Source: Streptomyces spinoverrucosus (GTDB lineage: Bacteria; Actinomycetota; Actinomycetes; Streptomycetales; Streptomycetaceae). Taken from it: 64,000 nucleotides of DNA. Under the pieces are notes generated by a model, which was not told the origin of the DNA, did not search any database, and saw only the letters and a list, made by a program, of their open reading frames with translations. The first letter of the stretch is position 1. Each line of letters begins with the position of its first letter. Shown here one piece after another: positions 1 through 64,000 of the stretch. A program made the translations under genes and the position numbers. The DNA is taken from NCBI RefSeq assembly GCF_015712165.1, contig NZ_JADPZX010000001.1, positions 6,026,001-6,090,000 of the forward strand. Direction: 5' to 3'.

Positions 1-254
1 TGCCCGCGGGACGCGAGGTACTTGACGAAGGTGTGGGGGCTGTCCTGGTTGCGCGGCATGACCAGATCACGAAAGGGGTTGTTCTGGATGTCCGCGCCGG
101 GCAGCAGTTGCTCGTCCTGCCATTGGAAGCGGTCCGACCGCTCGATGAAGTGGGCCTCTCCCAGTCGGCCGAGTTCGTCGAGCATCACGGCCAAGGAGAG
201 ATTCGCCGGCCCGAACCCTATTCCCAAGATGGGGTAAACCTGTTCGTTCGTCAC
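1..254 (-). CDS. L-lysine/L-ornithine N-monooxygenase, N-terminal part (cut by window edge)
   Basis: Flavin- and NADPH-dependent enzymes of this family (IucD, SidA, PvdA, Spb38) hydroxylate the side-chain amine of lysine or ornithine. The visible 84 residues read as the family N-terminus: the FAD-binding motif GIGFGPANLSLAV, then FQWQDEQLLPGADIQ and DLVMPRNQDSPHTFVKYL, which match the usual spacing. The start is a GTG at 252-254. An in-frame TGA lies two codons upstream, and a GAGGA ribosome site (265-270 on the plus strand as tcctcg) sits about 10 bases before it. It is the last visible gene of a minus-strand operon, 114 bases after panD. Its neighbours, a cupin and a MetRS-like enzyme, point to N6-hydroxylysine for hydrazine formation. 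Siderophore biosynthesis is the alternative but has no support in the visible neighbours. Substrate choice cannot be read from this fragment. Confidence 0.85.
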   Translation of the reverse strand, partial: MTNEQVYPILGIGFGPANLSLAVMLDELGRLGEAHFIERSDRFQWQDEQLLPGADIQNNPFRDLVMPRNQDSPHTFVKYLASRG

Positions 255-368
255 TGGTCACGCATCCTCGACTTGTCGCGCGTGCAGGCATACGGGCGGA
301 GTTGCGCCGGTGGTGGAAGGCGGGCGGCGCGGGGCGCCGGGTGACGCCGCAGCGCCCCGCGGCGGGGG

Positions 369-746
369 TCAGGAGCTCAGCAGGGCCGTCTCCGTGATCG
401 CGTTGGCGTCGTCGACGTGGACCACCCGGGACTTGAAGCCGACCCGCTCCTCCTCGGTCAGCTGGGCGTAGCTGATGATGATGACCTTGTCGCCCGGCTG
501 GACCAGGCGGGCGGCGGCGCCGTTGATGACGACCTGGCCGGCGGGGGGCTCGGGGGAGTCGTCCAGGATGGTGTAGGTCTCGAAGCGGGCGCCGTTGTTG
601 ATGTTGACGACGTGCACCAGTTCGTTGACGCCGATCTCGGCCGCTTCGAGCAGCTCCGGCGAGATGGTGATCGACCCGACGTAGTTGAGGTTGCTGTCGG
701 TGACGGTGGCACGGTGGATCTTCGAGTGCATGAAGGTGCGCAGCAT
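369..746 (-). CDS. panD: Aspartate 1-decarboxylase (pyruvoyl enzyme)
   Basis: PanD decarboxylates L-aspartate to beta-alanine after self-cleavage between Gly24 and Ser25, which makes the pyruvoyl cofactor. The protein is 125 residues, the usual length. The expected residues are present: Lys9, His11, Tyr22, Gly24-Ser25, Arg54, Tyr58 and the NGAAA loop near residues 75-79, so it should be a processed, active enzyme. It lies 49 bases after the MetRS-like gene in a secondary-metabolite operon, not beside panB or panC. I therefore infer a pathway-specific role: supplying beta-alanine as a building block, or decarboxylating a related amino or hydrazino acid. That it merely duplicates the pantothenate enzyme is possible but less likely in this context. 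Confidence 0.9.
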   Translation of the reverse strand: MLRTFMHSKIHRATVTDSNLNYVGSITISPELLEAAEIGVNELVHVVNINNGARFETYTILDDSPEPPAGQVVINGAAARLVQPGDKVIIISYAQLTEEERVGFKSRVVHVDDANAITETALLSS

Positions 747-795
747 GAGGTGACTCCTGGTGATGTGAGGGGTGGTGTGGTGCTCGTCGTGCGGA

Positions 796-2403
796 TCAGG
801 CGACAGGCCCGTCGCTCTGCCGGGCAGCGGTGACCAGGCCGGTGAAGGCGCCCGGCGGTCGGTGGTCCAGCTCTGCCGGCAGGGGCGGGTTCCCGGCGGT
901 GGAGGGGGCGCCGAAGGCGTTCGACACCTGCTCGCTCAGGTCCGGGGTGAGGGGCCAGGCCAGGGTGCGCAGCGTCCACAGGAACCGCAGGGCGCCGCAC
1001 ACGTCCGCGGGGTCGTCGGCGTCGAGGTCCGCGCAGCGCAGCGCGAGCACCTCCAGGTGCAGGGCGAGTGCCTCCGCGGCCTTGCGGATGGAGAACGTCT
1101 CCAGGGCGTAGGCCTCCTCGAAGCGCCGGCGCGAGGCCCGCAGTGCCGCGTCCCACCAGGCGGAGGGCTCGGTGTCGACGCGCCGGCCGGCGGCGGTGGC
1201 GGTGAGTGTCGTGGCGATGGTCGTCAGCGGGTCGTCGAACCGGGCGGCCAGGGTGGCGGCGGCCACCGGCTCGCTGAACTCGGACTGCTGAAGTTCGGGG
1301 CTGGTCAGGGACAGCACGAACCGGGCGCGGTCGCGGCCGAAGCTCTCCAGGAACTCTCCCGCCCAGCGCACATCGCCCTTGCTGGTGGAGAACTTGCGCC
1401 CTTCGAGCAGGTAGTACTGGTTGGTCAGGGTGCGGGTCCTGGGCAGTTCGACCGGCAGGCCGTGGCGGACCGCGAGCAGCGACAGCGCCACGTAGACGAA
1501 GGCGTTGTAGAAGCCGTTGTCGATGCCGATGAACTGGACCAGCTCGTCGCACCCGGCCGCGCGGCCCTCGCGAGCCCGCCGCAGCCAGTACACGTGACCC
1601 ACGTAGATCTCCGGCCAGGCGTTGATGGCCTGCGGCAGGCCGCCGGGTCCGTCCCAGTCCACCGTGATGCCCCAGGTGCTGGGGTAGGTGATCGGAATGT
1701 ACGGCAGGGGGCCGGCCAGGGTCTGGGTGACCACGCGCTGCAGGTCGGGGCGCAGGGGCACGTCCTGGGACCGGTACCAGTGGGTCAGCATCGACCGGTG
1801 GCGCTCCAGGTCCAGCACCCAGATCGAGGCCGGCCGGCGCGGCAGGGCCGAGGCCGAGTCGGCCACGGGCAGCAGGGCACCGGGGAGGTTGTACAGGCCG
1901 CAGGCCTCGCAGACCCCGGCCCGGGCGTGTGCCAGGCAGGTGGGACAGCGTCCGGTGACGAACGCCTCGGCCCGGTAGGCGTCCGAGTCGGCGTCGTACG
2001 GCAGTTCCACCTCGCGGCGGTCGAAGGCGCCGTGCCGCCACAGGTGCGTGAAGAAGTGCTCGACGAAGGCCGTGTAGTCGGCGTCCGGACGCTCGAAGAG
2101 GTCGACGTCGACGGCGCCCAGCTCCAGCGTCTTGGTGACGCTGTCGAAGGCGTGCCGGATGAGCGACTCGGGGTCGGTGCCGAGGCGTTCGGCGGTGGTG
2201 ACGACGTACGTCTGGTTGTCGTCGGTGCTGGTCCCGAAGGCCACGTCGTGTCCGTGGATCTTCTGGGACCGGGCGCAGACGTCGGCGGCGAGCACCGGGC
2301 CCGAGAGGTGGCCGAGGTGGAGGTCGCCGTTGGGGGTCGGTGGGGAGAACGTGACGTTGATGCGTCGCCGGCCGGGCTCGGCGCCGTGCGGGGCGTCGGT
2401 CAT
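796..2403 (-). CDS. Methionyl-tRNA synthetase-like enzyme, probable hydrazine synthetase subunit
   Basis: 535 residues of class I aminoacyl-tRNA synthetase fold. Visible elements are HLGH (residues 29-32, HIGH box), a zinc knuckle with Cys153, Cys156, Cys165 and Cys168, FIGIDN (291-296), and KFSTS (337-341) in place of KMSKS, followed by an alpha-helical tail. It overlaps the upstream cupin by ATGA (2400-2403), so the two are translationally coupled. Known cupin-MetRS fusions such as Spb40 (s56-p1) and Tri28 (triacsin) join an amino acid to N6-hydroxylysine as an ester using the MetRS part; the cupin then rearranges the ester to an N-N bond. Here the two parts are separate proteins, and a lysine/ornithine N-hydroxylase gene lies in the same operon. 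Being the housekeeping MetRS is unlikely because of the operon setting and the altered signature. The amino acid activated is unknown. Confidence 0.85.
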   Translation of the reverse strand: MTDAPHGAEPGRRRINVTFSPPTPNGDLHLGHLSGPVLAADVCARSQKIHGHDVAFGTSTDDNQTYVVTTAERLGTDPESLIRHAFDSVTKTLELGAVDVDLFERPDADYTAFVEHFFTHLWRHGAFDRREVELPYDADSDAYRAEAFVTGRCPTCLAHARAGVCEACGLYNLPGALLPVADSASALPRRPASIWVLDLERHRSMLTHWYRSQDVPLRPDLQRVVTQTLAGPLPYIPITYPSTWGITVDWDGPGGLPQAINAWPEIYVGHVYWLRRAREGRAAGCDELVQFIGIDNGFYNAFVYVALSLLAVRHGLPVELPRTRTLTNQYYLLEGRKFSTSKGDVRWAGEFLESFGRDRARFVLSLTSPELQQSEFSEPVAAATLAARFDDPLTTIATTLTATAAGRRVDTEPSAWWDAALRASRRRFEEAYALETFSIRKAAEALALHLEVLALRCADLDADDPADVCGALRFLWTLRTLAWPLTPDLSEQVSNAFGAPSTAGNPPLPAELDHRPPGAFTGLVTAARQSDGPVA

Positions 2404-2756
2404 GGAGTGGGCTCCCCCTGGTCTGCGGGCTGCAGCCAGTAGATGCTGACGAAGGTCAGCGGCCGGCTGGTGCTGGTGTTGGTGACGATGTGCCGGGTGC
2501 CGTGCGGGATGTAGATGACGTCGCCCGGGACGACCTCCCGCTCCTCGTCGCCGACCCGTGCCCGCCCCTGGCCGCTGACGAAGATGAACGTTTCGTCGGT
2601 ATCGTGGCCGTGCGGGGTGCTGGACTCCTCGGGACGGATGGAGCACAGGGTGCTGTTCCACGGAGGGGTGACGACGCCGTCCCAGGGATACAGCTGGCGG
2701 ATGTCACAGCCGTTCTTGCGGATCAGTTCGTCGCCGGCCTCGGTCTTGACGTGCAT
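2400..2756 (-). CDS. Stand-alone cupin, probable hydrazine-forming partner
   Basis: A 118-residue single-domain cupin. The metal ligands are visible: His49, His51 and Glu55 in the first motif (PHGHDTDETF) and His89 in the second (IPHGTRH). Small cupins bind Fe, Zn or Mn in a beta-barrel. Because it overlaps the MetRS-like gene by four bases, it probably acts with that protein. In fused hydrazine synthetases the cupin domain turns an O-acyl N-hydroxylysine ester into a hydrazine. The FAD gene ends 42 bases upstream, so this is the second gene of the operon. Other cupin roles, such as an epimerase, dioxygenase or sugar-binding protein, cannot be excluded by sequence alone, but the pairing is the strongest clue. 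Confidence 0.82.
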   Translation of the reverse strand: MHVKTEAGDELIRKNGCDIRQLYPWDGVVTPPWNSTLCSIRPEESSTPHGHDTDETFIFVSGQGRARVGDEEREVVPGDVIYIPHGTRHIVTNTSTSRPLTFVSIYWLQPADQGEPTP

Positions 2757-2798
2757 ACGGTTCCTCTCTGTTCTGTCGGCGTGTGTCGGGGCGGCAGG

Positions 2799-4043
2799 TC
2801 AGCCCAGGGCGAAGAGGCGCTCGATGACCCGCGGTTCGAAGGACTCGGCGGGTACGTGGAAGGGGCCCTTGAAGGTGGCGAGCCGGGACCCGGCCAACAC
2901 CGGGTCGGTGGGCCACACTTCGGCGTACGCCTTGCGGCGGGCGACGCCCTCGGGGGTGAAGGTCATGTTCATCGTGGTGCGCACCGAGCCGGAGATCCGC
3001 AGGCGGTGCATCCGGATCCGCCTCTCGCGGGCGTACGGCTCGAAGACGCCCGGCTCCCACGCGTCGCCGGAGCGCAGGCAGTCGCGCACCATCCGGGCGT
3101 CCCGCAGCGCGACGGACAGGCCCTGCCCGATGACCGGGTCGCTCCATCCGGCCGCGTCCCCGACCAGTACCGCGCCGGGGGCGAAGGGCGTGTCCGCCCA
3201 GGCGTCGTTCATCGGGTAGAAGGCGCAGACGGCCGCCGGGGTCGCCGCGGTGAACATCTCGCTGCCCGGAATGCAGTCGAGCCGGAAGGCCCGCAGGAAC
3301 TCGGCATGGCGGTTCGGCCCGGTGAAGCGGCCCTTCTGCGCGACGTCGTGCAGCAGGTACAGGCGCGCCCGGCCGCCCTCGCGGGGGAAGACGAAGTACA
3401 GCAGGTCACCTTCGGTACCGACCGAGGTGACGTTGACGGGCCAGGCGTGCAGGTCCTCCACCAGCATGCCGCCGCCCAGGGAGTTGGGCGGAGTCTGGGT
3501 CAGTCCGATGCCCAACTGGCGGCGCACGGTGGACATCCGCCCGTCGGCGCCGACCACCAGGCGGCAGGGGACCTCGTATTCGACGTCGTTGTGCTCGTAG
3601 CGCACGCTCGGAGCCTCGCCGCCCGTCACCAGGACGTCGCCCACACCTCGTACGACGGTGACGCCGGCCTCCTCGGCAGCGCCGGACAGTGCCTCGCAGG
3701 CCTCGGGATGCCCGACATCGAGTACGCCACGAATTCCGGGCAGCATTTCATCCAGCGGTAAGGCCCTGGCCCTCGCGGTGTCCGGATCGACTATCTCGTC
3801 GAATCCGATGAAGCGGTCCACATATGTTCCACCGGCCTTCAGGATGCATTCTTCCAAGCCCAGTTCAAGGAGTTCCGCAACTCCCCAGCAGTTGATCACT
3901 TCACCCCGGACCTTGTCCCGGTAAATGGTCTGCCGCTCAAGGAGCAGGACGTCGTGTCCGTCCCCCGCCAGGGCCGCGGCCAGCGCGGATCCGGCGATCC
4001 CGCCGCCGACGACGACCGCGTCGATGTGTTCAGCTTTCGCCAT
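2799..4043 (-). CDS. FAD-dependent oxidoreductase/monooxygenase (PHBH-like fold) with a TTA codon
   Basis: 414 residues. The N-terminal dinucleotide motif GGGIAG is at residues 13-18, an FAD-contacting GADGRMSTVRRQL segment lies mid-protein, and a GDAAGWSDPVIGQG motif lies near residue 310. This layout is typical of p-hydroxybenzoate hydroxylase-like monooxygenases and geranylgeranyl-reductase-like flavoproteins. The ATG at 4041-4043 has a GGGAGGA site six bases upstream. It is the first gene of the N-hydroxylase / PanD / MetRS / cupin operon, so I infer oxidation of the hydrazine or a later intermediate. Codon 95 (Leu, plus-strand taa at 3759-3761) is TTA, which in Streptomyces needs the developmentally controlled bldA tRNA. 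Nothing in the sequence fixes the substrate. Confidence 0.8.
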   Translation of the reverse strand: MAKAEHIDAVVVGGGIAGSALAAALAGDGHDVLLLERQTIYRDKVRGEVINCWGVAELLELGLEECILKAGGTYVDRFIGFDEIVDPDTARARALPLDEMLPGIRGVLDVGHPEACEALSGAAEEAGVTVVRGVGDVLVTGGEAPSVRYEHNDVEYEVPCRLVVGADGRMSTVRRQLGIGLTQTPPNSLGGGMLVEDLHAWPVNVTSVGTEGDLLYFVFPREGGRARLYLLHDVAQKGRFTGPNRHAEFLRAFRLDCIPGSEMFTAATPAAVCAFYPMNDAWADTPFAPGAVLVGDAAGWSDPVIGQGLSVALRDARMVRDCLRSGDAWEPGVFEPYARERRIRMHRLRISGSVRTTMNMTFTPEGVARRKAYAEVWPTDPVLAGSRLATFKGPFHVPAESFEPRVIERLFALG

Positions 4044-4241
4044 GGAATCCTCCCGGAGACCTTGGTTCGGGCATGCCGAATGGGCTGACGGAAGCTTCAG
4101 CCAGGGCTGCCGTGCAGTGGGCGGCCGAATTGAATCCTCGTCACCCGGGCGCACGGGTGCGAGGGGGGTACGTGACATTCGTCGTCCACATTGGGTCATT
4201 CCGTGAATGGCCCCGGAGGGTGGCCCTGTTCGGGCCGTTGC
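4044..4241. promoter_or_regulatory. Upstream region of the hydrazine-type operon
   Basis: This 198-base stretch separates the FAD gene start from the end of the TetR gene, both on the minus strand. It should hold the promoter of the operon reading left and perhaps a terminator for the TetR gene. I see no clear -35/-10 pair or long palindrome and no convincing short gene. Confidence 0.35.
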
Positions 4242-4838
4242 TCACCCGCCGCGTGCCGCGCGGATTCCGCGCAGGGCGACTTTCCACAGCTGCTGGAGCC
4301 GTTCCACGGCGTCCGGTTTCCGTCCGGCCTCATGGGCGGCGCGGGTGCGCAGTTCGGTTCCGACGAGGAGATACGCGGCCAGGGCGGCCACGGCGGCCGG
4401 GGGAGTGTCGGCGTGCAGCTGGCCCGCCCGCTGGGCCCGGTCGGCGAGTTCACTGACCGTCGGCAGCCAGGCGGACCACCACGCCGGGGCGATGCCGGGG
4501 CGCTCGCGGGTGAGCCGGGCGGCCGACCGCGTGACCGTGTCCTCCTCCAGGAGCCGGGCGAGGTGCGTGGTCAGGTCGACGACCAGACTGAGCGCGGGAG
4601 TCGACGACGCCTCGGCCCTGACCCGGTCGACGACGGCACGTGCGGCCGCGCAGCCGTGGTCCTGGACGGCGTCGGCGAGTTCACTCTTGGTGCCGAAGTG
4701 GAAGGCCAGGGCGCCGGTCGTGATGCCCGCCGCGCGGCACACCTGCACGATCGAGGCGCCGGCGTAGCCGTGCCGGTCGAACTCGAAGGCTGCCGCCCGC
4801 ACCAGGGCCTGACGTGTTCGCGCTGCTCTTGCCTGCAT
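4242..4838 (-). CDS. TetR-family regulator resembling gamma-butyrolactone (pseudo)receptors
   Basis: 198 residues. The N-terminal helix-turn-helix (about residues 6-50) contains the stretch GYAGASIVQVCRAAG followed by GALAFHFGTKSELADAV, which strongly resembles the ArpA/ScbR type. The rest is the variable ligand-binding part, with Trp residues around 119-120. The FHFGTK turn is FHFPSK in classical receptors. In many Streptomyces clusters a second such protein is a pseudoreceptor that answers to other small molecules, often antibiotics. It lies between the biosynthetic operon (left) and a divergently read transposase-like gene (right), so it probably controls one or both. The 346-base divergent region holds two palindromes that could be its sites. 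The ligand is unknown. Confidence 0.8.
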   Translation of the reverse strand: MQARAARTRQALVRAAAFEFDRHGYAGASIVQVCRAAGITTGALAFHFGTKSELADAVQDHGCAAARAVVDRVRAEASSTPALSLVVDLTTHLARLLEEDTVTRSAARLTRERPGIAPAWWSAWLPTVSELADRAQRAGQLHADTPPAAVAALAAYLLVGTELRTRAAHEAGRKPDAVERLQQLWKVALRGIRAARGG

Positions 4839-5184
4839 GGGGGCTCCGGGGGCGATGGCCGGCCGCCGGGAACGGCCAGGTGAACTTCCGCGGGAAAACG
4901 CTTGCAGTCACGGCAACGTGGGGCTCCGCGGGGGCAGGGCGGAGCCCGGTCGGGTGATCTTGCAGGCGGGACGCACAGCATTGCCCTCGCTTGATGTTCG
5001 TATCAAGTCCGTCTTCCGGACAGGTCCGCGGGTACGGCCTGTTCCTTCTCTTCACCGATGCCCTGGCCTCACGTCGAGTTCACTCCGCCCGGCCGGGGTT
5101 GTCCGAATCTCACGTCCTCGAAAACATAGTTGAGTCAATTATTCTGATGCCATTGGAGAGGTGCCCGCAACGGAAAGGATCTTC
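4839..5184. promoter_or_regulatory. Divergent promoter region with two imperfect palindromes
   Basis: No gene is seen here. The base composition is lower in GC than the neighbours. Two palindromes stand out. One is CTTGAT-N6-ATCAAG at 4990-5007. The other is a 17-base near-palindrome at 5126-5142 (ATAGTTGAGTCAATTAT, 14 of 17 positions symmetric), 42 bases before the start of the transposase-like gene. The second follows AAAACATA, which also occurs at the left edge of the operator between the afsA-like and receptor genes. They are candidate sites for the local TetR proteins. Confidence 0.4.
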
Positions 5185-6336
5185 ATGTCCTCGCGCCGTA
5201 CGACGTCCAGCGCGCCACCCGTCCCCACCGATCAGCTCTCCGACTTCGCGGACTCGGTGTTCGCTCACCTCAACCGTGTCGACCAACGCCGCTGGGGCCA
5301 CGCCTATCTGCTCGGGCTGCTGACCACGCCCGGCAAGAAGACCGTACGGCGCCTTGCGGCCGCGGTGACCGACTCGCCGACGGCGTCGCAGTCCCTGCAG
5401 CAGTTCGTCAACTCCAGCCCCTGGGAGTGGGAACCGGCCCGGCACGAACTGGCCCGGTGGGTCGACGAGCGGCTGCGCCCACGTGCCTGGACCATCGCCA
5501 CGACGGTCATGCCCAAGCGCGGGGACCATTCCTGCGGTGTGCACCGGCGCTTCATACCCCGCCTCGGCCAGACGGTGAACTGCCAGGTCGGCGTAGGGCT
5601 TTTCCTGTCCGACGGCGAGTGCGCCGTGCCCGTGGACTGGCGGCTGCATCTGCCCGAACACTGGACGCTGCCCCGGCTGCGCAGCCGGGCGCGCATCCCC
5701 GGCGACGCCCGCCCGACGCCGATGTGCGCCGACGTCTTCGACATGGTGGACAGCCTGCGGCGCGGCACCGGCGTGGCACCCCTCCCGCTCGTGGCCGACA
5801 TGCGGGACGGCGAGGCCGCCGACCTGGTGCGGCTGCTCACCCGGCAGCGGCACGACTTCGTGGTCGCCGTCCCCGCCAACTTCCCCGTCCTGCCGGCCGA
5901 CGCACCCGGTCCCGACCGGCCGGCCCTCACCCTGCTCGCCCAGTTCGCCATGGACGACACGCCCGCCGCCGGCGGCGACACAGGCGTGCTCAGCAGCCTG
6001 GTCCGGCTGCCGGGTTCGGGCGCGCCCGGCCTGCACGGGCGACGGGTCCTTCGGCTGTTCACCGACTGGCGCGCGGGCCGGCGGCGGCCCGCCGTCGTCT
6101 GGATCACCAACATGGTGAGACGCCGGACGACGGAACTCCTCTCGCTGGTCGAGCACCACGCCGGGACCGCCGACACCGTGGGCGAGTTGGAGCGGGATTT
6201 CGGACTGCTCGACTTCGAGGGCCGCTCGTATCCGGGCTGGCACCACTACATGACCCTGGTCTCCGCGGCCCACGCGTTCCGGGCGCTGGAGGGCTCCCGC
6301 CCCGCGTCGGCCGCCGAGATCCCCGTGTGCGCCTGA
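5185..6336 (+). CDS. IS701-type transposase homologue with a degenerate active site (probably domesticated)
   Basis: 383 residues align by eye along the whole IS701 transposase fold: the N-terminal part, the PKRGDHSCGV and LGQTVNCQVGVGLF blocks, VADMRDG (residues 203-209) and DFEGRSYPGWHHYMTL (343-358). In active members the first catalytic site reads as a DD pair just before the PK-G-HS block. Here residues 106-107 are Thr-Thr (WTIATTVMPK). The third acidic residue, Glu345, is kept. I see no terminal inverted repeats or target duplication. The ATG at 5185 is chosen over the GTG at 5161 because GGAAAGGA lies six bases upstream. Set among A-factor-type regulators, it is more likely a fixed regulatory or DNA-binding gene than a mobile element. 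Confidence 0.75.
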   Translation: MSSRRTTSSAPPVPTDQLSDFADSVFAHLNRVDQRRWGHAYLLGLLTTPGKKTVRRLAAAVTDSPTASQSLQQFVNSSPWEWEPARHELARWVDERLRPRAWTIATTVMPKRGDHSCGVHRRFIPRLGQTVNCQVGVGLFLSDGECAVPVDWRLHLPEHWTLPRLRSRARIPGDARPTPMCADVFDMVDSLRRGTGVAPLPLVADMRDGEAADLVRLLTRQRHDFVVAVPANFPVLPADAPGPDRPALTLLAQFAMDDTPAAGGDTGVLSSLVRLPGSGAPGLHGRRVLRLFTDWRAGRRRPAVVWITNMVRRRTTELLSLVEHHAGTADTVGELERDFGLLDFEGRSYPGWHHYMTLVSAAHAFRALEGSRPASAAEIPVCA

Positions 6337-6346
6337 GCGCACCCCC

Positions 6347-7102
6347 TCAGATCGCGCTGTACCCACCGTCGACGGGAACTGCGGCTCCGGTGACGAACGA
6401 CGAGAGATCACTGCACAGCCAGGCCGCGGCACGCGCCACCTCCTCCGGCTCGCCGAACCGCCGCTGCACGGCCCGCGGGTCGGGTGTGTCGGCGGAGAGT
6501 CCGAGGATCTCCAGGTTCTCCTCCAGCAGCGGCGTTCTGATGCTGCCCGCGACGAGCGCGTTGACGCGGATGCGCCGCTCGCCGTAGTCGGCGGCCGCGG
6601 CCTTGGTCAAGCCCAGGACGGCGTGCTTCGCCGCGACGTAGGGGGCCACCGCGCCGGTGGCGAACTGCCCCGCGATACTGGAGGTGTTCACGATGGAACC
6701 GCCGCTCTCCTGCTCCAGCATGACGGGTATCTGATGGCGCAGACAGTTCCAGACGCCCAGCACGTTCACCGCCATGATCCGGTGGTACAGCTCGTCGGGG
6801 GTCTCGTGAAGGGCGAGCCCCGCCGTTCCCCAGCCGGCGTTGTTGAAGGCGGCGTCCAGCCGGCCGAAGTGACGTACGGCTTCCGCGACGGTGTGCCGGA
6901 CGGCCTCGGACGACGTCACGTCCCCCGGCACGGCGAGGGCGCTCGCTCCGCCGACGACGAGTTCCGCCGTGAGGTTCCTGAGCCGTTCCGCCCGGCGCGC
7001 CATCAGCACCACGTGCGCGCCTTCGGCGGTGAACAGTCTGGCGGCGGCTTCCCCGATCCCGCTGGACGCCCCGGTGATCATGATTGTCTTGCCGGCGAGC
7101 AT
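6347..7102 (-). CDS. Short-chain dehydrogenase/reductase
   Basis: 251 residues of classical SDR. The cofactor loop TGASSGIG is at 10-17, NNAG at 87-90, the catalytic serine at 141 or 142, and the YxxxK pair is Tyr155 and Lys159. It ends with the usual SSFVTGAAVPVDGGYS segment. The ATG at 7102 is preferred over an upstream GTG at 7132 because GGGGGA lies six bases before it. It sits between the transposase-like gene (convergent, 10-base gap) and the butyrolactone receptor gene (same strand, 64-base gap). Signalling loci often include a reductase that finishes the butyrolactone or butenolide. That role is inferred from position; a tailoring step of the adjacent pathway is the alternative. Confidence 0.85.
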   Translation of the reverse strand: MLAGKTIMITGASSGIGEAAARLFTAEGAHVVLMARRAERLRNLTAELVVGGASALAVPGDVTSSEAVRHTVAEAVRHFGRLDAAFNNAGWGTAGLALHETPDELYHRIMAVNVLGVWNCLRHQIPVMLEQESGGSIVNTSSIAGQFATGAVAPYVAAKHAVLGLTKAAAADYGERRIRVNALVAGSIRTPLLEENLEILGLSADTPDPRAVQRRFGEPEEVARAAAWLCSDLSSFVTGAAVPVDGGYSAI

Positions 7103-7166
7103 GGATCCCCCGTCGATTTTCAGGTCTTGCACGGCGAATGTCGGTGGTGCCGGGCAGACCGCGCGG

Positions 7167-7817
7167 TCACTCCTTTCGGATCCGGCCGCGGTCCTGGTTC
7201 AGTTCGATACGGCGGAGCGTGGTCGGCGTGGCGATGGCGGGCAGCAGGCAGTGCCACATGTCGACGACTCGTTCGGGCAGGTCCTCGCGGCCCGTTTCCA
7301 GGTACGCGTGCATCTGGGCCCCGGTGCAGGCGTTGACGATCAGCCGCGCGATGGCGTCCACGTCCGTGGCCGCCCGCAGCTCCCGTTTGCGCTTGGCGGC
7401 GGCCAGTTCGTCCGTCAGTATGCGGGTCCACTGCTGGTGGGAGTTCTCCGCCGACTCCATGAAGAACTCCTGCTCCATCACCAGCCGGGCGCCCGCCGCC
7501 AGGTAGACGTCCTCCAGGACCTGGTACGCCCAGCTCAGCGTGATGTCCACCACGCGTTGCAGGCCGGTCGAGTCGATCGGCGGGGCCACCTGGTCAGGCT
7601 GCTGCTGGACGATCGCCCGGGCGAGCTCCCCCTTGTTCCTGAAGTGGAAGTACATCGCGCCCAGCGTCACCCCCGCCCGGTCGGTGATCTCCGTCAGGGT
7701 GGTGCGGGAGAAGCCCTGCTCGGAGAACACCTCGGCCGCGGCGCGCAGGAGTTCGGCCCGAGTGCGCAGGGCACGCTCCTGAACTGCCGTCGTTCTGCCG
7801 CCTCTTGCACCTGCCAT
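7167..7817 (-). CDS. Gamma-butyrolactone receptor-type TetR repressor (ArpA/ScbR family)
   Basis: 216 residues, the usual receptor length. The DNA-binding domain reads QERALRTRAELLRAAAEVF, then GFSRTTLTEITDRAG and GAMYFHFRNKGELARAIV. The C-terminal part keeps a Trp in WHCLLP, and the LSWAYQVLEDVYLAAGARLVMEQ stretch is typical of receptors. The ATG at 7817 has a GAGGGA site; the reading frame stays open upstream, but that part is the operator region. It is divergent from the afsA-like gene with a palindromic operator between them. The classical arrangement predicts that the receptor represses both genes until the AfsA product binds. Which butyrolactone, butenolide or furan it senses cannot be told. 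Confidence 0.88.
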   Translation of the reverse strand: MAGARGGRTTAVQERALRTRAELLRAAAEVFSEQGFSRTTLTEITDRAGVTLGAMYFHFRNKGELARAIVQQQPDQVAPPIDSTGLQRVVDITLSWAYQVLEDVYLAAGARLVMEQEFFMESAENSHQQWTRILTDELAAAKRKRELRAATDVDAIARLIVNACTGAQMHAYLETGREDLPERVVDMWHCLLPAIATPTTLRRIELNQDRGRIRKE

Positions 7818-7845
7818 GCGGTCCCTCGGTTCTTGCTCGACAGAA

Positions 7846-7871
7846 AACATAATCGTACCTACGTTTATGTT
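7846..7871. promoter_or_regulatory. Autoregulatory element (ARE)-like operator
   Basis: A 26-base imperfect palindrome lies between the receptor and afsA-like genes. The arms are AACATAA and TTATGTT with further matches inside (TCGTA / TACGT type), so 22 of 26 positions are symmetric. Size, AT-rich arms and position match operators bound by ArpA-type receptors. It is 29 bases upstream of the receptor start codon and 56 upstream of the afsA-like start, so one bound dimer pair could silence both promoters. Confidence 0.75.
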
Positions 7872-7926
7872 GAAGTGTTTCCAGGAGGAGACGCGACGCG
7901 AACGATGATGTTCCGGGAAGGATGTC

Positions 7927-8874
7927 ATGGCCGTCGACTCTGGGGCCCCGTTACCCGGCCTGGGTCAGTACGTGGGCAAGACCGACCCCGACGAAGTGCT
8001 CGTCACCAGGTGGTCGCCGCATCACGACGGGGCGCACCTGGTCATCGCGCGCTGGCCCCGCGTGCACCGCTTCTACACCCCCACGCCCGCCGCGCACGGA
8101 CCCCACCTGTTCACCGAAAGCGTCCGCCAGGCGCTGGCGCTGCTGGCCCGCGCCGCCTTCGGCGTCCCGATGTCCCACCGGCTGAGCTGGGAGACCTATG
8201 TCTCCACCGTGTCGCCGCACACCCTGCGCACCCGCCCGGACGCCACGACCGTGGAACTCGTCGTCGTCCATGACACCCCCGTCCGGCGAAGGCTGGGCAC
8301 GGTGCACCTGAGCGCCTCGATCACCGCCGTGCGCGGGGAGGTCCGGCTGGGCACCGCCCGGGTGCGCTACACCGCTTTCCCCCCGAAGCTCTACGACCGC
8401 CTGCGCGGCCGGTACGCCGACGCCAAGGAGGCCTGCGCCCGGGCCTTGCCCGCTCCACCTCCCCTGCCGTGCGCGCTCGTCGGGCGCTCGCGGCCCGGCG
8501 ATGTCGTCCTCGCCGCCGCGGACGCGCCACGAACCTGGCTGGTGAGGGCCGACACCAGCCATCCCGTGCTCTTCGACCACCCGCACGACCACGTACCCGG
8601 CATGCTGCTGCTGGAGGCGTGCACACAGGCCGCCGTGGCCGACGCGCATCCGTGGCGATCGACCCCGGTCGGCTTCGAGACCACCTTCTCCCGCTACGTC
8701 GAACTCGACCAACCCTGCCGGATCACGGCCGAGGACCTGGCTCCGGCCAGGCCGGGCCAACGCCGTGTCCGCCTCACCGGCAGGCAGGCCGGACAGGAGT
8801 CCTTCTCCGCCGTCGTCACCGGACAGGTCACCGACCCCGTCGCCGCATCGCGCTTCGCGCCCGCCTGGGCCTGA
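7927..8874 (+). CDS. AfsA-family signalling-molecule synthase with a TTA codon at position 9
   Basis: AfsA/ScbA proteins condense a beta-ketoacyl chain with a glycerol-derived unit to start gamma-butyrolactone synthesis. This 315-residue protein shows the two tandem hotdog repeats of the family: FTESVRQALALLARAAFGVP in the first and DHPHDHVPGMLLLEACTQAA, followed by a second barrel, in the C-terminal half. The GGAAGGA site five bases before the ATG fixes the start. It is divergent from the ArpA-like receptor with an operator between. Codon 9 (7951-7953) is TTA, so translation should depend on the bldA tRNA. It is probably the source of the signal controlling the adjacent hydrazine-type genes. 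Confidence 0.9.
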   Translation: MAVDSGAPLPGLGQYVGKTDPDEVLVTRWSPHHDGAHLVIARWPRVHRFYTPTPAAHGPHLFTESVRQALALLARAAFGVPMSHRLSWETYVSTVSPHTLRTRPDATTVELVVVHDTPVRRRLGTVHLSASITAVRGEVRLGTARVRYTAFPPKLYDRLRGRYADAKEACARALPAPPPLPCALVGRSRPGDVVLAAADAPRTWLVRADTSHPVLFDHPHDHVPGMLLLEACTQAAVADAHPWRSTPVGFETTFSRYVELDQPCRITAEDLAPARPGQRRVRLTGRQAGQESFSAVVTGQVTDPVAASRFAPAWA

Positions 8875-8961
8875 TGCGTCGCGTCACCCACGAGAGTGGT
8901 CGTCCCGCGCACACCCCTCAGTCCGCGCATGTCCGTGCGTTGCCCTGACGATGATGCGGGC

Positions 8962-10572
8962 GTGACTGCTCCGATCCCTCGCTCCCTGCCCCGGTCCAGC
9001 AGCCTCGCGGTGGCCGGACTGGGCGCTCTGGCACTGCTGACGTCGTCCGCACTGCTCACCCCCGGACCTGCCCGAGCGGCGTCTCCACCACGGCCGGTGA
9101 CCGCGGGGGAGAGGGGTACGGCCGCCTACCTGGACGCCGTCCGACACGAACCCCGCCTGCTCAGTGACTTCTTCCGCCACCTGCCCAAGGGGGCGGACCT
9201 GCACAACCACCTCTCCGGCGCGGTCGCGACGGAGTACCTGATCGAGCTGGCCGCGGACGACGGGTTGTGCGTCGAGACCGCGACGCTGACCGCCGTCGCC
9301 CCGCCCTGCGGGGCCGGGACGCGGCCCGCCGCCGACGCCCGTACCGACCGCGCCTTCCACGACACGATCCTGCGCGCCTGGTCCATGCAGGACTTCCCGC
9401 CGGACCAGAACGGCCACGACCACTTCTTCGCCACCTTCGGCAAGTTCGCGGCGGTGAGCGAGCGGCACCGCGGCAAGCTGCTCGCCGAGGTCGGCGACGA
9501 CGTGGCCACCCAGAACCAGTTCTATCTGGAGACCATGGTCACCCCGGCCTCGGCCGGCGCGGAGAGGCTCGCCGCCGAGGTCGGCTGGGACAGCGACCTC
9601 GCGAAGCTGCACGGCAAGCTGACGGCCGGGGGAAAGCTGGACAGGCTGGTGGCCGAGGCCCGCGAGGAGGCGGACGACGCCGACGCCGAGTTCCGCACGG
9701 CCGCCCGCTGCGACACCGCTCACCCGCGCCCCGCGTGCGAGCTGCCCGTCCGCTTCATCTCCCACGTCTCGCGCGGCAGTTCACCGGAGCGGGTCTTCAC
9801 ACAGATCGCCCTCGGCATGCGCCTGGCCGAAAGCGACCCCCGGTTCCTCGCGGTCAACCTCGTCCAGCCCGAGGACGGCGAGATCGCCCTGCGCGACTAC
9901 CGCCTGCACCTGCGCATGCTGAACCACCTGCGCGGCGTCTACCCCCGCGCGCACCTCACCCTGCACGCGGGTGAACTGTGGCCCGGTCTGGTCAAGCCCG
10001 AGCACCTGAAGTTCCACGTCGATCAGGCCGTCGACGTCGCCGGTGCCGAGCGCATCGGCCACGGTGTCGACCTGGTCCACGAGGACGACTGGCAGCGCAC
10101 CGCCCGCACCATGGCCGACCGTGAGATCGCCGTCGAGGTGCCCTTCACCAGCAACGCCCAGATCCTCGGCGTACGCGGCGACGACCACCCCTTCACCACC
10201 TACCGCCGCTACGGCGTACCGGTCGTGCTGTCCACCGACGACCCCGGTGTCAGCCGCACCGACATCAGCCGCGAGTACCAGTACGCCGCCGAGACCTACG
10301 ACCTGTCGTACCCGGACCTGAAGGACCTGGCCCGGGCCTCCCTGGAGTACGCCTTCCTGCCGGGCGGCAGCCTGTGGCACGGCAACCCGACCCGGCACGG
10401 CTACCACCTCGCGGCCGCCTGCCGGGGCGAACGGCCCGGCCTCGCCGCTCCCCGTCCGCAGTGCCGCCGTCTGCTGGACGCCAGTCCCAGGGCCGCGGTC
10501 CAGTGGCGGCAGGAGGTCGCCTTCCACACCTTCGAGCGGGCCTTCGGCAGCACGATGAGGAACGAAGTGTGA
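8962..10572 (+). CDS. Secreted adenosine deaminase-like (ADGF-type) amidohydrolase
   Basis: About 536 residues with an N-terminal signal peptide: an arginine-containing n-region, a hydrophobic LAVAGLGALALLTSSALL stretch and ARA-type cleavage near residue 40. The metal site of adenosine deaminases is visible: ADLHNHLSG (HxH), LHAGE with the catalytic Glu, GHGVDL, and STDDPGV with metal-binding Asp. Large extracellular adenosine deaminases of this kind turn adenosine into inosine outside the cell. The GTG at 8962 is chosen because it places a good signal peptide at the N-terminus; GTG 8896 and ATG 8929 are in-frame alternatives and the ribosome site is weak. It follows the afsA-like gene by 87 bases on the same strand. 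A link to the signalling locus is unproven. Confidence 0.85.
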   Translation: MTAPIPRSLPRSSSLAVAGLGALALLTSSALLTPGPARAASPPRPVTAGERGTAAYLDAVRHEPRLLSDFFRHLPKGADLHNHLSGAVATEYLIELAADDGLCVETATLTAVAPPCGAGTRPAADARTDRAFHDTILRAWSMQDFPPDQNGHDHFFATFGKFAAVSERHRGKLLAEVGDDVATQNQFYLETMVTPASAGAERLAAEVGWDSDLAKLHGKLTAGGKLDRLVAEAREEADDADAEFRTAARCDTAHPRPACELPVRFISHVSRGSSPERVFTQIALGMRLAESDPRFLAVNLVQPEDGEIALRDYRLHLRMLNHLRGVYPRAHLTLHAGELWPGLVKPEHLKFHVDQAVDVAGAERIGHGVDLVHEDDWQRTARTMADREIAVEVPFTSNAQILGVRGDDHPFTTYRRYGVPVVLSTDDPGVSRTDISREYQYAAETYDLSYPDLKDLARASLEYAFLPGGSLWHGNPTRHGYHLAAACRGERPGLAAPRPQCRRLLDASPRAAVQWRQEVAFHTFERAFGSTMRNEV

Positions 10573-10581
10573 GCCGCCCTC

Positions 10582-10932
10582 TCACCGTCCCCGCCGTGCG
10601 AGCGCCCGGCGCAGCGCCACGCGTACCTCCTCCGGCGGGGGCGGGCCGTCGGTCTCCGCGCCGGAGGTGATGGCCGCGGCCACCGTGTGGAGCTTGGTGT
10701 TGGAGAGCTGGGAGGCCTCCCGGAGGATGTGCCAGGCCTCGTCGGAGGTGCAGGCGTGGGTGGCCATCAGGATGCCGCGGGCCTGGTCGATCACGGGACG
10801 GGAGGCGATGGCCCGGCGCAGGTGCTCGATCTCCTCGCACAGCTCGTGGAACTGTTCGGCCCGTTCCAGGGCCGAGGGGAGCGGGGCGGAGGGGGTCGGG
10901 TCTCCGGGGCGCAGGGGTTCGGTGGTGTCCAA
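10582..10932 (-). CDS. ANTAR-domain protein, probably frameshifted at its N-terminus
   Basis: The 116-residue open frame contains an ANTAR RNA-binding domain (about residues 40-90: AIASRPVIDQARGILMA, then DEAWHILREASQLSNTKLHTVA). ANTAR proteins act as antiterminators by binding paired hairpins in mRNA. In this frame the only start is a poor TTG at 10932. A better start, ATG at 11009-11011 with a GGGGGG site upstream, lies in another frame. Removing one base in the gcggcgcggg stretch (10951-10960) joins the two into one smooth protein beginning MTSDNVTLGGTTLLPELP and continuing ILELIGLDTTEPL. The gene is therefore either broken or carries a sequencing error. It is divergent from a STAS-domain gene. 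Confidence 0.75.
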   Translation of the reverse strand: MDTTEPLRPGDPTPSAPLPSALERAEQFHELCEEIEHLRRAIASRPVIDQARGILMATHACTSDEAWHILREASQLSNTKLHTVAAAITSGAETDGPPPPEEVRVALRRALARRGR

Positions 10933-11153
10933 GCCGATCAGCTCCAGGATGCGGCGCGGGCAGTTCGGGCAAGAGGGTGGTGCCGCCGAGGGTCACGTTG
11001 TCCGATGTCATGGTGGAGCCCCCCGTCGCCCCGATGCTGACCGTGCGCCTTCCCGACGTGCGGCGCCCTACACCCCGCCGACCGACCCGGCTCGGGATTG
11101 ACCGGATCCCTTCGGGGTACGAGCGCTCTGTCCAGGAGTGTGGGGAGACAGCT

Positions 11154-11507
11154 GTGTCCGTCCAGTACCGGGTTCCGTCCGGGTCCGGAGGCACTGCGGC
11201 GCGATTGACCGTCGCGCCGCTGGCCGAGCGGTTCGGCGTACGGGCGGTCGGAGAGGTGGGGCTGACCACACGCGGGATCTGGGAACGCGCACTGGAGGAG
11301 GTCGTGCGGGACGGCACGGACGTGTGTCATCTGGAGCTTTCCGCCGTGACGTTCGTGGACGTCGCGGGCGCCGGAGTGCTGGTGGACGCCGCGCGACGGC
11401 TGCCCGTCGGCCGACGGCTCGTGTTGCACCGGCCGCCGCCCGCGCTGCGCCGGACACTGGAGTTGTTCTGGCCGGATCTGTCGGCGATCGAGGTGTCGAT
11501 GTCATGA
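11154..11507 (+). CDS. STAS-domain protein (anti-sigma factor antagonist type)
   Basis: 117 residues with a STAS fold: FGVRAVGEVGLTTRGIWERALEEV, then a FVDVAGAGVLVDAARRL segment matching the DSAGLGVLV phosphorylation loop, although the usual Ser is replaced by Val in the VDVAG core. The GTG at 11154 has a GGGGAGA site six bases before it. The stop overlaps the ATG of the next gene (11504-11507), so it is co-translated with a MEDS/ATPase protein. By analogy with SpoIIAA/RsbV systems it would bind an anti-sigma kinase. The missing phospho-serine suggests a switch that is not controlled in the standard way, or a different role. Confidence 0.78.
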   Translation: MSVQYRVPSGSGGTAARLTVAPLAERFGVRAVGEVGLTTRGIWERALEEVVRDGTDVCHLELSAVTFVDVAGAGVLVDAARRLPVGRRLVLHRPPPALRRTLELFWPDLSAIEVSMS

Positions 11508-12421
11508 CTGCGTCCTTCGTGCACCCGGCGCTGTTCTACGCCGACGAGCAGGAGTACCTCGACGGCACCCTCCCCTTCGTGCGGGACGGCCTCGCCGCCG
11601 GGGAGCCGGTGGCGGTGGCCGTGCCCGGCAAGAACCTGGCGCTGATCCGGGACGGGCTCGGCGACATCGCCGACGCGGTGCGGCTGCTGGACATGCGCGA
11701 GGCCGGACGCAACCCCGGCCGGATCATCCCCGGAGTGCTACGCGCGTTCGCCGACGCCCAGCCGGCCGGCCGCCGGGTGCGCATCATCGGCGAGCCGATC
11801 TGGGCCGGCCGCAGCCCCACCGAGTACCCGGCCTGCGCCCAGCACGAGGCCCTGATCAACGCGGCGTTCGCGGGCCGCCGGGTGACGATCCTGTGCCCGT
11901 ACGACGTCCGGGCCCTGGACGAGGAGGTGCTCACCGACGCCCGCGCCACCCACCCCACGGTCATCTCCTCGGGCCGGGAGCAGGACAGTTCCGGGTACGA
12001 CTGGGAAGGCGTCGTCAGCCGCTACAACCAGCCCCTGCCCGCCGTACCGGACGCGCTGTCCTTCGCCTTCGTCGCGGCCACGCTGCCGACGGCCCGGCAC
12101 ACCGCCACCCGGGAGGCGGCCCGGTTCGGGCTGGCCGGTACGCGGCTGGAGGACCTGGCGCTGGTCACCGCCGAGCTGACCACCAACAGCGTGGTGCACG
12201 GCGGCGGTTCGGGCGTGCTGCGGGTGTGGACCGAGGACGGGTACGTGGTGTGCGAGGTGCGCGACCCGGGCCGGCTGACGGACCCGCTGGCGGGCCGCCG
12301 CCCGGCCGCCCGGGACCAGCGCGGGGGCCGGGGGCTGCTGCTGGTGAACCTGGTGGCCGATCTCGTACGGGTGCACACGGGCGAGGACGGGACGACGGTC
12401 CGCTGCTGGTTCGCCCGCTGA
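11504..12421 (+). CDS. MEDS-domain and HATPase_c anti-sigma-like kinase
   Basis: 305 residues. Residues 1-180 form a MEDS (methanogen/methylotroph DcmR sensory) domain, starting SFVHPALFYADEQEYLDGTLPFV and including a RIIGEPIWAGRS segment. The C-terminal part is a GHKL ATPase with N-box ELTTNSVVHGG and G-box GGRGLLLVNL, as in RsbW-like anti-sigma serine kinases. The ATG overlaps the STAS gene stop by four bases. The pair plausibly forms a partner-switching module sensing an unknown small molecule through MEDS. The end of the gene faces the MreB-like gene, with a GC-rich hairpin between. Confidence 0.85.
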   Translation: MTASFVHPALFYADEQEYLDGTLPFVRDGLAAGEPVAVAVPGKNLALIRDGLGDIADAVRLLDMREAGRNPGRIIPGVLRAFADAQPAGRRVRIIGEPIWAGRSPTEYPACAQHEALINAAFAGRRVTILCPYDVRALDEEVLTDARATHPTVISSGREQDSSGYDWEGVVSRYNQPLPAVPDALSFAFVAATLPTARHTATREAARFGLAGTRLEDLALVTAELTTNSVVHGGGSGVLRVWTEDGYVVCEVRDPGRLTDPLAGRRPAARDQRGGRGLLLVNLVADLVRVHTGEDGTTVRCWFAR

Positions 12422-12454
12422 GCCGCCCCGGCCACCGGGCGCCCACGGGGCGGC
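12422..12454. terminator. GC-rich hairpin between convergent genes
   Basis: GCCGCCCC (12422-12429) pairs with GGGGCGGC (12447-12454) across a 17-base loop, immediately after the stop of the MEDS-ATPase gene. The MreB-like gene ends at 12476 from the other side. There is no T-tract, which is common for Streptomyces terminators, so the call rests on position and stem only. Confidence 0.5.
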
Positions 12455-12475
12455 TGCCGGGGCCGGCCGGTGCTC

Positions 12476-13513
12476 TCAGGGGGTCAGCCGGTCCAGTTCC
12501 AGCGGTGCGACCCGGCCCTCCAGCATGGTGCCGAGGCCCTGCACGGCGCACACGTCGGGCCGCTCGGCGATGTGCACCGGCATGCCGGTGGCCTGGCGCA
12601 GCATCTGGTCGAACCCGGGGAGCAGGGCGCTGCCGCCGACCATCATGATCCCCCGGTCGGCGAGGTCGGCCACCAGGTCCGGCGGGCAGTCCCGCAGCAC
12701 CTTGCCGATACCGTCCAGCACGGCGGTCAGCGGCGTCTGGATGGCGTCCCGCACGGCGGCGGTGTCGACCCGCACGCTGCGGGCGAGGCCGGTGGCGACA
12801 TCCCGCCCGTGGATCTCCGTGGAGGCCGGTCCGTGCGGGGTGAGGCCGTTGCCGGACAGGGCGATCTGCAGCGGCCGTACCGACTGGCTCGGCAGCATCA
12901 GCTCGTGCTCGTGCCGCAGATGCTGCACGATCGCGTGGTCCACGGCCTCACCGCCCACCGGGATCCGCTCGGCGGTCACGATCGAGCCGAGGGAGAGCAC
13001 CGCGACCTGCGTGGCGGCAGCCCCGCACACCAGGACCATGGTCGCCTCGGGCTGCTCCACCGGCAGCCCGCAGCCCACGGCGGCGGCGATGAGCGTGTCG
13101 ACCAGCTCGACCCGCCGGGCACCGAGGCCGACGAGGGTCTCGATGGTCGCGCGCTGGGCGAGGGGGTCGGCGTCGTGCGGCGTACAGGCGGCGGCGCGCA
13201 GCCGCCCCTTGCGCCGCAACGTACGACGCATCTTGTCGCCGAGCAGATGGCGCAGCATCCGCTGGGCCATCTCGATGTCGACCACCGTGCCGCCGGAGAC
13301 CGGCCGGACCACCCGGATGTAGTGCGGAGTGCGTCCCGTCATCTTCTCGGCGAGCTCCCCGACCGCGATCAGCGCCCCGGTACGGGTGTTCACGGCGGCC
13401 GCCGACGGCTGATCCACGACGAGCCCCGCGCCCTTGACGTACACCCGCGTCCGCGCCGCCCCCAGGTCGACGGCGAAATGGCAGCGCCGCAGCTGCTCCA
13501 GACTGGCGGTCAT
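12476..13513 (-). CDS. MreB/Mbl-like actin-family protein
   Basis: 345 residues of actin/Hsp70-type ATPase fold. Visible elements are HFAVDLGAARTRVY (phosphate 1), ATMVLVCGAAATQVAVLSLG (phosphate 2), IPVGGEAVDHAIVQHL as in MreB, and RGIMMVGGSALLPGFDQML (adenosine motif). The ATG at 13513 has a GGGAGGA site. Streptomyces carries a divergent Mbl besides MreB, with a role in spore-wall formation, and this one diverges from canonical MreB in the same way: the first loop has GAARTR rather than GTANTL. It is not followed by mreC or mreD. The reading frame stays open upstream to about 13939, but that part belongs to a decayed gene. Confidence 0.85.
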   Translation of the reverse strand: MTASLEQLRRCHFAVDLGAARTRVYVKGAGLVVDQPSAAAVNTRTGALIAVGELAEKMTGRTPHYIRVVRPVSGGTVVDIEMAQRMLRHLLGDKMRRTLRRKGRLRAAACTPHDADPLAQRATIETLVGLGARRVELVDTLIAAAVGCGLPVEQPEATMVLVCGAAATQVAVLSLGSIVTAERIPVGGEAVDHAIVQHLRHEHELMLPSQSVRPLQIALSGNGLTPHGPASTEIHGRDVATGLARSVRVDTAAVRDAIQTPLTAVLDGIGKVLRDCPPDLVADLADRGIMMVGGSALLPGFDQMLRQATGMPVHIAERPDVCAVQGLGTMLEGRVAPLELDRLTP

Positions 13514-13559
13514 GGCGGATCCTCCCGAGCACATGGACCGAGGTGCCGCCGGGCGGCGG

Positions 13560-14160
13560 GCCCTCTTTGGCATCCTGCGGGCGCCGAGGTCGGGGTCGCC
13601 TTTTGTGGGGGGCCGGGCGGGGTGCGGCTGTATGGGTGGTCTTCCGGAGCGCCGCGCCCGGCAGGCTTGACGTGGCTGCTCAAAGGCGTCTCTGGGCGAT
13701 CTCCACCAGCTCGGCATGCTCCCCACCGTGTACTGGGCGCCGGCGGCCACGAGGCTCGCCCGGGTCCGGTCGTCCGGGGCGTGGCCGATGAAGGTCAGAC
13801 CGATGGTGCGGGCGGCGGCCGGCTCGACGTGCGACGAGCCGATCAGGACGCCGTGCGGTGCCCCGGCGCGCAGCAGGAACTCGGGGTCCGGCAGCAGGTG
13901 GTGGGGGGCGTCGCCGCGGCCGTGGACGCCGCCGCCCACGACGAGCAGTACGTGGGCTTCGCGCGGTCGGGCCTCAGGAACACGCGCGTCGGACCCGTCA
14001 GCGCCTCGTGCGGCTCCGGGGCGACGGCCACCAGGGCGTTCGCGTCGGGGGACGCGAGTTCGGCGCGCAGCCTGTTGTGCATGTCCCGCCCCACGCCCAC
14101 GAACTCGAAGCGCACGCAGATGCGGGTCCGGGCGCTCGTGAGGTCGTGTCGGTCACGCAC
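13560..14160 (-). pseudogene. Frameshifted remnant of an unrecognised gene
   Basis: Two pieces in different minus-strand frames read like one protein. The first runs from a GTG at 14158-14160 to about 13960 and contains RAELASPDANALVAVAPEP. The second runs from about 13960 to about 13600 and contains LLPDPEFLLRAGAPHGVLIG, then RTIGLTFIGHAPDDRTRA and LVAAGAQYTVGSM. The pieces join at the gtactgctcgtcg stretch near 13945-13960. The second frame has no stop before the MreB-like start codon, so the normal end is also lost. I do not recognise the family. A sequencing error is possible, but two defects make decay more likely. Confidence 0.55.
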
Positions 14161-14180
14161 GCCGCGCAGCTCCCACTACG

Positions 14181-14218
14181 GACGGCGCCGCCTCCTGGGT
14201 CGGGAAGGCGGCGCCGTC
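14181..14218 (-). terminator. Strong hairpin terminator after the carboxyltransferase gene
   Basis: GACGGCGCCGCCT (14181-14193) is perfectly complementary to AGGCGGCGCCGTC (14206-14218): a 13-base-pair stem with a 12-base loop. It lies a few bases beyond the stop codon of the minus-strand carboxyltransferase gene and so ends the malonate operon. Confidence 0.8.
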
Positions 14219-14222
14219 GCTC

Positions 14223-15548
14223 TCAGCGCACGTCTGTTCGGGCTATGCCCAGTTCCGCCAAGTCCTGCGGTCGGATGCGGAGTTGGTCGGCCGTCGACTC
14301 CACCTCCTGCGGCGGTCGTTTGAGGATCGCGGCGGCGAGCTCCGGGGCTATGACCGAGAAGTAGCTGTCCGGGCTCGCCCAGGTGTTGCCCGGTGCGGCC
14401 AGGGCGAGCGCGCCGCCGGAGCCGCCCTCGCCGATCACCAGGCTCGTGATCGGGGTGCGGGCCGAGGCCACCGCGTCGAACAGGTCGGCGATCGCCGCCC
14501 CCACGCCCTGCCGCTCCGCCTCCGCGTCGTTCGCGGCGCCCGGTGTGTCCACCAGGGTCAGCACCGGGATGCCGAGCCGGTCCGCGAGGCGGATCAGCCG
14601 GGCGGCGGTGCGGTAACCGGCGGGGCGGGTCGCCGCCCCGGTCTGGGCGGCGTACGCGACCGTACGGCCCTGATGGGCGCCGAAGCCGCACAGCACCCCG
14701 TCGTCGGTGCCGCCGCACCGGTCGCCGCTGATCGCGACCCGGTGGGCGAAGTAGGCGTCCAGGTAGTGGTGTGCGCGCGGGCGTTGGGGTGAGCGGGCGC
14801 GCTGGACCGCCGCCCATCCCGAAGCGGGCAGGTCGGTCGCGCCGAGGGGGCGGGGCGCCGGCGCCGGTTCGGTGGACGGGGCGCCGAGCAGCCCGAGCCA
14901 CCGCCCCAGCGTCGGCCGCAGTTCCTCCGGGCGTACGACCGCGTCGGCGGCGCCCGCCGCCACCTGGGCCTCGGCCGTGTACGCCGCCGGGTCCGCGTCG
15001 GCCGGGCGGACCCGGGAGCCCGCGAAGCCGACCTGGGCGCCGGGCAGCGCGAGGATCACGTCGGCGCCCGCGCCGAGGGTGGCCCAGCCGCCTCCGGTGG
15101 TCGGGTCCCGCAGCACGGCGAGTTGCGGCAGTCCGGCTTCCCGGGTGAGCGCCGACTGCCGGGCCACGCCCTGGAGCTGGGTCAGCGCGACCATGCCCTC
15201 CTGCATCCGGCTGCCGCCGGTGGCGATCAGCGCGACGACCGGCAGCCGGTGTTCACGGGCGTGGGTGTGGGCCGCCTCCAGCCGGTCGCCGGTGCGTTCG
15301 CCGAGCGAGCCGCCGAGGAAGCCGAACTCGAAGGCGATCAGTACCGCCGGGGTGCCCTCGATGCGGGCGGTGCCGCAGACGACGGACTCGTCCTCGCCGG
15401 TGCGGTCGGCGGCGCGGGCGCGCAGGACGTCGTAACCGTCCCAGGCGAGGGGGCCGTCGGGCTTGGTCTGCCGGGCGGGGTGGGGGAGTTCGGTGAAGTC
15501 GTCGGTGACCAGGGCGATGGCCGATCGGGCGGAGGAACGCTCAGGCAT
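14223..15548 (-). CDS. Acyl-CoA carboxyltransferase, fused beta-alpha (crotonase-fold) protein
   Basis: 441 residues with both halves of a carboxyltransferase. The N-terminal half has TGGSRMQEGMVALTQL and GGGWATLGAGADVILALPGAQVGF stretches. The C-terminal half has LVDTPGA, then IGEGGSGGALALA and a SVIAPELAAAILKR tail. No zinc finger like that of bacterial AccD is present. Such enzymes move a carboxyl group between biotin and an acyl-CoA. The first 8 bases overlap the end of matB, so the two are coupled. In rhizobial mat operons the matching place is held by malonyl-CoA decarboxylase (MatA). Here the protein may instead handle malonyl-CoA with a biotin carrier encoded elsewhere. That link is inferred. 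Confidence 0.85.
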   Translation of the reverse strand: MPERSSARSAIALVTDDFTELPHPARQTKPDGPLAWDGYDVLRARAADRTGEDESVVCGTARIEGTPAVLIAFEFGFLGGSLGERTGDRLEAAHTHAREHRLPVVALIATGGSRMQEGMVALTQLQGVARQSALTREAGLPQLAVLRDPTTGGGWATLGAGADVILALPGAQVGFAGSRVRPADADPAAYTAEAQVAAGAADAVVRPEELRPTLGRWLGLLGAPSTEPAPAPRPLGATDLPASGWAAVQRARSPQRPRAHHYLDAYFAHRVAISGDRCGGTDDGVLCGFGAHQGRTVAYAAQTGAATRPAGYRTAARLIRLADRLGIPVLTLVDTPGAANDAEAERQGVGAAIADLFDAVASARTPITSLVIGEGGSGGALALAAPGNTWASPDSYFSVIAPELAAAILKRPPQEVESTADQLRIRPQDLAELGIARTDVR

Positions 15549-16986
15549 GGAGCGCCCGCTTCATGATCTTCCCCATGTCGTTGCGGGGGAGCGCGTCGAG
15601 GTGATGCACGACCCGCGGCCGCTTGTGCGGGGCGAGACGGGCGGCCACGTGATCGGCCAACTCGTCGACGCCGGGCGGCGATTGCGGGTCCGTCGGCACG
15701 ATCCACGCGACGATCCGCTCGCCGAGGTCGGGGTCCGGCTCACCGGTGACGGCGGCCTCACGCACCCCGGGATGTTCCAGGAGCGCGTTCTCGATCTCAC
15801 CGGCGCCGATCTTGTAACCGCCGCTCTTGATCAGGTCCGTGGCCTTGCGGCCGACGATCCGGACATAGCCGTCGGGGTCGCGCACCGCCATGTCGCCGGT
15901 GCGGAACCAGCCGTCGGCGGTGAAGGCGGCGGCGGTGGCGTCGGGCCGGTTGAGGTACTCGGTGAACAGGTTCGGCCCGCGCACCTGGATCTCGCCGACG
16001 CTCTCCCCGTCGTAGGCGGTGATCGGCGTCGTCCCGTCGTCCTCCACCAGCCGCAGCTCCACTCCGGGCAGCGGGACGCCCACGGTGCCGGGGCGGGCCT
16101 CGCCGTCCGCGCGGACGCTGGTGTTCATCAGCGTCTCCGTCATGCCGTACCGCTCGATGACCCGGCGGCCGGTGGCGGACGCGATCCGCTCGTGGTCGTG
16201 CACGGGGAGCGCGGCCGAGCCGGAGACCAGCAGCCGCGCCCCGGCCAGCGCCTTGGCCAGCTCCGGGTCGGTCGGGAGGGCCTCGGCGATGCGGTGGTAC
16301 ATCGTCGGCACGCCGAACAGCATGGTCGCCCCGGCGCCGAGCTCCCGGGCGACGCCCTCGGGGCTGAACCGGCCGAGGTGGCGGACGGATCCGCCGCGCC
16401 GGAGCGGGCCGAGGATCCCCAGGACCAGCCCGTGCACATGGAACAGCGGCAGCCCGTGCACGAGCACGTCCTCGCCGGTCCACTGCCAGGCGTCGGCGAG
16501 CGCGTCGAGGGTCGAGGAGATCGCGTGGCGCGGGATGACGGCGCCCTTGGGCGGGCCGGTGGTGCCGGAGGTGTAGACGATCAGGGCGGGGGCGGCCTCG
16601 TCCGCTTCCTGCGCGGGGAGGGTGCCGGTTGCCTGAACGTCGACGTCGATGCGGGGCAAGCCGGCGAGGGCGGCGGGGAGTTCGGCGCCGGGGGCGGTGA
16701 GGACGGCGTCCGGGGCGCTGTCGGCGAGGATGTGCCCGAGTTCCTTCTCCCCGGACTTCGGGTTGAGCGGCACGGCGGCCACGCCGGCGGTCAGGGCGCC
16801 GACGGTGGCGACGGCGGTCTCCAGCGTCGGGGTCGCCCACACCGCCACGCGGCCGGCGGTGCGGACCCGCTTGGCGACGGCGCCGGACGCGGCGGCCAGT
16901 CGCGCGTACGTCAGGGAGCGGTCGCCGAAGGTCAGGGCGGGCTGCGCGGCCGGTCCCTGGGAGAGGGCCGGGAAGAGATGGGACAC
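15541..16986 (-). CDS. matB: Malonyl-CoA synthetase
   Basis: 481 residues of the ANL adenylate-forming family; MatB joins malonate (and methylmalonate) to CoA with ATP. The AMP-binding motif YTSGTTGPPKGAV is near residue 157, followed by LPLFHVHGL, GSAALPV, ERYGMTET, GWFRTGD and GRKATDLIKSGGYKI. The catalytic lysine is in the PRNDMGKIMKR tail. Length and the Arg-containing KSG region fit the S. coelicolor enzyme. The GTG start at 16986 has a GGAG site. It lies 49 bases after a MatC-like carrier and overlaps the carboxyltransferase gene, forming a malonate use operon that could feed polyketide synthesis. Confidence 0.92.
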   Translation of the reverse strand: MSHLFPALSQGPAAQPALTFGDRSLTYARLAAASGAVAKRVRTAGRVAVWATPTLETAVATVGALTAGVAAVPLNPKSGEKELGHILADSAPDAVLTAPGAELPAALAGLPRIDVDVQATGTLPAQEADEAAPALIVYTSGTTGPPKGAVIPRHAISSTLDALADAWQWTGEDVLVHGLPLFHVHGLVLGILGPLRRGGSVRHLGRFSPEGVARELGAGATMLFGVPTMYHRIAEALPTDPELAKALAGARLLVSGSAALPVHDHERIASATGRRVIERYGMTETLMNTSVRADGEARPGTVGVPLPGVELRLVEDDGTTPITAYDGESVGEIQVRGPNLFTEYLNRPDATAAAFTADGWFRTGDMAVRDPDGYVRIVGRKATDLIKSGGYKIGAGEIENALLEHPGVREAAVTGEPDPDLGERIVAWIVPTDPQSPPGVDELADHVAARLAPHKRPRVVHHLDALPRNDMGKIMKRALHA

Positions 16987-17035
16987 GCGTCGTACTCCTT
17001 GGTCGGTCGGTCGTCTGTCACGTCGTCCGGAAGTG

Positions 17036-18385
17036 CTACCCGAGGCCGGGCACGACCAGCACCAGCCACGCCACCGCGGGTGCCGCCGCCACCACGATCC
17101 CTCCGTACATCATCAGCTGCCGGAAGAAACGCTCGCGGTCGACGTCCGGCGCGGCGGCCAGCACCAGGGCCCCGTTGGTCGAGAAGGGGCTCACGTCCAC
17201 GACCGTCGCCGACACGGCCAGCGCCGCCACCATGCCGACCGCGCCGATCTCGCCCTGCGCGAGGAAGGGGACCGCCAGCGGGATGAGCGCGCCCATGATG
17301 CCGACGGAGGAGGCGAACGCCGAGACGATCGCGCCGATGTAGCAGAGCAGGATCGCCGCGAGGAGCGGTACGCCGATGCCGCCGACGCCCTCGCCGGCCC
17401 AGGTGATGGTGCCCATCTCGTCGAGGACACCGACATACGTCAGGACACCGCAGATCAGCAGGACCGTCGGCCAGGCGATCTGGCCGACCGCGGTGCGGCT
17501 GTCGTCGGGCCAGGCGGCGCTGAGGACGACGGCGAGGGTGATCGCGGTCAGGCCGGCGTCCAGGTCGAAGGCGAGGACGGCGATGACGAGGGTGAGGAGG
17601 GAGAGGAGCGTGGCTGTGCGGGGGGTTGTGAGGGGGATGGTGGGGGTGGGGGTGGTTTCGCGGGTGGCCAGTGCGGTGGGGGAGGGGTGGGTGCCTGGTT
17701 CTGTCGGCGGTTCTGTGCGGCTTCGTTGTGGCTGATCGCGCAGTTCCCCGCGCCCCTGGGGGGCGTTGTCCTCGCCCTTGCGCCAGAGCCGTACCCCGCC
17801 GCAGACGACGAACACCACGGCGGCGATGATCAGGTTGGCGAAGAGGGACGCGAGGAAGAGGGCGATCTCGTTGCCGGGGAGATTTTCGCGTTCCACGATG
17901 CCGTTGACGATCGTGCCGTAGATGCTGATCGGGGAGAATCCGCCGGCCTGGGCGCCGTGTACGACCATCGCGCCCATCAGCAGCGGGCTGATCCCGTAGC
18001 GGGCGGCGAAGCTCAGGGCGATCGGCGCGACGATGGCGACGGCGGCCGGGCTGACGGCGCCGATCGCGGTGAGGGCGCCCGTGAGGGCGAACATGACCCA
18101 GGGGATCAGCGCGACGCGGCCCCGGACCAGGCGTACGGCGGCGTGCACCAGCCAGTCGGTGGTGCCGTTGGCGCGGGCGATCGCGAACAGGTACGTGACG
18201 CCGACCAGGACGACGAACAGGTCGCCCGGGAAGCCGGCGAAGATGCCGTCCGCGTCGAGGTCGGCGACGAGGGTGCCGACTCCGAAGGCGGCGGCGAAGG
18301 CCAGGGCGCCCATGTTGATGGAGCGGGTGGTGGCGATGACGAACACCACGACGAGGACGAGGATGGAGATCAGTTCGGGGGACAT
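17036..18385 (-). CDS. MatC-like dicarboxylate (malonate) carrier carrying an in-frame repeat insertion
   Basis: 449 residues with about 11-12 membrane segments. The N-terminal half matches the MatC dicarboxylate-carrier domain (ISILVLVVVFVIATTRSINM start, AIGAVSPAAVAIVAPIAL loop). The C-terminal half mirrors it with SVGIMGALIPLAVPFLAQG and DVSPFSTNGAL. Between the halves lies a hydrophilic linker (about residues 200-250). Part of it (residues about 207-221, reading APQGRGELRDQPQR) is encoded by a copy of the dispersed extragenic repeat at 17724-17765. The ATG at 18385 has a GGGAG site. It is first in the mat operon, divergent from a GntR regulator. Malonate as substrate is inferred from matB. 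Confidence 0.85.
   Translation of the reverse strand: MSPELISILVLVVVFVIATTRSINMGALAFAAAFGVGTLVADLDADGIFAGFPGDLFVVLVGVTYLFAIARANGTTDWLVHAAVRLVRGRVALIPWVMFALTGALTAIGAVSPAAVAIVAPIALSFAARYGISPLLMGAMVVHGAQAGGFSPISIYGTIVNGIVERENLPGNEIALFLASLFANLIIAAVVFVVCGGVRLWRKGEDNAPQGRGELRDQPQRSRTEPPTEPGTHPSPTALATRETTPTPTIPLTTPRTATLLSLLTLVIAVLAFDLDAGLTAITLAVVLSAAWPDDSRTAVGQIAWPTVLLICGVLTYVGVLDEMGTITWAGEGVGGIGVPLLAAILLCYIGAIVSAFASSVGIMGALIPLAVPFLAQGEIGAVGMVAALAVSATVVDVSPFSTNGALVLAAAPDVDRERFFRQLMMYGGIVVAAAPAVAWLVLVVPGLG
17724..17765. repeat. Dispersed GC-rich extragenic repeat, copy inside the carrier gene
   Basis: On the minus strand this reads GGGGCGCGGGGAACTGCGCG followed by ATCAGCCACAACG. It is nearly identical over 30 bases to the copy at 34177-34218 and related to the copies at 29917-29977 and 49461-49547. 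Elsewhere in the window these sit between or at the edge of genes, while this copy is translated as part of a linker. Confidence 0.8.
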
Positions 18386-18418
18386 ACGGGCTCCCGTCGT
18401 TGGGCCCCGGAGTGGACG

Positions 18419-18528
18419 AGTGGCTGAGCCACTTGAGGATTGGAGCGGATGGCTGGTCAGCGTGGACGTGAAGGGCGGGGACGTCAAGGGGTCGCGCGGA
18501 AATTGGCTCAGCCACTCAACCACTCAGG
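18419..18528. promoter_or_regulatory. Paired operators between the carrier and GntR genes
   Basis: AGTGGCTGAGCCACT (18419-18433) is a 15-base palindrome. A second site, TTGGCTCAGCCACTCAA (18503-18519) followed by CCACTCAGG, repeats the core TGGCTCAGCCACTC on the opposite strand. Both lie in the divergent promoter region of the mat operon and the FadR-type GntR gene. They are the expected binding sites for that regulator and its malonate-type effector. Confidence 0.65.
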
Positions 18529-18550
18529 GGTCCGGTGTTACGCTCCCGGC

Positions 18551-19261
18551 GTGACCGACGCCCTGCGCCCGATGGCGAAGCAGCAGCGCCTGTACGAGCA
18601 GGTGCTCGACCGACTGCGCGACTACGTCACCGAGGGCGGCCTGCGCGCCGGTGACCGGCTGCCGCCCGAGCGGGACCTGGCCGCGCGGCTCGGGGTCAGC
18701 CGGGCGTCGGTGAAGCAGGCGATCGTGGTGCTGGAGGTGCAGGGGCTGGTGGAGGCCCGGCACGGCGGCGGTACGTATCTCGTGCGCGACACCCTCGACG
18801 TGGAGCCGGTCGAGCGGATGGTCGAACGCCGCCGGCGCCTGCCCGACGTCCTGGAGGCCCGCGAGGCCCTGGAGACCAAGCTCGCCGAACTGGCCGCCGA
18901 ACGCCGCACCGAGGACGACCTGACGGCGATGCGCTCGGCGCTCGCCCACATGGCGGGGGAGATCGGTCAGGGCGCGCACGGCGTGGAGGGGGACCGCCGC
19001 TTCCACGCGGCGGTCACGGCGGCCGCGCACAGCAGCATCCTCGCGGAGTTCATGGGCTCCATCGCCGACCAGATCGCCGAAAGCCGCACCGAGTCCCTGC
19101 GCCAGCCCCACCGCCCCAACCGCTCCCTCGCCCAGCACCAGGCCATCCTCGACGCCATCGAGGCCGGGCAGCCCCGCCAGGCAGCCGCGGCGATGCGCCG
19201 CCACGTCCGCACGGTCGCGAAGGTCCGCCTGCTGTCCTGGGATCCGACCGAGAATCGCTAG
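18551..19261 (+). CDS. GntR-family (FadR subfamily) regulator of the malonate locus
   Basis: 236 residues. The N-terminal winged helix (about residues 10-80) has LRAGDRLPPERDLAARLGVSRASVKQ with the usual GGGTYV wing. The C-terminal all-helical FCD-type effector domain has HMAGEIGQ, a FHAAVTAAAHSSIL metal-site-like stretch and HQAILDAIEAG. The GTG at 18551 is taken as start; the open frame before it crosses the operator region. Rhizobial MatR is the functional precedent for GntR control of matABC. Repeated palindromic sites in the divergent region support autoregulation and control of the carrier gene. Confidence 0.85.
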   Translation: MTDALRPMAKQQRLYEQVLDRLRDYVTEGGLRAGDRLPPERDLAARLGVSRASVKQAIVVLEVQGLVEARHGGGTYLVRDTLDVEPVERMVERRRRLPDVLEAREALETKLAELAAERRTEDDLTAMRSALAHMAGEIGQGAHGVEGDRRFHAAVTAAAHSSILAEFMGSIADQIAESRTESLRQPHRPNRSLAQHQAILDAIEAGQPRQAAAAMRRHVRTVAKVRLLSWDPTENR

Positions 19262-19270
19262 TCCGCCGAC

Positions 19271-19325
19271 CGAGTACCGAGTACCGAGTACCGAGTACCG
19301 AGTACCGAGTACCGAGTACCGAGTA
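19271..19325. repeat. Seven-base tandem repeat (CGAGTAC, about 7.9 copies)
   Basis: Seven perfect copies of CGAGTAC and a partial eighth run between the gntR stop codon and the ribosome site of the ATP-grasp gene. The unit is not a multiple of three. The block ends 10 bases before the GTG start, and the last partial unit runs into ATGGAGAG, so repeat number affects the leader but not the protein. Such arrays change copy number by slippage. Confidence 0.9.
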
Positions 19326-19335
19326 TGGAGAGCCC

Positions 19336-20208
19336 GTGGTCCGTATAGCCCTCGTCACCTGTCGTCCCGGACCCCAGGTGAGCGTCGATCCGGACCTGCC
19401 GGTGCTGGTGGAGGCGTTGGGGGAGGCGGGGGCCGAGGCCGTCGCTGTGGAGTGGGATCGGGTCGGGGTCGACTGGGGTGGGTTCGATCTTGTCGTGATC
19501 CGGTCGACCTGGGACTACAGCTGGCGGGCGGCCGAGTTCGTGGAGTGGGTGGAGGCCTGCGGGAAGGTCACGCGGCTGGCCAATCCGGCGGACGTGGTGT
19601 GGTGGAACGTCGACAAGCGGTACCTGGGGGAGCTGGCGGCGACCGGGGTGCCCGTGGTGCCGACCCGGTATGTCGCGCCGGGGGAGGCGGCCGAGCTGCC
19701 CCGTGACCGGGAGTACGTCGTCAAGCCGACCTCCGGTGCGGGGGCGCGGTTCGCCGCCCGCTACACGCCCGACCAGCACGACATCGCCGTACGGCATCTT
19801 GAGCGCATGCACGCCGAGGGCTTCACCGCGATGGTGCAGCCGTATGTGAGCGGCATCGACGTGGGCGGGGAGCGGGCGTTGCAGTTCTTCGGCGGGCGGC
19901 TGCTGCACGCCAGCCGGAAGGGGGCCGTGCTGACGCGGGGGACGGCGTACGACGAGCGGAAGGTCGCCCATCCCGGGTTGCAGGTCTGGCAGCCGACGCC
20001 GGAGGAACTGTCCGTCGCCGAGCGGGCGTTGGCCTGCGTGCCCGGCTCCCCCGAGCTGCTGTACGCCCGCGTCGACCTGGTCGACGGGGAGGGTGGGGAG
20101 CCGCGAGTGATGGAGCTGGAGCTGGTCGAGCCGAACCTGTTCCTGTCGCTGCACCCCGCTTCGGTGCCCCGGATCGCGGCGGCGATGCTGACGGCGGCCA
20201 GGGCGTGA
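19336..20208 (+). CDS. ATP-grasp domain protein
   Basis: 290 residues. After an N-terminal pre-ATP-grasp part (RIALVTCRPGP, then DLVVIRSTWDYSWR) comes an ATP-grasp fold: REYVVKPTSGAGARF for the nucleotide-binding strand, MVQPYVSGIDVGGERALQFF, and LLYARVDLVDG with VMELELVEPNLF for the metal-binding end. It resembles RimK-like and cycloserine-pathway (DcsG) ligases, which join a carboxylate to an amine or thiol through an acyl phosphate. A GGAGAG site is four to five bases before the GTG. It faces the next operon convergently with a 19-base gap. The substrate is not recognisable. Confidence 0.8.
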   Translation: MVRIALVTCRPGPQVSVDPDLPVLVEALGEAGAEAVAVEWDRVGVDWGGFDLVVIRSTWDYSWRAAEFVEWVEACGKVTRLANPADVVWWNVDKRYLGELAATGVPVVPTRYVAPGEAAELPRDREYVVKPTSGAGARFAARYTPDQHDIAVRHLERMHAEGFTAMVQPYVSGIDVGGERALQFFGGRLLHASRKGAVLTRGTAYDERKVAHPGLQVWQPTPEELSVAERALACVPGSPELLYARVDLVDGEGGEPRVMELELVEPNLFLSLHPASVPRIAAAMLTAARA

Positions 20209-20227
20209 GCCCCGGCCCCCGGCGTTC

Positions 20228-20833
20228 TCACAGGACCCGGCGGCCGCCGATCATCGTGCGTTGGAGCAGGCCCCATGTGAACTCCGTCGTCACCTCGTGG
20301 CGTTGGCCGTCGGTGTCCGGGGCGCTGAAGGCGAGGCCCCAGCGGCTGGGGGCCGTGCCCTCCAAGGGGCGGGCGGGGGCGAAGGCGCGGGCCGCGTCGT
20401 CGACCGTGCACGACCAGGGGTAGAGGTCCTCGACCGTGTGCAGGTCGGCGGGCTTGGCGTCGGGTGCGCGGACCAGCCACTCGTTCCAGACCGCGCCGCC
20501 CGGCGCGAGCAGCACCTCGAAGCGCAGGTCGGGCCAGAGGACGACCGGCCACTGCCAGGCCTCGCAGTCCAGGTCGCCGATACGGCGGGAGATCGTCCAC
20601 TCGGGGGCGCCGAGGATCGCCCGGTGCCGGCTCTGGGCGGCGCGGACGCGCGGTGAGCGCAGCAACATCTGCCAGCGCCGGTTCGCCTCCTGCATCCGCG
20701 TGACCGAGACGCCCAGTTCGCGGCGGGCGTCCTCGACCAGGTCGGGATTGAAGTCGGCCATGCGGCGCAGCAGGACCACCTGGAACTCGACAGGGCTGAA
20801 GGGGCTAGTGGGGTTCTCTGCGGAGGACGGCAT
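20228..20833 (-). CDS. Conserved actinobacterial protein of unknown function
   Basis: 201 residues, no family recognised with confidence. The middle part is rich in tryptophan (EWTISRRIGDLDCEAWQWPVVL, split by WPDLRF and WNEWLV) and there is no signal peptide or membrane segment. The N-terminal third has the look of an HTH-like helix bundle (FNPDLVEDARRELGVSVTRM). An ATG at 20842 is an alternative start; both overlap the end of the FkbM methyltransferase gene by about 30 bases. It is the last gene of the surface-glycan-type operon, which may only reflect read-through. Confidence 0.6.
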   Translation of the reverse strand: MPSSAENPTSPFSPVEFQVVLLRRMADFNPDLVEDARRELGVSVTRMQEANRRWQMLLRSPRVRAAQSRHRAILGAPEWTISRRIGDLDCEAWQWPVVLWPDLRFEVLLAPGGAVWNEWLVRAPDAKPADLHTVEDLYPWSCTVDDAARAFAPARPLEGTAPSRWGLAFSAPDTDGQRHEVTTEFTWGLLQRTMIGGRRVL

Positions 20834-21629
20834 GCGAACCATCGTCGCCCATTCGGCCCCTTCCCGGGCGCCGTCCGTCCGGAAGGAACAGTACGGAGTT
20901 GACGTATCGGGTCCGGTCCTGTAAGGGGAGGACCCGGCGCAGCAGTCCGTGCGACGCGACGTGCGCAGTGGCTGCCTGATGGGCCTCCAGGGGGAAGTCG
21001 GCCAGGGGGATCCAGCGGTCGCCGGGGAGCACCCAGCCGTCATATCCGAGCATTGACAAATACGTCAGGACGGGCGAGATGGGCTGGATACGGGACTCCA
21101 GTTCGACGAACAGAGCCGGGCGGTCGCGGGTCAGCAGAGCGGTCCCGCCGCGCAGCACCGCCAGTTCGCTGCCGTCCACGTCGATCTTGACGAAGCCGAC
21201 GTCCCGCAGGTTCAGATCGTCCAGCGCGACGCAGCGGACGTCCACCGCGTGGGCGTGGATGTCCCTCCGGACGAGGGACGACACGCCCCGGTTGCCGGTG
21301 CCGTCGGGCGGCAGCCAGAGGCGGGCCGTGCCGGGGCGGTCCGCGGCGGCGGCCTGGATCACCCGGACGTTGGGCGGCGCGGTGGCGCAGAGCAGGCGGG
21401 CCAGATGCGGGACCGGTTCGATGGTCACCACCCGCCGGGCGTGCCCGGACAGGCGGCGGGTCCAGGGGCCGTACCAGCCGCCGATGTCCACCGCCGTGCC
21501 GCAGCCCGGCGGGCACAGCTCGGTGATCCTCGCCAGCTCCGGTTCGAAGCGGGGGTAGACCGCGCGGGCGGTCGCCGCGACGAGGCGGGCCGGGAGGAAG
21601 GGGGCGAGGCGGGCGGCGAGCGTGGTCAT
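20805..21629 (-). CDS. FkbM-family SAM-dependent methyltransferase
   Basis: 274 residues. The SAM-binding motif I is GTAVDIGGWYGPWTRRL (near residue 45), followed by RVVTIEPVPHLARLL and the FkbM-specific FVKIDVDGSELAVLRGG and LFVELESRI blocks. FkbM proteins methylate hydroxyl groups of sugars or polyketides. It lies 43 bases after the Trm112-like gene and ahead of the unknown gene at the operon end. Next to glycosyltransferases, O-methylation of a glycan or glycolipid is the likely job. The acceptor is unknown. Confidence 0.85.
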   Translation of the reverse strand: MTTLAARLAPFLPARLVAATARAVYPRFEPELARITELCPPGCGTAVDIGGWYGPWTRRLSGHARRVVTIEPVPHLARLLCATAPPNVRVIQAAAADRPGTARLWLPPDGTGNRGVSSLVRRDIHAHAVDVRCVALDDLNLRDVGFVKIDVDGSELAVLRGGTALLTRDRPALFVELESRIQPISPVLTYLSMLGYDGWVLPGDRWIPLADFPLEAHQAATAHVASHGLLRRVLPLQDRTRYVNSVLFLPDGRRPGRGRMGDDGSHAVLRREPH

Positions 21630-21672
21630 CCGGAACCTCCGAGGAAAACCCCGCTTTCGGGCGGGGGAGGAG

Positions 21673-21924
21673 TCAAGGGGCCATGCGTTTGAGGAGTTCC
21701 TCGTGCTCGTCCTCGGAGACCTGTTCGCCGGAGGACGGAAGCAGTTGCGGGATGCCGTCGACGATCGGGTAGCGGCGGCGCAGGCGCGGGTTGTACAGGG
21801 CCTCGGCCGACGCCACGGGCTCGTCCGGTGGCAGCAGGTGCAGCGGGCCCTTGTCGAGCGGGCACGCCAGGATCTTCAGCAGCTGGTCGTCGAAACTCGA
21901 GGAGGGGCTCGGGTAGGAGCTCAT
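21673..21924 (-). CDS. Trm112-like/UPF0434 small protein
   Basis: 83 residues. The core LLKILACPLDKGPLHLL, then YNPRLRRRYPIVDGIPQLL, is the standard signature of Trm112-type proteins. Bacterial members keep only part of the zinc site: one Cys (in ACP) is visible here and the others are absent. Trm112 partners activate methyltransferases, and this operon has three of them, so a partner role is plausible. It overlaps the DMT transporter gene by ATGA (21921-21924). Confidence 0.8.
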   Translation of the reverse strand: MSSYPSPSSSFDDQLLKILACPLDKGPLHLLPPDEPVASAEALYNPRLRRRYPIVDGIPQLLPSSGEQVSEDEHEELLKRMAP

Positions 21925-22838
21925 GGTGGGGTCAACTCCTTTGCGGCAGCGGGGGGTTGGGGAGCGGTGTCGTGCTTCGGCATGGTCAGCAGCACGGTGA
22001 CCGCCAGCGCCGTGCCCGCCAGCCGCAGGGCGAGCCGCAGCGGATCGTCCGGCAGCGCCTCGCCGAACGACAGCGTGCCGAGCACCGCCGTGTACAGGCA
22101 GGTCACCGTCGTGCACACCGGCACGATCAGCGAGGCCCGGCAGCGTTGCAGCGCCGCCTGCGACATGACCAGGCCGAACGCGCCGGTGAACAGCAGCAGG
22201 TACGGGTACGGGGAGCGCAGTACGCCGAGCAGCGCCCCGCCGATGTCGCCGGCCGACCAGTAGCCGGAGACGCCCTTGATGGCGAGCGAGCTCACCCCGT
22301 AGAGCAGGCCCACCGCCACCCCGTACTCGACGCCCGTCGTCGGCATCCGGTGCCGGCGCAGGGCACGGCGCTCGGCGGCGCGGTACAGCCAGACGCCGCA
22401 CGCGAGCGACGGCACGCACAGCAGCAGCACCAGCGGGTAGGGGGCGCCGCGGCTGACGGTGTCCGTGCCCTCGTCCAGGGAGAGGACGACCATCAGCAGC
22501 GCGGCGAGGATCGCGGCGAGCGCGTACCGCTCCCGCCCGCTGGTCTCCTCGCCCAGCAGCCGTGCCGACAGCAGCACGAGCAGCACCAGACCGGAGACGA
22601 AGATGCCCTGCGCGGCGGCGATCGGCAGGGTGCGGTAGACGATCAGCTGGGCGGCGAACCCGGCCGCGAGGGCGAGCGAGCCGCCGATCCACAGCGGGCT
22701 GCCGAGCACCAGGCGCAGCAGGCGGCCCGGGCGGCGGACGGTGACCTCGGGCAGCGCGGCCAGCGCCCGCTTCTCCAGCACGAACCCGCTGCTGTACAGG
22801 ACGTTCGCCAGCAGAGCGGCGCCCACTCCCCACCACAC
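21921..22838 (-). CDS. DMT-superfamily (EamA-like) membrane transporter
   Basis: 305 residues with about nine or ten hydrophobic segments, starting WWGVGAALLANVLYSSGFVL. The halves are related, as in DMT proteins (LPIAAAQGIFVSGLVLLVLL against CRASLIVPVCTTVTCLYTAV). A basic loop (RRALRRHRM) lies between. These carriers move metabolites, or flip lipid-linked sugars in the case of small relatives. The GTG start lies three bases after the methyltransferase stop. In this operon the cargo may be the product or a lipid-linked precursor; this is inference. Confidence 0.8.
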   Translation of the reverse strand: MWWGVGAALLANVLYSSGFVLEKRALAALPEVTVRRPGRLLRLVLGSPLWIGGSLALAAGFAAQLIVYRTLPIAAAQGIFVSGLVLLVLLSARLLGEETSGRERYALAAILAALLMVVLSLDEGTDTVSRGAPYPLVLLLCVPSLACGVWLYRAAERRALRRHRMPTTGVEYGVAVGLLYGVSSLAIKGVSGYWSAGDIGGALLGVLRSPYPYLLLFTGAFGLVMSQAALQRCRASLIVPVCTTVTCLYTAVLGTLSFGEALPDDPLRLALRLAGTALAVTVLLTMPKHDTAPQPPAAAKELTPP

Positions 22839-22841
22839 GGC

Positions 22842-23567
22842 CTACGCCCTTCGGGCGTGCAGCAGCAGGATCGAGGCCAGGGCCGGGCGGGCGCAGGCGA
22901 GCCGGTCCAGCGCGCGCAGCGGACGCGGTACGCCGTGGAAGGGGGCCCCTTCCAGTCGTACGACCTCGAAACCGGCGGCCGTGACGAACTCCCGCAGCGC
23001 GCGGGCGGTGTACAGCCGCAGATGTCCCACGACCTCCCGGCCGGGGCGGCCGTGGATCGCGCGCAGGCTCACCTCCGAGAACACCGGCTGTACTCCGGCC
23101 AGCAGCAGGGCGCGGTTGTACCAGGCGGCGAGGTTGGGGGTGGACAGCATCAGGTGGCCGCCGGGGCGCAGGACGCGGCGGAGCTCGTCCAGGGCCGCGT
23201 CCGGGTCGACCAGGTGCTCGATCACCTCGCTGAACAGGACGGCGTCGGCGGCGGCGGTGCAAAAGGGCAGGCCGCCGTCGGTGAGTTCGCCGCGGATCGC
23301 GTACGCGAGGTGGGGGCGGGCGCGGGTGAGGGCGTCCTGGGACCAGTCGACGCCGATGACGCGGTGGCCGGGGAGGAGGGGTGCGGCGGTGGCGGCGGCG
23401 GTGCCGTCGCCGCAGCCGATGTCGAGGATCAGGCTCGGGGCGCCCGCGCCGAGGGCGGTGGCGAGCATACGGGCCTGCCGGAGACTGCGGGGGGTGCCGG
23501 AGGCGACCGGGACGGCGGGGTTCTCGTAGAAGTCGCGGAGGTCCTTGGGAGGCGCGCCGGTGGTCAT
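22842..23567 (-). CDS. Class I SAM-dependent methyltransferase
   Basis: 241 residues. The fold is clear: LILDIGCGDGTAAATA (motif I), GVDWSQDALTRAR, AVLFSEVIEHLVDPDAAL and LRPGGHLMLSTPNLAAW. These are features of Methyltransf_11-type enzymes acting on small molecules or sugars. The ATG overlaps the stop of the condensation-fold gene (23564-23567). With the other two methyltransferases of the operon it suggests a product carrying several methyl groups. The acceptor cannot be read. Confidence 0.88.
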   Translation of the reverse strand: MTTGAPPKDLRDFYENPAVPVASGTPRSLRQARMLATALGAGAPSLILDIGCGDGTAAATAAPLLPGHRVIGVDWSQDALTRARPHLAYAIRGELTDGGLPFCTAAADAVLFSEVIEHLVDPDAALDELRRVLRPGGHLMLSTPNLAAWYNRALLLAGVQPVFSEVSLRAIHGRPGREVVGHLRLYTARALREFVTAAGFEVVRLEGAPFHGVPRPLRALDRLACARPALASILLLHARRA

Positions 23568-24853
23568 CGGGGAACCTCCGTCGAGTGCAGGTAGTGCTCG
23601 AACAGGTCCCGCAGGTGGGCGCCGTCGCCGGGTCCGAGCAGGGTGCGGGACCAGCGCAGGGCCAGGTGGAGGCGGCCGGCGGTGGAGGCGGTGGTGACCG
23701 TCAGACCGCGGGGCATACGGGCCGGGGCCGAGAACCAGACCGCGTGCGCGCGTCCCGCCTCCTCGCCGAAGTCCAGCGGGTACGGGATGCGGCCGATGTT
23801 GCTGAGCAGTGTGGTGGACGTCCAGGGGGCGGCGGCCCGGCGGAGGGCGCGGGTGAGGGCGGCACGCCAGGGGACCGGGAGGACCGGGGCGGTCAGGAGG
23901 GCGGCCCCGTGGCCGAGTTGGGGGCGGGGGAGGGACTTCAGGGCGCGGGTACGGAGTGCCGTGCGGCGCAGGAGGGCGGGCATGTCGGTGTCGGCCTGTG
24001 TCAACTCGTCCGGAGTGAAGGGGACTTCGACGAGGCGGGTGCCGTTGCCGATGGGCATGGTGGCGTCACGGGGGCGGTCGTCCACGGGCATGGTGATGCG
24101 CAGGGGGCGGGGCCGGGCGCCGTGTTCGCGGTTCCAGTGGGCGAGGGTGAGGGCGGTGGTGACCATGAGCTGGTCGTTGACCGTGTAGGGGGCGCCCTTG
24201 GGGCGGTGGGGGAGGGCGAGGTCGGTGACGAGCATGCCGTTGCCCGGGGAGGGGTCGGGGGTGCCGGGGGCCACTCGGGCGGGTGGGGACCAGTGGGAAG
24301 GGGTGGCCTCGGCGGGCGGCTCGGCCCGGGTCGTGCGGGTGGGCGGAGCCGCGGGGGAGTTGTCCTTGCCGCCGTACAGCTCGGCGGCGGTGGCGAGGAT
24401 GCGGAGGCAGGCCGGGCCGTCGAGGGCGGTGTGGTTGATGGTGAGGAAGAGGACCGTGCCGTCGGGCACGCCGACGACCTCCAGCCGGACCGGCGGAGAC
24501 TGTGACAGCGGCGGAGCCTGCGTCAGGGCCCTCGTCCTGGCGTCCCTCAGCGCATCCCTCCCCGGCGCCGGGAAGCCCACCACCTCCACATCCGGTTCCT
24601 CCGTCAGTTCCCACTCGTAGCGGCGGCGGTACCACGGGCCCGGCGCCTCGCGCATCAGGATGCGGGGGTGGCGCTCAAGGGCCTCGGTGAAGGCCCTGCG
24701 CAGGCGGGGCGGGTCCAGCGGGCCCGGGAGGTGGACCTCGATGTGGACCGTTTCCGGTTCCTCGTCCTGGAGGCAGTGGCGGGCCACCTCGTCCACGACC
24801 GGGAACGGGATGCGTACCGCCGGGCGGGGGCCCGCGTTGTCCAGTGCGGTCAT
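23564..24853 (-). CDS. Condensation-domain-like acyltransferase (PapA/NRPS C-fold)
   Basis: 429 residues of the CoA-dependent acyltransferase / condensation superfamily. The active-site motif HHxxxDG is seen as LTINHTALDGPA near residue 143, with the second His of the motif kept and the first replaced by Asn. A later SNIGRIPYPLDFG stretch matches the family floor loop. The second half of the fold is present, so the protein is full length. It stands alone with no carrier-protein domain, like mycobacterial Pap enzymes that acylate glycolipids. It overlaps the AftD-like gene by four bases. Acylation of the glycan or glycolipid made by this operon is a reasonable inference. Confidence 0.8.
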   Translation of the reverse strand: MTALDNAGPRPAVRIPFPVVDEVARHCLQDEEPETVHIEVHLPGPLDPPRLRRAFTEALERHPRILMREAPGPWYRRRYEWELTEEPDVEVVGFPAPGRDALRDARTRALTQAPPLSQSPPVRLEVVGVPDGTVLFLTINHTALDGPACLRILATAAELYGGKDNSPAAPPTRTTRAEPPAEATPSHWSPPARVAPGTPDPSPGNGMLVTDLALPHRPKGAPYTVNDQLMVTTALTLAHWNREHGARPRPLRITMPVDDRPRDATMPIGNGTRLVEVPFTPDELTQADTDMPALLRRTALRTRALKSLPRPQLGHGAALLTAPVLPVPWRAALTRALRRAAAPWTSTTLLSNIGRIPYPLDFGEEAGRAHAVWFSAPARMPRGLTVTTASTAGRLHLALRWSRTLLGPGDGAHLRDLFEHYLHSTEVPR

Positions 24854-27800
24854 CGGGTGGCGTCTCCCTCCTCGAACTCCGGACTGCCGGGACCGCGTGC
24901 CGAGACCGGTGGTCCGGCCTCCGCGCGCGGGAACGGGTCCTGCACGGCCCTCCCGCGCCGGGGCAGGCGCTGCGTCGGCGCCGTCTCGGGGGCCACAGGC
25001 GGCAGGACCGCCGTCGTATCCGGACCCGTCACACCGGGACCCGTCGTACCCGGACCGCCGCCGCCCCGCTCCCGCACGCTCACCAGCGCCGCGAACAGGC
25101 CGACCAGCGCCAGCAGTTGGGCCGCGGGCGAGAAGGGCCCGGCGCCGTCACCGGCCGGCTCGCCCGCCCCCGTCGCTGCCACCACACCCGCTCCCGCGAG
25201 CGCCACGACCGCGATCGGCACCAGCAGCGCGTGCCGCCGGTACGCCAGCACCGCCAGCGCCGGCACCAGCAGCGCGAACCACCCGGCGATCACCGCGCCG
25301 ACCAGCGTCAGCGCCACCGTGCCCAGCCACAGGCCCGGCGCCGGGGGCACGGGCTGCGGTGCGTCGGGGTTGGGCGCGCGCCGGCGCCACAGCACCAGGC
25401 CCACCAGCCCGGCCAGTCCCACCCCGCTGCCGATCAGCCCGGCTTCGTAGGTCGTCGACGGCTCGTACGACAGCTTGATCGTGCCGCCGGCCCCGGCCGG
25501 GATCCGCCAGCCCTGCTGCCAGCCGTCCAGCCGGACCGGCGTGAGTTCGTCGCCGTTCAGTGTGGCTTTCCAGCCGTCGTTGAAGTTCTCGTACGTCGTC
25601 AGGTACGAGGCCGCGCCCGAGCCGACCGTCACCTCGCGGCGGTCGCCCAGCCAGTCCCGTACCCGAAGGTCACGGCCGGTGGACACCGGCTCCGTCACCG
25701 TGCCGCGCGTCAGCGTCACGTCCGTCAGGACCAGCGGACCGGCGTCGCCCGCCTCCACCCGGTGCGCGCCCTCGGACAGTTCCACACCGCTCGACGGGCA
25801 CAGCGACACCTCCACCGGCCGGCGTTCCGTGAGGTCCCGTACCGTGCCCTTCACGCTGGTCCGGTACAGCTCCCCGTCCACCGCCAGCACCGGCCCCTCA
25901 CCGCACGGCAGTGAGAACTCCCGGTCGGGGCGGGGCTGCGGGGTGCGGTAGCCGTCGAGGGCCGGGAGGTAGGCCTCGGTCAGGCCGACCGGCAGTCGCA
26001 GGTCCTCGTCGACGACCGGGTTGTGGAGGGTGAGCGGGGCCGTCTCGGTGATCGTGATGTCCAGGCGGTCCGTCGTGATCGCCGGGAAGCGCACCCAGCC
26101 GTTCTCGTCCACACCGGCGCTCGCCGCGCCGTCGGGGGAGCTGATGTGCACCTCGGTGGGGCGGGAGGACAGCCCGCCCGCCGCCGCCAGCACCAGTTCG
26201 CTCACCGGCTGCTTGCCCTCCCAGCGCAGATGGATCGTGGGCCGGTCGCCCGCGATCCACGCCGTGGTCAGGTCACCGTCGGTGAGGTTGCGCGCGGACA
26301 GACCCGCGCCGAGCCGGGCCGTGGAGTCGGCGGTGGCGGTGATCCGGTCCCGCTGCTCGGGCGCGATCTCGTAGAGCAGCCGGTCCAGTTCCTCGCCCGG
26401 CACCGGCACCGCGCTCGCCCGCACCTCGTACGTCCCCGTCCCGGTCGTCGAGAAGCGGCGGTGCAGGCCCGCCTCGGTGCCGGTGGGGGAGAGGCCGGTG
26501 GGGTCGGCGGGGCGGTGCAGGGAGACGATCTCCGAGGCCGCCGGCGAGGCGTCCGCCGGCAGCCGCAGCAGGCGCGTCACCTGTACGTCCGGCAGCTGGA
26601 TCTCGGCGAAGCCCGCCCCGGTCAGCCCGGCCTTGCGGGCCACCGAGTCGACGATCGTCAGCTTCATCCAACTGGTCGCGCCCGCCGGTGCCTTGACGCT
26701 CTGCGTCATCCCGTTCGGCTGGAGGAAGCTGGTCTGCGACCCCCGCTCCGTCTCCACCCGCACCCGCGTCGGCGCCGGCCGCACGCTCTCCTGCGGCAAC
26801 GGCGTCACCCTGAACGACGACGGCATGTCGTACTCGCCGCCCCCCGAGCCCCCGCCCGCGAACTCGATCCGCAGCCACTGCCCGTCCGGCGACCCCTCCG
26901 ACCCTTCCGTCCACGCGGTGGCCGGGTTGCCGTCGAAGGCGTTGACGGGGTCGAACTGCGGCAGATGGAAGAGCCAGCTGCCGTACGAGGACGCCGTCAC
27001 CGACCGCGCCCCGCGCAGCTCGGCCACCGTCTGGTGGTCGAGGCCGGCCATCGGCAGGATCTGGTGCGGTGGCTCACCGGGGTCCTGATGGGCGTCGGGC
27101 GCGTTCCGCTCGTCCCGCGTGTACGTGTACGAGGTGTTGGCGTTGACCAGCCCGAACCGCGTGTCCGCGCGCCGCAGCCCGTCGCCGGTCACCTGCAGCT
27201 GCGGGGAGCCGAGCCCGGGGTGGTGGTCGCCGGCCAGCACGGTCGCCCGGCCGCGCAGCGTGGAGGCGAGCGGCAACAGGGACTCGGGGCCGCCGGAGAC
27301 GACGGCCGTGTCGGCGATCGGGTACAACCCCGCCTGTCCCGGCCGCGGCACGTCCTGCCCCGGCGGCTGGTAGATCTCCACCGCCCGCTGCCGTGGGTAG
27401 AGGCCCTCGACCTGCAGCGGGGTGTCGTCGGCGATCCGGCCGCCGGTCATGATCGGGCCGAGCCCGGTCACCCGCTGGTAGCCGGACTGCTCCAGCGTGC
27501 GCTTGACGGTCGTGGTCGGCACGGCGCCGACCTGGTCGGGGTCGAGATCGTTGCGTACGACGACGTAGTGGATGCCAGCGCGGCTCAGGTAGTCGGCGAG
27601 GCCCGGGACCTCGGCGCCGGTCACCAGCGCCTGCTCCACCGCGTCCATCGCGCGCCGGTTGCCGGCGGTGCCGAACGGCACGTAGTCGCGCTGCGCCCAG
27701 CGGGACTCGGCGAGCACGTCGAGGGGCTGGTCGATGGGGGAGCCCCAGGTGTAGATGCCGTGCGCGGTGGCCGGGACGACCAGGGCGCGCGAGTCGGGGG

Positions 27801-29172
27801 AGTACTTCTCCAGCCAGTCGGCGGTGGCCTGCCAGTACTTGGGGAGTTCCTGGAAGGAGCCCGCGTTGAGGATCGACCCGTTGACGTACGGCCACACCAG
27901 CCCGGGCAGCACCAGCACCGCAGCGACCAGCGGGGCGAACCGGCGGCCGCGTACCCGCCGGGCGCCGCGCGGCTCGGCGGCCACCGCCACCAGGTGGGCG
28001 AGGCCGAGGACCAGGGCCAGCGCCAGGCCCGTCTGGAACTTGTAGATGTTCCTGAAGGGCGCCAGCCAGCCGTCCAGCCAGTCCTGCGCGGTCTCGTGGA
28101 AGGGCGCCCCGAACGCGCCGCCGTACCCGGCGAGCAGCACCAGCCCGGTCACCAGCACGGTCAGCACCAGCCACCGCCGCTCCGGCATGTCCCGCCGCGC
28201 CAGCCCGGCCAGCCCCAGCCCGGCGGCGATCGCCGAGCACAGGATCACGACGACCGAGGACACCACGGCCCACCCGGCGGGCAGCCATGCCTCACCGAAG
28301 TGCAGATACGCCACCCAGTTCCCGGCACCGCGCAGTGCCTCCGTGGCCGACATGGTGGCCGTCGTCGTCGCCGAACTCTCGATGTACGGAAGGAAGTTCT
28401 CCCCGTACACGCCCAGCAACAGCAGCGGAATCCACCACCACGCGGTCGCCACGATCACGCCCGGCACCCACCAGGCGATCAGCTTGCGCTGCCGTGGACC
28501 CGACGGGCGGGACAGCAGGTACAGGCCCACCGGGAGCAGCGACGCCAGCGTCGAGGCCGCGTTCACCCCGCCCATGAACGGGATGATCAGCGCGGAGCGC
28601 AGCGCGGCCACGCGGGCGCTGTACCGCTCGTCGGTCAGCGGCAGCAGCACCCACGGCAGGAAGGCGCCGGGCAGCGCGGCCGCCGACGTCGAGCCGATGA
28701 CGACGGTGAACACCGGCCACAGCGCGTACGCCACGGCCGCGAGCAGCCGGGAGGTGCCACTGCCGATCCGCAGCCGCTCGGCCAGCCGCAGCGCGCCCCA
28801 GAAGGCGACCGACACCACCAGCGACATCCACAGCCGCTCCGCCAGCCACACCGGCAGGTCGACCGCCCGGCACAGCCAGTGGAAGGGGAGCATCGGCCAC
28901 ACATAGCCGACGTACTGGTCCTGGATGCCGCCGAAGCCGCCCCGGTCGTGCCACAACTGGCCGAGATCGGCGAGGAACTGGCCGGGATCGACGGTCACCC
29001 CGAGCTTGGTGTCGAAGGTCTGCCGGCCCGGCCGCACCGCCAGGAACAGCACGAGGACCACGGCCCAGAACCCCAGCAGCCAGCGCCGCGACCGCGGGCC
29101 CTCCGGGGGGCCCGCGGCGGTTGCGGTGGTGGGGACGGCTGCCGGGGGAGGAGCCTGGACCGTGGTCGTCAT
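24850..29172 (-). CDS. AftD-like alpha-(1->3)-arabinofuranosyltransferase, very large membrane glycosyltransferase
   Basis: 1440 residues. The N-terminal part (about residues 25-480) has some ten or more membrane spans of the GT-C fold, starting WLLGFWAVVLVLFLAV, with the acidic loop FDTKLGVTVDPGQFL after the first span, as in DUF3367/AftD. A long extracytoplasmic region (about 480-1280) with beta-rich, F5/8-type carbohydrate-binding stretches follows. It ends in several more hydrophobic segments and an acidic Pro/Gly-rich tail. The ATG at 29172 overlaps the upstream methyltransferase gene. In mycobacteria AftD adds arabinose from decaprenyl-phospho-arabinose to arabinogalactan and lipoarabinomannan. 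Streptomyces lacks that wall, so the acceptor here is unknown. Confidence 0.85.
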   Translation of the reverse strand: MTTTVQAPPPAAVPTTATAAGPPEGPRSRRWLLGFWAVVLVLFLAVRPGRQTFDTKLGVTVDPGQFLADLGQLWHDRGGFGGIQDQYVGYVWPMLPFHWLCRAVDLPVWLAERLWMSLVVSVAFWGALRLAERLRIGSGTSRLLAAVAYALWPVFTVVIGSTSAAALPGAFLPWVLLPLTDERYSARVAALRSALIIPFMGGVNAASTLASLLPVGLYLLSRPSGPRQRKLIAWWVPGVIVATAWWWIPLLLLGVYGENFLPYIESSATTTATMSATEALRGAGNWVAYLHFGEAWLPAGWAVVSSVVVILCSAIAAGLGLAGLARRDMPERRWLVLTVLVTGLVLLAGYGGAFGAPFHETAQDWLDGWLAPFRNIYKFQTGLALALVLGLAHLVAVAAEPRGARRVRGRRFAPLVAAVLVLPGLVWPYVNGSILNAGSFQELPKYWQATADWLEKYSPDSRALVVPATAHGIYTWGSPIDQPLDVLAESRWAQRDYVPFGTAGNRRAMDAVEQALVTGAEVPGLADYLSRAGIHYVVVRNDLDPDQVGAVPTTTVKRTLEQSGYQRVTGLGPIMTGGRIADDTPLQVEGLYPRQRAVEIYQPPGQDVPRPGQAGLYPIADTAVVSGGPESLLPLASTLRGRATVLAGDHHPGLGSPQLQVTGDGLRRADTRFGLVNANTSYTYTRDERNAPDAHQDPGEPPHQILPMAGLDHQTVAELRGARSVTASSYGSWLFHLPQFDPVNAFDGNPATAWTEGSEGSPDGQWLRIEFAGGGSGGGEYDMPSSFRVTPLPQESVRPAPTRVRVETERGSQTSFLQPNGMTQSVKAPAGATSWMKLTIVDSVARKAGLTGAGFAEIQLPDVQVTRLLRLPADASPAASEIVSLHRPADPTGLSPTGTEAGLHRRFSTTGTGTYEVRASAVPVPGEELDRLLYEIAPEQRDRITATADSTARLGAGLSARNLTDGDLTTAWIAGDRPTIHLRWEGKQPVSELVLAAAGGLSSRPTEVHISSPDGAASAGVDENGWVRFPAITTDRLDITITETAPLTLHNPVVDEDLRLPVGLTEAYLPALDGYRTPQPRPDREFSLPCGEGPVLAVDGELYRTSVKGTVRDLTERRPVEVSLCPSSGVELSEGAHRVEAGDAGPLVLTDVTLTRGTVTEPVSTGRDLRVRDWLGDRREVTVGSGAASYLTTYENFNDGWKATLNGDELTPVRLDGWQQGWRIPAGAGGTIKLSYEPSTTYEAGLIGSGVGLAGLVGLVLWRRRAPNPDAPQPVPPAPGLWLGTVALTLVGAVIAGWFALLVPALAVLAYRRHALLVPIAVVALAGAGVVAATGAGEPAGDGAGPFSPAAQLLALVGLFAALVSVRERGGGGPGTTGPGVTGPDTTAVLPPVAPETAPTQRLPRRGRAVQDPFPRAEAGPPVSARGPGSPEFEEGDATR

Positions 29173-29936
29173 GGGGGACACCGCCGGAGGATGAGGAGGA
29201 GGTTCCAGGTGGCCACTTCGCGGATGCCGGGCGCCTTGACGACGGCCTCCGGGAGGAACGGCCAGTAGCGGGAGCGCGCCGTGACGAGCGTGACGTCGTC
29301 GCGGGCGCGGACCTGCCGCAGGGTGGGGCCGATGTGCACGGCGAAGAGGTTCTCGCCGAGGGTGTGCTTGGCGGGCTTTCCGGTACGGCGCCGGTAGCGG
29401 GCGCGGGCCCGCTCGGCGCCGAGGTAGTGCCAGGGCGCCCACTCGTGGCCGCCCCAGGGGGAGAGCCAGTTGGTGAACGACACATAGATCAGCCCGCCGG
29501 GCCGGGTCACGCGTGCCAGCTCGCTGAGGAAGGTCTGCGGGTCGGCCACGTGTTCCAGAACGTTGGAGGAGAACGTGACGTCTGCGGCCCCGTCCGACAG
29601 CGGCAGCAGATAGCCGTCGGCGATCACCGCCCCGTCGGGCGGCTTCTCACCGAGTTCACGCACGTCGGGCTCGAAGAGATAGGCGTGCGCGCCGCGCCGC
29701 CGAAACTCCTCGGTGAAGTGCCCACTGCCCCCACCGACGTCCACGACGGTACGCCCGGCGACGGGCCCGTCGTAGGCCTCGACCTGATCGACGGCGTCAC
29801 GAGCGAGCAGCGAGTAGCAGGTTTCGGGGTCGTCCTGCTCGTGGAGGAAGGCCCGGAACAGAGCGAGGGACCGCCGGAAGGACGGATCTTTGAAACGTCG
29901 GCGAGGTGACGCCCACAAGGGGCGCGGGGCTGTCAT
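29169..29936 (-). CDS. SAM-dependent methyltransferase whose start codon lies in a repeat
   Basis: 255 residues from the ATG at 29936. Motif I is TVVDVGGGSGHFTEEF (near residue 64), with VTFSSNVLEHVADPQTF and RVTRPGGLIYVSF following. These fit class I enzymes acting on small molecules or glycans. The frame is open upstream to 30026, but that stretch and the start codon itself fall in a copy of the dispersed repeat (29917-29977), so the first residues (MTAPRPLWAS) derive from it. It overlaps the AftD-like gene by four bases and follows the GT4 gene by 79 bases. Confidence 0.82.
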   Translation of the reverse strand: MTAPRPLWASPRRRFKDPSFRRSLALFRAFLHEQDDPETCYSLLARDAVDQVEAYDGPVAGRTVVDVGGGSGHFTEEFRRRGAHAYLFEPDVRELGEKPPDGAVIADGYLLPLSDGAADVTFSSNVLEHVADPQTFLSELARVTRPGGLIYVSFTNWLSPWGGHEWAPWHYLGAERARARYRRRTGKPAKHTLGENLFAVHIGPTLRQVRARDDVTLVTARSRYWPFLPEAVVKAPGIREVATWNLLLILRRCPP

Positions 29937-29977
29937 CGATTTGCGGCTACCGCCGCGTGGGCGCGACCAGCCACGAA
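29917..29977. repeat. Dispersed GC-rich extragenic repeat, long form
   Basis: It reads AGGGGCGCGGGGCTGTCATC, then GATTTGCGGCTACCGCCGCG and TGGGCGCGACCAGCCACGAA. The ends match the shorter copies at 17724-17765 and 34177-34218. The middle contains an extra CGGCTACCGCCG hairpin, as in the copy at 49461-49547. It covers the start codon of the methyltransferase gene. Confidence 0.8.
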
Positions 29978-30015
29978 CAACCGTCACTCGCGAGACGGCC
30001 TCACCGACACGGCGT

Positions 30016-31167
30016 CTAGGCGTCAAAGCCCCTCACCGCCTCCGAGGCCACCGCACGAAACTGCCGCACCGTCCGCTCCCACCGATACCGCGCGGCGTGT
30101 TCCCGCGCGGCCTTGCCCATCAACTCCCGGCGAGGTCCCGACAGGGCCAACGTGCACCAGGCCGCGGCAAAGGAAGACTCACCGTGAGCGAGCACCCCGG
30201 TCTCCCCGTCCACGACGGAATCCCGCAGCCCGGGCACATCAAAGGCAATGGTCGGCGTCTCCCGGGCCGCGGCCTCGGTGACGACGAGCCCCCACCCCTC
30301 CACGGCCGACGGGTGAAGCAACAGCCACGCCGCACACAGCAGCCGGTGCTTCTCCGCCTCTGACACATGCCCGACGAAGTCGACACCGGGCCCCGCGAGC
30401 TGCTCGAGAGACGACCGCTCAGGCCCGTCCCCCACAATCACCAGCCGCCCGCCGGTAACCGGCCGCACCCGCTCCCACAACCGCAGCAGCAGATCGATCC
30501 GCTTGTACTCGACAAGCCGCCCGACGGCCACGAACAGCGGCTCGGTCGAGCGGTCACCCAGGGGCCCGGGCTCCTCGACCCCGTTGTGCACCACCCGGAT
30601 ACGGTCCCGCTCGACGCCGATCGCCCGCAGGGCATGCGCGGTGGACGGAGACACGGCGACCAGCACACTCCGCTGCTGCGCACCCGTAAGCGCCCAGTGC
30701 TCCAGTCTTCGGCCGATCCGGGCGGCGGGCGCGAGCGGCCCGCCGAAGCGCATCCCCCACAGGTCGGAGTGGACGTGGTTGACCAGGCAGAGGGTGGGGC
30801 CGCGATGCCACAGCGGGGCGAGGTAGGGCATGCCGTTGCACACCTCGACCAGCAGATCGCAGTCGCCGACCTGGCGGGCGAAGGCCGAGCGGGCTCGCAG
30901 GTAGTGGCCGTAGGGCCCGCCTGCCGAGACGACCCGGTACTCGCGGAAGGCCGCGGGGCCGCCGCACAGGAGGGTGACCTGGTGGCCGAGGCGGGTCAGG
31001 CCCTCGGCCAGCCGGTCGACGAGCAGCTCGGAGCCGCCCGCGGCCGGGTTGCCGAGGTCCCGGTGGGCAAGGAAAACGATTCGGCGCGGGGAAGGGGGGA
31101 GCGCCGACGGGTGCTGCTGCGGCCGGGGGAGCGCGGTGCGCAGCGGCGGCGGCACGTGCTGGGGCAT
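30016..31167 (-). CDS. Family 4 glycosyltransferase (GT-B fold)
   Basis: 383 residues. After a proline-rich N-terminus comes RIVFLAHRDLGNPAAGGSEL, the donor-side glycine loop of GT4 enzymes. The C-terminal domain has FVAVGRLVEYKRIDLLLRLW, LVIVGDGPERSSLEQLA and the EX7E-type LLHPSAVEGWGLVVTEAAA. GT4 enzymes use nucleotide sugars at the inner membrane face. It is the first gene of the operon with the AftD-like enzyme, divergent from the small membrane protein gene, and so sets the promoter position. Donor and acceptor are unknown. Confidence 0.88.
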   Translation of the reverse strand: MPQHVPPPLRTALPRPQQHPSALPPSPRRIVFLAHRDLGNPAAGGSELLVDRLAEGLTRLGHQVTLLCGGPAAFREYRVVSAGGPYGHYLRARSAFARQVGDCDLLVEVCNGMPYLAPLWHRGPTLCLVNHVHSDLWGMRFGGPLAPAARIGRRLEHWALTGAQQRSVLVAVSPSTAHALRAIGVERDRIRVVHNGVEEPGPLGDRSTEPLFVAVGRLVEYKRIDLLLRLWERVRPVTGGRLVIVGDGPERSSLEQLAGPGVDFVGHVSEAEKHRLLCAAWLLLHPSAVEGWGLVVTEAAARETPTIAFDVPGLRDSVVDGETGVLAHGESSFAAAWCTLALSGPRRELMGKAAREHAARYRWERTVRQFRAVASEAVRGFDA

Positions 31168-31470
31168 GGGTGCTCCAACTCGTCTCGGGGTGCGGTACTC
31201 GATGTGGGGGAAGGGGGTGCTTCTTGAGCTGGTGCTGTGGACAGGCTGTGCTCGGGGTGGGGTTGGACAGTTTTCGCCCAGGCGTTCGTCACGGCTACTC
31301 ACCCGCGTGACAATTTCGGCGCTTGTTGTACCTGACGTCACGTCACAACGTGAGCGTGGATCCGATACCGGCCCTTGACGGCACGCGGGACCGCGCCGAC
31401 ACTGGGCCGACAGACAGGGGCGGGCATCCCGGGGTGGGAGGAACCTCCGGACCAGAGAGGCTGACCCCGC
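31168..31470. promoter_or_regulatory. Divergent promoter region of the glycan operon and the small membrane protein
   Basis: 303 bases without a convincing gene. It is the only place for the promoter of the long leftward operon. A TGACGTCA palindrome inside TGACGTCACGTCACAACGTG lies near 31330-31352 and could be a regulator site. The stretch next to it (GACAATTTCGGCGCTTGTTG) is AT-richer than its surroundings. Confidence 0.4.
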
Positions 31471-31623
31471 ATGTCCAGACTGATCGCCGCCACCGTGACC
31501 GTCGTGGTCGCGGCCGGCCTCGCCGTGGCCGCCGCGCTCGGCGTCGTCGCCCTGCTCGAAGCCACTCCAGAGCAGCCCAACAGCCCGCTGATCACATACG
31601 AACAAGCAGGTCAGGGGGACTGA
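31471..31623 (+). CDS. Small single-span membrane protein (DUF2613-like)
   Basis: 50 residues, starting at the ATG after AGAGAGGCTGACC. A single hydrophobic helix runs through most of the first 30 residues (LIAATVTVVVAAGLAVAAAL is the core), followed by a short polar tail ending with PNSPLITYEQAGQ. This is the size and form of the actinobacterial DUF2613 family. It is four bases upstream of the PucR-type regulator gene on the same strand. No function is known for the family. Confidence 0.75.
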   Translation: MSRLIAATVTVVVAAGLAVAAALGVVALLEATPEQPNSPLITYEQAGQGD

Positions 31624-31626
31624 CCG

Positions 31627-32961
31627 GTGACGGCTCGCCCGGCAACCGTCACTCCGGCCGCCCCCACCGGCGCGGCCGGCACGTCCCGTTCCGCCTGGCA
31701 CGAGGTGCCCCGGCTCCAGGTGCGCCGGTTCGCGGCGATCGCCATGGCCGAGGCGCCCGCGCTCGCCGAGGAGATCCTGCGCGAGATCCGCCGCGAGTAC
31801 CCGCAGCTGCCGCTCGTGCTGGACGAGAACGGCGAGCCGATGGCGCTGGTCGGCATCCGGCGCGCCATCGAGGTGTTCGTGCAGCACCTCGAACACTCCG
31901 AGGGGCGCCCGAGCGTGCCGCCGAATGTCTTCCAGGACTTCGGCCGGGGCGAGGGCTACAACGGCCGCACCCTCGACTCCCTCCAGGCGATCTACCGGAT
32001 GGGGGTACGCATGGCCTGGCGCCGTTTCGCCGACATCGGCCAGCGCGTCGAGATCCCGCCGCCCGCGATGTACGAGCTGGTCGACGCGGGCTACGAGTAC
32101 CTCGACGGCCTCGTCGACCAGTCCGTACGCGGCTACGCCGAGGCCGCCGCCCGCCAGGCCGGGGAACGGCTGCGCCTGCAGCGGCGCCTCATGGAGCTGC
32201 TGCTCACCGAACGCCACCGCGGCGACCCAGCCGACGCCCTCGCCGAACGCGCCGCCCGGATCGGCTGGCAGCTGCCCGAGAAGGTCGCCGTCGGGGTGCT
32301 GCTGCGCCCGGCGCGGGAGGCGGTCGCGCCCGCGGTCGGGCAGGGCGTGCTGCTCGACATGGAGTACGAGCAGCCCCGCATGGTCGTGCCCGAGCCGGAC
32401 GCCGCCGGGCGCGGCGAGCTGCTGCAACGCGCGCTCGGCGGCTGGGCGGGCGCGATCGGGCCGCCGGTGCCGCTGGCCCACGCCGCGAAGTCGCTGCGCT
32501 GGGCCGAGGCCGCCGTACGCCTGATGGAACGGCGGCTGCTGCCCGCCGGGGAGGTGCTGTTCTGCACCGAGCACACCGAGGCGCTGGTACTGCTCCAGCC
32601 CGAGGAACTCCTCGACGACCTGGCGCTGCGCTGCCTCGCCCCGCTCGCCCACTGCGGGCCCGCCCATGCGCGGCGGCTCGCGGAGACGCTGCTGGCGTGG
32701 CTGGAGACGCGGGGCGGGGCGCCGGAGGTGGCGGCGCGGCTGGGTGTGCATCCTCAGACCGTCCGGTACCGGTTGCGGCAGATACGGGAGCTGTGGGGCG
32801 ACGAGATCGACGACCCCGACCGCCGCTTCGAACTGGAACTGGTGCTGCGCGCCCAGCGACTGCGCGGCAGGCTCGGCCGGGGCGGCGCTCAGTCGCGCCG
32901 GGCGGCGGCGCCGAGCGGCACGCGGGTGAGGTCGCGCCCGACGACCACGCGCCCGGAGTAG
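31627..32961 (+). CDS. PucR/CdaR-type transcriptional regulator
   Basis: 444 residues. The N-terminal region (about 30-190, RRFAAIAMAEAPALAEEILREI and a YRMGVRMAWRRFADIG stretch) is the RsbRD-like part common in Streptomyces. The end has a PucR C-terminal HTH: LLAWLETRGGAPEVAARLGVHP, then TVRYRLRQIREL. The GTG is four bases after the small membrane protein stop. Its last 73 bases overlap the convergent metallo-beta-lactamase-fold gene, so transcripts of the two are complementary there. The effector and targets are unknown. Confidence 0.85.
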   Translation: MTARPATVTPAAPTGAAGTSRSAWHEVPRLQVRRFAAIAMAEAPALAEEILREIRREYPQLPLVLDENGEPMALVGIRRAIEVFVQHLEHSEGRPSVPPNVFQDFGRGEGYNGRTLDSLQAIYRMGVRMAWRRFADIGQRVEIPPPAMYELVDAGYEYLDGLVDQSVRGYAEAAARQAGERLRLQRRLMELLLTERHRGDPADALAERAARIGWQLPEKVAVGVLLRPAREAVAPAVGQGVLLDMEYEQPRMVVPEPDAAGRGELLQRALGGWAGAIGPPVPLAHAAKSLRWAEAAVRLMERRLLPAGEVLFCTEHTEALVLLQPEELLDDLALRCLAPLAHCGPAHARRLAETLLAWLETRGGAPEVAARLGVHPQTVRYRLRQIRELWGDEIDDPDRRFELELVLRAQRLRGRLGRGGAQSRRAAAPSGTRVRSRPTTTRPE

Positions 32962-34001
32962 CCCTTGCTCGCCTTGGTGTGCCAGGTGGAGTCCGGGACG
33001 ATGTTGGTGGCGCCGGGGACCAGATGGCTCAGGACCAGCGTGGGCACACCAGCGCGTTCGGCGATCGGGCCGACCCGGCCGGCGTCGGTGTGGCTGATCT
33101 CCATGTGCCGCTGCTGGGCCGGTTTCAGTCCGCCCAGGGCGAGGGTGTCGAGGTCCATCACCTCGTGCACGAGGATGTCCGCGCCGCGCGCCAGCCGGGC
33201 CACGTTTCCGCAGGGCGCGGTGTCGCCGCTGAACACGACCGACCCGTCGGCGGTGTCGAAGCGGTAGGCGAAGGACGGGTAGACCGGCGGGTGCTCCACC
33301 AGCACCGCCGTGACCCGCACCCGCTCGTCCCGCATCACCTCGAACGGCTCCATCGGCGGCGCCATCAGCTTCCGGGGCCCGGCACCCCTCGGCGGACGGA
33401 ACCGGATGTCGTGCGGCACGATCAGCTCCCGGATGTCGGGCCAGCCCTCGCTGCGCATACGGACGTTGATGTCGTAGGCGGTCGCGGCGATGTGACCGGT
33501 GACCAGGTCCTTCGTGCCGGGGGCGGGATCGGAGGGGCTGACGGTCCGCACGTCGCGCCCGACGGGGTGGACGGCGGGGAGCGTCCCGGCGGAACCGGGG
33601 CCGTAGATGTGCACGGGCCCGCCCAGCGGCTGGAATCCGCCGAACCGCAGCCACAGCAGCGGGTACAGGTCCGACAGGTGGTCCGAGTGCAGATGCGTGA
33701 CGAACACCGCGGTGAGCTGCTCGGCCGTCAGCCAGGCCTGCGCGTACCGGCCGAACGTGCCCGGCCCGCAGTCCACGAGATAGACCCGCCCGTCGACGAC
33801 CAGCGCGGAGCAGATACCGGCCCGCCCGTGCATGGGGACGGGCCCGCCGCTGGTGCCGAGCAGCACGAGCTGGGTGCCCTTGTGCGGTACGGCGACCGCC
33901 GGGCTCGGGCGCAGGGGAAGCACGGCGACCGCACTGACGCCGGAGGCGACGGCGGCGGTACGCAGGAGGGTGCGGCGGCTGGGCACGGGGAATGTGGGCA
34001 T
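32889..34001 (-). CDS. Tat-exported metallo-beta-lactamase-fold hydrolase
   Basis: 370 residues. The N-terminus SRRTLLRTAAVASGVSAVAV is a twin-arginine signal. The binuclear zinc site is present: THLHSDHLSDLY (HxHxDH), a later SGDTAPCGN Asp, and a SHTDAG and HLV region near the C-terminus. The LGTSGGPVPMHGRAGICSAL start resembles RNase Z/arylsulfatase-type members (AtsA-like). It could hydrolyse a small extracellular ester, sulfate ester or lactone. It is convergent with and overlaps the PucR gene. No substrate is indicated. Confidence 0.82.
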   Translation of the reverse strand: MPTFPVPSRRTLLRTAAVASGVSAVAVLPLRPSPAVAVPHKGTQLVLLGTSGGPVPMHGRAGICSALVVDGRVYLVDCGPGTFGRYAQAWLTAEQLTAVFVTHLHSDHLSDLYPLLWLRFGGFQPLGGPVHIYGPGSAGTLPAVHPVGRDVRTVSPSDPAPGTKDLVTGHIAATAYDINVRMRSEGWPDIRELIVPHDIRFRPPRGAGPRKLMAPPMEPFEVMRDERVRVTAVLVEHPPVYPSFAYRFDTADGSVVFSGDTAPCGNVARLARGADILVHEVMDLDTLALGGLKPAQQRHMEISHTDAGRVGPIAERAGVPTLVLSHLVPGATNIVPDSTWHTKASKGYSGRVVVGRDLTRVPLGAAARRD

Positions 34002-34250
34002 GGCGAATCCCGGGAGACTGAGGGGGGAAGCGAAGGCGGGTGCTGTTGTCCTCCCGTTGCCCTGCCGGACCCCGGGAAGTTCACCCTCGTCAAGCAGTCA
34101 ACGACCACCGAGCCCGACGGGCTTTGGTCCGGCACCCCAAACTCCCCCGCACTTTTGGTACACCGGCCTCATGCAACGCCCTAAAGGGGCGCGGGGAACT
34201 GCGCGATCAACCACAACGGCGCCGCAGACAAAAGGCGACATATCCCGGCA
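34002..34250. other. Gene-free interval with a repeat copy
   Basis: 249 bases between the hydrolase start and the end of the second PucR gene. It carries the hydrolase promoter and a repeat copy at 34177-34218. The repeat begins with the hairpin CGCCC-TAAA-GGGGCG, which may end transcription of the PucR gene reading left. A short GAGCCC-GAC-GGGCTTT hairpin lies near 34108-34125. Confidence 0.5.
34177..34218. repeat. Dispersed GC-rich extragenic repeat, short form
   Basis: Begins CGCCCTAAAGGGGCG and continues CGGGGAACTGCGCGATCAAC then CACAACG. It matches the minus strand of the copy inside the carrier gene (17724-17765) at nearly every position over about 30 bases. Confidence 0.8.
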
Positions 34251-35522
34251 CTACCCACGCCCCAGCAACCGCACGATCTCCAACGCCATCCGCAATTCCA
34301 ACGCATCCGGCTCCAACGGCCGCCCCAACAACTCCACAGCCCGCCGCACCCGATACGTCACGGTGTTCCGCGCCACGAACAGCCGCTCAGCCGCCCCCTG
34401 CGGACTACGCCCCTCCGCCAAATACACGCGAAGCGTCTCCCGCAGCTCCCGCACCCGCGGATCATCGCCCCCCAGCCCCCCGAGCACCCGCGCGGCGAAC
34501 CACCGGGCGTGTTCCACATCGGCGGTGAGCAGGGCCGCCGTGCTCACGTCGGCGTAGTCGCACAGCCAGCCCGTGTGCCCGAAGCGGGACACGCGCTGAG
34601 CCTCGCGGGCGCCGCGGTGGCTGCGCCGGAAGCCCTCGGCGCCGTAGCCCACCGAGCCCAGCGCGGCCAGTAGCGGGCGGCGCTCGGGGACCAGCCTGGG
34701 GAGGCGGGCGAGCGCGTCCCTCGGCGGCTCGGCCGGCCAGCAGGCCCACGCCCACAGCTCCGCGCTGCCCGCCGCCACGCTCAGCAGACTCTCCGCCCCG
34801 GCCGCCCGGCTCAACTCCCCGGCCAGCAGCCGTAGTTCGTCCACCGATGTGTCCGGTGAACCCGACGTGACGATGAACGCCACGTGATGGCGGGCCAGTT
34901 CGTAGCCGAGGGTGCGTGCCGCGACCGCCCCGCCGACCAGCCGTCCGGCCAGCAGGTCGTCCACGATCCGGCGGCGGGCCGCCTCCCGGCCGCGCCGCCA
35001 CCGGTCCCGCTCGGCGACGTACTCCTCGGCGAGCCGGCTGGCCTGCACGTCGGCGTAGACGAACAGCAGCTCGCTGACCCGGTGGCTCTCCTGGATCCGG
35101 ACGTCGTCCGGCTCCTTGTCGAGGGCCTCCATCAGCCGCCCGTGCAGATACGCGTGCCCGAGCCGCACCCCGCGCAGCACCCGCTCCAACGGCACATTGC
35201 GCCGGGCGAGTTCGGCGTTGCTCGCCATCGCCTCCGCCACCACCAGCGAGCCCGTCGGCTCCGGCTGGGTGAGCAGCCCGCGCAGCGCCTGGAGCACGGT
35301 CGCCTCCACCGCCCGGTGGAACGGCGGATACGCGCCGGTTCCGCCGTGCTCGGGCACGTGCCGCACGATGTGCGCGGCCATGTCCCGGGCGACCTCGACG
35401 CCCCAGCCGACCGGCCCCGGCCCCAGCGGCCCGCGCGCCGCGGCCAGGGTCTCGGGCGAGCACACCGGTTCCGGCGGCGCCGCCGAGGGCGCCAGCCGCA
35501 GCAGCCACGACGACCCGCTCAC
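34251..35522 (-). CDS. PucR-type regulator next to the sulfur-transport genes
   Basis: 423 residues. It has an RsbRD-like N-terminal region (DMAAHIVRHVPEHGG, then ERVLRGVRLGHAYLHGRLME), a GGDEF-like middle common in this family, and a PucR C-terminal HTH (YLAEGRSPQGAAERLFVARN, then TVTYRVRRAVELL). The GTG start is about 40 bases downstream of the ABC permease stop on the same strand, so it may be co-transcribed with the transport and sulfate-activation genes. It is the obvious candidate regulator for that set, but no site is visible. Confidence 0.82.
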   Translation of the reverse strand: MSGSSWLLRLAPSAAPPEPVCSPETLAAARGPLGPGPVGWGVEVARDMAAHIVRHVPEHGGTGAYPPFHRAVEATVLQALRGLLTQPEPTGSLVVAEAMASNAELARRNVPLERVLRGVRLGHAYLHGRLMEALDKEPDDVRIQESHRVSELLFVYADVQASRLAEEYVAERDRWRRGREAARRRIVDDLLAGRLVGGAVAARTLGYELARHHVAFIVTSGSPDTSVDELRLLAGELSRAAGAESLLSVAAGSAELWAWACWPAEPPRDALARLPRLVPERRPLLAALGSVGYGAEGFRRSHRGAREAQRVSRFGHTGWLCDYADVSTAALLTADVEHARWFAARVLGGLGGDDPRVRELRETLRVYLAEGRSPQGAAERLFVARNTVTYRVRRAVELLGRPLEPDALELRMALEIVRLLGRG

Positions 35523-35562
35523 CCGGCCAGTACAGCAGATACGGTCCGGCGCGGCGCCCCCT

Positions 35563-36459
35563 TCATCGAGCGCCCGCCAGACCCCGGGACCGCAGCATCC
35601 GCCGCTCCAGCGGGGCGAACAGCAGCAGGTCCACCGCGATGCCCACGACGAGGATCTCCCCGATGGTGGCGAGCACCAGCGCCATGTCCTGGTAGGAGCG
35701 GGCGTTCTCCAGCAGCTGGCCGAGGCCGAGCCCCAACTCCGGGGAGCTGGCGATGAGTTCGGCGGCCATCAAGGACCGCCAGGCGAACGCCCAGCCTTGC
35801 TTCAGTCCGGCCAGATAGCCGGGCAGCGCGGCCGGCAGCAGCACGTACCGCACCCGGGCGAACCCGGTGGCGCCGAGCACCCGCCCGGCCCGCAGATACA
35901 GCGGCGGCACCTGGTCGACCCCGGCCAGCAGCCCGTTCGCGACCGACGGGACGGCGCCGAGCAGGATCACCGCGTAGATGGTGGCGTCGGTCAGCCCGAA
36001 CCACACCACCGCCGCCGGCACCCACGCCACCGACGGCAGCGACTGCAACCCGGACAGCACCGGCCCGACCGCGACCCGCAGCGGCCGCACCGCACTGAGC
36101 AGCAGCCCCAGCGCGGTGCCGATGAGCACGGCGGCGACGAAGCCGAGCGCGCCGCGCTCCATGCTGGTCCACACCGTGGAGAACAGCGTCCCCTCGTACC
36201 ACTGGTCGGACAGCGCCCGCCCCACGTCGGCGGGGGACGGCAGCAGGTAGTCCGGCTTGAGTTCGGCCTCGTAGGCGGCCTGCCAGGCGAGCAGGACCAG
36301 GACGACGGCCACCAGGGGCGGCAGCAGCCGCTGCCGCAGCAGCCGCCCGACGGGCGTCCGGGCGGGCCCGGCCGGCGCGCTGTCCAGCGCGTCCAGGCCC
36401 GCCTCGACCGCCGCCGACTCCCGCACCTCGCGGGCCGTGACCGTCTCACCGGCGGCCAT
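35563..36459 (-). CDS. ABC transporter permease, sulfonate/nitrate type (SsuC-like)
   Basis: 298 residues with six predicted spans. The cytoplasmic EAA loop reads RAGRVLGATGFARVRYVLLP, ending in AALPGYLAGLKQG, as in SsuC/TauC/NrtB permeases. The start overlaps the ATPase gene by 14 bases. It forms one importer with the ATPase and lipoprotein genes upstream. Following cysN suggests an organosulfur substrate such as an alkanesulfonate. Confidence 0.88.
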   Translation of the reverse strand: MAAGETVTAREVRESAAVEAGLDALDSAPAGPARTPVGRLLRQRLLPPLVAVVLVLLAWQAAYEAELKPDYLLPSPADVGRALSDQWYEGTLFSTVWTSMERGALGFVAAVLIGTALGLLLSAVRPLRVAVGPVLSGLQSLPSVAWVPAAVVWFGLTDATIYAVILLGAVPSVANGLLAGVDQVPPLYLRAGRVLGATGFARVRYVLLPAALPGYLAGLKQGWAFAWRSLMAAELIASSPELGLGLGQLLENARSYQDMALVLATIGEILVVGIAVDLLLFAPLERRMLRSRGLAGAR

Positions 36460-37234
36460 GGCGGCGGATCTCCTCCCGTAACGCGTCGGTGACCAGGGAC
36501 GTCAGGGCGGCCTCCGGGGAGCCTGCGGCGGCCCACTCGCGGGCGATCCGGCCCGGCCGGGAGGACATCAGCACGACCCGCTGCCCGAGCCGCACCGCCT
36601 CGCGGACGTTGTGGGTGACGAACAGGACGGTGAGGTGGTTCTCGGCCCAGATCCGGGCGAGTTCCTCGTGCAGCACATCGCGGGTGATGGCGTCCAGCGC
36701 GGCGAACGGCTCGTCCATCAGCAGCACGTCGGCGTCCTGGGCGAGCGCCCGGGCCAGCGCGACCCGCTGGCGCATCCCGCCGGACAGCTCGTGGATCCGC
36801 TTGCCGTACGCGTCCTTCAGCCGGACCAAGTCGAGCAGCCGCCGCGCCCGTTCGGGCCGCTCGCGCCGGGGCACTCCGCGCAGCCGCAGGGCGAGTTCGA
36901 CGTTCCGCCCGGCGGTGAGCCAGGGGAACAGGGCGTGGTCCTGGAACATCAGCGCGGGCCGCCGCCCGCCGGGCACGTCGATGGCGCCCGTGGACGGCCG
37001 GTCCAGGCCCGCGACCAGGTTGAGCAGCGTGGACTTGCCGCAGCCGGAGGCGCCCAGCACACAGACGAACTCGCCCCGGCCGACGGTCAGCCCGATGTCG
37101 TCGAGGACCGTCTGGCGGCGCCCGGCGGTGTCGAACCACTTGGAGACATGGGTGAGGCATACGGCGGGACGCTCCGCCTCGGCCACGAGGACGGGACGGG
37201 CCGGTGCGCCGGCCCGCAGCACCGTTTCTGACAT
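36446..37234 (-). CDS. ABC transporter ATPase, sulfonate/nitrate type (SsuB-like)
   Basis: 262 residues with all ABC motifs: Walker A GASGCGKST, Q-loop LMFQDHALFPWLT, signature LSGGMRQRVALARAL, Walker B VLLMDEPFAALD and H-loop LFVTHNVREAV. The length and the DHALFPWLT stretch are typical of SsuB/TauB/NrtD. The ATG lies 38 bases after the binding-protein gene. It energises the adjacent permease. Confidence 0.9.
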   Translation of the reverse strand: MSETVLRAGAPARPVLVAEAERPAVCLTHVSKWFDTAGRRQTVLDDIGLTVGRGEFVCVLGASGCGKSTLLNLVAGLDRPSTGAIDVPGGRRPALMFQDHALFPWLTAGRNVELALRLRGVPRRERPERARRLLDLVRLKDAYGKRIHELSGGMRQRVALARALAQDADVLLMDEPFAALDAITRDVLHEELARIWAENHLTVLFVTHNVREAVRLGQRVVLMSSRPGRIAREWAAAGSPEAALTSLVTDALREEIRRHGRR

Positions 37235-37272
37235 GGGATCAAATCCTTCTGGTTCAGTGGTCTCAGTGGCTC

Positions 37273-38418
37273 TCAGTGGCTCTCGTCGGCCGCGACGCCG
37301 AGCCCGGCGTCGGCCACGGTCTGCTCGCCGCGCTGGGCGAGGACCCGGTTGAGGGGGCGCAGATCGAAGATTCCGTCCAGGGCGTCACGGCTGCCGCCGA
37401 GCAGCCCGAGCCGGTCGGCCCGGTCGGCCTCCTCGGCGAGGGTCGCGGCGAGCGGATCGGCGGTCAGGCGGACGTGCCGCCAGGCCGCGTCGAGGACCGG
37501 GCCCGGCAAGGGCCGTCCGGTCAGCGTCTCGATGGCCCGGTTGACGGCCGCCCGGCCCTCGGCGGGCCGGTCCCGCAGCCACGCGTTGGTGCGCACCGCG
37601 CCCCGCAGTACCGCCTCGACGACGTCCGGATGGTCCTTCAGGAACGCGGGGTTGACCACGACGAGCGCGGTGACGAACGCGCCGCCGTCCCACAGGTCCG
37701 CCTCGTCGACGAGCACCCGCCCGCCGGCCGCGACGAGCTGTGCCGCCACCGGCTCCGGCACCCACGCCCCGTCGATCGCGCCACGCCGGAAGCTCGTCGG
37801 GATCTCCTTGACCGACTGCCGTACGACCGTCACGTCACCGCGTCCGGTGTGCGGGTCGACCGCCCAGCCCTGCTGCCGGACCCAGTGCAGCAGCGCCACG
37901 TCCTGCGTGTTGCCCGCCTCCGGCGTGGCGATCCGCAGCCCCCGGATGTCCGTGCCGCGCACCTTCGTGTCGGCGTCGACGACCAGCGCGACCCCGCCCG
38001 AGGCGGCACCCGAGACGATCCTCAAGGCTCGGCCGTCGGAGCGCAGGAAGCCGTTGACCGCGGGCGACGGGCCCATCCACGCGATGTCCACCGCGCCCGC
38101 GTTGAGCGCCTCCAGCGCCGACGGGCCGCCGTTGAACACCTGGGTGCGCAGCCGGGTGCCGCCCAGCTCACGGGTGAAGTAGCCCTCCTGGACGGCGGCC
38201 AGCGGGGTGGCGTGGGTGACGTTGGCGAAGTAGCCGACGGAGACCGACTCCGCCGACAGCGGCGGACCCGTGCCGACGGCCGGGGCGGCCGCCACGCCCG
38301 GCGCCCGGGACCCGTAGCCGCAGCCCGCCGCGCCGAGGAGCAGCAGGAGCAGCGCCAGGGCCGCGCGGAGCGGACGCCGGGAGCGGCGGGACGTGCGGTG
38401 GCGCTCACGCAGCCGCAT
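37273..38418 (-). CDS. Sulfonate/nitrate-type substrate-binding lipoprotein (SsuA-like)
   Basis: 381 residues. A basic N-terminus and hydrophobic stretch lead to a lipobox LGAAGC. The mature part is an NMT1/SsuA-type periplasmic fold: VSVGYFANVTHATPLAAVQEG, GGPSALEALNAGAVDIAWMG and IDGAWVPEPVAAQLV. The ATG overlaps the cysN stop by 14 bases, so it is in the cysC-cysD-cysN operon. Alkanesulfonate or sulfate ester uptake fits this position; other small anions are possible. Confidence 0.88.
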   Translation of the reverse strand: MRLRERHRTSRRSRRPLRAALALLLLLLGAAGCGYGSRAPGVAAAPAVGTGPPLSAESVSVGYFANVTHATPLAAVQEGYFTRELGGTRLRTQVFNGGPSALEALNAGAVDIAWMGPSPAVNGFLRSDGRALRIVSGAASGGVALVVDADTKVRGTDIRGLRIATPEAGNTQDVALLHWVRQQGWAVDPHTGRGDVTVVRQSVKEIPTSFRRGAIDGAWVPEPVAAQLVAAGGRVLVDEADLWDGGAFVTALVVVNPAFLKDHPDVVEAVLRGAVRTNAWLRDRPAEGRAAVNRAIETLTGRPLPGPVLDAAWRHVRLTADPLAATLAEEADRADRLGLLGGSRDALDGIFDLRPLNRVLAQRGEQTVADAGLGVAADESH

Positions 38419-39667
38419 CGGTGGTCCCCGGAGCGGTCGCGCCGACCATGCCCGCGGTCAGCGTGGCCCCGTCGGCCGGGTCGATCAGCACGAAGGAGCC
38501 GGTGCGGCGGCTGTCCGCGTACCGGTCGAACGCCAGCCGCTCGGCGGTGCGCAGCGCCACCTGACCGATCTCGTTCAGTTCGAGGCGTCCGGGCCCCGAG
38601 ACCCGCCGGACCACCGCGCGCACGGTCCGGGTGGTGTGCCTCAGCAGCACGTGGTCACCGGGGCGCAGCGGGCGCTCGTGCAGATGGCACACGGCCGCCT
38701 CGACATCCCGGGACACCTCGGGGAGCGCCGCCGCCGGGACGATCAGGTCGCCCCGGGAGACGTCCAGGTCGTCGGCGAGGCGCAGCGCACCCGACTGCGG
38801 GGCGCGCACCAGCTCGGCCGCGGCGCCCAGGACGTCGACGCCGGTGACGGTGGTGGTCCGCCCGGACGGCAGCACGGTGACCCGGTCGCCGACCCGCAGC
38901 TCACCGGTCGCGAGCTGACCGGCGTACAGACGGGTGTCACCGGAGCGGATGACGTACTGCACCGGGAAGCGGGCGGGTGCGTCGGGGGCCTCCTCGGTGA
39001 CGGGCACGTTCTCCAGATGGGCGAGGACGGTCGGGCCGCCGTACCAGTCCATGCGCGTGGACGGCTCGACGACGTTGTCCCCGGCGAGCGCGGAGATCGG
39101 GATCGCGGTGACCTCGGGGATGCCGAGCCCGGCCGCGAGCCGGGTGAACTCCCCGGCGATCCGGGCGAAGGCGGACTGCTCGTAGCCGACGAGGTCCATC
39201 TTGTTGACGGCGAGCACCACGTGCGGCACCCGCAGCAGCGCCGCCACGGCCGCGTGCCGGCGGGTCTGCTCGACCACGCCCTTGCGGGCGTCGACGAGGA
39301 TCACGGTGAGGGTGGCGGTGGAGGCGCCGGTGACCATGTTGCGGGTGTACTGCACATGCCCCGGGGTGTCGGCGAGGACGAACCGCCTGCGCGGGGTGGC
39401 GAAGTACCGGTACGCCACGTCGATGGTGATGCCCTGCTCGCGCTCGGCGCGCAGCCCGTCGGTGAGCAGGGCCAGGTCGGGTCCCTCGCCCGAGGACGCG
39501 CGGGCCACGGCCTCCAGCTGGTCGGCGAGGACCGACTTGGAGTCGTGCAGCAGCCGTCCCACGAGGGTGGACTTGCCGTCGTCCACCGAACCGGCGGTGG
39601 CCCAGCGGAGCAGGTCCGCCTCGGCCACGGGCGCCTCGGCGGGCCGGGAGGTGGGCATGGGGTTCAC
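38405..39667 (-). CDS. cysN: Sulfate adenylyltransferase subunit 1 (GTPase)
   Basis: CysN hydrolyses GTP to drive CysD in making adenylyl sulfate (APS). Motifs are G1 TAGSVDDGKST, G3 DTPGHVQYTRN and G4 NKMD, then EF-Tu-like beta domains. The chosen start is GTG 39667, with AGGAGGGACAC just upstream, giving 420 residues with a short lead to the GTPase domain, as in relatives. An in-frame ATG at 39790, one base after the cysD stop, would add 41 GC3-rich codons and may be the true start. It overlaps the lipoprotein gene by 14 bases. Confidence 0.88.
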   Translation of the reverse strand: MNPMPTSRPAEAPVAEADLLRWATAGSVDDGKSTLVGRLLHDSKSVLADQLEAVARASSGEGPDLALLTDGLRAEREQGITIDVAYRYFATPRRRFVLADTPGHVQYTRNMVTGASTATLTVILVDARKGVVEQTRRHAAVAALLRVPHVVLAVNKMDLVGYEQSAFARIAGEFTRLAAGLGIPEVTAIPISALAGDNVVEPSTRMDWYGGPTVLAHLENVPVTEEAPDAPARFPVQYVIRSGDTRLYAGQLATGELRVGDRVTVLPSGRTTTVTGVDVLGAAAELVRAPQSGALRLADDLDVSRGDLIVPAAALPEVSRDVEAAVCHLHERPLRPGDHVLLRHTTRTVRAVVRRVSGPGRLELNEIGQVALRTAERLAFDRYADSRRTGSFVLIDPADGATLTAGMVGATAPGTTDAAA

Positions 39668-39791
39668 GTGTCCCTCCTGTGCGCCGGCCCCGACGGTCAG
39701 CCGGGACCGGGCCTCCTGGAAGATGCCGCGCATCATCAGGGCGGCGGTGACATGCGGGGGGTGGCCGAAAGCCGTGAGGTCGGCGGTCATG

Positions 39792-40700
39792 TCAGAAGTA
39801 CCCCTCGCGTTTGCGGTCCTCCATCGCGGCCTCCGACAGCCGGTCGTCGGCACGCGTGGCGCCGCGCTCGGTGAGCCGGGAGGCGGTGATCTCGGCGATC
39901 ACCTCGACGACGTCGGACGCCTCGGACAGGACCGCGCCGGTGCAGGACATGTCGCCGACGGTGCGGTAGCGCACCCGGCGCTTCTCCACCGGCTCGCCGT
40001 CCCTGGGGCCGCCCCAGTCGCCCGGGGCCAGCCACATGCCGGAGCGCAGGAACACCTCGCGCTCGTGCGCGAAGTAGATGGACGGCAGCTCGATGGCCTC
40101 GCGGGCGATGTACTGCCAGACGTCCAGCTCGGTCCAGTTGCTGAGCGGGAACACCCGCACATGCTCGCCGGGCAGATGACGGCCGTTGTACAGCTGCCAC
40201 AGCTCGGGCCGCTGGCGGCGCGGGTCCCACGTGCCGAACTCGTCGCGCAGCGAGAACACCCGCTCCTTGGCGCGGGCCTTCTCCTCGTCGCGCCGCCCAC
40301 CGCCGAACACCGCGTCGAAGCCGCCACCGCCGATCGCCTCCAGCAGCGGCAGCGTCTGGAGCGGGTTGCGGGTGCCGTCGGGACGTTCGCGCAGCGCACC
40401 CCGGTCGATGTAGTCCTGTACGGACGCCACATGGAGGGTGAGCCCATGTGTGGCCACCACACGGTCCCGGTACGCCAGTACCTCCGGGAAGTTGTGCCCG
40501 GTGTCCACGTGCAGCAGCGAGAACGGCAGCGGCGCCGGCGCGAACGCCTTCAGCGCCAGATGCAGCATGACCACGGAGTCCTTGCCGCCGGAGAACAGCA
40601 GCACCGGCTTCTCGAACTCGCCGGCCACCTCGCGGAAGATGTACACCGCCTCCGACTCCAGCACGTCGGTGTGCGTGAGCCGGGCGGCCACGGCGGTCAC
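39792..40700 (-). CDS. cysD: Sulfate adenylyltransferase subunit 2
   Basis: 302 residues of PP-loop ATP pyrophosphatase. The motif SGGKDSVVMLHLALKAF is near residue 36, followed by HVDTGHNFPEVL, GGGRRDEEKARAKER and WTELDVWQYI, all standard for CysD, which adenylates sulfate. The GTG start overlaps the cysC stop by four bases (40697-40700). The protein ends with SEAAMEDRKREGYF as in relatives. It works with CysN and feeds APS to CysC. Confidence 0.93.
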   Translation of the reverse strand: MTAVAARLTHTDVLESEAVYIFREVAGEFEKPVLLFSGGKDSVVMLHLALKAFAPAPLPFSLLHVDTGHNFPEVLAYRDRVVATHGLTLHVASVQDYIDRGALRERPDGTRNPLQTLPLLEAIGGGGFDAVFGGGRRDEEKARAKERVFSLRDEFGTWDPRRQRPELWQLYNGRHLPGEHVRVFPLSNWTELDVWQYIAREAIELPSIYFAHEREVFLRSGMWLAPGDWGGPRDGEPVEKRRVRYRTVGDMSCTGAVLSEASDVVEVIAEITASRLTERGATRADDRLSEAAMEDRKREGYF

Positions 40701-41245
40701 AGCAGCCCCCGTTCCGACATGAGCGTGTGCACGACGTCCACCGACTCGGCGACGGACTGGAGTTGGGTCTCCACCCTCGCGTCCGGCGACTGCGGCAGCT
40801 CGTAGGGGTCGTCGATGCCGGTCAGCCCGGACAGCCGCCCGGCGCGGGCCTGCGCGTACAGGCCCTTCACATCGCGGACCGCGCACACCTGGAGCGGGGT
40901 GGCGACATGCACCTCCAGATACGGCGTCCCGCTCGCCTCGTGCCGCTTGCGGACCGCCTCGCGGCTGTCGGCGTACGGCGCGATGACCGGGACCAGCACC
41001 AGGATGCCGTTGCGGGCCAGCACCTCGGCGACCAGGCCGATGCGCTGCACGTTGGTGTCGCGGTCCTCGCGGGTGAAGCCGAGGCCGGCGCTGAGGAAGG
41101 TGCGGATCTCGTCGCCGTCGAGGACCTCGACGCGGTGTCCCTCACGGGTGAGGCGGCTGGCCAGCGCCTGCGCCAGCGTCGTCTTGCCGGAACTGGGCAG
41201 CCCGGTCAGCCACACCGTGGCGCCCTGGCTCGACGGGGCCCTCAT
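40697..41245 (-). CDS. cysC: Adenylylsulfate (APS) kinase
   Basis: 182 residues; makes PAPS from APS and ATP. Motifs are TVWLTGLPSSGKTT (Walker A), VEVLDGDEIRTFLSAGLGF, RDTNVQRIGLVAEVLARNG, VKGLYAQARAG and DDPYELP. The ATG at 41245 has a GAGGAG site. The first 104 bases overlap the end of the sulfotransferase gene in another frame. It links APS synthesis by CysD/CysN to the sulfotransferase encoded just before it. Confidence 0.93.
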   Translation of the reverse strand: MRAPSSQGATVWLTGLPSSGKTTLAQALASRLTREGHRVEVLDGDEIRTFLSAGLGFTREDRDTNVQRIGLVAEVLARNGILVLVPVIAPYADSREAVRKRHEASGTPYLEVHVATPLQVCAVRDVKGLYAQARAGRLSGLTGIDDPYELPQSPDARVETQLQSVAESVDVVHTLMSERGLL

Positions 41246-42395
41246 GCGCCACTCCTCGCCGCCGAGGCCGCCGAAGCCGCCGAGGCCCTGAAGCCGCCGT
41301 ACCGGAAAGGGGTACGACCCCGTGTGCGGCGAGCACCGAGAAGCCGGGGGCGCACGCCTGCTCCAGTTCCTCACGCTCGGCGGCGGGCAGCTCCCGCCAG
41401 GACGACGAGGGTGCGCCCACCTTGGCCGCGCTCCGACGCACCCAGTCGGCGTCCACGAATTCGGCGCCGAGGAACTCGCCGATGCGGTGCAGACACTCCT
41501 CGGGCGCGGCGAGCAGGTCCTCGTACCACAGGTGCAGCACGTTCTCCCGCGGCAGCGCGGACAACGCCGCCATGCCGCGCTGCATCTCGTCCGCCCAGTA
41601 CGTGCCGAACAGCGACGCCGGGACCCGGTAGTCGCGCACGGCGGCGGCGTCGAAACGTTCCGGCAGGAACGGCAGCAGCTCCTCCGGCACGAAGCCCAGA
41701 TCGCGCTCGGCGTCGAGGGCCGCCTGCTCGGCGTACGGGTCGTGACCCAGCGTCAGGTGCAGCGCCATCACCACGGCGGCCATGCGGAAGCCGGTGTGGC
41801 GGCTCATGGACAGGGCGGTGTCCCGGCCGTCGCGCACGATGTGCAGATAGCGGGCGTCGGGGAAGTGCTCGCGGAACTGCGAGGCGAGGATCAGCGAGCC
41901 GCCGCTGCGCTCGGCCCACAGGGCCTTGCCGAAGCGGGCGCACAGCCACCCGAAGAGGCGGTGGTAGTGCTGGCCCACACCGGCGTCCGGGAACTCGGCG
42001 ACGGCCGCCGCGAGTTCGTCGTACAGCTCGTCCGGGGTGTCGGTGAGGTGGGGGAGCGTGGTGAGCAGGACGGCGGGGACGCCGGTGTCGGCCTGGAAGC
42101 GGGTGGTGGGGGCGGGGCGGTAGAGGACTTCCTTGGGGGCGAGTCCGTGGGCGGTCAGGAGCTTGTTGACGGAATTGCGCGAGGACAGGATCCGCCAGAA
42201 CTCCGCCGCCGTGAGGGGGCCTTCGGGGAAGACGCGGGCGGTGATCCGGTACATGTCTGTGAGGTGGTTGAAGAGCTCCGAGAGGCTGAGCACCCTGGGG
42301 TGTTCGCGCAGCAGCTCGGAGACCAGGGTCGAGCCACAGCGGCCGGTGCCGGTGACGAAGACCTGGCCGGGTGCCGGTGAGGTCGGGGTGGGCAT
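41142..42395 (-). CDS. PAPS-dependent sulfotransferase
   Basis: 417 residues. The 5'-phosphosulfate loop is FVTGTGRCGSTLVSELL near residue 13, with the acidic SLSELFNHL after it. The 3'-phosphate site is YLHIVRDGRDTALSMSRH, and a conserved ENVLHLWYEDLL is present. This matches the Sulfotransfer_3 family, which sulfates small molecules or sugars. The last 34 residues run into cysC in another frame and look like non-family sequence (PRRLRRPRRRGVAHEG), so the original stop may have been lost near 41250. It follows the type III PKS gene by 69 bases and precedes cysC, so its acceptor is probably the polyketide and its donor PAPS from cysC-D-N. Confidence 0.88.
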   Translation of the reverse strand: MPTPTSPAPGQVFVTGTGRCGSTLVSELLREHPRVLSLSELFNHLTDMYRITARVFPEGPLTAAEFWRILSSRNSVNKLLTAHGLAPKEVLYRPAPTTRFQADTGVPAVLLTTLPHLTDTPDELYDELAAAVAEFPDAGVGQHYHRLFGWLCARFGKALWAERSGGSLILASQFREHFPDARYLHIVRDGRDTALSMSRHTGFRMAAVVMALHLTLGHDPYAEQAALDAERDLGFVPEELLPFLPERFDAAAVRDYRVPASLFGTYWADEMQRGMAALSALPRENVLHLWYEDLLAAPEECLHRIGEFLGAEFVDADWVRRSAAKVGAPSSSWRELPAAEREELEQACAPGFSVLAAHGVVPLSGTAASGPRRLRRPRRRGVAHEGPVEPGRHGVADRAAQFRQDDAGAGAGQPPHP

Positions 42396-42464
42396 GCGCA
42401 GCTGTTCCTTCCGTGCGTCCTTGGGTGGTGTCCGTGGGTCGTGCGGGAAGGTGCCCGGCCGGGG

Positions 42465-43550
42465 TCAGGACCGGCGCAGCAGGGCCGCGTAGAGGGTGAG
42501 GCCGGGGCCGAAGGCCATGGCGACCACCGGGCCGTCGGTGCGCGGCAGCCGCTGAAGGACCATCAGGACGGTGGGCGAGGAGCAGTTGCCGCACTCGTCG
42601 AGGACGCCGTACGACGCGTCCAGCGCGCCGGCCGGCAGGTCGAGGCGCTCGCCGACGACCTCCAGGATGCGCTTGCCGCCCGGGTGCACGGCCCAGCCGG
42701 TGACCTCCTCGGGGGTCAGCCCGTGCGGGGCGAGCAGCTGGTCGCGGACCACCTCGCCGACGTGCTGCGCGAGCACGTCCGGGACCTTGGGCGACAGGCC
42801 CATCTTGAAGCCGAGGTCGGTGATCTGCCAGCTCATGTGGTCGGCGGTGGAGTGGTCGGTGACCGCGACGACGTCGATCACCTCGTAGCCCGTGTCCGCG
42901 TCGGGTTCGAGGACGACGGCGGCGGCCGCGTCGGCGAACAGCGCGTGCGCCACGATCTGTTCGATGTCCCGGCTGGGCGGCTGGACGTGCAGCGAGGTGA
43001 GTTCGAGGCACAGCAGCACGGCCGGGCGGCCCCGCGAGGCGACGAAGTCGGAGACCGCGCCCAGGGACGGGACGGCGGCGTAGCAGCCCATGTGGCCGAC
43101 GAACAGCCGCTGCACCCTGCTGCTCATGCCCAGTTCGTCGGCGAGCCGTAAGTCCAGGCCGGGTGTGGTGTAGCCGGTACAGGAGGCCACGGCCAGCAGG
43201 CCGACGTCCTGCGGGGCCAGGCCCGCCGACTCCAGGGCGTCCGCGACCGTGCGCCTGCCGAGCGGGACGGCCTCGTCGATGTAGCGGGCCATGCGCTGTC
43301 CGGTGCTCCAGCCGGACACCTCCTTCTCGGCGCGCGGGTCCACGGCGGTGGAGCGGGAGTTGATGCCGGAATTCTCGAATATTCGGCGGGCCAGCGGATA
43401 ACCCTCGTAGTGCTCCCGGAAAAAGTCCTGCCACAGCTCGTCCTGGCTGCTCCGGGTGCCTGGAAAGGAATGCGAGGAGCCGGTGATGACAGGTCGCGCG
43501 ACGGTACGCGGAGCGCGGCGGGCGGGGGTGATTTTCTCTTCGAGGTGCAT
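42465..43550 (-). CDS. Type III polyketide synthase with a TTA codon
   Basis: 361 residues, the usual length for chalcone-synthase-like enzymes. The catalytic triad is complete: Cys156 in VGHMGCYAAVPSL, His289 in WAVHPGGKRIL and Asn322 in DECGNCSSPTVLM; the GPG loop is FGPGLTLYAALL. Such enzymes extend a CoA starter with malonyl-CoA to give pyrones, resorcinols or naphthalenes. I cannot tell which, and RppA, germicidin and resorcinol types remain open. Codon 134 (plus-strand taa at 43149-43151) is TTA, so bldA control is likely. The ATG at 43550 has an AAGGGA site. It heads the operon with the sulfotransferase. Confidence 0.93.
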   Translation of the reverse strand: MHLEEKITPARRAPRTVARPVITGSSHSFPGTRSSQDELWQDFFREHYEGYPLARRIFENSGINSRSTAVDPRAEKEVSGWSTGQRMARYIDEAVPLGRRTVADALESAGLAPQDVGLLAVASCTGYTTPGLDLRLADELGMSSRVQRLFVGHMGCYAAVPSLGAVSDFVASRGRPAVLLCLELTSLHVQPPSRDIEQIVAHALFADAAAAVVLEPDADTGYEVIDVVAVTDHSTADHMSWQITDLGFKMGLSPKVPDVLAQHVGEVVRDQLLAPHGLTPEEVTGWAVHPGGKRILEVVGERLDLPAGALDASYGVLDECGNCSSPTVLMVLQRLPRTDGPVVAMAFGPGLTLYAALLRRS

Positions 43551-43829
43551 GCGTGATCCCTTTGTTTCGGGCAGCGGAAAACGACCGCTCGGGCGAAAGA
43601 CGGAAGGGGGAATCGTGCGTGCCAAGGAAGTCCGACCCGGGCATCTTTGCGCAGGTCAGAACCATGATGGTGAAGATGCGCCAGAGGGTGCATCGAAGAG
43701 CGAAGAAAAGAGTGGTCAGCTCTTCCCCGTTCGAACCGGGTGTCGATTCGATGCCCTCAGTCAAGCACAAGGGCTTCTCCGGAATCAAATATTCCGCTGG
43801 TAATTTCCGCAGTGGAAACAATTAACGGC
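43551..43829 (-). promoter_or_regulatory. Promoter region of the type III PKS operon
   Basis: 279 bases of clearly lower GC than the genes either side, with AT-rich patches such as AATCAAATATTCCGCTGGTA near 43786-43805. The 90-codon plus-strand open frame here lacks coding composition and I reject it. No clear regulator palindrome was found, but this must hold the promoter of the leftward operon. Confidence 0.5.
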
Positions 43830-43882
43830 AAAAAACGCCGGCCTGCCTCTCGGTGAACCGTAGAGGCGGACCGGCGTTTTTT
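43830..43882 (-). terminator. Rho-independent terminator of the MMPL operon
   Basis: CGCCGG (43836-43841) and GCCTCT pair with AGAGGC and CCGGCG (43871-43876) around a loop, flanked by AAAAAA on the left and TTTTTT on the right. It lies 12 bases beyond the MMPL stop codon. The A and T runs on both sides make it able to work in both directions. Confidence 0.9.
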
Positions 43883-43894
43883 ATCCGGGGTATT

Positions 43895-46132
43895 TCAGCC
43901 AGAACCCGCTTTGATTTCGGTCAGTGGCCGTACGGGTTCCTGGTGCGGGCCGTCGTGCAGCCGTGCCCCCTCGATGTCGAGGTCGGGCAGCAGCCGGTCC
44001 AGTCCCCGTGGCAGCCACCACGCGCCGCGGCCCACCATGGCCAGCACCGCCGGCACCAGCGTCATCCGGACGACGAAGGCGTCCACCAGCACACCGAACG
44101 CCAGCGAGAACGCGATGGGTTTGACGATGGCGTCCTCCGTCGCCACGAAGCTGGCGAAGACGAAGAACATGATGAGCGCGGCCGCCGTGACCACCCGCGA
44201 GGCATGCCCGGCGCCCTCGACCACCGCGTCCTGGGCCCGCCCGGTGCGCACCCACTCCTCGCGCATGCCGGACACCAGGAACACCTCGTAGTCCATCGCC
44301 AGTCCGAACAGCACCGCCATCAGCACGATCGGCAGGAAACTGACGACGGGTCCGGTCCTTGCCACGTCCAGTACGTCGGCGAGCCACCCCCACTGGAACA
44401 CCGCCACGACCGCGCCGAAGGACGCCGCCACCGACAGCAGGAAGCCGACCGTCGCCTTGACCGGCACGACCAGTGAGCGGAAGACGAGCAGCAGCAGTAC
44501 CAGGCACAGGCCCACGACCACGGCCGCGAACGGCAGCAGCGAGGCGCTCAGCCGGTCGGAGACGTCGATGCCGATCGCGGTGGTGCCGGTGACGGAGACG
44601 GCGGCGCCGGTCTCCCCCTCGATCGTGGCCGCGTCGTCGCGGATGGCGTCCACCAGGTCCTGCGTGGACTCGTCCTGCGGGCCGCCCTTCGGTACGACCT
44701 GGATCACCGCCCGCCCGGACTCCGGCGCGTACTGCGGCTGTCCGACCTTCACCACACCGGGCAGCTGTTGCAACCGCCCGGCCACGGCGGCCGTCTGCCG
44801 CTGCCCGGCCTGCCCCGGCGTGTCCGCCTCGGCGAGCACCAGCAACGGCCCGTTGAATCCGGGCCCGAAGGCCTCGGCGACGGTGTCGTACGTCTCCCGC
44901 TGCGACGTCCCGTGCGCCGCAGTGCCGTTGTCGGGCAGCGCCAGCCGCAGATCGGCGGCGGGGACGGCGAGGGTGAGAAGGGCGGCGACGCCGGCGAGGA
45001 CGACGAGGAGGGGGCGGCGGGTGACCAGACGGGCCCAGCGGCGGCCCATGACCGATGTGCGCGACTCCTCGGCGTCCTCGGAGTCGCCCGAGGCCGGCTC
45101 CGCCCGCCGGGCCGCCCGCGACCCCGGACGCGGCGCGAGCCGTGCGCCCGCGAGGCCGAACAGCGCGGGCAGCAGCGTCACCGCGACCAGCACCGCGATC
45201 AGCACGGTCGCCGCCGCGCTCAGGCCCATGACCGTCAGGAACGGGATCCGGACGACCATCAGACCGACCAGGGCGATGACGACGGTGGTCCCCGCGAACA
45301 CCACCGCGCTGCCCGCCGTGCCGACGGCCCGCCCGGCGGACTCACGCGGGTCCATCCCCTGGGCCAGCTGCGTCCGGTGCCGGGACAGCACGAACAGCGC
45401 GTAGTCGATGCCGACGGCCAGTCCCAGCATCAGCGCCAGGCTCAGCGCGGTCGACGACACCGTCACCCCCGAGGACACCGCCAGCAGCCCCGCGAGCCCC
45501 GTGCCGATGCCGACGAACGCGGTCAGCAGCGGCATCCCGGCGGCGAGCAGCGAGCCGAAGGTGATGGCGAGCACCGCCAACGCGACCACCACGCCGAGGA
45601 GTTCGAGCACGCTGGGGGTGAGCACACCGTTGCCGTACGCCTGCCCGCCGACGGACACCTCAAGACCCGCCTCCTCGGCGGCCCGGGTGGTCTCCTCCAG
45701 CGCGTCGAGCGTGCCGTCGTCCAGCGCGGAGCGGCTCACGTCGTAGTTGACCTGCGCCAGCGCGGTCCGCCCGTCCGGCGTCACGGTCCCGGCCCGGTCC
45801 GGCGGGATCACCGCGGCGACCTGCGGAGCGTCCTGCGCGGCGGCGAGCGTGCGCTGGATGCCCTGCGCCGCCTGCGGATCGCTCACCTTGCGTCCCTCGG
45901 GCGCGGTGAACACGATCTGCGCGCTGGTCCCGGCCGCCGCCGGGAAGTCCTCGGCCATCGTGTCCTGCGCCCGCTGGGACTCGGAGCCGGGAATCGTGAA
46001 CTCGTTGTCGAGCCTGCCGCCCACGACGACCAGCGCGCAGACGGCACCGGCCAGCACGGCCAGCCAGGCCGCCAGGACGAGCCGTCGGCGGCGGTATGCG
46101 CCGAGACCGAGCCGATAGAGCCAAGTCGCCAC
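43895..46132 (-). CDS. MMPL/RND-family membrane exporter
   Basis: 745 residues with two copies of the RND unit. Each copy has one span, a large outside domain and five or six more spans. The start is WLYRLGLGAYRRRRLVLAAW and the family motif GIDYALFVLSRHRTQLAQG lies at the end of the first half. The second half has the matching GLAMDYEVFLVSGMREEWV. MMPL proteins move lipids, siderophores or hydrophobic compounds. The GTG is 94 bases after the DUF2993 gene on the same strand, and both are under the divergent TetR. Confidence 0.92.
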   Translation of the reverse strand: MATWLYRLGLGAYRRRRLVLAAWLAVLAGAVCALVVVGGRLDNEFTIPGSESQRAQDTMAEDFPAAAGTSAQIVFTAPEGRKVSDPQAAQGIQRTLAAAQDAPQVAAVIPPDRAGTVTPDGRTALAQVNYDVSRSALDDGTLDALEETTRAAEEAGLEVSVGGQAYGNGVLTPSVLELLGVVVALAVLAITFGSLLAAGMPLLTAFVGIGTGLAGLLAVSSGVTVSSTALSLALMLGLAVGIDYALFVLSRHRTQLAQGMDPRESAGRAVGTAGSAVVFAGTTVVIALVGLMVVRIPFLTVMGLSAAATVLIAVLVAVTLLPALFGLAGARLAPRPGSRAARRAEPASGDSEDAEESRTSVMGRRWARLVTRRPLLVVLAGVAALLTLAVPAADLRLALPDNGTAAHGTSQRETYDTVAEAFGPGFNGPLLVLAEADTPGQAGQRQTAAVAGRLQQLPGVVKVGQPQYAPESGRAVIQVVPKGGPQDESTQDLVDAIRDDAATIEGETGAAVSVTGTTAIGIDVSDRLSASLLPFAAVVVGLCLVLLLLVFRSLVVPVKATVGFLLSVAASFGAVVAVFQWGWLADVLDVARTGPVVSFLPIVLMAVLFGLAMDYEVFLVSGMREEWVRTGRAQDAVVEGAGHASRVVTAAALIMFFVFASFVATEDAIVKPIAFSLAFGVLVDAFVVRMTLVPAVLAMVGRGAWWLPRGLDRLLPDLDIEGARLHDGPHQEPVRPLTEIKAGSG

Positions 46133-46226
46133 GGAGATGCTCCTCGTGCAGTAGTGGCAGTGCGGTGGGGTTGGTGCCTCTGGGGGCCGGGGGTTCGGCG
46201 ATACGTCGTTCGGCTTGGGGCCGGGC

Positions 46227-46952
46227 TCAGGCCCGCACGGTCGTACTGCCCCCTGTCAGCTCCAGCCGCAGCCCGTTCGACGTCACGGCGAGCCGCTGCG
46301 GCTCCAGGTCGAGCGGCAGTCCGGACAGGTCGAGTTCCTGCGGGGCCTCGCCGAGCAGTTGCGCGGCGAGGGCGTCCGGGATCGTGCGGTCGCCGACCCG
46401 CACGGTGGTGCGCTCGAAGCGGATGCCCCGCTCCTTCAGCACCGGCCGGAAACCGACGGCGATCCGCCCGGCCGGCCCGGCGTGCACCACCAGTTCGCCC
46501 GTGCCGGGGTCGGTGGTGACGGCGGCGGCGCCCAGCGCGCCCCCGGTCATCGTGGCGACGGCGTCCGCGAGGGCGGCGTCGGCCAGTTCGGCGCTCACCC
46601 TTGAGTCGGCCACCGACAGCCCGTCACCCGTGCGCACCACGTCGTCCAGCTCGGCGCGCAGATCCACCCCGGTGAACCGGCGGAAGGTGGCGCCCTCGCC
46701 GGAGACCTCCACCCGGGGGAAGGACCCACGGGCCAGCTGCACCATCACCGGAGTCGGGCCGAAGCCGATGTCCAGCGCGGTGTGCAGCCGCCGCTCCATA
46801 CGGTCCGCGAGCCGGTCGGCCGCCCGGTCGCGTGCCACCGCCTCGGCGACACCCCCGGCGGCCAGCACGGCGCCGGCCACGCCCAGGGCGATCAGCCGGG
46901 CCCGCCGCGAGACCCGACTGCGGGCCGTACGCCCCCCTCGAAAAAGTGTCAT
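46227..46952 (-). CDS. DUF2993 (LmeA-like) exported lipid-binding protein
   Basis: 241 residues. One N-terminal hydrophobic segment (ARLIALGVAGAVLAAGGVAE) is followed by a DUF2993 domain: LADRMERRLHTALDIGFGP, then the typical ARGSFPRVEVSGEG. LmeA of mycobacteria, in the same family, binds phosphoinositides. The ATG at 46952 has no purine-rich ribosome site; a TATGCT hexamer lies 8-13 bases upstream, so a leaderless transcript is likely. Its start codon sits within a TetR-type operator. It is paired with the MMPL exporter, so it may hand over or receive a lipid. Confidence 0.85.
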   Translation of the reverse strand: MTLFRGGRTARSRVSRRARLIALGVAGAVLAAGGVAEAVARDRAADRLADRMERRLHTALDIGFGPTPVMVQLARGSFPRVEVSGEGATFRRFTGVDLRAELDDVVRTGDGLSVADSRVSAELADAALADAVATMTGGALGAAAVTTDPGTGELVVHAGPAGRIAVGFRPVLKERGIRFERTTVRVGDRTIPDALAAQLLGEAPQELDLSGLPLDLEPQRLAVTSNGLRLELTGGSTTVRA

Positions 46953-46987
46953 GACTGACAGCATAGCGAAAGTGTCATGACTGACAG
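46944..46987. promoter_or_regulatory. Duplicated TetR operator in the divergent promoter
   Basis: AAGTGTCATGACTGACAG occurs twice, at 46944-46961 and 46970-46987, identical over 18 bases and offset by 26. The inner TGTCA-TGAC-TGACA is an inverted repeat. The first copy covers the start codon of the DUF2993 gene and the second lies 40 bases before the tetR start. Confidence 0.85.
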
Positions 46988-47026
46988 ATTCTGTACCGTC
47001 GGTTTTCCGCCTGCGATACTCCTCAC

Positions 47027-47647
47027 ATGGCAACCCTCGACACTCCCCCCGCCGCGCCCCGTGGCCGGCGCGAGGCGCACAAGGCGGCCACGCGCAAGGC
47101 GCTCCAGGAGGCGGCGCACCGCATGTTCGAGGAGCGTGGGTACGCCCGGACCACCGTGCGGGACATCGCGGCGGCGGCCGGGGTCACCGAGCGGACGTTC
47201 TTCCGCTACTTCCCGTCCAAGGAGGACCTCGTCCTCGACGAGACCCTGGACCTGGCCCCGGTCATGCGGGCCCGGGTGATCGCCCGGCCCGCCGACGAGG
47301 ACCCGTACTCCGCCGTGCTGGGCGCGGCCCTCGACCTCGTCTCCGACGGTGGCGTCGGCCTGATGTTCAGCGGTCCGCCGCAGCGCTTCCCGGACCAGCC
47401 GGTGCGTCAGTTCCTGCCGGTGCTCAGCCAGTTCGAGGACGAGCTCGCGCAGGCCGTGCGTGAACGGCTCGCGCGGCACGATCCCGACGCGGCCACGCCG
47501 CTTCGCGCCGCGGTGCTCTCCCGCGCCGCCGTCGGCGCGATCCGCTCCGCGCTGTTCGCGTACGCGGCCCTGCCCGAGGAGGAGCGCACACCGGCCGTCG
47601 CCGAGGAACTGCTCCGCACGGCCTTCGCCCACCTGCGCGCGGACTGA
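47027..47647 (+). CDS. TetR-family repressor of the MMPL locus
   Basis: 206 residues. The DNA-binding domain is HKAATRKALQEAAHRMFEER, then YARTTVRDIAAAAGVTERTF and FRYFPSKEDLVLDE. The C-terminal ligand domain is of the type with LRAAVLSRAAVGAIRSALF. It is divergent from the DUF2993/MMPL operon with a duplicated operator between, so it should repress that operon and itself. The inducer is probably the exported compound or a lipid. Confidence 0.9.
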   Translation: MATLDTPPAAPRGRREAHKAATRKALQEAAHRMFEERGYARTTVRDIAAAAGVTERTFFRYFPSKEDLVLDETLDLAPVMRARVIARPADEDPYSAVLGAALDLVSDGGVGLMFSGPPQRFPDQPVRQFLPVLSQFEDELAQAVRERLARHDPDAATPLRAAVLSRAAVGAIRSALFAYAALPEEERTPAVAEELLRTAFAHLRAD

Positions 47648-47817
47648 GGGCGCTCACCGCCTCACCTGGCCCGTGCAAGGCCATTGCCCAGGCAAACATT
47701 CCGTGAGTAGCCTGTGTTCGCCATTCCGACCGCGTGTTGAAATTTCGAACGCAGCCGCTCAGGTCAACGCTCAAGCCAACAGACACACGTCTCAGAACGC
47801 AAGGGAGGGGGCCGGCC

Positions 47818-48591
47818 GTGGGACGCCTCGTACCTGCCGTGACCCGGGCTCTCGACATCCTGGAGCTCTTCCTCGACGGGGACGGCACGCTCTCCGCCCC
47901 CGACATCGTGCGCAAGCTGCAGCTGCCGCGCACCACCGTGCACGAGCTGGTCACCACGCTCGCCGCCCGGTCGTACATCGTCCAGGTCCCCGGCCAGCCG
48001 GGCCGCTACCGGCTCGGTGTACGCCCGTACCAGCTCGGCAGCCGCTACGCCGAGCAGCTCGACCTCGCCGCCGAGGGCCAGCAGGTCGCCCGGTCCGTCG
48101 CCGAGACCTGCGACGAGACGGTGCACGTGGCGATCCTGGAGGGCACCGACGTCATCTACATCGCCAAGGTCGACTCCACGCACGCCGTGCGCATGGTCTC
48201 CGCGGCCGGCCGCCGACTGCCCGCCCACTGCACGTCCGTCGGCAAGATGCTGCTGGCCTCGCTGCCCGAGCAGGAGCTCGCGGCCCGCGTCCCCGACGGC
48301 GCCGAGCTGGTCGCGATGACGCCGAACAGCATCACCGACCCGGCGGCCCTGCGCGAGGCGCTGGCCGGGATCCGGCAGCGGGGCATCGCGGTGGAGAGCC
48401 GCGAGTCCAACCCGGACGTCTCCTGCGTCGCCGCGCCGGTCCGCGACCGCACCGGCCAGGTGGTGGCCGCCCTGTCCATCTCCGTGCCCATGATCCGCTG
48501 GAGCGACGAGCGCCTGGCCGAGCTGGAGCAACTCGCCGTGAAGGGCGCGGCCGAGCTGTCGGAGCGCCTGGGCCACCGGAGCGCCGCATGA
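47818..48591 (+). CDS. IclR-family regulator
   Basis: 257 residues. The N-terminal winged helix is PAVTRALDILELFLDGDGTL, then SAPDIVRKLQLPRTTVHELV. The IclR effector domain follows, with KVDSTHAVRMVSAAGRRLPA, then HCTSVGKMLLASLPE and a CVAAPVRDRTGQVVAALSIS end. The GTG has an AAGGGAGGGG site. It overlaps the SMP-30 gene by ATGA, so the two are co-translated and the regulator probably senses a sugar acid. The TetR gene ends 170 bases before it. Confidence 0.9.
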   Translation: MGRLVPAVTRALDILELFLDGDGTLSAPDIVRKLQLPRTTVHELVTTLAARSYIVQVPGQPGRYRLGVRPYQLGSRYAEQLDLAAEGQQVARSVAETCDETVHVAILEGTDVIYIAKVDSTHAVRMVSAAGRRLPAHCTSVGKMLLASLPEQELAARVPDGAELVAMTPNSITDPAALREALAGIRQRGIAVESRESNPDVSCVAAPVRDRTGQVVAALSISVPMIRWSDERLAELEQLAVKGAAELSERLGHRSAA

Positions 48592-49433
48592 CGCGGTACG
48601 AGGTGGCGGTGCGCGCCGAGGCGACGCTGGGCGAGGGCCCGACCTGGGACCCGGCGGCCGGGCGGCTGATCTGGATCGACATCCTCGGCTCCCGCCTGCA
48701 CACCTACGACCCCGCCACCGGCCGCCGCACGACCCGCACCACGCACCAGCACGTCGGCGCGGCGAAGCCCCGTGTGAACGGCGGCCTGGTCCTCAACCTC
48801 CGTGACGGGGTGGGTCTGCTGGACCCGGACGGCTCCTTCCGCTGGCTGCACCACGACCCGGTGCCCGGCCGCCGCGCCAACGACGCCGCCGTGGCGCCGG
48901 ACGGCGCGCTGTGGGCGGGCACCATGCGCTACGACGAGGCGCCGGGTGGCGGCACGCTGTCCCGCGTCACGCCCGACGGCTCGGTGGCCGTCGTCCTCGA
49001 CGACGTGGCGGTGAGCAACGGCACCGGCTGGAGCCCCGACGGGCGGCTCATGTACTACGTCGACTCCCCGACCCGGCGTATCGACGTCTTCGACGCCGTG
49101 GACGGGCACGTGACGGGGCGGCGGCCGCTGGTGGAGATCGAGGAGGGCGCCGGATTCCCCGACGGGCTCACGGTCGATGCCGACGGTTGTGTGTGGGTGG
49201 CGCTGTGGGACGGCGGCGCGGTGCGGCGCTATACGCCGGGGGGTGTACTGGACCGGGTTCTCGAACTGCCGGTGCCCCGGCCTACGGCGTGCGCCTTCGG
49301 GGGCGCGGATCTGACGGACCTGTACGTCACTACCGCCCGTACCGGATTGGCTGCGCCTGCGCCGCTGTCGGGGTCGGTGCTGGTGGTGGCGGGAGTGGGG
49401 GAGGGCGTGGCTCAACCGGCGTTCTCGGGGTGA
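48588..49433 (+). CDS. SMP-30/gluconolactonase-family sugar lactone hydrolase
   Basis: 281 residues of six-bladed beta-propeller. The metal Glu is in TLGEGPTWD; RANDAAVAPDGALWAGTM, SNGTGWSPDG and FPDGLTVDADGCVWVALWDG carry the conserved Asn and Asp residues. These enzymes open sugar-1,4-lactones in oxidative sugar breakdown. Being coupled to an IclR regulator, it may belong to a pathway encoded elsewhere, as no dehydrogenase or dehydratase is next to it. Confidence 0.88.
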   Translation: MTRYEVAVRAEATLGEGPTWDPAAGRLIWIDILGSRLHTYDPATGRRTTRTTHQHVGAAKPRVNGGLVLNLRDGVGLLDPDGSFRWLHHDPVPGRRANDAAVAPDGALWAGTMRYDEAPGGGTLSRVTPDGSVAVVLDDVAVSNGTGWSPDGRLMYYVDSPTRRIDVFDAVDGHVTGRRPLVEIEEGAGFPDGLTVDADGCVWVALWDGGAVRRYTPGGVLDRVLELPVPRPTACAFGGADLTDLYVTTARTGLAAPAPLSGSVLVVAGVGEGVAQPAFSG

Positions 49434-49460
49434 GACTCCGTCGGTAGTGCCGGGATGTGT

Positions 49461-49547
49461 CGTTGTTTGGGTGCGGCGCCGTGGGGGCTTGTCGCGCCCG
49501 CGCGGCGGAGCCGCATGTCAAATGCAGCCCCGCGCCCCTGAAGGGCG
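49461..49547. repeat. Dispersed GC-rich extragenic repeat, long form, between convergent genes
   Basis: On the minus strand it reads AGGGGCGCGGGGCTGCATTT, then GACATGCGGCTCCGCCGCGC and GGGCGCGACAAGC. This is the same family as the copy at 29917-29977. It fills the 129-base gap between the convergent SMP-30 and flavoprotein genes, where its hairpin may act as a terminator. Confidence 0.75.
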
Positions 49548-49562
49548 TTGCTGGGCCGCGTG

Positions 49563-50957
49563 CTACGAAAGACCCGCCGCCTTTCGTTCCTCTGCTGTCA
49601 GGGGTGGGGCGAGCAGCGGTGGTTTGAGGGGGCCGACCATGGCCGCCAGCAGCATTCCCGGTGCCAGCAGTGTCTCCGCGCCGCGCTGCAGGGACGTCAC
49701 GTCGGTCACCCGGCGGGCCACGCGGCCGTTGCCGGTGGCGGTGTACATCAGACGGTCCACGTACGCCGCCACCGCCCGGTCCCGCAGTGTCGGCCCGCTC
49801 TGCGTGGCCCCCGGGTAGAACACGTCCTGTCCGATGGCGAGTTCCCACGCCGCCCCGACCGGCCGGGCCACCGCCCGCTGGGCGCGCCGCGCCAGGGCCG
49901 GCGAGCCCCACCCGTGACGCCGTACGGCATCCCGCAGCGCCACCGCGCTCTGTGCGGCCACCGACATGCCGTGCCCGTACACGGGGTTGAAGGCGGCGAG
50001 CGCGTCGCCCAGCACGACCAGGCCCTCCGGCCACACGGTCATCCGCTCGTAGTAGTGCCGGCGGTTGACCGTCGTCCGGGTGAAGGCCGGTTCGCCCAGC
50101 GGCTCCGCCTGTCCGAGGAGTTCGGCCAGGATCGGGTGCCGCAGCTCCGCGCGGGCGTAGCGTTCGAAGTCGGCCGGGTCGGTGGAGGGTTCGGCGTCCC
50201 GGGGGCCGTACAGCGTGACCAGCCACCGGCCGTCCTCGATCGGCAGGAGCACACCCCCGCCCCCCGGCTGCCCGGACCGCGGGTCCGGCTGGATGTTGAC
50301 CACGGGGAAGCCGTCCCGCGCCGCATCGGGCGCCCGGTACATCCGGCTGGCGTAGGCCAGACCGGAGTCCACCTCCCGCCGCTCCGGCTCGGGCAGCCCG
50401 AGCTCGGTCAGTCGGCGCGGCGTGTGCGAGCCGCGCCCGGTGGCGTCGACGACCAGGTCGGCCGTCAGGGTCCGCTCGGCCCCGTCGGCGTGCCGAACGC
50501 GCACCCCGGTGACCGCCGCGTCCGTGCCGAGCAGCGCCAGCGCCTCGGTGCCGTCGGCGAGTTCGATCCGGGGATGCGCGAGCACCCGGGCCCGAACGGT
50601 CGCGTCCAGCAGGTCCCGGCTGCACAGCAGCATGAAGTGGGACTCGGCCCAGCGCCGGAACCAGCCCTGCGCGGACAGCACGACCATGTCGGTCGTGACC
50701 CGCTGCCGGTGCGCGCCCGCGTCCAACAGGCTTTCGGTGACCCCGGGCAGCAACTGCTCCAGCGCCCGCACCCCGCCCGACCACAGCTGGTGCACGTGCC
50801 GTGCCTGCGGCAGCCCCTTGCGCGGGGCGGGCCCGGTGGGCAGTACGTCCCGCTCGATCACGGTGACCCGGTCGGCGACCTCCGCCAGCGCTCTGGCCGC
50901 GAGCAGGCCGGCGAGGGAACCGCCGAGGACGACGGAGGTGGTGCTGCGCTCACTCAT
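49563..50957 (-). CDS. FAD-dependent monooxygenase/oxidoreductase
   Basis: 464 residues. The FAD-binding start is VVLGGSLAGLLAARALAE, with the extra small-residue G-x-S change seen in some epoxidase-like flavoproteins. A DLVVDATGRGSHTP segment and GDALAAFNPVYGHGMSVAA (ribityl-binding) follow. This is typical of the tryptophan-halogenase/geranylgeranyl-reductase-like group. The ATG overlaps the membrane protein gene by 8 bases. It shares an operon with an ImmA/IrrE-like protease and a MAB_1171c-type membrane protein. The substrate is unknown. Confidence 0.82.
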   Translation of the reverse strand: MSERSTTSVVLGGSLAGLLAARALAEVADRVTVIERDVLPTGPAPRKGLPQARHVHQLWSGGVRALEQLLPGVTESLLDAGAHRQRVTTDMVVLSAQGWFRRWAESHFMLLCSRDLLDATVRARVLAHPRIELADGTEALALLGTDAAVTGVRVRHADGAERTLTADLVVDATGRGSHTPRRLTELGLPEPERREVDSGLAYASRMYRAPDAARDGFPVVNIQPDPRSGQPGGGGVLLPIEDGRWLVTLYGPRDAEPSTDPADFERYARAELRHPILAELLGQAEPLGEPAFTRTTVNRRHYYERMTVWPEGLVVLGDALAAFNPVYGHGMSVAAQSAVALRDAVRRHGWGSPALARRAQRAVARPVGAAWELAIGQDVFYPGATQSGPTLRDRAVAAYVDRLMYTATGNGRVARRVTDVTSLQRGAETLLAPGMLLAAMVGPLKPPLLAPPLTAEERKAAGLS

Positions 50958-52182
50958 GTACGGACACGCTCTCTGAGGATGCGGCGGCCCGGGCGCGGAC
51001 CGCGTCGAGGACATCGGGACGGCGGAGGGCTCGGGAGACGGCCCCGATCTCCTGGAGCAGGTCCGTGGTGTCGGGATCGCCGGTGCCGTCGCTGTCCGGT
51101 GAGTGCCGCCTGCGTTCGACGGCGTCCTGGATGGCCACGGCGGCGGCCAGTGCCTTCGCCCGCTCCGGCGGATGACCGAGGGCGAGCGCCGCCTCGTGCG
51201 ACCGCCTGCCCAGCTCCTCGTCGAGATACCGGGACAGTGGCAGCAGCACGTCGCGGATGAAGGTCTCGCGGCGGATCAGCCGCAGTTCGGGGGTGGCGCG
51301 CAGCACGACCGGCACGCCGGAGCCGTTGACGCCGCGCATCAGCACGTACAGGGGCCGCAGTTCGCGATGGGCGAGCCGCACCCGCCAGCGCTCGTGCAGG
51401 TACTGGCCGGCGTGCGGGAGGATGAAGCCGACCGCGATCAGGATCGCGGAGAGCGCGGCGACCGGCGGTGCCAGGTGGGTGCTCAGCCAGTCCAGGTCGT
51501 GCCCGGTCCAGCGGGCCACGACGGCCGTGAGCTTGGACGCGTCGAAGATCAGGTTGAGCACGTAGCCGACGCCCAGCAGTTTCAGTCCCCAGCGCAGCCA
51601 GGCGTCCAGCCCGTCGGTGCGCACCCACTCCCAGATCAGCTTGGACGTGATCAGCACGGCCACGCAGTGCGCGAGCAGGTACAGCAGGATCTCCTCGCGC
51701 ATGAACGGGGTGGTGGCGTAGTACGTGTCGAGGTCGCGCAGCCGCTCCTCGGGCGCGTCGGCGAGGAAGAACAGCACCCACAGGGCGACGATCACCGCCG
51801 AGTACGCACTGATGACCCAGCGCACGGCTCGGCGGGTCTCGGCCGAGCGCCGGGCCAGCCCGTTGCGCCAGGCGATGATCAGCAGCAGACAGGACGCGCA
51901 GAACGCGGTGAGCAGCGAGTAGCACCAGGGTGCCGAGATGTTCGGGACGCCGGTGACGCGGTTGGTCCAGGCGATGGTGGACGGCGCCACGAACACGAAC
52001 ACCGCGCAGGCGAGCAGCAGCAGTCCGCCGACCGCGCGCAGCAGCGGGTCGCGCCACAGCCGGATGATGGTGGGCAGCTTGATCAGCAGGGCCGCGGTCA
52101 GGACCGCGGTCGGGACCCAGAAGGAGATGTACATCCGGCTGAGCAGCCCGGAGGGATCCATCGCGAGCACGGCACCGGTCAC
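50950..52182 (-). CDS. MAB_1171c-type integral membrane protein
   Basis: 410 residues. The first 260 carry about seven hydrophobic segments, starting FWVPTAVLTAALLIKLPTII and LLRAVGGLLLLACAVFVFVA. The rest is a cytoplasmic tail with ERWRVRLAHRELRPLYVLMR and ELRLIRRETFIRDVLLPLSR. This is the layout of the MAB_1171c / DUF6545 family, common in Actinobacteria next to ImmA/IrrE-like toxin-annotated genes. The GTG overlaps the protease gene by four bases. It may be the sensing part of a three-gene system; its function is not known. Confidence 0.78.
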   Translation of the reverse strand: MTGAVLAMDPSGLLSRMYISFWVPTAVLTAALLIKLPTIIRLWRDPLLRAVGGLLLLACAVFVFVAPSTIAWTNRVTGVPNISAPWCYSLLTAFCASCLLLIIAWRNGLARRSAETRRAVRWVISAYSAVIVALWVLFFLADAPEERLRDLDTYYATTPFMREEILLYLLAHCVAVLITSKLIWEWVRTDGLDAWLRWGLKLLGVGYVLNLIFDASKLTAVVARWTGHDLDWLSTHLAPPVAALSAILIAVGFILPHAGQYLHERWRVRLAHRELRPLYVLMRGVNGSGVPVVLRATPELRLIRRETFIRDVLLPLSRYLDEELGRRSHEAALALGHPPERAKALAAAVAIQDAVERRRHSPDSDGTGDPDTTDLLQEIGAVSRALRRPDVLDAVRARAAASSESVSVHE

Positions 52183-52754
52183 CGCACGGCTCCCCCGCGG
52201 CCGCGATAGCCCAGCGACCGTTGTACGGGGTCCAGCGCGGCGTCGGCCCGGTGGTCACCGGCGAGCACGGGCCGGAACAGCGCGGCGAGCCGGTGCCCGA
52301 AGTCGTCGGCCTCGGCCTCCTCGCGCCGCCGCGAGCCGTTGCGGGCGGCCATGGCCACGGCACCGCCCTTCCAGCCCGGCGCCTCCGCGAGGGCGTGCGC
52401 CGCGGCCGTCCCGGCGACGTGCCGATGACCGTGCCCGGCGTGCATGTGCCACAACTCGTGGCCGAGGATGACCAGTTGCTGCAGGGCTTCGGCGCGTTCC
52501 TCGACGATGACGAGGTCGAAGTCCTGGAACTCCACCCACAGCCCGGTCACTTCGATCTCGTCGGGGAACCGTTCGAAGCGCAGCTCCACGGGCCGTCCGT
52601 CGCGCCGCGCGGTCATCGCCTCGCACAGCGCCCGGCACAGTTCGCGAACGTCGGCGGGGGGACGGGGGCGGTTCCGCAGGGCGGTGCCGAGTTCGGCGAC
52701 CAGCGTGCGCATGGCCGAGCCGCGCCGCCGGCGCCGTAGCGCCGCGAAGTCCAT
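52179..52754 (-). CDS. ImmA/IrrE-like zinc metalloprotease (annotated in relatives as toxin component)
   Basis: 191 residues. The zinc site is LGHELWHMHAGHGH (His99, Glu100, His103), with the third ligand expected in RREEAEADDFGHRLA. ImmA/IrrE proteases cleave a partner repressor; ImmA cuts ImmR and IrrE cuts DdrO. No XRE-type repressor is encoded beside it. The gene leads an operon with a membrane protein and a flavoprotein, which is typical of a conserved actinobacterial set. I infer a stress or signalling role. Confidence 0.8.
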   Translation of the reverse strand: MDFAALRRRRRGSAMRTLVAELGTALRNRPRPPADVRELCRALCEAMTARRDGRPVELRFERFPDEIEVTGLWVEFQDFDLVIVEERAEALQQLVILGHELWHMHAGHGHRHVAGTAAAHALAEAPGWKGGAVAMAARNGSRRREEAEADDFGHRLAALFRPVLAGDHRADAALDPVQRSLGYRGRGGAVR

Positions 52755-52976
52755 CGCACCCCCTCTCCCCGCCGGTCGGCGGGCGGTTCGAGACTACGCG
52801 GCCGGAACTGTCCGCGTCATGCGATCCGACGACCGTTGTTCAACCGAGAACGATCACTGGGTGCCGAAAGTCGTGCGCAACCCATTGACGCGCAAGTCCT
52901 TCGATTTTACGGTCCCGTTCGAAGTTACGAGCGACATCCGAAATACCGAACGGTCCTCGAAGAGTAAGGGCAGGGC
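52755..52976. promoter_or_regulatory. Divergent promoter region (protease operon / arabinose-type importer)
   Basis: 222 bases without a gene. Near the importer start there is an AT-richer block (GATTTTACGG, then AAGTTACGAG) flanked by the inverted pair CCGTTCG (52914-52920) and CGAACGG (52947-52953). It may hold an operator for the sugar regulator, which is not encoded here. Confidence 0.4.
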
Positions 52977-54305
52977 ATGGGACAACCTGGCCTGAACCGC
53001 AGGCAACTGCTCGCCGCACTGGGCGGCCTGACCGTGGCCGGCAGCCTCGGCTTCGCCGCCCTCGGCACGGGCGCCGACGCCCTCGCCTCCGACGCCCGCA
53101 CCCGGGTGCGCTACTGGAACCTCTTCAGCGGCGGCGACGGCGTCAACATGATCGACCTGCTGGACGCCTTCCGCGCCGGCAGCCCCGGCATCGACGTCAA
53201 GGACTCCACCCTGCGCTGGGGCAACCCGTACTACACCAAGCTCGCCATGGCGGCCTCCGGCAACCGCGCCCCCGAACTGGCCGTCCTCCACCTGGGCCGC
53301 CTCGCGGGCTTCGCCCCCGAACGCCAGCTGGACCCCTTCGACGTCGACCTCCTGGCCGAACACGGCGTGCGGGAGGAGGACTTCAACCCGACCCTGTGGC
53401 AGCGCTCCCTCGTCGACGGCCAGTTGTACGCCCTGCCCCTCGACATCCACCCCCAGCTGAACTTCTACCGCAAGGACGTCTGCGCCCGGGCGGGCCTCAT
53501 CGGCGACGACGGCAACCTGATCACCCTCACCTCCCCCGAGGACTGGTTCGACGCCCTCAAGGAGGCCCGGAAGGCGGTGAAGAAGGGCCTGCAGACCATC
53601 GGCCTGCACGCCTTCGACCAGAACTTCGCCTGGTGGTTCTTCATGTCCTTCTACACCCAGGCCGGCGGCACCTACTACGACGAGCACCTCACCGACGTCA
53701 CCTTCGACACCGACAAGGCCACCGAGGTCCTGGAATTCCTCCGCCGCCACATCACCGACGGCTACCACATCGCGGGCAGCCCCGACGCCGAGCACTTCAT
53801 GAACGGCGGCGCCTTCGTCTGGGAGGGCGGCTGGTCGGTGCCGGTCTACGACGCCCCGAAGATCCCGTACGGCGCCACCCCGCTGCCGCCGCTCTTCGGC
53901 GCACCCGCCACCCAGGCCGAGTCGCACGCCTTCGTCCTGCCCCACCAGTCCGACCGCGGCGGCGCCGCCAACGAGGCCGCCCACCAACTGGCCGCGTACA
54001 TCGTGCGGCACGCCGCGGACTGGGCGAAGGGCGGCCACATCCCGGCGTACACCCCCACCCTCACCGACCCCGCCTACCGGAAGCTCACCCCCCAGTCCGA
54101 GTACGCCTCCGCCATGGACCACATGGCCCTCGAACCCCCGGCCTGGTTCGCCGGCTCCTCAGGCACCCTCGCCCAGCGCATCGGCCCGGTCGTCGTCGCC
54201 GCCAACCTCGGCTCCACCACACCGGACGCCGCGGCCCGCCGTATGCGCCGGGTCCTCGATCAACTCCTGGACATGCGGAACCCGATGGGAGGCGGTACGG
54301 CATGA
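52977..54305 (+). CDS. Sugar ABC transporter substrate-binding protein (Tat-type signal)
   Basis: 442 residues. The N-terminus NRRQLLAALGGLTVAGSLGF is a twin-arginine signal. The mature protein is a family 1 solute-binding fold: RVRYWNLFSGGDGVNMIDLL start, DGQLYALPLDIHPQLNFYRK and FMNGGAFVWEGGWSVPVYD. It overlaps the first permease gene by four bases. The GH51 gene downstream suggests arabino-oligosaccharides as cargo. Confidence 0.9.
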   Translation: MGQPGLNRRQLLAALGGLTVAGSLGFAALGTGADALASDARTRVRYWNLFSGGDGVNMIDLLDAFRAGSPGIDVKDSTLRWGNPYYTKLAMAASGNRAPELAVLHLGRLAGFAPERQLDPFDVDLLAEHGVREEDFNPTLWQRSLVDGQLYALPLDIHPQLNFYRKDVCARAGLIGDDGNLITLTSPEDWFDALKEARKAVKKGLQTIGLHAFDQNFAWWFFMSFYTQAGGTYYDEHLTDVTFDTDKATEVLEFLRRHITDGYHIAGSPDAEHFMNGGAFVWEGGWSVPVYDAPKIPYGATPLPPLFGAPATQAESHAFVLPHQSDRGGAANEAAHQLAAYIVRHAADWAKGGHIPAYTPTLTDPAYRKLTPQSEYASAMDHMALEPPAWFAGSSGTLAQRIGPVVVAANLGSTTPDAAARRMRRVLDQLLDMRNPMGGGTA

Positions 54306-55243
54306 CCGCCCTCGACACCACGGCCACCGTCGTACGCCCCGCCGCCACCGTCACCGCCACCGGCGCCCGCGCCCGCCTCGGCCGCTCCCTCCAGCGCGGC
54401 GGCTGGTTCGTCGCCCCCTTCCTGCTGCTGTACGCCCTGTTCGTGCTCACCCCGATCGCCCGCGGCCTCTGGCTGAGCCTGACCGACGCCAACATCACCG
54501 GCGAGGGCACGAGCTTCGTCGGCCTCGACAACTACACCGAAGCCCTCAAGGACCCCCTGGTCTGGAGCTCACTCGGCCACAGCGCCTACTTCACGCTGCT
54601 GGTGGTCCCCTGCATCACGGTGTTCGCCTTCCTGCTGGCGATGCTGGCCCACCACATCCAGCACGCCAAGTGGCTGTGGCGCCTGTGCTTCTTCGCGCCC
54701 TTCCTGCTGCCGTCCACCGTCGTCGGCAACATGTGGCGCTGGATGTTCAACCCCGACACCGGCCTGATCGACCACGTCTTCCACCTGGAGACGGCCTGGC
54801 TCACCCAGAAGTCGACCGCCATGACCGCGGTCGTCATCGCCACCCTCTGGTGGACGGTCGGCTTCAGCTTCCTGCTCTACCTGGCCGCCCTGCAGAACAT
54901 CCCGCCGCACCTCTACGAGGCCGCCGCCCTGGACGGCGCGAACGCCTGGCACCGCGCCCTGCACATCACGCTCCCCATGCTGCGCAACGTCACCGGCCTG
55001 GTCGTGGCCCTCCAGATCCTGGCCTCGCTCCAGGTCTTCGACCAGGTCGTGGTGATGTACGAGTTCGGGCCCGGCCCCGAGGAATCGACCCGCACGCTGG
55101 TCCAGTACACGCTCGAACAGGGCTTCACCAGCTACCGCGTGGGCTACGCCTCCGCGATCTCCATCCTCTTCTTCCTGATCATCGCCGCCGTGGCCGTAGG
55201 CCGTATGTGGCTGCTGCGCAAGCGTGAGGAGGGCGCGCGATGA
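54302..55243 (+). CDS. Sugar ABC transporter permease (MalF/AraP type)
   Basis: 313 residues with six spans after a cytoplasmic N-terminal part. The EAA loop reads LYEAAALDGANAWHRALHIT, then LPMLRNVTG. The starts and stops of both neighbours overlap by four bases. It pairs with the next permease. Confidence 0.92.
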   Translation: MTALDTTATVVRPAATVTATGARARLGRSLQRGGWFVAPFLLLYALFVLTPIARGLWLSLTDANITGEGTSFVGLDNYTEALKDPLVWSSLGHSAYFTLLVVPCITVFAFLLAMLAHHIQHAKWLWRLCFFAPFLLPSTVVGNMWRWMFNPDTGLIDHVFHLETAWLTQKSTAMTAVVIATLWWTVGFSFLLYLAALQNIPPHLYEAAALDGANAWHRALHITLPMLRNVTGLVVALQILASLQVFDQVVVMYEFGPGPEESTRTLVQYTLEQGFTSYRVGYASAISILFFLIIAAVAVGRMWLLRKREEGAR

Positions 55244-56088
55244 GTGCCGCCGCAGGAGTACGCCGCCGCTGGACCCCGAGCCAGATGGTCCTGACCGCCG
55301 TCGGTGTCGTCGTGTCCGCGGTGATGACGGCCCCGATCGTCTGGACCCTCTTCACCTCCCTCAAGACCGAGACCGAGGCGGTCGCCGTCCCCACCCACTG
55401 GGTCCCCGAGGACTGGACCCTCCAGGCCTGGCGGAACATCTTCGCCACCGGCAACATCACCAACTGGTTCGTCAACTCGGTCGTGGTGTCGGTCTGCGTC
55501 ACCTTCATCGTGGTCCTGGTGAGCGCCCTGGCCGGATACGGCTTCGCCCGCACGGAGTTCCGCGGCAGGAAAGCGCTGCTGGGCCTGGTGATGGCGGGCC
55601 TGATGATCTCCCCGGCGGTGCTGGGCGTCCCGCTCTTCACGACCGTCCAGTCGATGGGCATGGTCGACACCTACTGGGGCATGATCCTGCCGCAGTGCGC
55701 GCCGGCCGCGATGGTCTACATCCTCTACAAGTTCTTCCAGGGCATCCCGAAGGAACTGGAGGAGGCCGCGTTCATCGACGGCGCGGGCCGCTGGCGGGTC
55801 TTCTTCACGATCGTGCTCCCGCTGTCCCGCCCGTCGTTGTCGGCGGTGGGCATCTTCACCTTCATCGCCTCATGGAACAACTTCCTCTGGCCCTACATGG
55901 TGACCAACAACCCCGACCTGATGACGATGCCGAACGGCATTGCGACGGTCATGAACTCCTACGGCATCCAATGGGCCCAACTCATGGCAGGCGGCCTGAT
56001 GGCAGGCCTCCCCCTGGTGATCGCCTTCATCTTCTTCCAACGCCAGATAGTGGCGGGAGTGGCCCACACGGGTTTGGCAGGCCAATAG
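55240..56088 (+). CDS. Sugar ABC transporter permease (MalG/AraQ type)
   Basis: 282 residues with six spans. The EAA loop reads LEEAAFIDGAGRWRVFFTIV, then LPLSRPSL, and a conserved FIASWNNFLWPYMV follows. It is the second permease of the importer. No ATPase gene follows; in Streptomyces the shared ATPase MsiK commonly serves such importers. Confidence 0.92.
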   Translation: MSAAAGVRRRWTPSQMVLTAVGVVVSAVMTAPIVWTLFTSLKTETEAVAVPTHWVPEDWTLQAWRNIFATGNITNWFVNSVVVSVCVTFIVVLVSALAGYGFARTEFRGRKALLGLVMAGLMISPAVLGVPLFTTVQSMGMVDTYWGMILPQCAPAAMVYILYKFFQGIPKELEEAAFIDGAGRWRVFFTIVLPLSRPSLSAVGIFTFIASWNNFLWPYMVTNNPDLMTMPNGIATVMNSYGIQWAQLMAGGLMAGLPLVIAFIFFQRQIVAGVAHTGLAGQ

Positions 56089-56143
56089 ACCTCACGACAA
56101 CCCGCACGCACCCACACAACAACCACCACGGCGAAAGGACCCC

Positions 56144-57655
56144 ATGCCCACCGCCCGCTTCACCCTCGACCCCACCTTCACCATCGCCAAAGTGAACCCC
56201 CGCCTCTTCGGCTCCTTCGTGGAACACCTGGGCCGCTGCGTCTACACCGGCATCCACGAACCCACCCACCCCACAGCCGACCCGGAGGGCCTGCGCACCG
56301 ACGTCCTGAACCTCGTCCGCGAACTCGGCGTCACCACCATCCGCTACCCCGGCGGCAACTTCGTATCGGGCTACAAGTGGGAGGACACGGTAGGCCCCGC
56401 CGACTCCCGCCCCCGCCGCCTCGACCTGGCCTGGCGCTCCACCGAGACAAACCGCTTCGGCCTCTCCGAATACATCGGCTTCCTCAAGAAACTGGGCCCC
56501 GAAGCCGAACCCATGATGGCCCTCAACCTCGGCACCCGCGGCGTACAAGAAGCCCTCGAACTCCAGGAATACGCCAACCACCCCTCGGGCACCGCCCTTT
56601 CGGACCTCCGCGTCACCCACGGCGACAAGGACCCCTTCGACATCCGCCTGTGGTGCCTGGGCAACGAAATGGACGGCCCCTGGCAGACCGGCCACAAAAC
56701 CGCCGAGGAATACGGCCGAGTCGCCGCCGAGACCGCCCGCGCCATGCGCCAGATCGACCCCACCGTCGAACTCGTCGCCTGCGGCTCCTCGGGCCAGGGC
56801 ATGCCCACCTTCGCCGAATGGGAGGCCACGGTCCTCAAGGAGACCTACGACCTGGTCGACCACATCTCACTCCACGCCTACTACGAACCCCACGACGGCG
56901 ACATCGACTCCTTCCTCGCCTCCGCCGTCGACATGGAGTCCTTCATCGAGAACGTCGTCGCCACCTGCGACCACGTGGGCGCGAAACTCAAGTCGAAGAA
57001 GAAGATCAACCTCTCCTTCGACGAGTGGAACGTCTGGTACATGTCGAAGCACCAGGAGCAGAACGAGACCGCCCCCCTCGACTGGCCGGAGGCCCCCCGC
57101 CTCCTGGAGGACAACTACAGCGTCACCGACGCCGTCGTCTTCGGCTCCCTGCTCATCGCACTGCTCCGCCACGCCGACCGCGTCACCGTCGCCTGCCTCG
57201 CCCAGCTCGTCAACGTCATCGCCCCGATCATGACCGAGCCGGGCGGCCCGGCCTGGCGGCAGACGACGTTCCACCCCTTCGCGCAGGCGTCGAAGTACGG
57301 CCGGGGCGAGGTCCTCGACGTCCGCGTGGACTCACCGACGTACATGACCCACAAGTACGGCGAGACACCCCTGCTGCACGCCACCGCCGTACGCGCCGAG
57401 GACGGCTCGGTCACCGTCTTCGCGGTGAACCGCGACCGCGAGAACCCGCTCCCCCTCGAAGTCGCGCTCAGCGCCCTGGACGTGACCCGGGTCGTCGAGC
57501 ACAGCGCGCTCGCGGACGCCGACCCCGACGCCCGCAACACGCTCACCGACCCCGACCGCGTCACCCCGCACCCCGTCGACGGCACGACCCTGGCGGACGG
57601 CCGTCTGACGGCCGTACTGGAGCCGCTGTCCTGGAACGTGATCCGGCTGGCGTAG
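56144..57655 (+). CDS. abfA: GH51 alpha-L-arabinofuranosidase, cytoplasmic
   Basis: 503 residues, no signal peptide. The acid/base is Glu175 in CLGNEMDGPW and the nucleophile is Glu294 in SFDEWNVWYM, both in the positions of GH51. The start FTIAKVNPRLFGSFVEHLGR is the family hallmark. It releases terminal arabinofuranose from imported arabino-oligosaccharides. It follows the importer by 55 bases with a GGCGAAAGGACCCC leader. Confidence 0.95.
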   Translation: MPTARFTLDPTFTIAKVNPRLFGSFVEHLGRCVYTGIHEPTHPTADPEGLRTDVLNLVRELGVTTIRYPGGNFVSGYKWEDTVGPADSRPRRLDLAWRSTETNRFGLSEYIGFLKKLGPEAEPMMALNLGTRGVQEALELQEYANHPSGTALSDLRVTHGDKDPFDIRLWCLGNEMDGPWQTGHKTAEEYGRVAAETARAMRQIDPTVELVACGSSGQGMPTFAEWEATVLKETYDLVDHISLHAYYEPHDGDIDSFLASAVDMESFIENVVATCDHVGAKLKSKKKINLSFDEWNVWYMSKHQEQNETAPLDWPEAPRLLEDNYSVTDAVVFGSLLIALLRHADRVTVACLAQLVNVIAPIMTEPGGPAWRQTTFHPFAQASKYGRGEVLDVRVDSPTYMTHKYGETPLLHATAVRAEDGSVTVFAVNRDRENPLPLEVALSALDVTRVVEHSALADADPDARNTLTDPDRVTPHPVDGTTLADGRLTAVLEPLSWNVIRLA

Positions 57656-57661
57656 CGGCCG

Positions 57662-58744
57662 TCACTGTTCGATACGGACCTGGGCGGGCGGATACGGCGA
57701 GGTGGACGTCGTACCCACCGCCCAGTACCCATCGGCCGAATCCGGCACGCGCACAAGGGAGCTGATGACCACCGGCGTACTGGACGCGGCGCCCCGCTCG
57801 CTCACCCACGCGGCGCCGTCCCAGCGCAGGTGGTGCGCCCGGTTCTGGTCCCAGAAGTCCCAGCCGGAGATACGGTCGGGCCGTCCGTGTTCGTCGGCGA
57901 CGATCCCGGTGAGCATGCCGGCGGTGAACGGCTTGGTGACGGTGTCCCAGGTCGTGCCGTCGCCGTGCAGGAGGACGGTGCCGGGGGGTTTGCCGGGCGG
58001 ACCGCCGACGCCGTAGTCGTAGCCGGTGAGCCAGATGTCGTCGTGGGCGACCGGGAGCAGGCCGGTGAGGGTGAGGCGGATGCCGGTGTAGGCGGGCAGT
58101 TCGGTCCACTCGGTGCCGTTCCAGCGGGCGACGATGCCGGGGCCGTAGACCCAGACCTGCCCGTCGGGTGCCATGTGGACGCCCGAGGGGGTGGCGGTGT
58201 TCCCGCTGGGCAGCGGGGGCAGCCAGTGCCTGGCGTCCCGCATCAGTACCGAGCCGTCGGCGGTGCGGCCGGAGCACCACACCTCGCCGTCGGGGGCGAC
58301 CGCGACGCCGGTGAGGGTGGTGCCGGACTGGCCCCGGCCGGGGAAGTCGGCCTCCTGCCAGGTGCGGCCGTCCCAGGCGAGCAGGTGGGCGCCGGAACCG
58401 AGGGCCCAGGCGGAGCCGGCGCAGGTACCGGCGACGGAGTGCAGGGCGCCGGTGAGGCCGAGGTGGGCGAGGTCGACCCGTGCCCACGCACCGCCGGACC
58501 GGACCAGGGCGAGCGGCGTGCCCCGGGTGCTGCCGTCGCGTCCCTCCTCACCCACCGCCCAGGCGAGGCCGGGCCCGGCGGCGGCCACGTCGATCAGCTG
58601 CGCGGCGGGGACGCACTCGGGTGCGGTGACGGCCTGCCAGTCACGGGGTGCGGCGGCATCCCGCGCGACGGCGGTGCCGGCGCCGCCGACGACCCCCGCT
58701 CCCACCAACGCACCCAACCCACCAAGGAATCTCCGTCTTCGCAC
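57662..58744 (-). CDS. Tat-type exported beta-propeller-like protein of unknown function
   Basis: 360 residues. RRRRFLGGLGALVGAGVVGG at the start is a twin-arginine signal. The mature part has repeating Trp-rich units of the form GxxWAVG / W-x-W (LAWAVGEEGRDG, SAWALGSG, EVWCSGRTADG, QVWVYGPG, DIWLTGYD), as in beta-propeller or YCF48-like folds. The GTG start is divergent from the Rrf2 gene. It faces the GH51 gene with a 6-base gap. It has no catalytic motif that I can see. Confidence 0.75.
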   Translation of the reverse strand: MRRRRFLGGLGALVGAGVVGGAGTAVARDAAAPRDWQAVTAPECVPAAQLIDVAAAGPGLAWAVGEEGRDGSTRGTPLALVRSGGAWARVDLAHLGLTGALHSVAGTCAGSAWALGSGAHLLAWDGRTWQEADFPGRGQSGTTLTGVAVAPDGEVWCSGRTADGSVLMRDARHWLPPLPSGNTATPSGVHMAPDGQVWVYGPGIVARWNGTEWTELPAYTGIRLTLTGLLPVAHDDIWLTGYDYGVGGPPGKPPGTVLLHGDGTTWDTVTKPFTAGMLTGIVADEHGRPDRISGWDFWDQNRAHHLRWDGAAWVSERGAASSTPVVISSLVRVPDSADGYWAVGTTSTSPYPPAQVRIEQ

Positions 58745-58877
58745 GAGCGCTTTCCCCCTCCTCGGCCGAACCTGCCGAACGTCCCGCGGCCATTACCGTG
58801 AACCAGCGCGCGGAAGAAGGCAATGCGGGGGACAGCCGGTTTTCGGACAGCTCACGGGCGTATCCCACAATGGGCGT

Positions 58878-59342
58878 ATGAGGATCTCGGCACGGGCGGA
58901 CTACGCGGTACGGGCGGTACTGGAACTCGCCGTACGGCAGGGCGGCGGCGAACCGGTGAAGGCGGAGACCATCGCCGCCGCGCAGGACATCCCGCACAAG
59001 TTCCTGGAAGGGATCCTCGGCGATCTGCGGCGCGGTGGGATCGTCGACAGCCGGCGCGGCGGGAGCGGGGGGTACCGGCTGGCACGCGAGGCGTCGGCGA
59101 TCACGGTCGCCGACATCATCCGGACCGTCGACGGCCCGATCGTGTCGGTGCGCGGCGAGCGTCCGACCGGGCTGACGTACCAGGGTTCGGCTCAGCCGCT
59201 GCTTCCGCTGTGGATCGCGCTGCGGGCGAACGTACGGAAGATCCTCGAAGGGGTCACGGTCGCGGACATCGCGGCGGACGCGCTGCCTGAGCAGGTACGC
59301 GAACTGGCGGCGGAGCCGGCGTCGTGGGAGAACCCGTCCTGA
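58878..59342 (+). CDS. Rrf2-family regulator lacking cysteines
   Basis: 154 residues. The winged helix RISARADYAVRAVLELAVRQ, then IPHKFLEGILGDLRRGGIVD and SRRGGSGGYRLAR is typical of Rrf2. IscR and NsrR have three cysteines for an Fe-S cluster, but this protein has none, so it belongs to the cluster-free group such as CymR. The ATG is preceded by CCCACAATGGG, an inverted repeat at 58865-58875 that may be its own site. It lies between the propeller and carotenoid genes; target genes unknown. Confidence 0.85.
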   Translation: MRISARADYAVRAVLELAVRQGGGEPVKAETIAAAQDIPHKFLEGILGDLRRGGIVDSRRGGSGGYRLAREASAITVADIIRTVDGPIVSVRGERPTGLTYQGSAQPLLPLWIALRANVRKILEGVTVADIAADALPEQVRELAAEPASWENPS

Positions 59343-59461
59343 CCCGGCCGCCGGCACCTGCCGTCCGTACAGCGCGGCGGTGAGGGCCGATGCCGCCCCT
59401 CCGTACCGCCGTGCCGATGCCGTACCCGCGGTCCCAGGAGCGCAGCGGCCGTGACGCCGGG

Positions 59462-60469
59462 TCAGCCGGGGAAACGCCCGGTGGACCGCAGCAGCCACCG
59501 ACGCTCGGCATACGCCAGGTCGTCGCGCCAAAGGCGCCCGGCGGCGGCGCGTACCAGCGGACGCAGCGCGGGCGCCATGGCGCGGGCCACGGTGAAGCCA
59601 CGGCGGTCTGAGGCGGCGACGACCGCTTCGATCACGGCGGTGCGCGGCCTGCCGCGGCCGTCCGGGCCGAGCGGCGTGGCGTGGGTCTCGACGACGGAGC
59701 CCCGGCCCTCGCCCTCGGCGATGCGCATCACGACGGTGCGCGGCTCCGGTGCGGTGAAGACGGCCCGTACCGGAACCACCAGCCGCCCGGCGACCTTGAA
59801 CGACACCTCGACGGCGAAACCGCCGCCGTCGCCCGGGTCGGCGATGCCCGGTGTGCCGACGACGGTGAGGTCCACGAAGGAGTACGGGTGGAACCAGGCG
59901 CCGTGCCAGGGGTCGAGGCGGTTGGCGACCACGTCCTCCGGCTCACAGACGCCGCTCCCCGTGTACACGGCGTGCAGGGCGCCGGTGAGAGCGGGCCGGG
60001 CGGGCACCACGGGTGCCTCGCTCGGGGTCTCGCCGCCGACGTCGTCGAGGCGGACCCACACGAGGACGCCGTCGTCGTGCGCGGGCAGGGGGTCCCAGCC
60101 CGCCACCGGTCCACCGTCCAGGGCCAGGCCGTGCCAGTGGCAGATCAGTGTGCCGCAGCGCACCGGGCTGTCGCCCAGCGGCGCCCCGAGGTGCGGGCAG
60201 CTGCCGGGCCCGGCCACCAGCCCGCCGGCACGGTCGCGCCACACGACCACCTCCCGGCCTGCCACGGTTCGCGCGAGTGGGCGGTCATCGGGTACGTCGC
60301 GGGTGGCGCCGACGACGTACCAGTTGCCGGACGGGCGCGCCTGAGCCCGTTTCAGCGCGGTGGCGATCAGGGCGGGCCGGGCTTCGGGCCAGGTGGGGCG
60401 CTGGTGATTCCAGGCCACCGGTTTTCCGCGCAGCCTCAGCGGGAATCTGCCCCGGCGTTCGACGGTCAC
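59462..60469 (-). CDS. Rieske [2Fe-2S] protein of the carotenoid operon
   Basis: 335 residues. The cluster ligands are Cys91 and His93 ([11 protein letters not shown]) and Cys110 and His113 (CHWHG). The rest reads like a ring-hydroxylating-oxygenase-type C-terminal domain, with [20 protein letters not shown], the last part common in DUF5914. The GTG overlaps the crtB stop by four bases. It probably acts on a carotene end group, such as by hydroxylation or desaturation; this is inferred from position. No usual lycopene cyclase gene is seen in the visible part. Confidence 0.8.
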
Positions 60470-61470
60470 CCGGCCCCCTCGGGAAGAGCGGCGGTCGTGG
60501 CAGCCGGCGGTGCCGGCCGAGGACGAGGGGAAGCGGCGCGTGCCGCCCGTCGGGCGCGCAGCACGCGTACGAGACCGTCGCCGGCCACCGTCAGCCTCCG
60601 CGGGAGTGGTACCACGGCACGTCGGTGGACCACCGCGTACCCGCCCTCCGCGATGGCGTCGAGGATCCCCCCGTACAGCACGAACGCGGTGCGGATGCAG
60701 GGACGGGCCAGTGGGTCGAGCATGGCGAGGCCGGGCACGGCCTCGCGGTAGACGCCGCGGGTGAGGTCCTCGGCGGCCCGCAGGGCCGCGGTGATCCGCC
60801 GGTCGCCGCGGCCGGTGCGCCGGCTCCACGACAGCAGCTCGCGGTCGGCGCCGTGCGCGGCGAGCAGATCGGCGGGTAGGTAGACGCGTCCGCGGTCGAG
60901 ATCCTCGCCGACGTCCCGCAGGAAGTTGGTGAGCTGGAAGGCCACGCCGAGCGCGGCGGCGTGCGGGGCGGCCTCGGCGCGCGGCACCACGGTGCCGAGG
61001 ACGGGCAGCATCTGAAGGCCGATCACCGCGGCGGAGCCGTGCATGTAGGCGCGCAGGTCGGCGTAGGTGGCGTAGTCCGTGACCGCCAGGTCGCTGCGCA
61101 TGGCGGCCATGAAGTCCGTGAAGTGGCGGTGGTCGATGACGTAGCGGCGGGCGGTGTCCGCGAGGGCGTGGACGACGGGTTCGGTGCTGTGCCCGTCGCT
61201 GAGCCCGTGCTCCAGCCGGTCCCGCAGCACCGCCAGCCGGTCCGAACGGTCGCCGCGTGTGTGGCCGGTGCCGAGGGAGTCGACGATGTCGTCCGCCCAG
61301 CGGGCGAACCCGTACAGGGCGTGGACGGCCGGACGGCGTTCCAGGGGCAGCAGCCGGGTGGCGAGGAAGTAGGTCTTTCCGTGCCGCGCGTTGAGGGCCC
61401 GGCACCGGGCGTAGGCGGCGCGGAGGGCCGGGTCGGTGATGCCTGCCGCGTCGAGCTCTCGGCCGGTCAT
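60466..61470 (-). CDS. crtB: Phytoene synthase
   Basis: 334 residues. Joins two geranylgeranyl diphosphates to phytoene. The first aspartate-rich motif is DDIVD (residues 60-64) and the second is [16 protein letters not shown]. The [17 protein letters not shown] start is as in actinobacterial CrtB. ATGA overlaps join it to crtI and the Rieske gene. Confidence 0.93.
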
Positions 61471-62984
61471 GCGGGGATCCCTGCGAGGTGCGTGGAGGGC
61501 GTCGTGTGGCCGGTGACGCGGGCGGCGGCGAGCTTGCCGGACAGCAGCACGGTCGGGACGCCGACGCCGGGTGTGGTGCCGCAGCCGGCGAGGACGGCGT
61601 TGTCCGTGCCGCGGACCAGGTTGCGCGGCCGGAAGGGGCCGGTCTGGCGGAAGGTGTGGGCGGCCGAGAACGGGGTGCCCGCCGCATGGCCCTGCGCCTG
61701 CCAGTCGGCGGGGGTGACCAGGCACTCCTGCTCGATGGCCGCGCCCAGGCCGGTCAGCCCCCGGCGTTCGAGTTCGGTGACGATCCGGTCGCGATAACGC
61801 GGGGCCAGGTCACGCCAGTCGGCCGCGCCCGGCCCGATGCCGGTGTTGGGGCACGGGGCGAGGACGTAGTGCAGATGGCGGCCGGGCGGGGCCAGGCTCG
61901 GGTCGGTGGTGGTGGGGCGGGTGATCAGCAGGGACGGATCGGACATGAGGCTGCCGGTGCGGGTGAGTTCGTCGAACGTGCGGTGCCAGCGGGCGCCGAA
62001 GGACAGGGTGTGGTGGGCGAGTTGGGGCCAGGTACGGGCGGTGCCCACGTGCAGGACGACGGCCGACGGCGCGTACGTCAGCCGCGCCGGGCGGCGGGGC
62101 GTTCGCCCCAGCAGCCGGTAGGCCACGGGCAGGTCCGGGGTGAGGACGACCGCGTCGCAGGTGATGCGGTCCTGGGCGGTCACCACCGCTGTCACGCGAC
62201 TGCCACGCCGTTCCAGCCGGACGACCTTCTGGCCGTAGCGGAACTCGGCGCCCGCGGTCGCCGCCGCGTCCGCCATGGCCTGCGGCAGCGCGTGCATGCC
62301 GCCGCGCGGGAAGTACACGCCGGCGACGGTGTCCATGTAGGCGATCACCGCGTACGCGGCGAGCGCCCGCCGAGGCGGGACGCCGGCGTACAGCGCCTGG
62401 AAGGAGAACACCCGGCGCAGCCGCTCGTCCCGCAGATGACGGCCGATGGCCGCATCCAGCCGGCCGAAGCCGCCCAGGGCGGCGAGGCGCGCCAGGTCCC
62501 AGGTCAGCAGGTCGAACGGCGAGTCGAAGTTGCGGTCGATGAAACGGCGCATCTGCGCCTGGTGGAGCTGCTCCAGCCAGCGACGCAGGCGACGGTATCC
62601 GGCGGCCTCCGCCGCGCCCGCGAACCGCTCGACCTCCGCCTCCATGGCCGGGCCGTCCGTGTGCACGTCCAGTGCGCTGCCGTCGGCGAAGCACGCGCGG
62701 TAGGCGGGACGCAGCGCGATCAGCTCGACCCGGTCGGCGAGGCTCTCCCCGACCGCCGCGAAGGCCTCGTCCGCGAGATGCGGCATCGTCAGGACCGTGG
62801 GACCCATGTCCATGCGGTACCCCGCGCGCGTCAGGCGCCCGGCGCGTCCGCCCGGCAGCGCGTCCCGCTCGACGACGGTGACACGGCGTCCGGCGCCGAG
62901 CAGATGCAGGGCGGACGCGAGGCCCGAGAGACCGGCGCCGACGACCACGACGTGGTCGGTAGGGCCGGGCAGCGTCCGCGTCAT
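61467..62984 (-). CDS. crtI: Phytoene desaturase
   Basis: 505 residues. The FAD motif [20 protein letters not shown], then [13 protein letters not shown] start and the C-terminal [20 protein letters not shown] are the CrtI family marks. The ATG at 62984 overlaps the crtE stop. It desaturates phytoene toward lycopene. The operon order crtE-crtI-crtB is the usual Streptomyces form. Confidence 0.93.
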
Positions 62985-64000
62985 CGGCCGGTCCCCTCGG
63001 CCCGGGCGGCGGGCGGGGGAGCAGGCGGCGCGGGGACCGGATACGTGGGGGGCGCGCCCGCCACGAGAAGCAGCAGCTGTTCCAGCTCGGTGGCGCCCGC
63101 GGGGTCCAGGCGGGCATCGCGCAGATGGCGGACGCCGCACCGGACCAGCCTGCCGATCTTCTCCTCGACGACGTCACGCGCACCCGTGGAGACCAGGACC
63201 TGTCGGACCGAGGCGAGTGCGGAGTCCGGCAGATCGGCGCGGCCGTGCGTCTCGTCCAGCACGGCGAGGGCGCTTGTGTCGCCGACCGCTTCGGCCCGTG
63301 CCCGGGCGACGGTGAAGACATAGGTGGGCTTGCCGTTGCGCAGGTCGCCGCCCGACGGCTTCCCCGTGCTGCCCGGATCGGCGAACAGGTCCTCCATGTC
63401 GTCGCGCAGCTGGAACGCGAGGCCGGCACAGCGCCCGGCGGCGGACAACGCCCTCGTCGTGGCCGCGTCGGCGCCGGCCAGTGCGGCACCCAGCGCCATC
63501 GGCCGCTCGACCGAGTACAGCGCGCTCTTGAGAGTGGCCGCCCTGATCGCCTGCGGCGCGGCGTGCGAGCGGGTGGCCTGTCCCTGGACGTCCAGATACT
63601 GTCCGGCCACCATCTCGGTGCGCATGTCCCGCCACAGCTCCCGCACCCGGCGCGAGCTGTGCTGCGGCACCTCGGTGTCGGCGATCAGATCGTCCGCCCA
63701 GGCCAACGCCAGGTCCCCGGCGAGTATCGCGGCGGCCTCCCCGAGCCGTTCGGCCCGGCCGTGCGGCGCCGCCCACCGGTACTGGGCGGCGACCGACGCG
63801 TGCAGGGCGGGCCGTCCGCGGCGCACGCGCGCGCCGTCCATCACGTCGTCATGGGCCAGCGCGCAGGTCTGGATGAGTTCGAGGGCGGCTCCGATCCGCA
63901 GCGCCGCCCGTGCGGCGGTACCGTCCCGGCAGCCGCAGGCGCGCATCGTCCACCACATGACCCGGGAGCGGAACCGCTTGCCGCCGTCCAGGGTGAAGTG
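62981..64000 (-). CDS. crtE: Geranylgeranyl diphosphate synthase, N-terminus outside the window
   Basis: At least 339 residues are visible without start. The first aspartate motif is LAHDDVMDG and the second QLRDDMEDLF; GKRFRSRV lies at the window edge, as in all trans-prenyl synthases. It makes the C20 precursor of phytoene. The C-terminus is proline-rich (PPTYPVPAPPAPPP). It continues beyond position 64000. Confidence 0.9.
   Translation of the reverse strand, partial: HFTLDGGKRFRSRVMWWTMRACGCRDGTAARAALRIGAALELIQTCALAHDDVMDGARVRRGRPALHASVAAQYRWAAPHGRAERLGEAAAILAGDLALAWADDLIADTEVPQHSSRRVRELWRDMRTEMVAGQYLDVQGQATRSHAAPQAIRAATLKSALYSVERPMALGAALAGADAATTRALSAAGRCAGLAFQLRDDMEDLFADPGSTGKPSGGDLRNGKPTYVFTVARARAEAVGDTSALAVLDETHGRADLPDSALASVRQVLVSTGARDVVEEKIGRLVRCGVRHLRDARLDPAGATELEQLLLLVAGAPPTYPVPAPPAPPPAARAEGTGR

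Follow-up and report, generated by a model that had tools for sequence, protein, structure and literature searches.

Organization of the locus

The window analyzed here is a 64,000-nucleotide stretch (positions 6026001-6090000 of contig C1) of the 8.85-Mb Streptomyces spinoverrucosus genome, which is available as 5 contigs, and the 36 kb to its left were added to the analysis. An operon on the minus strand occupies its left end and encodes, first gene first, an FAD_binding_3 enzyme, a cupin, a MetRS-like protein, PanD, an N-hydroxylase, and a DAO-like flavoenzyme, followed by a condensation-fold protein, a VOC-like protein, an FdxA-type ferredoxin, and a SerA-type dehydrogenase (Table 1). The genes, with PanD inside the operon, are separated by no more than 114 bases and overlap at three junctions. 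The N-hydroxylase had been noticed in an earlier, sequence-only reading as a fragment at the left edge; with the flank added, it is a complete gene of 440 aa adjoining PanD, and the operon continues leftward beyond the window. Further genes follow to the left of the SerA end, encoding an Ada-AlkA protein, a LysR regulator (named from its own sequence only), a P450, an acyl-CoA thioesterase-like protein, an AraC regulator, an MFS transporter, and an AsnB-like amidotransferase. Gene finding used codon-position GC, a method that overlooks some genes and sets some starts wrongly. Statements on gene presence therefore rest on tblastn, except for the grouping of the POR/TPP pair described below, which relies on codon-position GC.

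Table 1. Features at the left end of the window and beside the cluster (window positions unless a contig or locus is given).
Feature	Position	Strand	Evidence or remark
N-hydroxylase, SidA/IucD/PvdA-type, N-terminal part	1..254; full gene C1:6024932-6026254, 440 aa	-	PF13434 265.1 bits
panD-like L-aspartate alpha-decarboxylase, cassette-specific paralog	369..746	-	Asp_decarbox 149.5 bits; TIGR00223 133.6 bits, cut-off 106
MetRS-like protein, hydrazine synthetase family; proposed adenylating and ester-forming half	799..2403	-	535 aa, tRNA-synt_1g 152.5 bits
Stand-alone cupin; proposed N-N forming half	2400..2756	-	118 aa, Cupin_2 60.1 bits
FAD_binding_3 oxidase/monooxygenase, first gene of the operon	2799..4043	-	domain match; found in 17/18 related loci
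TetR-type regulator	4242..4838	-	syntenic in many related loci
DDE_5 (transposase-type) gene	5161-6336	+	domain match
SDR oxidoreductase adjoining AfsA gene; only putatively a pathway member	6347..7132	-	
TetR-type regulator adjoining AfsA gene	7167..7928	-	
AfsA-family (A-factor biosynthesis hotdog) protein	7927..8874	+	
Ada-AlkA type alkylation-repair gene	L003:7807-9354 (C1:6017807-6019354)		beside the cluster

Conservation of the cluster

In a scan of genome contigs with two peptide patterns, relatives of the MetRS-like protein were encoded in 358 stretches, the best 80 of which were analyzed. Among these 80, 18 loci (L005-L022) encode proteins with 56-89% identity to the MetRS-like protein, while the remaining 62 reach at most 41%. 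All 18 close loci carry the genes for the cupin, the MetRS-like protein, PanD, the N-hydroxylase, and the DAO-like, condensation-fold, and VOC-like proteins in the same order (tblastn; the VOC-like match in L022 covers half of the protein), which argues that the operon arrangement is not due to chance. No PanD was found by tblastn in any of the 62 distant loci, searched together with at most 10 kb of flanking sequence, which contig ends truncated in some cases. The AsnB and MFS genes recur further right in 7 of 8 extended loci at 75-90% identity, and the ferredoxin and SerA genes are variable among related loci within the stretches seen.

The cluster occurs in Streptomyces, Kitasatospora, Actinomadura, Kibdelosporangium, and Nocardia, and within an even sample of the window's genus a MetRS-like match of at least 74% was present in 4 of 151 genomes, the window genome counted. 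The MetRS-like gene of one congener (G048:C1:3174433-3175986) has one in-frame TGA, so this cassette may be decaying or misassembled. Overall, the operon very probably represents a conserved actinobacterial pathway to an N-N bonded metabolite that employs a two-protein hydrazine synthetase.

Several neighbors deserve mention in their own right. Two 2-oxoacid:ferredoxin oxidoreductase genes (POR/TPP domains) lie between the VOC-like and ferredoxin genes in L009 (positions 16771-19702), and gene grouping places a pair of this kind in L010, L011, L014, and L021 as well. Counterparts of the DDE_5 gene (47-67% identity) adjoin the cluster in 11 of the 18 related loci, in 9 of them together with the AfsA, SDR, and both TetR genes; the gene behaves like a resident rather than a recent insertion. 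The AfsA-family, SDR, and TetR genes form a group of the signal-and-receptor type that stands beside the cluster in 9/18 related loci, and a butyrolactone-like control of the cluster is plausible. Among 9 extended clusters, 4 (one of them that of the window) have an adjoining Ada-AlkA gene, which would suit a pathway with alkylating N-N intermediates and may have a role in self-protection.

Candidate tailoring enzymes are encoded as well. The DAO-like protein of the window matches PF01266 with 149.3 bits; in lysine hydrazine pathways, a DAO-like enzyme cuts off the lysine chain. The condensation-fold protein was modeled with a pLDDT of 86.2 and resembles AzeD and NRPS condensation domains. The AsnB-like enzyme, encoded about 14 kb to the left of the window, scores 494 bits as an asparagine synthase (cut-off 267), starts with Met-Cys-Gly, and could make an amide.

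A probable two-protein hydrazine synthetase

The sequence-only reading had recognized a MetRS-like protein with HLGH, zinc knuckle, and KFSTS motifs and a separate cupin that overlaps its gene by ATGA, and all of these are found in the sequence: HLGH at residues 29-32, the cysteines C153, C156, C165, and C168, KFSTS at 337-341, and the ATGA overlap of the cupin gene with the start of the MetRS-like gene. Grouping with housekeeping MetRS, which had been named as the finding that would contradict this assignment, is not what we observed, because a 91-row tree splits two housekeeping MetRS off from the MetRS-like/hydrazine synthetase rows with an SH-aLRT of 100; the comparison with PyrN that had been suggested alongside returned the MetRS-like domain of PyrN as the best fold match. 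By tree and fold, the protein is thus placed outside housekeeping MetRS among other hydrazine synthetases and is predicted to catalyze ATP-dependent ester formation.

Its substrate pocket, with columns mapped from E. coli MetRS, combines Ser (position of A12), Gly (V298), and Asn (H301) in 19/19 cassette rows and in none of 66 other synthetase rows; Ser at the A12 position is limited to the clade even on its own, and Gly and Asn each also occur outside it. This cassette-only combination suggests that the amino acid used by the MetRS-like protein may also be unusual. In a HMMER alignment, Asn300 takes the place of an arginine of PyrN, which argues against glutamate as the substrate. The Asp matching D52 of E. 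coli MetRS, which holds the alpha-amine in that enzyme, is kept.

The cupin residues H49, H51, E55, and H89 are spaced like the zinc and catalytic residues D63, H65, E69, and H103 of RHS1, with His instead of Asp at the first position, and the sequence match to RHS1 itself (5uqp) is weak (E 0.058). The cupin, which carries the residues of the N-N forming zinc site, is proposed to catalyze the rearrangement to the N-N bond.

A PanD paralog within the core cassette

The combination with PanD had been singled out as the unusual part of the locus, and it proved to be conserved: among the best 80 of 358 stretches, PanD lies between the MetRS-like gene and the N-hydroxylase in all 18 close loci. The protein is a full family match to aspartate decarboxylase and keeps K9, Y22, G24-S25, R54, T57, Y58, and N75; the Gly-Ser cleavage site and the catalytic residues, which we presume to be Lys9, Arg54, Thr57, Tyr58, and Asn, are the same in 10 cassette rows and 3 other PanD rows, and activity on aspartate is predicted. 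Cassette PanDs share 71-93% identity with that of the window compared with 51-61% for the other PanDs compared, and 19 cassette PanDs form one side of a branch with an SH-aLRT of 99.9 in a 51-row tree. This tree was obtained by a quick search over 118 columns with identical rows dropped, and it covers the PanDs of the analyzed loci only; the databases hold further PanDs of 67-75% identity. These data mark the cassette PanD as a dedicated, cassette-specific paralog.

All 18 genomes of L005-L022 encode at least one further PanD and thus at least two each. A whole-genome search found no second PanD in the window genome, so supplying coenzyme A synthesis may be an additional or even the sole task of the cassette PanD in this genome. 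No PanD of any kind was found in 12 of the 151 genomes of the genus sample, and the enzyme therefore seems dispensable in some of those.

The substrate site of the N-hydroxylase

In SidA, Lys107 binds the carboxylate of the substrate through an ionic contact, and hydroxylation is lost when this residue is exchanged, while exchanges of Asn293, Ser469, and Asn323 weaken ornithine binding (sections of PMC7347517 drawn on here). In our alignments, SidA, PvdA, KtzI, and MbtG all have Lys/Asn at the Lys107/Asn293 positions. The window enzyme matches the wider PF13434 family and lacks this Lys/Asn pair of the lysine/ornithine N-hydroxylases (SidA/PvdA/MbtG type), having Arg62 and Arg239 instead; the equivalent of Asn323 is kept. 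The sequence-only reading is supported as regards a two-protein hydrazine synthetase with an N-hydroxylase, but its suggestion of lysine as the substrate is doubtful in light of the two arginines.

Arg/Arg was seen in 19/19 cassette rows and in none of 63 rows from other hydrazine synthetase loci (3 of 66 such loci gave no row), which comprise 43 Lys/Asn, 8 Arg/Asn, 5 Arg/Asp, 2 Arg/Glu, 2 Ala/Leu, 1 Arg/Gly, and 2 gapped rows. Among the 120 best database relatives listed, all 75 with at least 53% identity have Arg/Arg compared with 4 of the 45 below (at 47-51% identity), and the other 41 carry Asp (23), Glu (12), Asn (4), Gly (1), or Cys (1) at residue 239. A tree built without both arginine columns places a single change between the two kinds with a support of 100. 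When identity alone decided the sets, with 76 rows in the upper one (53% or more), 39 in the lower one (below 46.5%), and 6 intermediate rows left out, 15 of 440 columns show fixed differences. Among these, charge is reversed at residue 239 alone; residue 412 near the SidA Ser469 motif is another fixed difference (Ala versus Ser), and a looser 70% rule adds one further charge reversal at residue 289.

We read the Arg/Arg site as a probable loss of the alpha-ammonium site together with the gain of a second carboxylate contact, which would fit a short amino acid without an alpha-amine, though the pair of arginines might instead accommodate a different short or acidic amine. The pairing with PanD may extend to deeper members of the family: a MetRS-like protein (P0067), an Arg/Arg N-hydroxylase (P0200), and a PanD of 75% identity (P0296) each come from a 7977-base contig of the same source and likely lie on one contig. 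Elsewhere in the window genome, three other strong N-hydroxylase matches have Lys/Asn, Ser/Leu, and Ala/Leu; the Ser/Leu protein adjoins an NIS gene and is perhaps a diamine hydroxylase, with the alignments of the latter two being uncertain at these positions.

A possible route via N-hydroxy-beta-alanine

As PanD and the reshaped N-hydroxylase occur in one clade and are encoded by neighboring genes of the operon, beta-alanine suggests itself as the hydroxylamine partner. Our tentative proposal, which we hold at slightly less than even confidence, is that the dedicated PanD feeds beta-alanine to a re-specialized N-hydroxylase; the MetRS-like protein and cupin would then accept N-hydroxy-beta-alanine as their hydroxylamine partner, in the place otherwise taken by N6-hydroxylysine. 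PanD would convert L-aspartate to beta-alanine (step 1), which the flavin N-hydroxylase with its two arginines at the substrate site would turn into N-hydroxy-beta-alanine (step 2). The MetRS-like protein would then adenylate an alpha-amino acid, probably not glutamate, and esterify it onto the hydroxylamine oxygen (step 3) before the zinc cupin would form the N-N bond by rearranging the ester, which would lead to a product of the 3-hydrazinopropionate type (step 4). Tailoring (step 5) might involve the DAO-like flavoenzyme, the FAD enzyme, the P450 with the ferredoxin, the condensation-fold protein, and the AsnB-like amidotransferase. Sequence, structure prediction, and synteny establish the family memberships behind steps 1 to 4, the link to PanD, and the changed N-hydroxylase site. 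All substrates and the order of steps are what we infer, with beta-alanine N-hydroxylation, alpha-amino acid esterification, and cupin rearrangement as the presumably simplest mechanism. To this explanation as a whole, from PanD to a 3-hydrazinopropionate-type product, we give an even chance.

Several points count against the beta-alanine route. The cassette PanD is the sole one found in the window genome; 5cqf (201 bits, Arg/Asn), which among solved proteins is closest to the N-hydroxylase in sequence, is named L-lysine 6-monooxygenase; and the DAO-like gene is kept in 18/18 loci. Finally, the hydroxylamine parts given in the sections of PMC11705231 drawn on here are N-hydroxylated lysine, DABA, putrescine, and DAPN, with beta-alanine not among them; the review itself calls for this scope to be widened.

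PanD could also stand outside the N-N chemistry, either as a self-protection copy or as a source of beta-alanine for coenzyme A or a late step, with the hydrazine chemistry being of the lysine or ornithine type. Hydrazines attack pyruvoyl and PLP enzymes, and the neighbors include genes of primary-metabolism type (SerA, FdxA, AsnB, and 2-oxoacid:ferredoxin oxidoreductase in some loci); the lone PanD of the window genome and the identity of catalytic residues between cassette and other PanDs point the same way. We nevertheless consider this explanation unlikely, if a serious contender, given that the core cassette includes PanD in 18/18 close loci, that the remaining 62 of the best 80 of 358 yielded no PanD match, that the 18 close-locus genomes already have another PanD, and that the close loci encode an N-hydroxylase with an altered substrate site.

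Improbable in our view is a genuine hydrazine synthetase whose MetRS-like protein adenylates beta-alanine, with the N-hydroxylase acting on lysine, ornithine, or a relative. The clade-specific Ser/Gly/Asn pocket, the position of PanD directly 3' of the MetRS-like gene, and Asn300 in place of the arginine of PyrN (solved with a glutamyl analogue) would all agree with this idea, but the retained equivalent of D52 and the alterations of the N-hydroxylase at known substrate-binding positions do not. Furthermore, a beta-amino acid would need a larger rearrangement ring, and the parts of PMC11705231 consulted state that the mechanism restricts the amine partner to amino acids.

SidA/IucD/PvdA-type N-hydroxylases often serve siderophores. 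It is nonetheless very improbable that these are hydroxamate siderophore genes or an aminoacyl-tRNA synthetase paralog without N-N chemistry, as this enzyme family and the aminoacyl-tRNA synthetase names of the domains might suggest, because tree and fold put the MetRS-like protein with hydrazine synthetases, the cupin carries residues of the N-N forming zinc site, one of the three other N-hydroxylase matches already adjoins an NIS gene, and neither an NIS nor an NRPS match lies next to the N-hydroxylase or adjoins the window on the left, where the sequence-only reading had asked after one (nearest NIS match at C1:5519936-5520685, about 0.5 Mb away; nearest Condensation-family match on the contig at C1:6415108-6416472, about 0.39 Mb away).

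If the beta-alanine route is true, the enzyme toolbox would gain a natural pair for N-hydroxy-beta-alanine, and 3-hydrazinopropionates would become accessible in a short and direct way, as might pyrazolidinone or pyridazine rings. Such a pair would also explain an orphan cluster of five actinobacterial genera.

Comparison with known systems

In the open full-text literature, we found neither a hydrazine synthetase cluster with PanD nor an N-hydroxy-beta-alanine pathway, though closed-access papers could hold either. The separation of MetRS-like protein and cupin is not new and already in print, with stand-alone proteins described in PMC8664883 and Afn8/Afn9 in PMC11705231 (both drawn on in part). 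The albofungin system (Afn8/Afn9/Afn18 and Afn14), compared by description, combines separate MetRS-like and cupin proteins with an N-hydroxylase and an asparagine synthase-like enzyme, as does the window's cluster with its AsnB-like gene in the same conserved cluster; the sections of PMC11705231 drawn on here name no PanD for it.

The Rhodococcus jostii RHS1 system and the fused PyrN of pyrazomycin biosynthesis contain the same two catalytic parts, with the same spacing of cupin residues in RHS1. Both systems link glutamate with N6-hydroxylysine (parts of PMC8664883), whereas the window has Asn300, PanD, and an Arg/Arg N-hydroxylase. An N-hydroxylase, a DAO-like protein, and MetRS/cupin occur in one cluster, as here, in Spb38/Spb39/Spb40 (s56-p1), Tri26/27/28 (triacsin), and the azaserine enzymes, as far as covered by the passages of PMC11705231 and PMC7347517 used here. 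Those systems employ lysine and glycine with didomain enzymes, in contrast to the separate MetRS-like and cupin proteins of the window. The locus of the azaserine producer S. fragilis (L072) has a Lys/Asn N-hydroxylase and a different MetRS pocket code from the window cassette. Set against the lysine-type hydrazinoacetic acid pathway, in which N6-hydroxylysine is combined with glycine and hydrazinoacetic acid is then released, the cluster does encode a DAO-like protein but differs from L072 in the pockets of both the N-hydroxylase and the MetRS-like protein.
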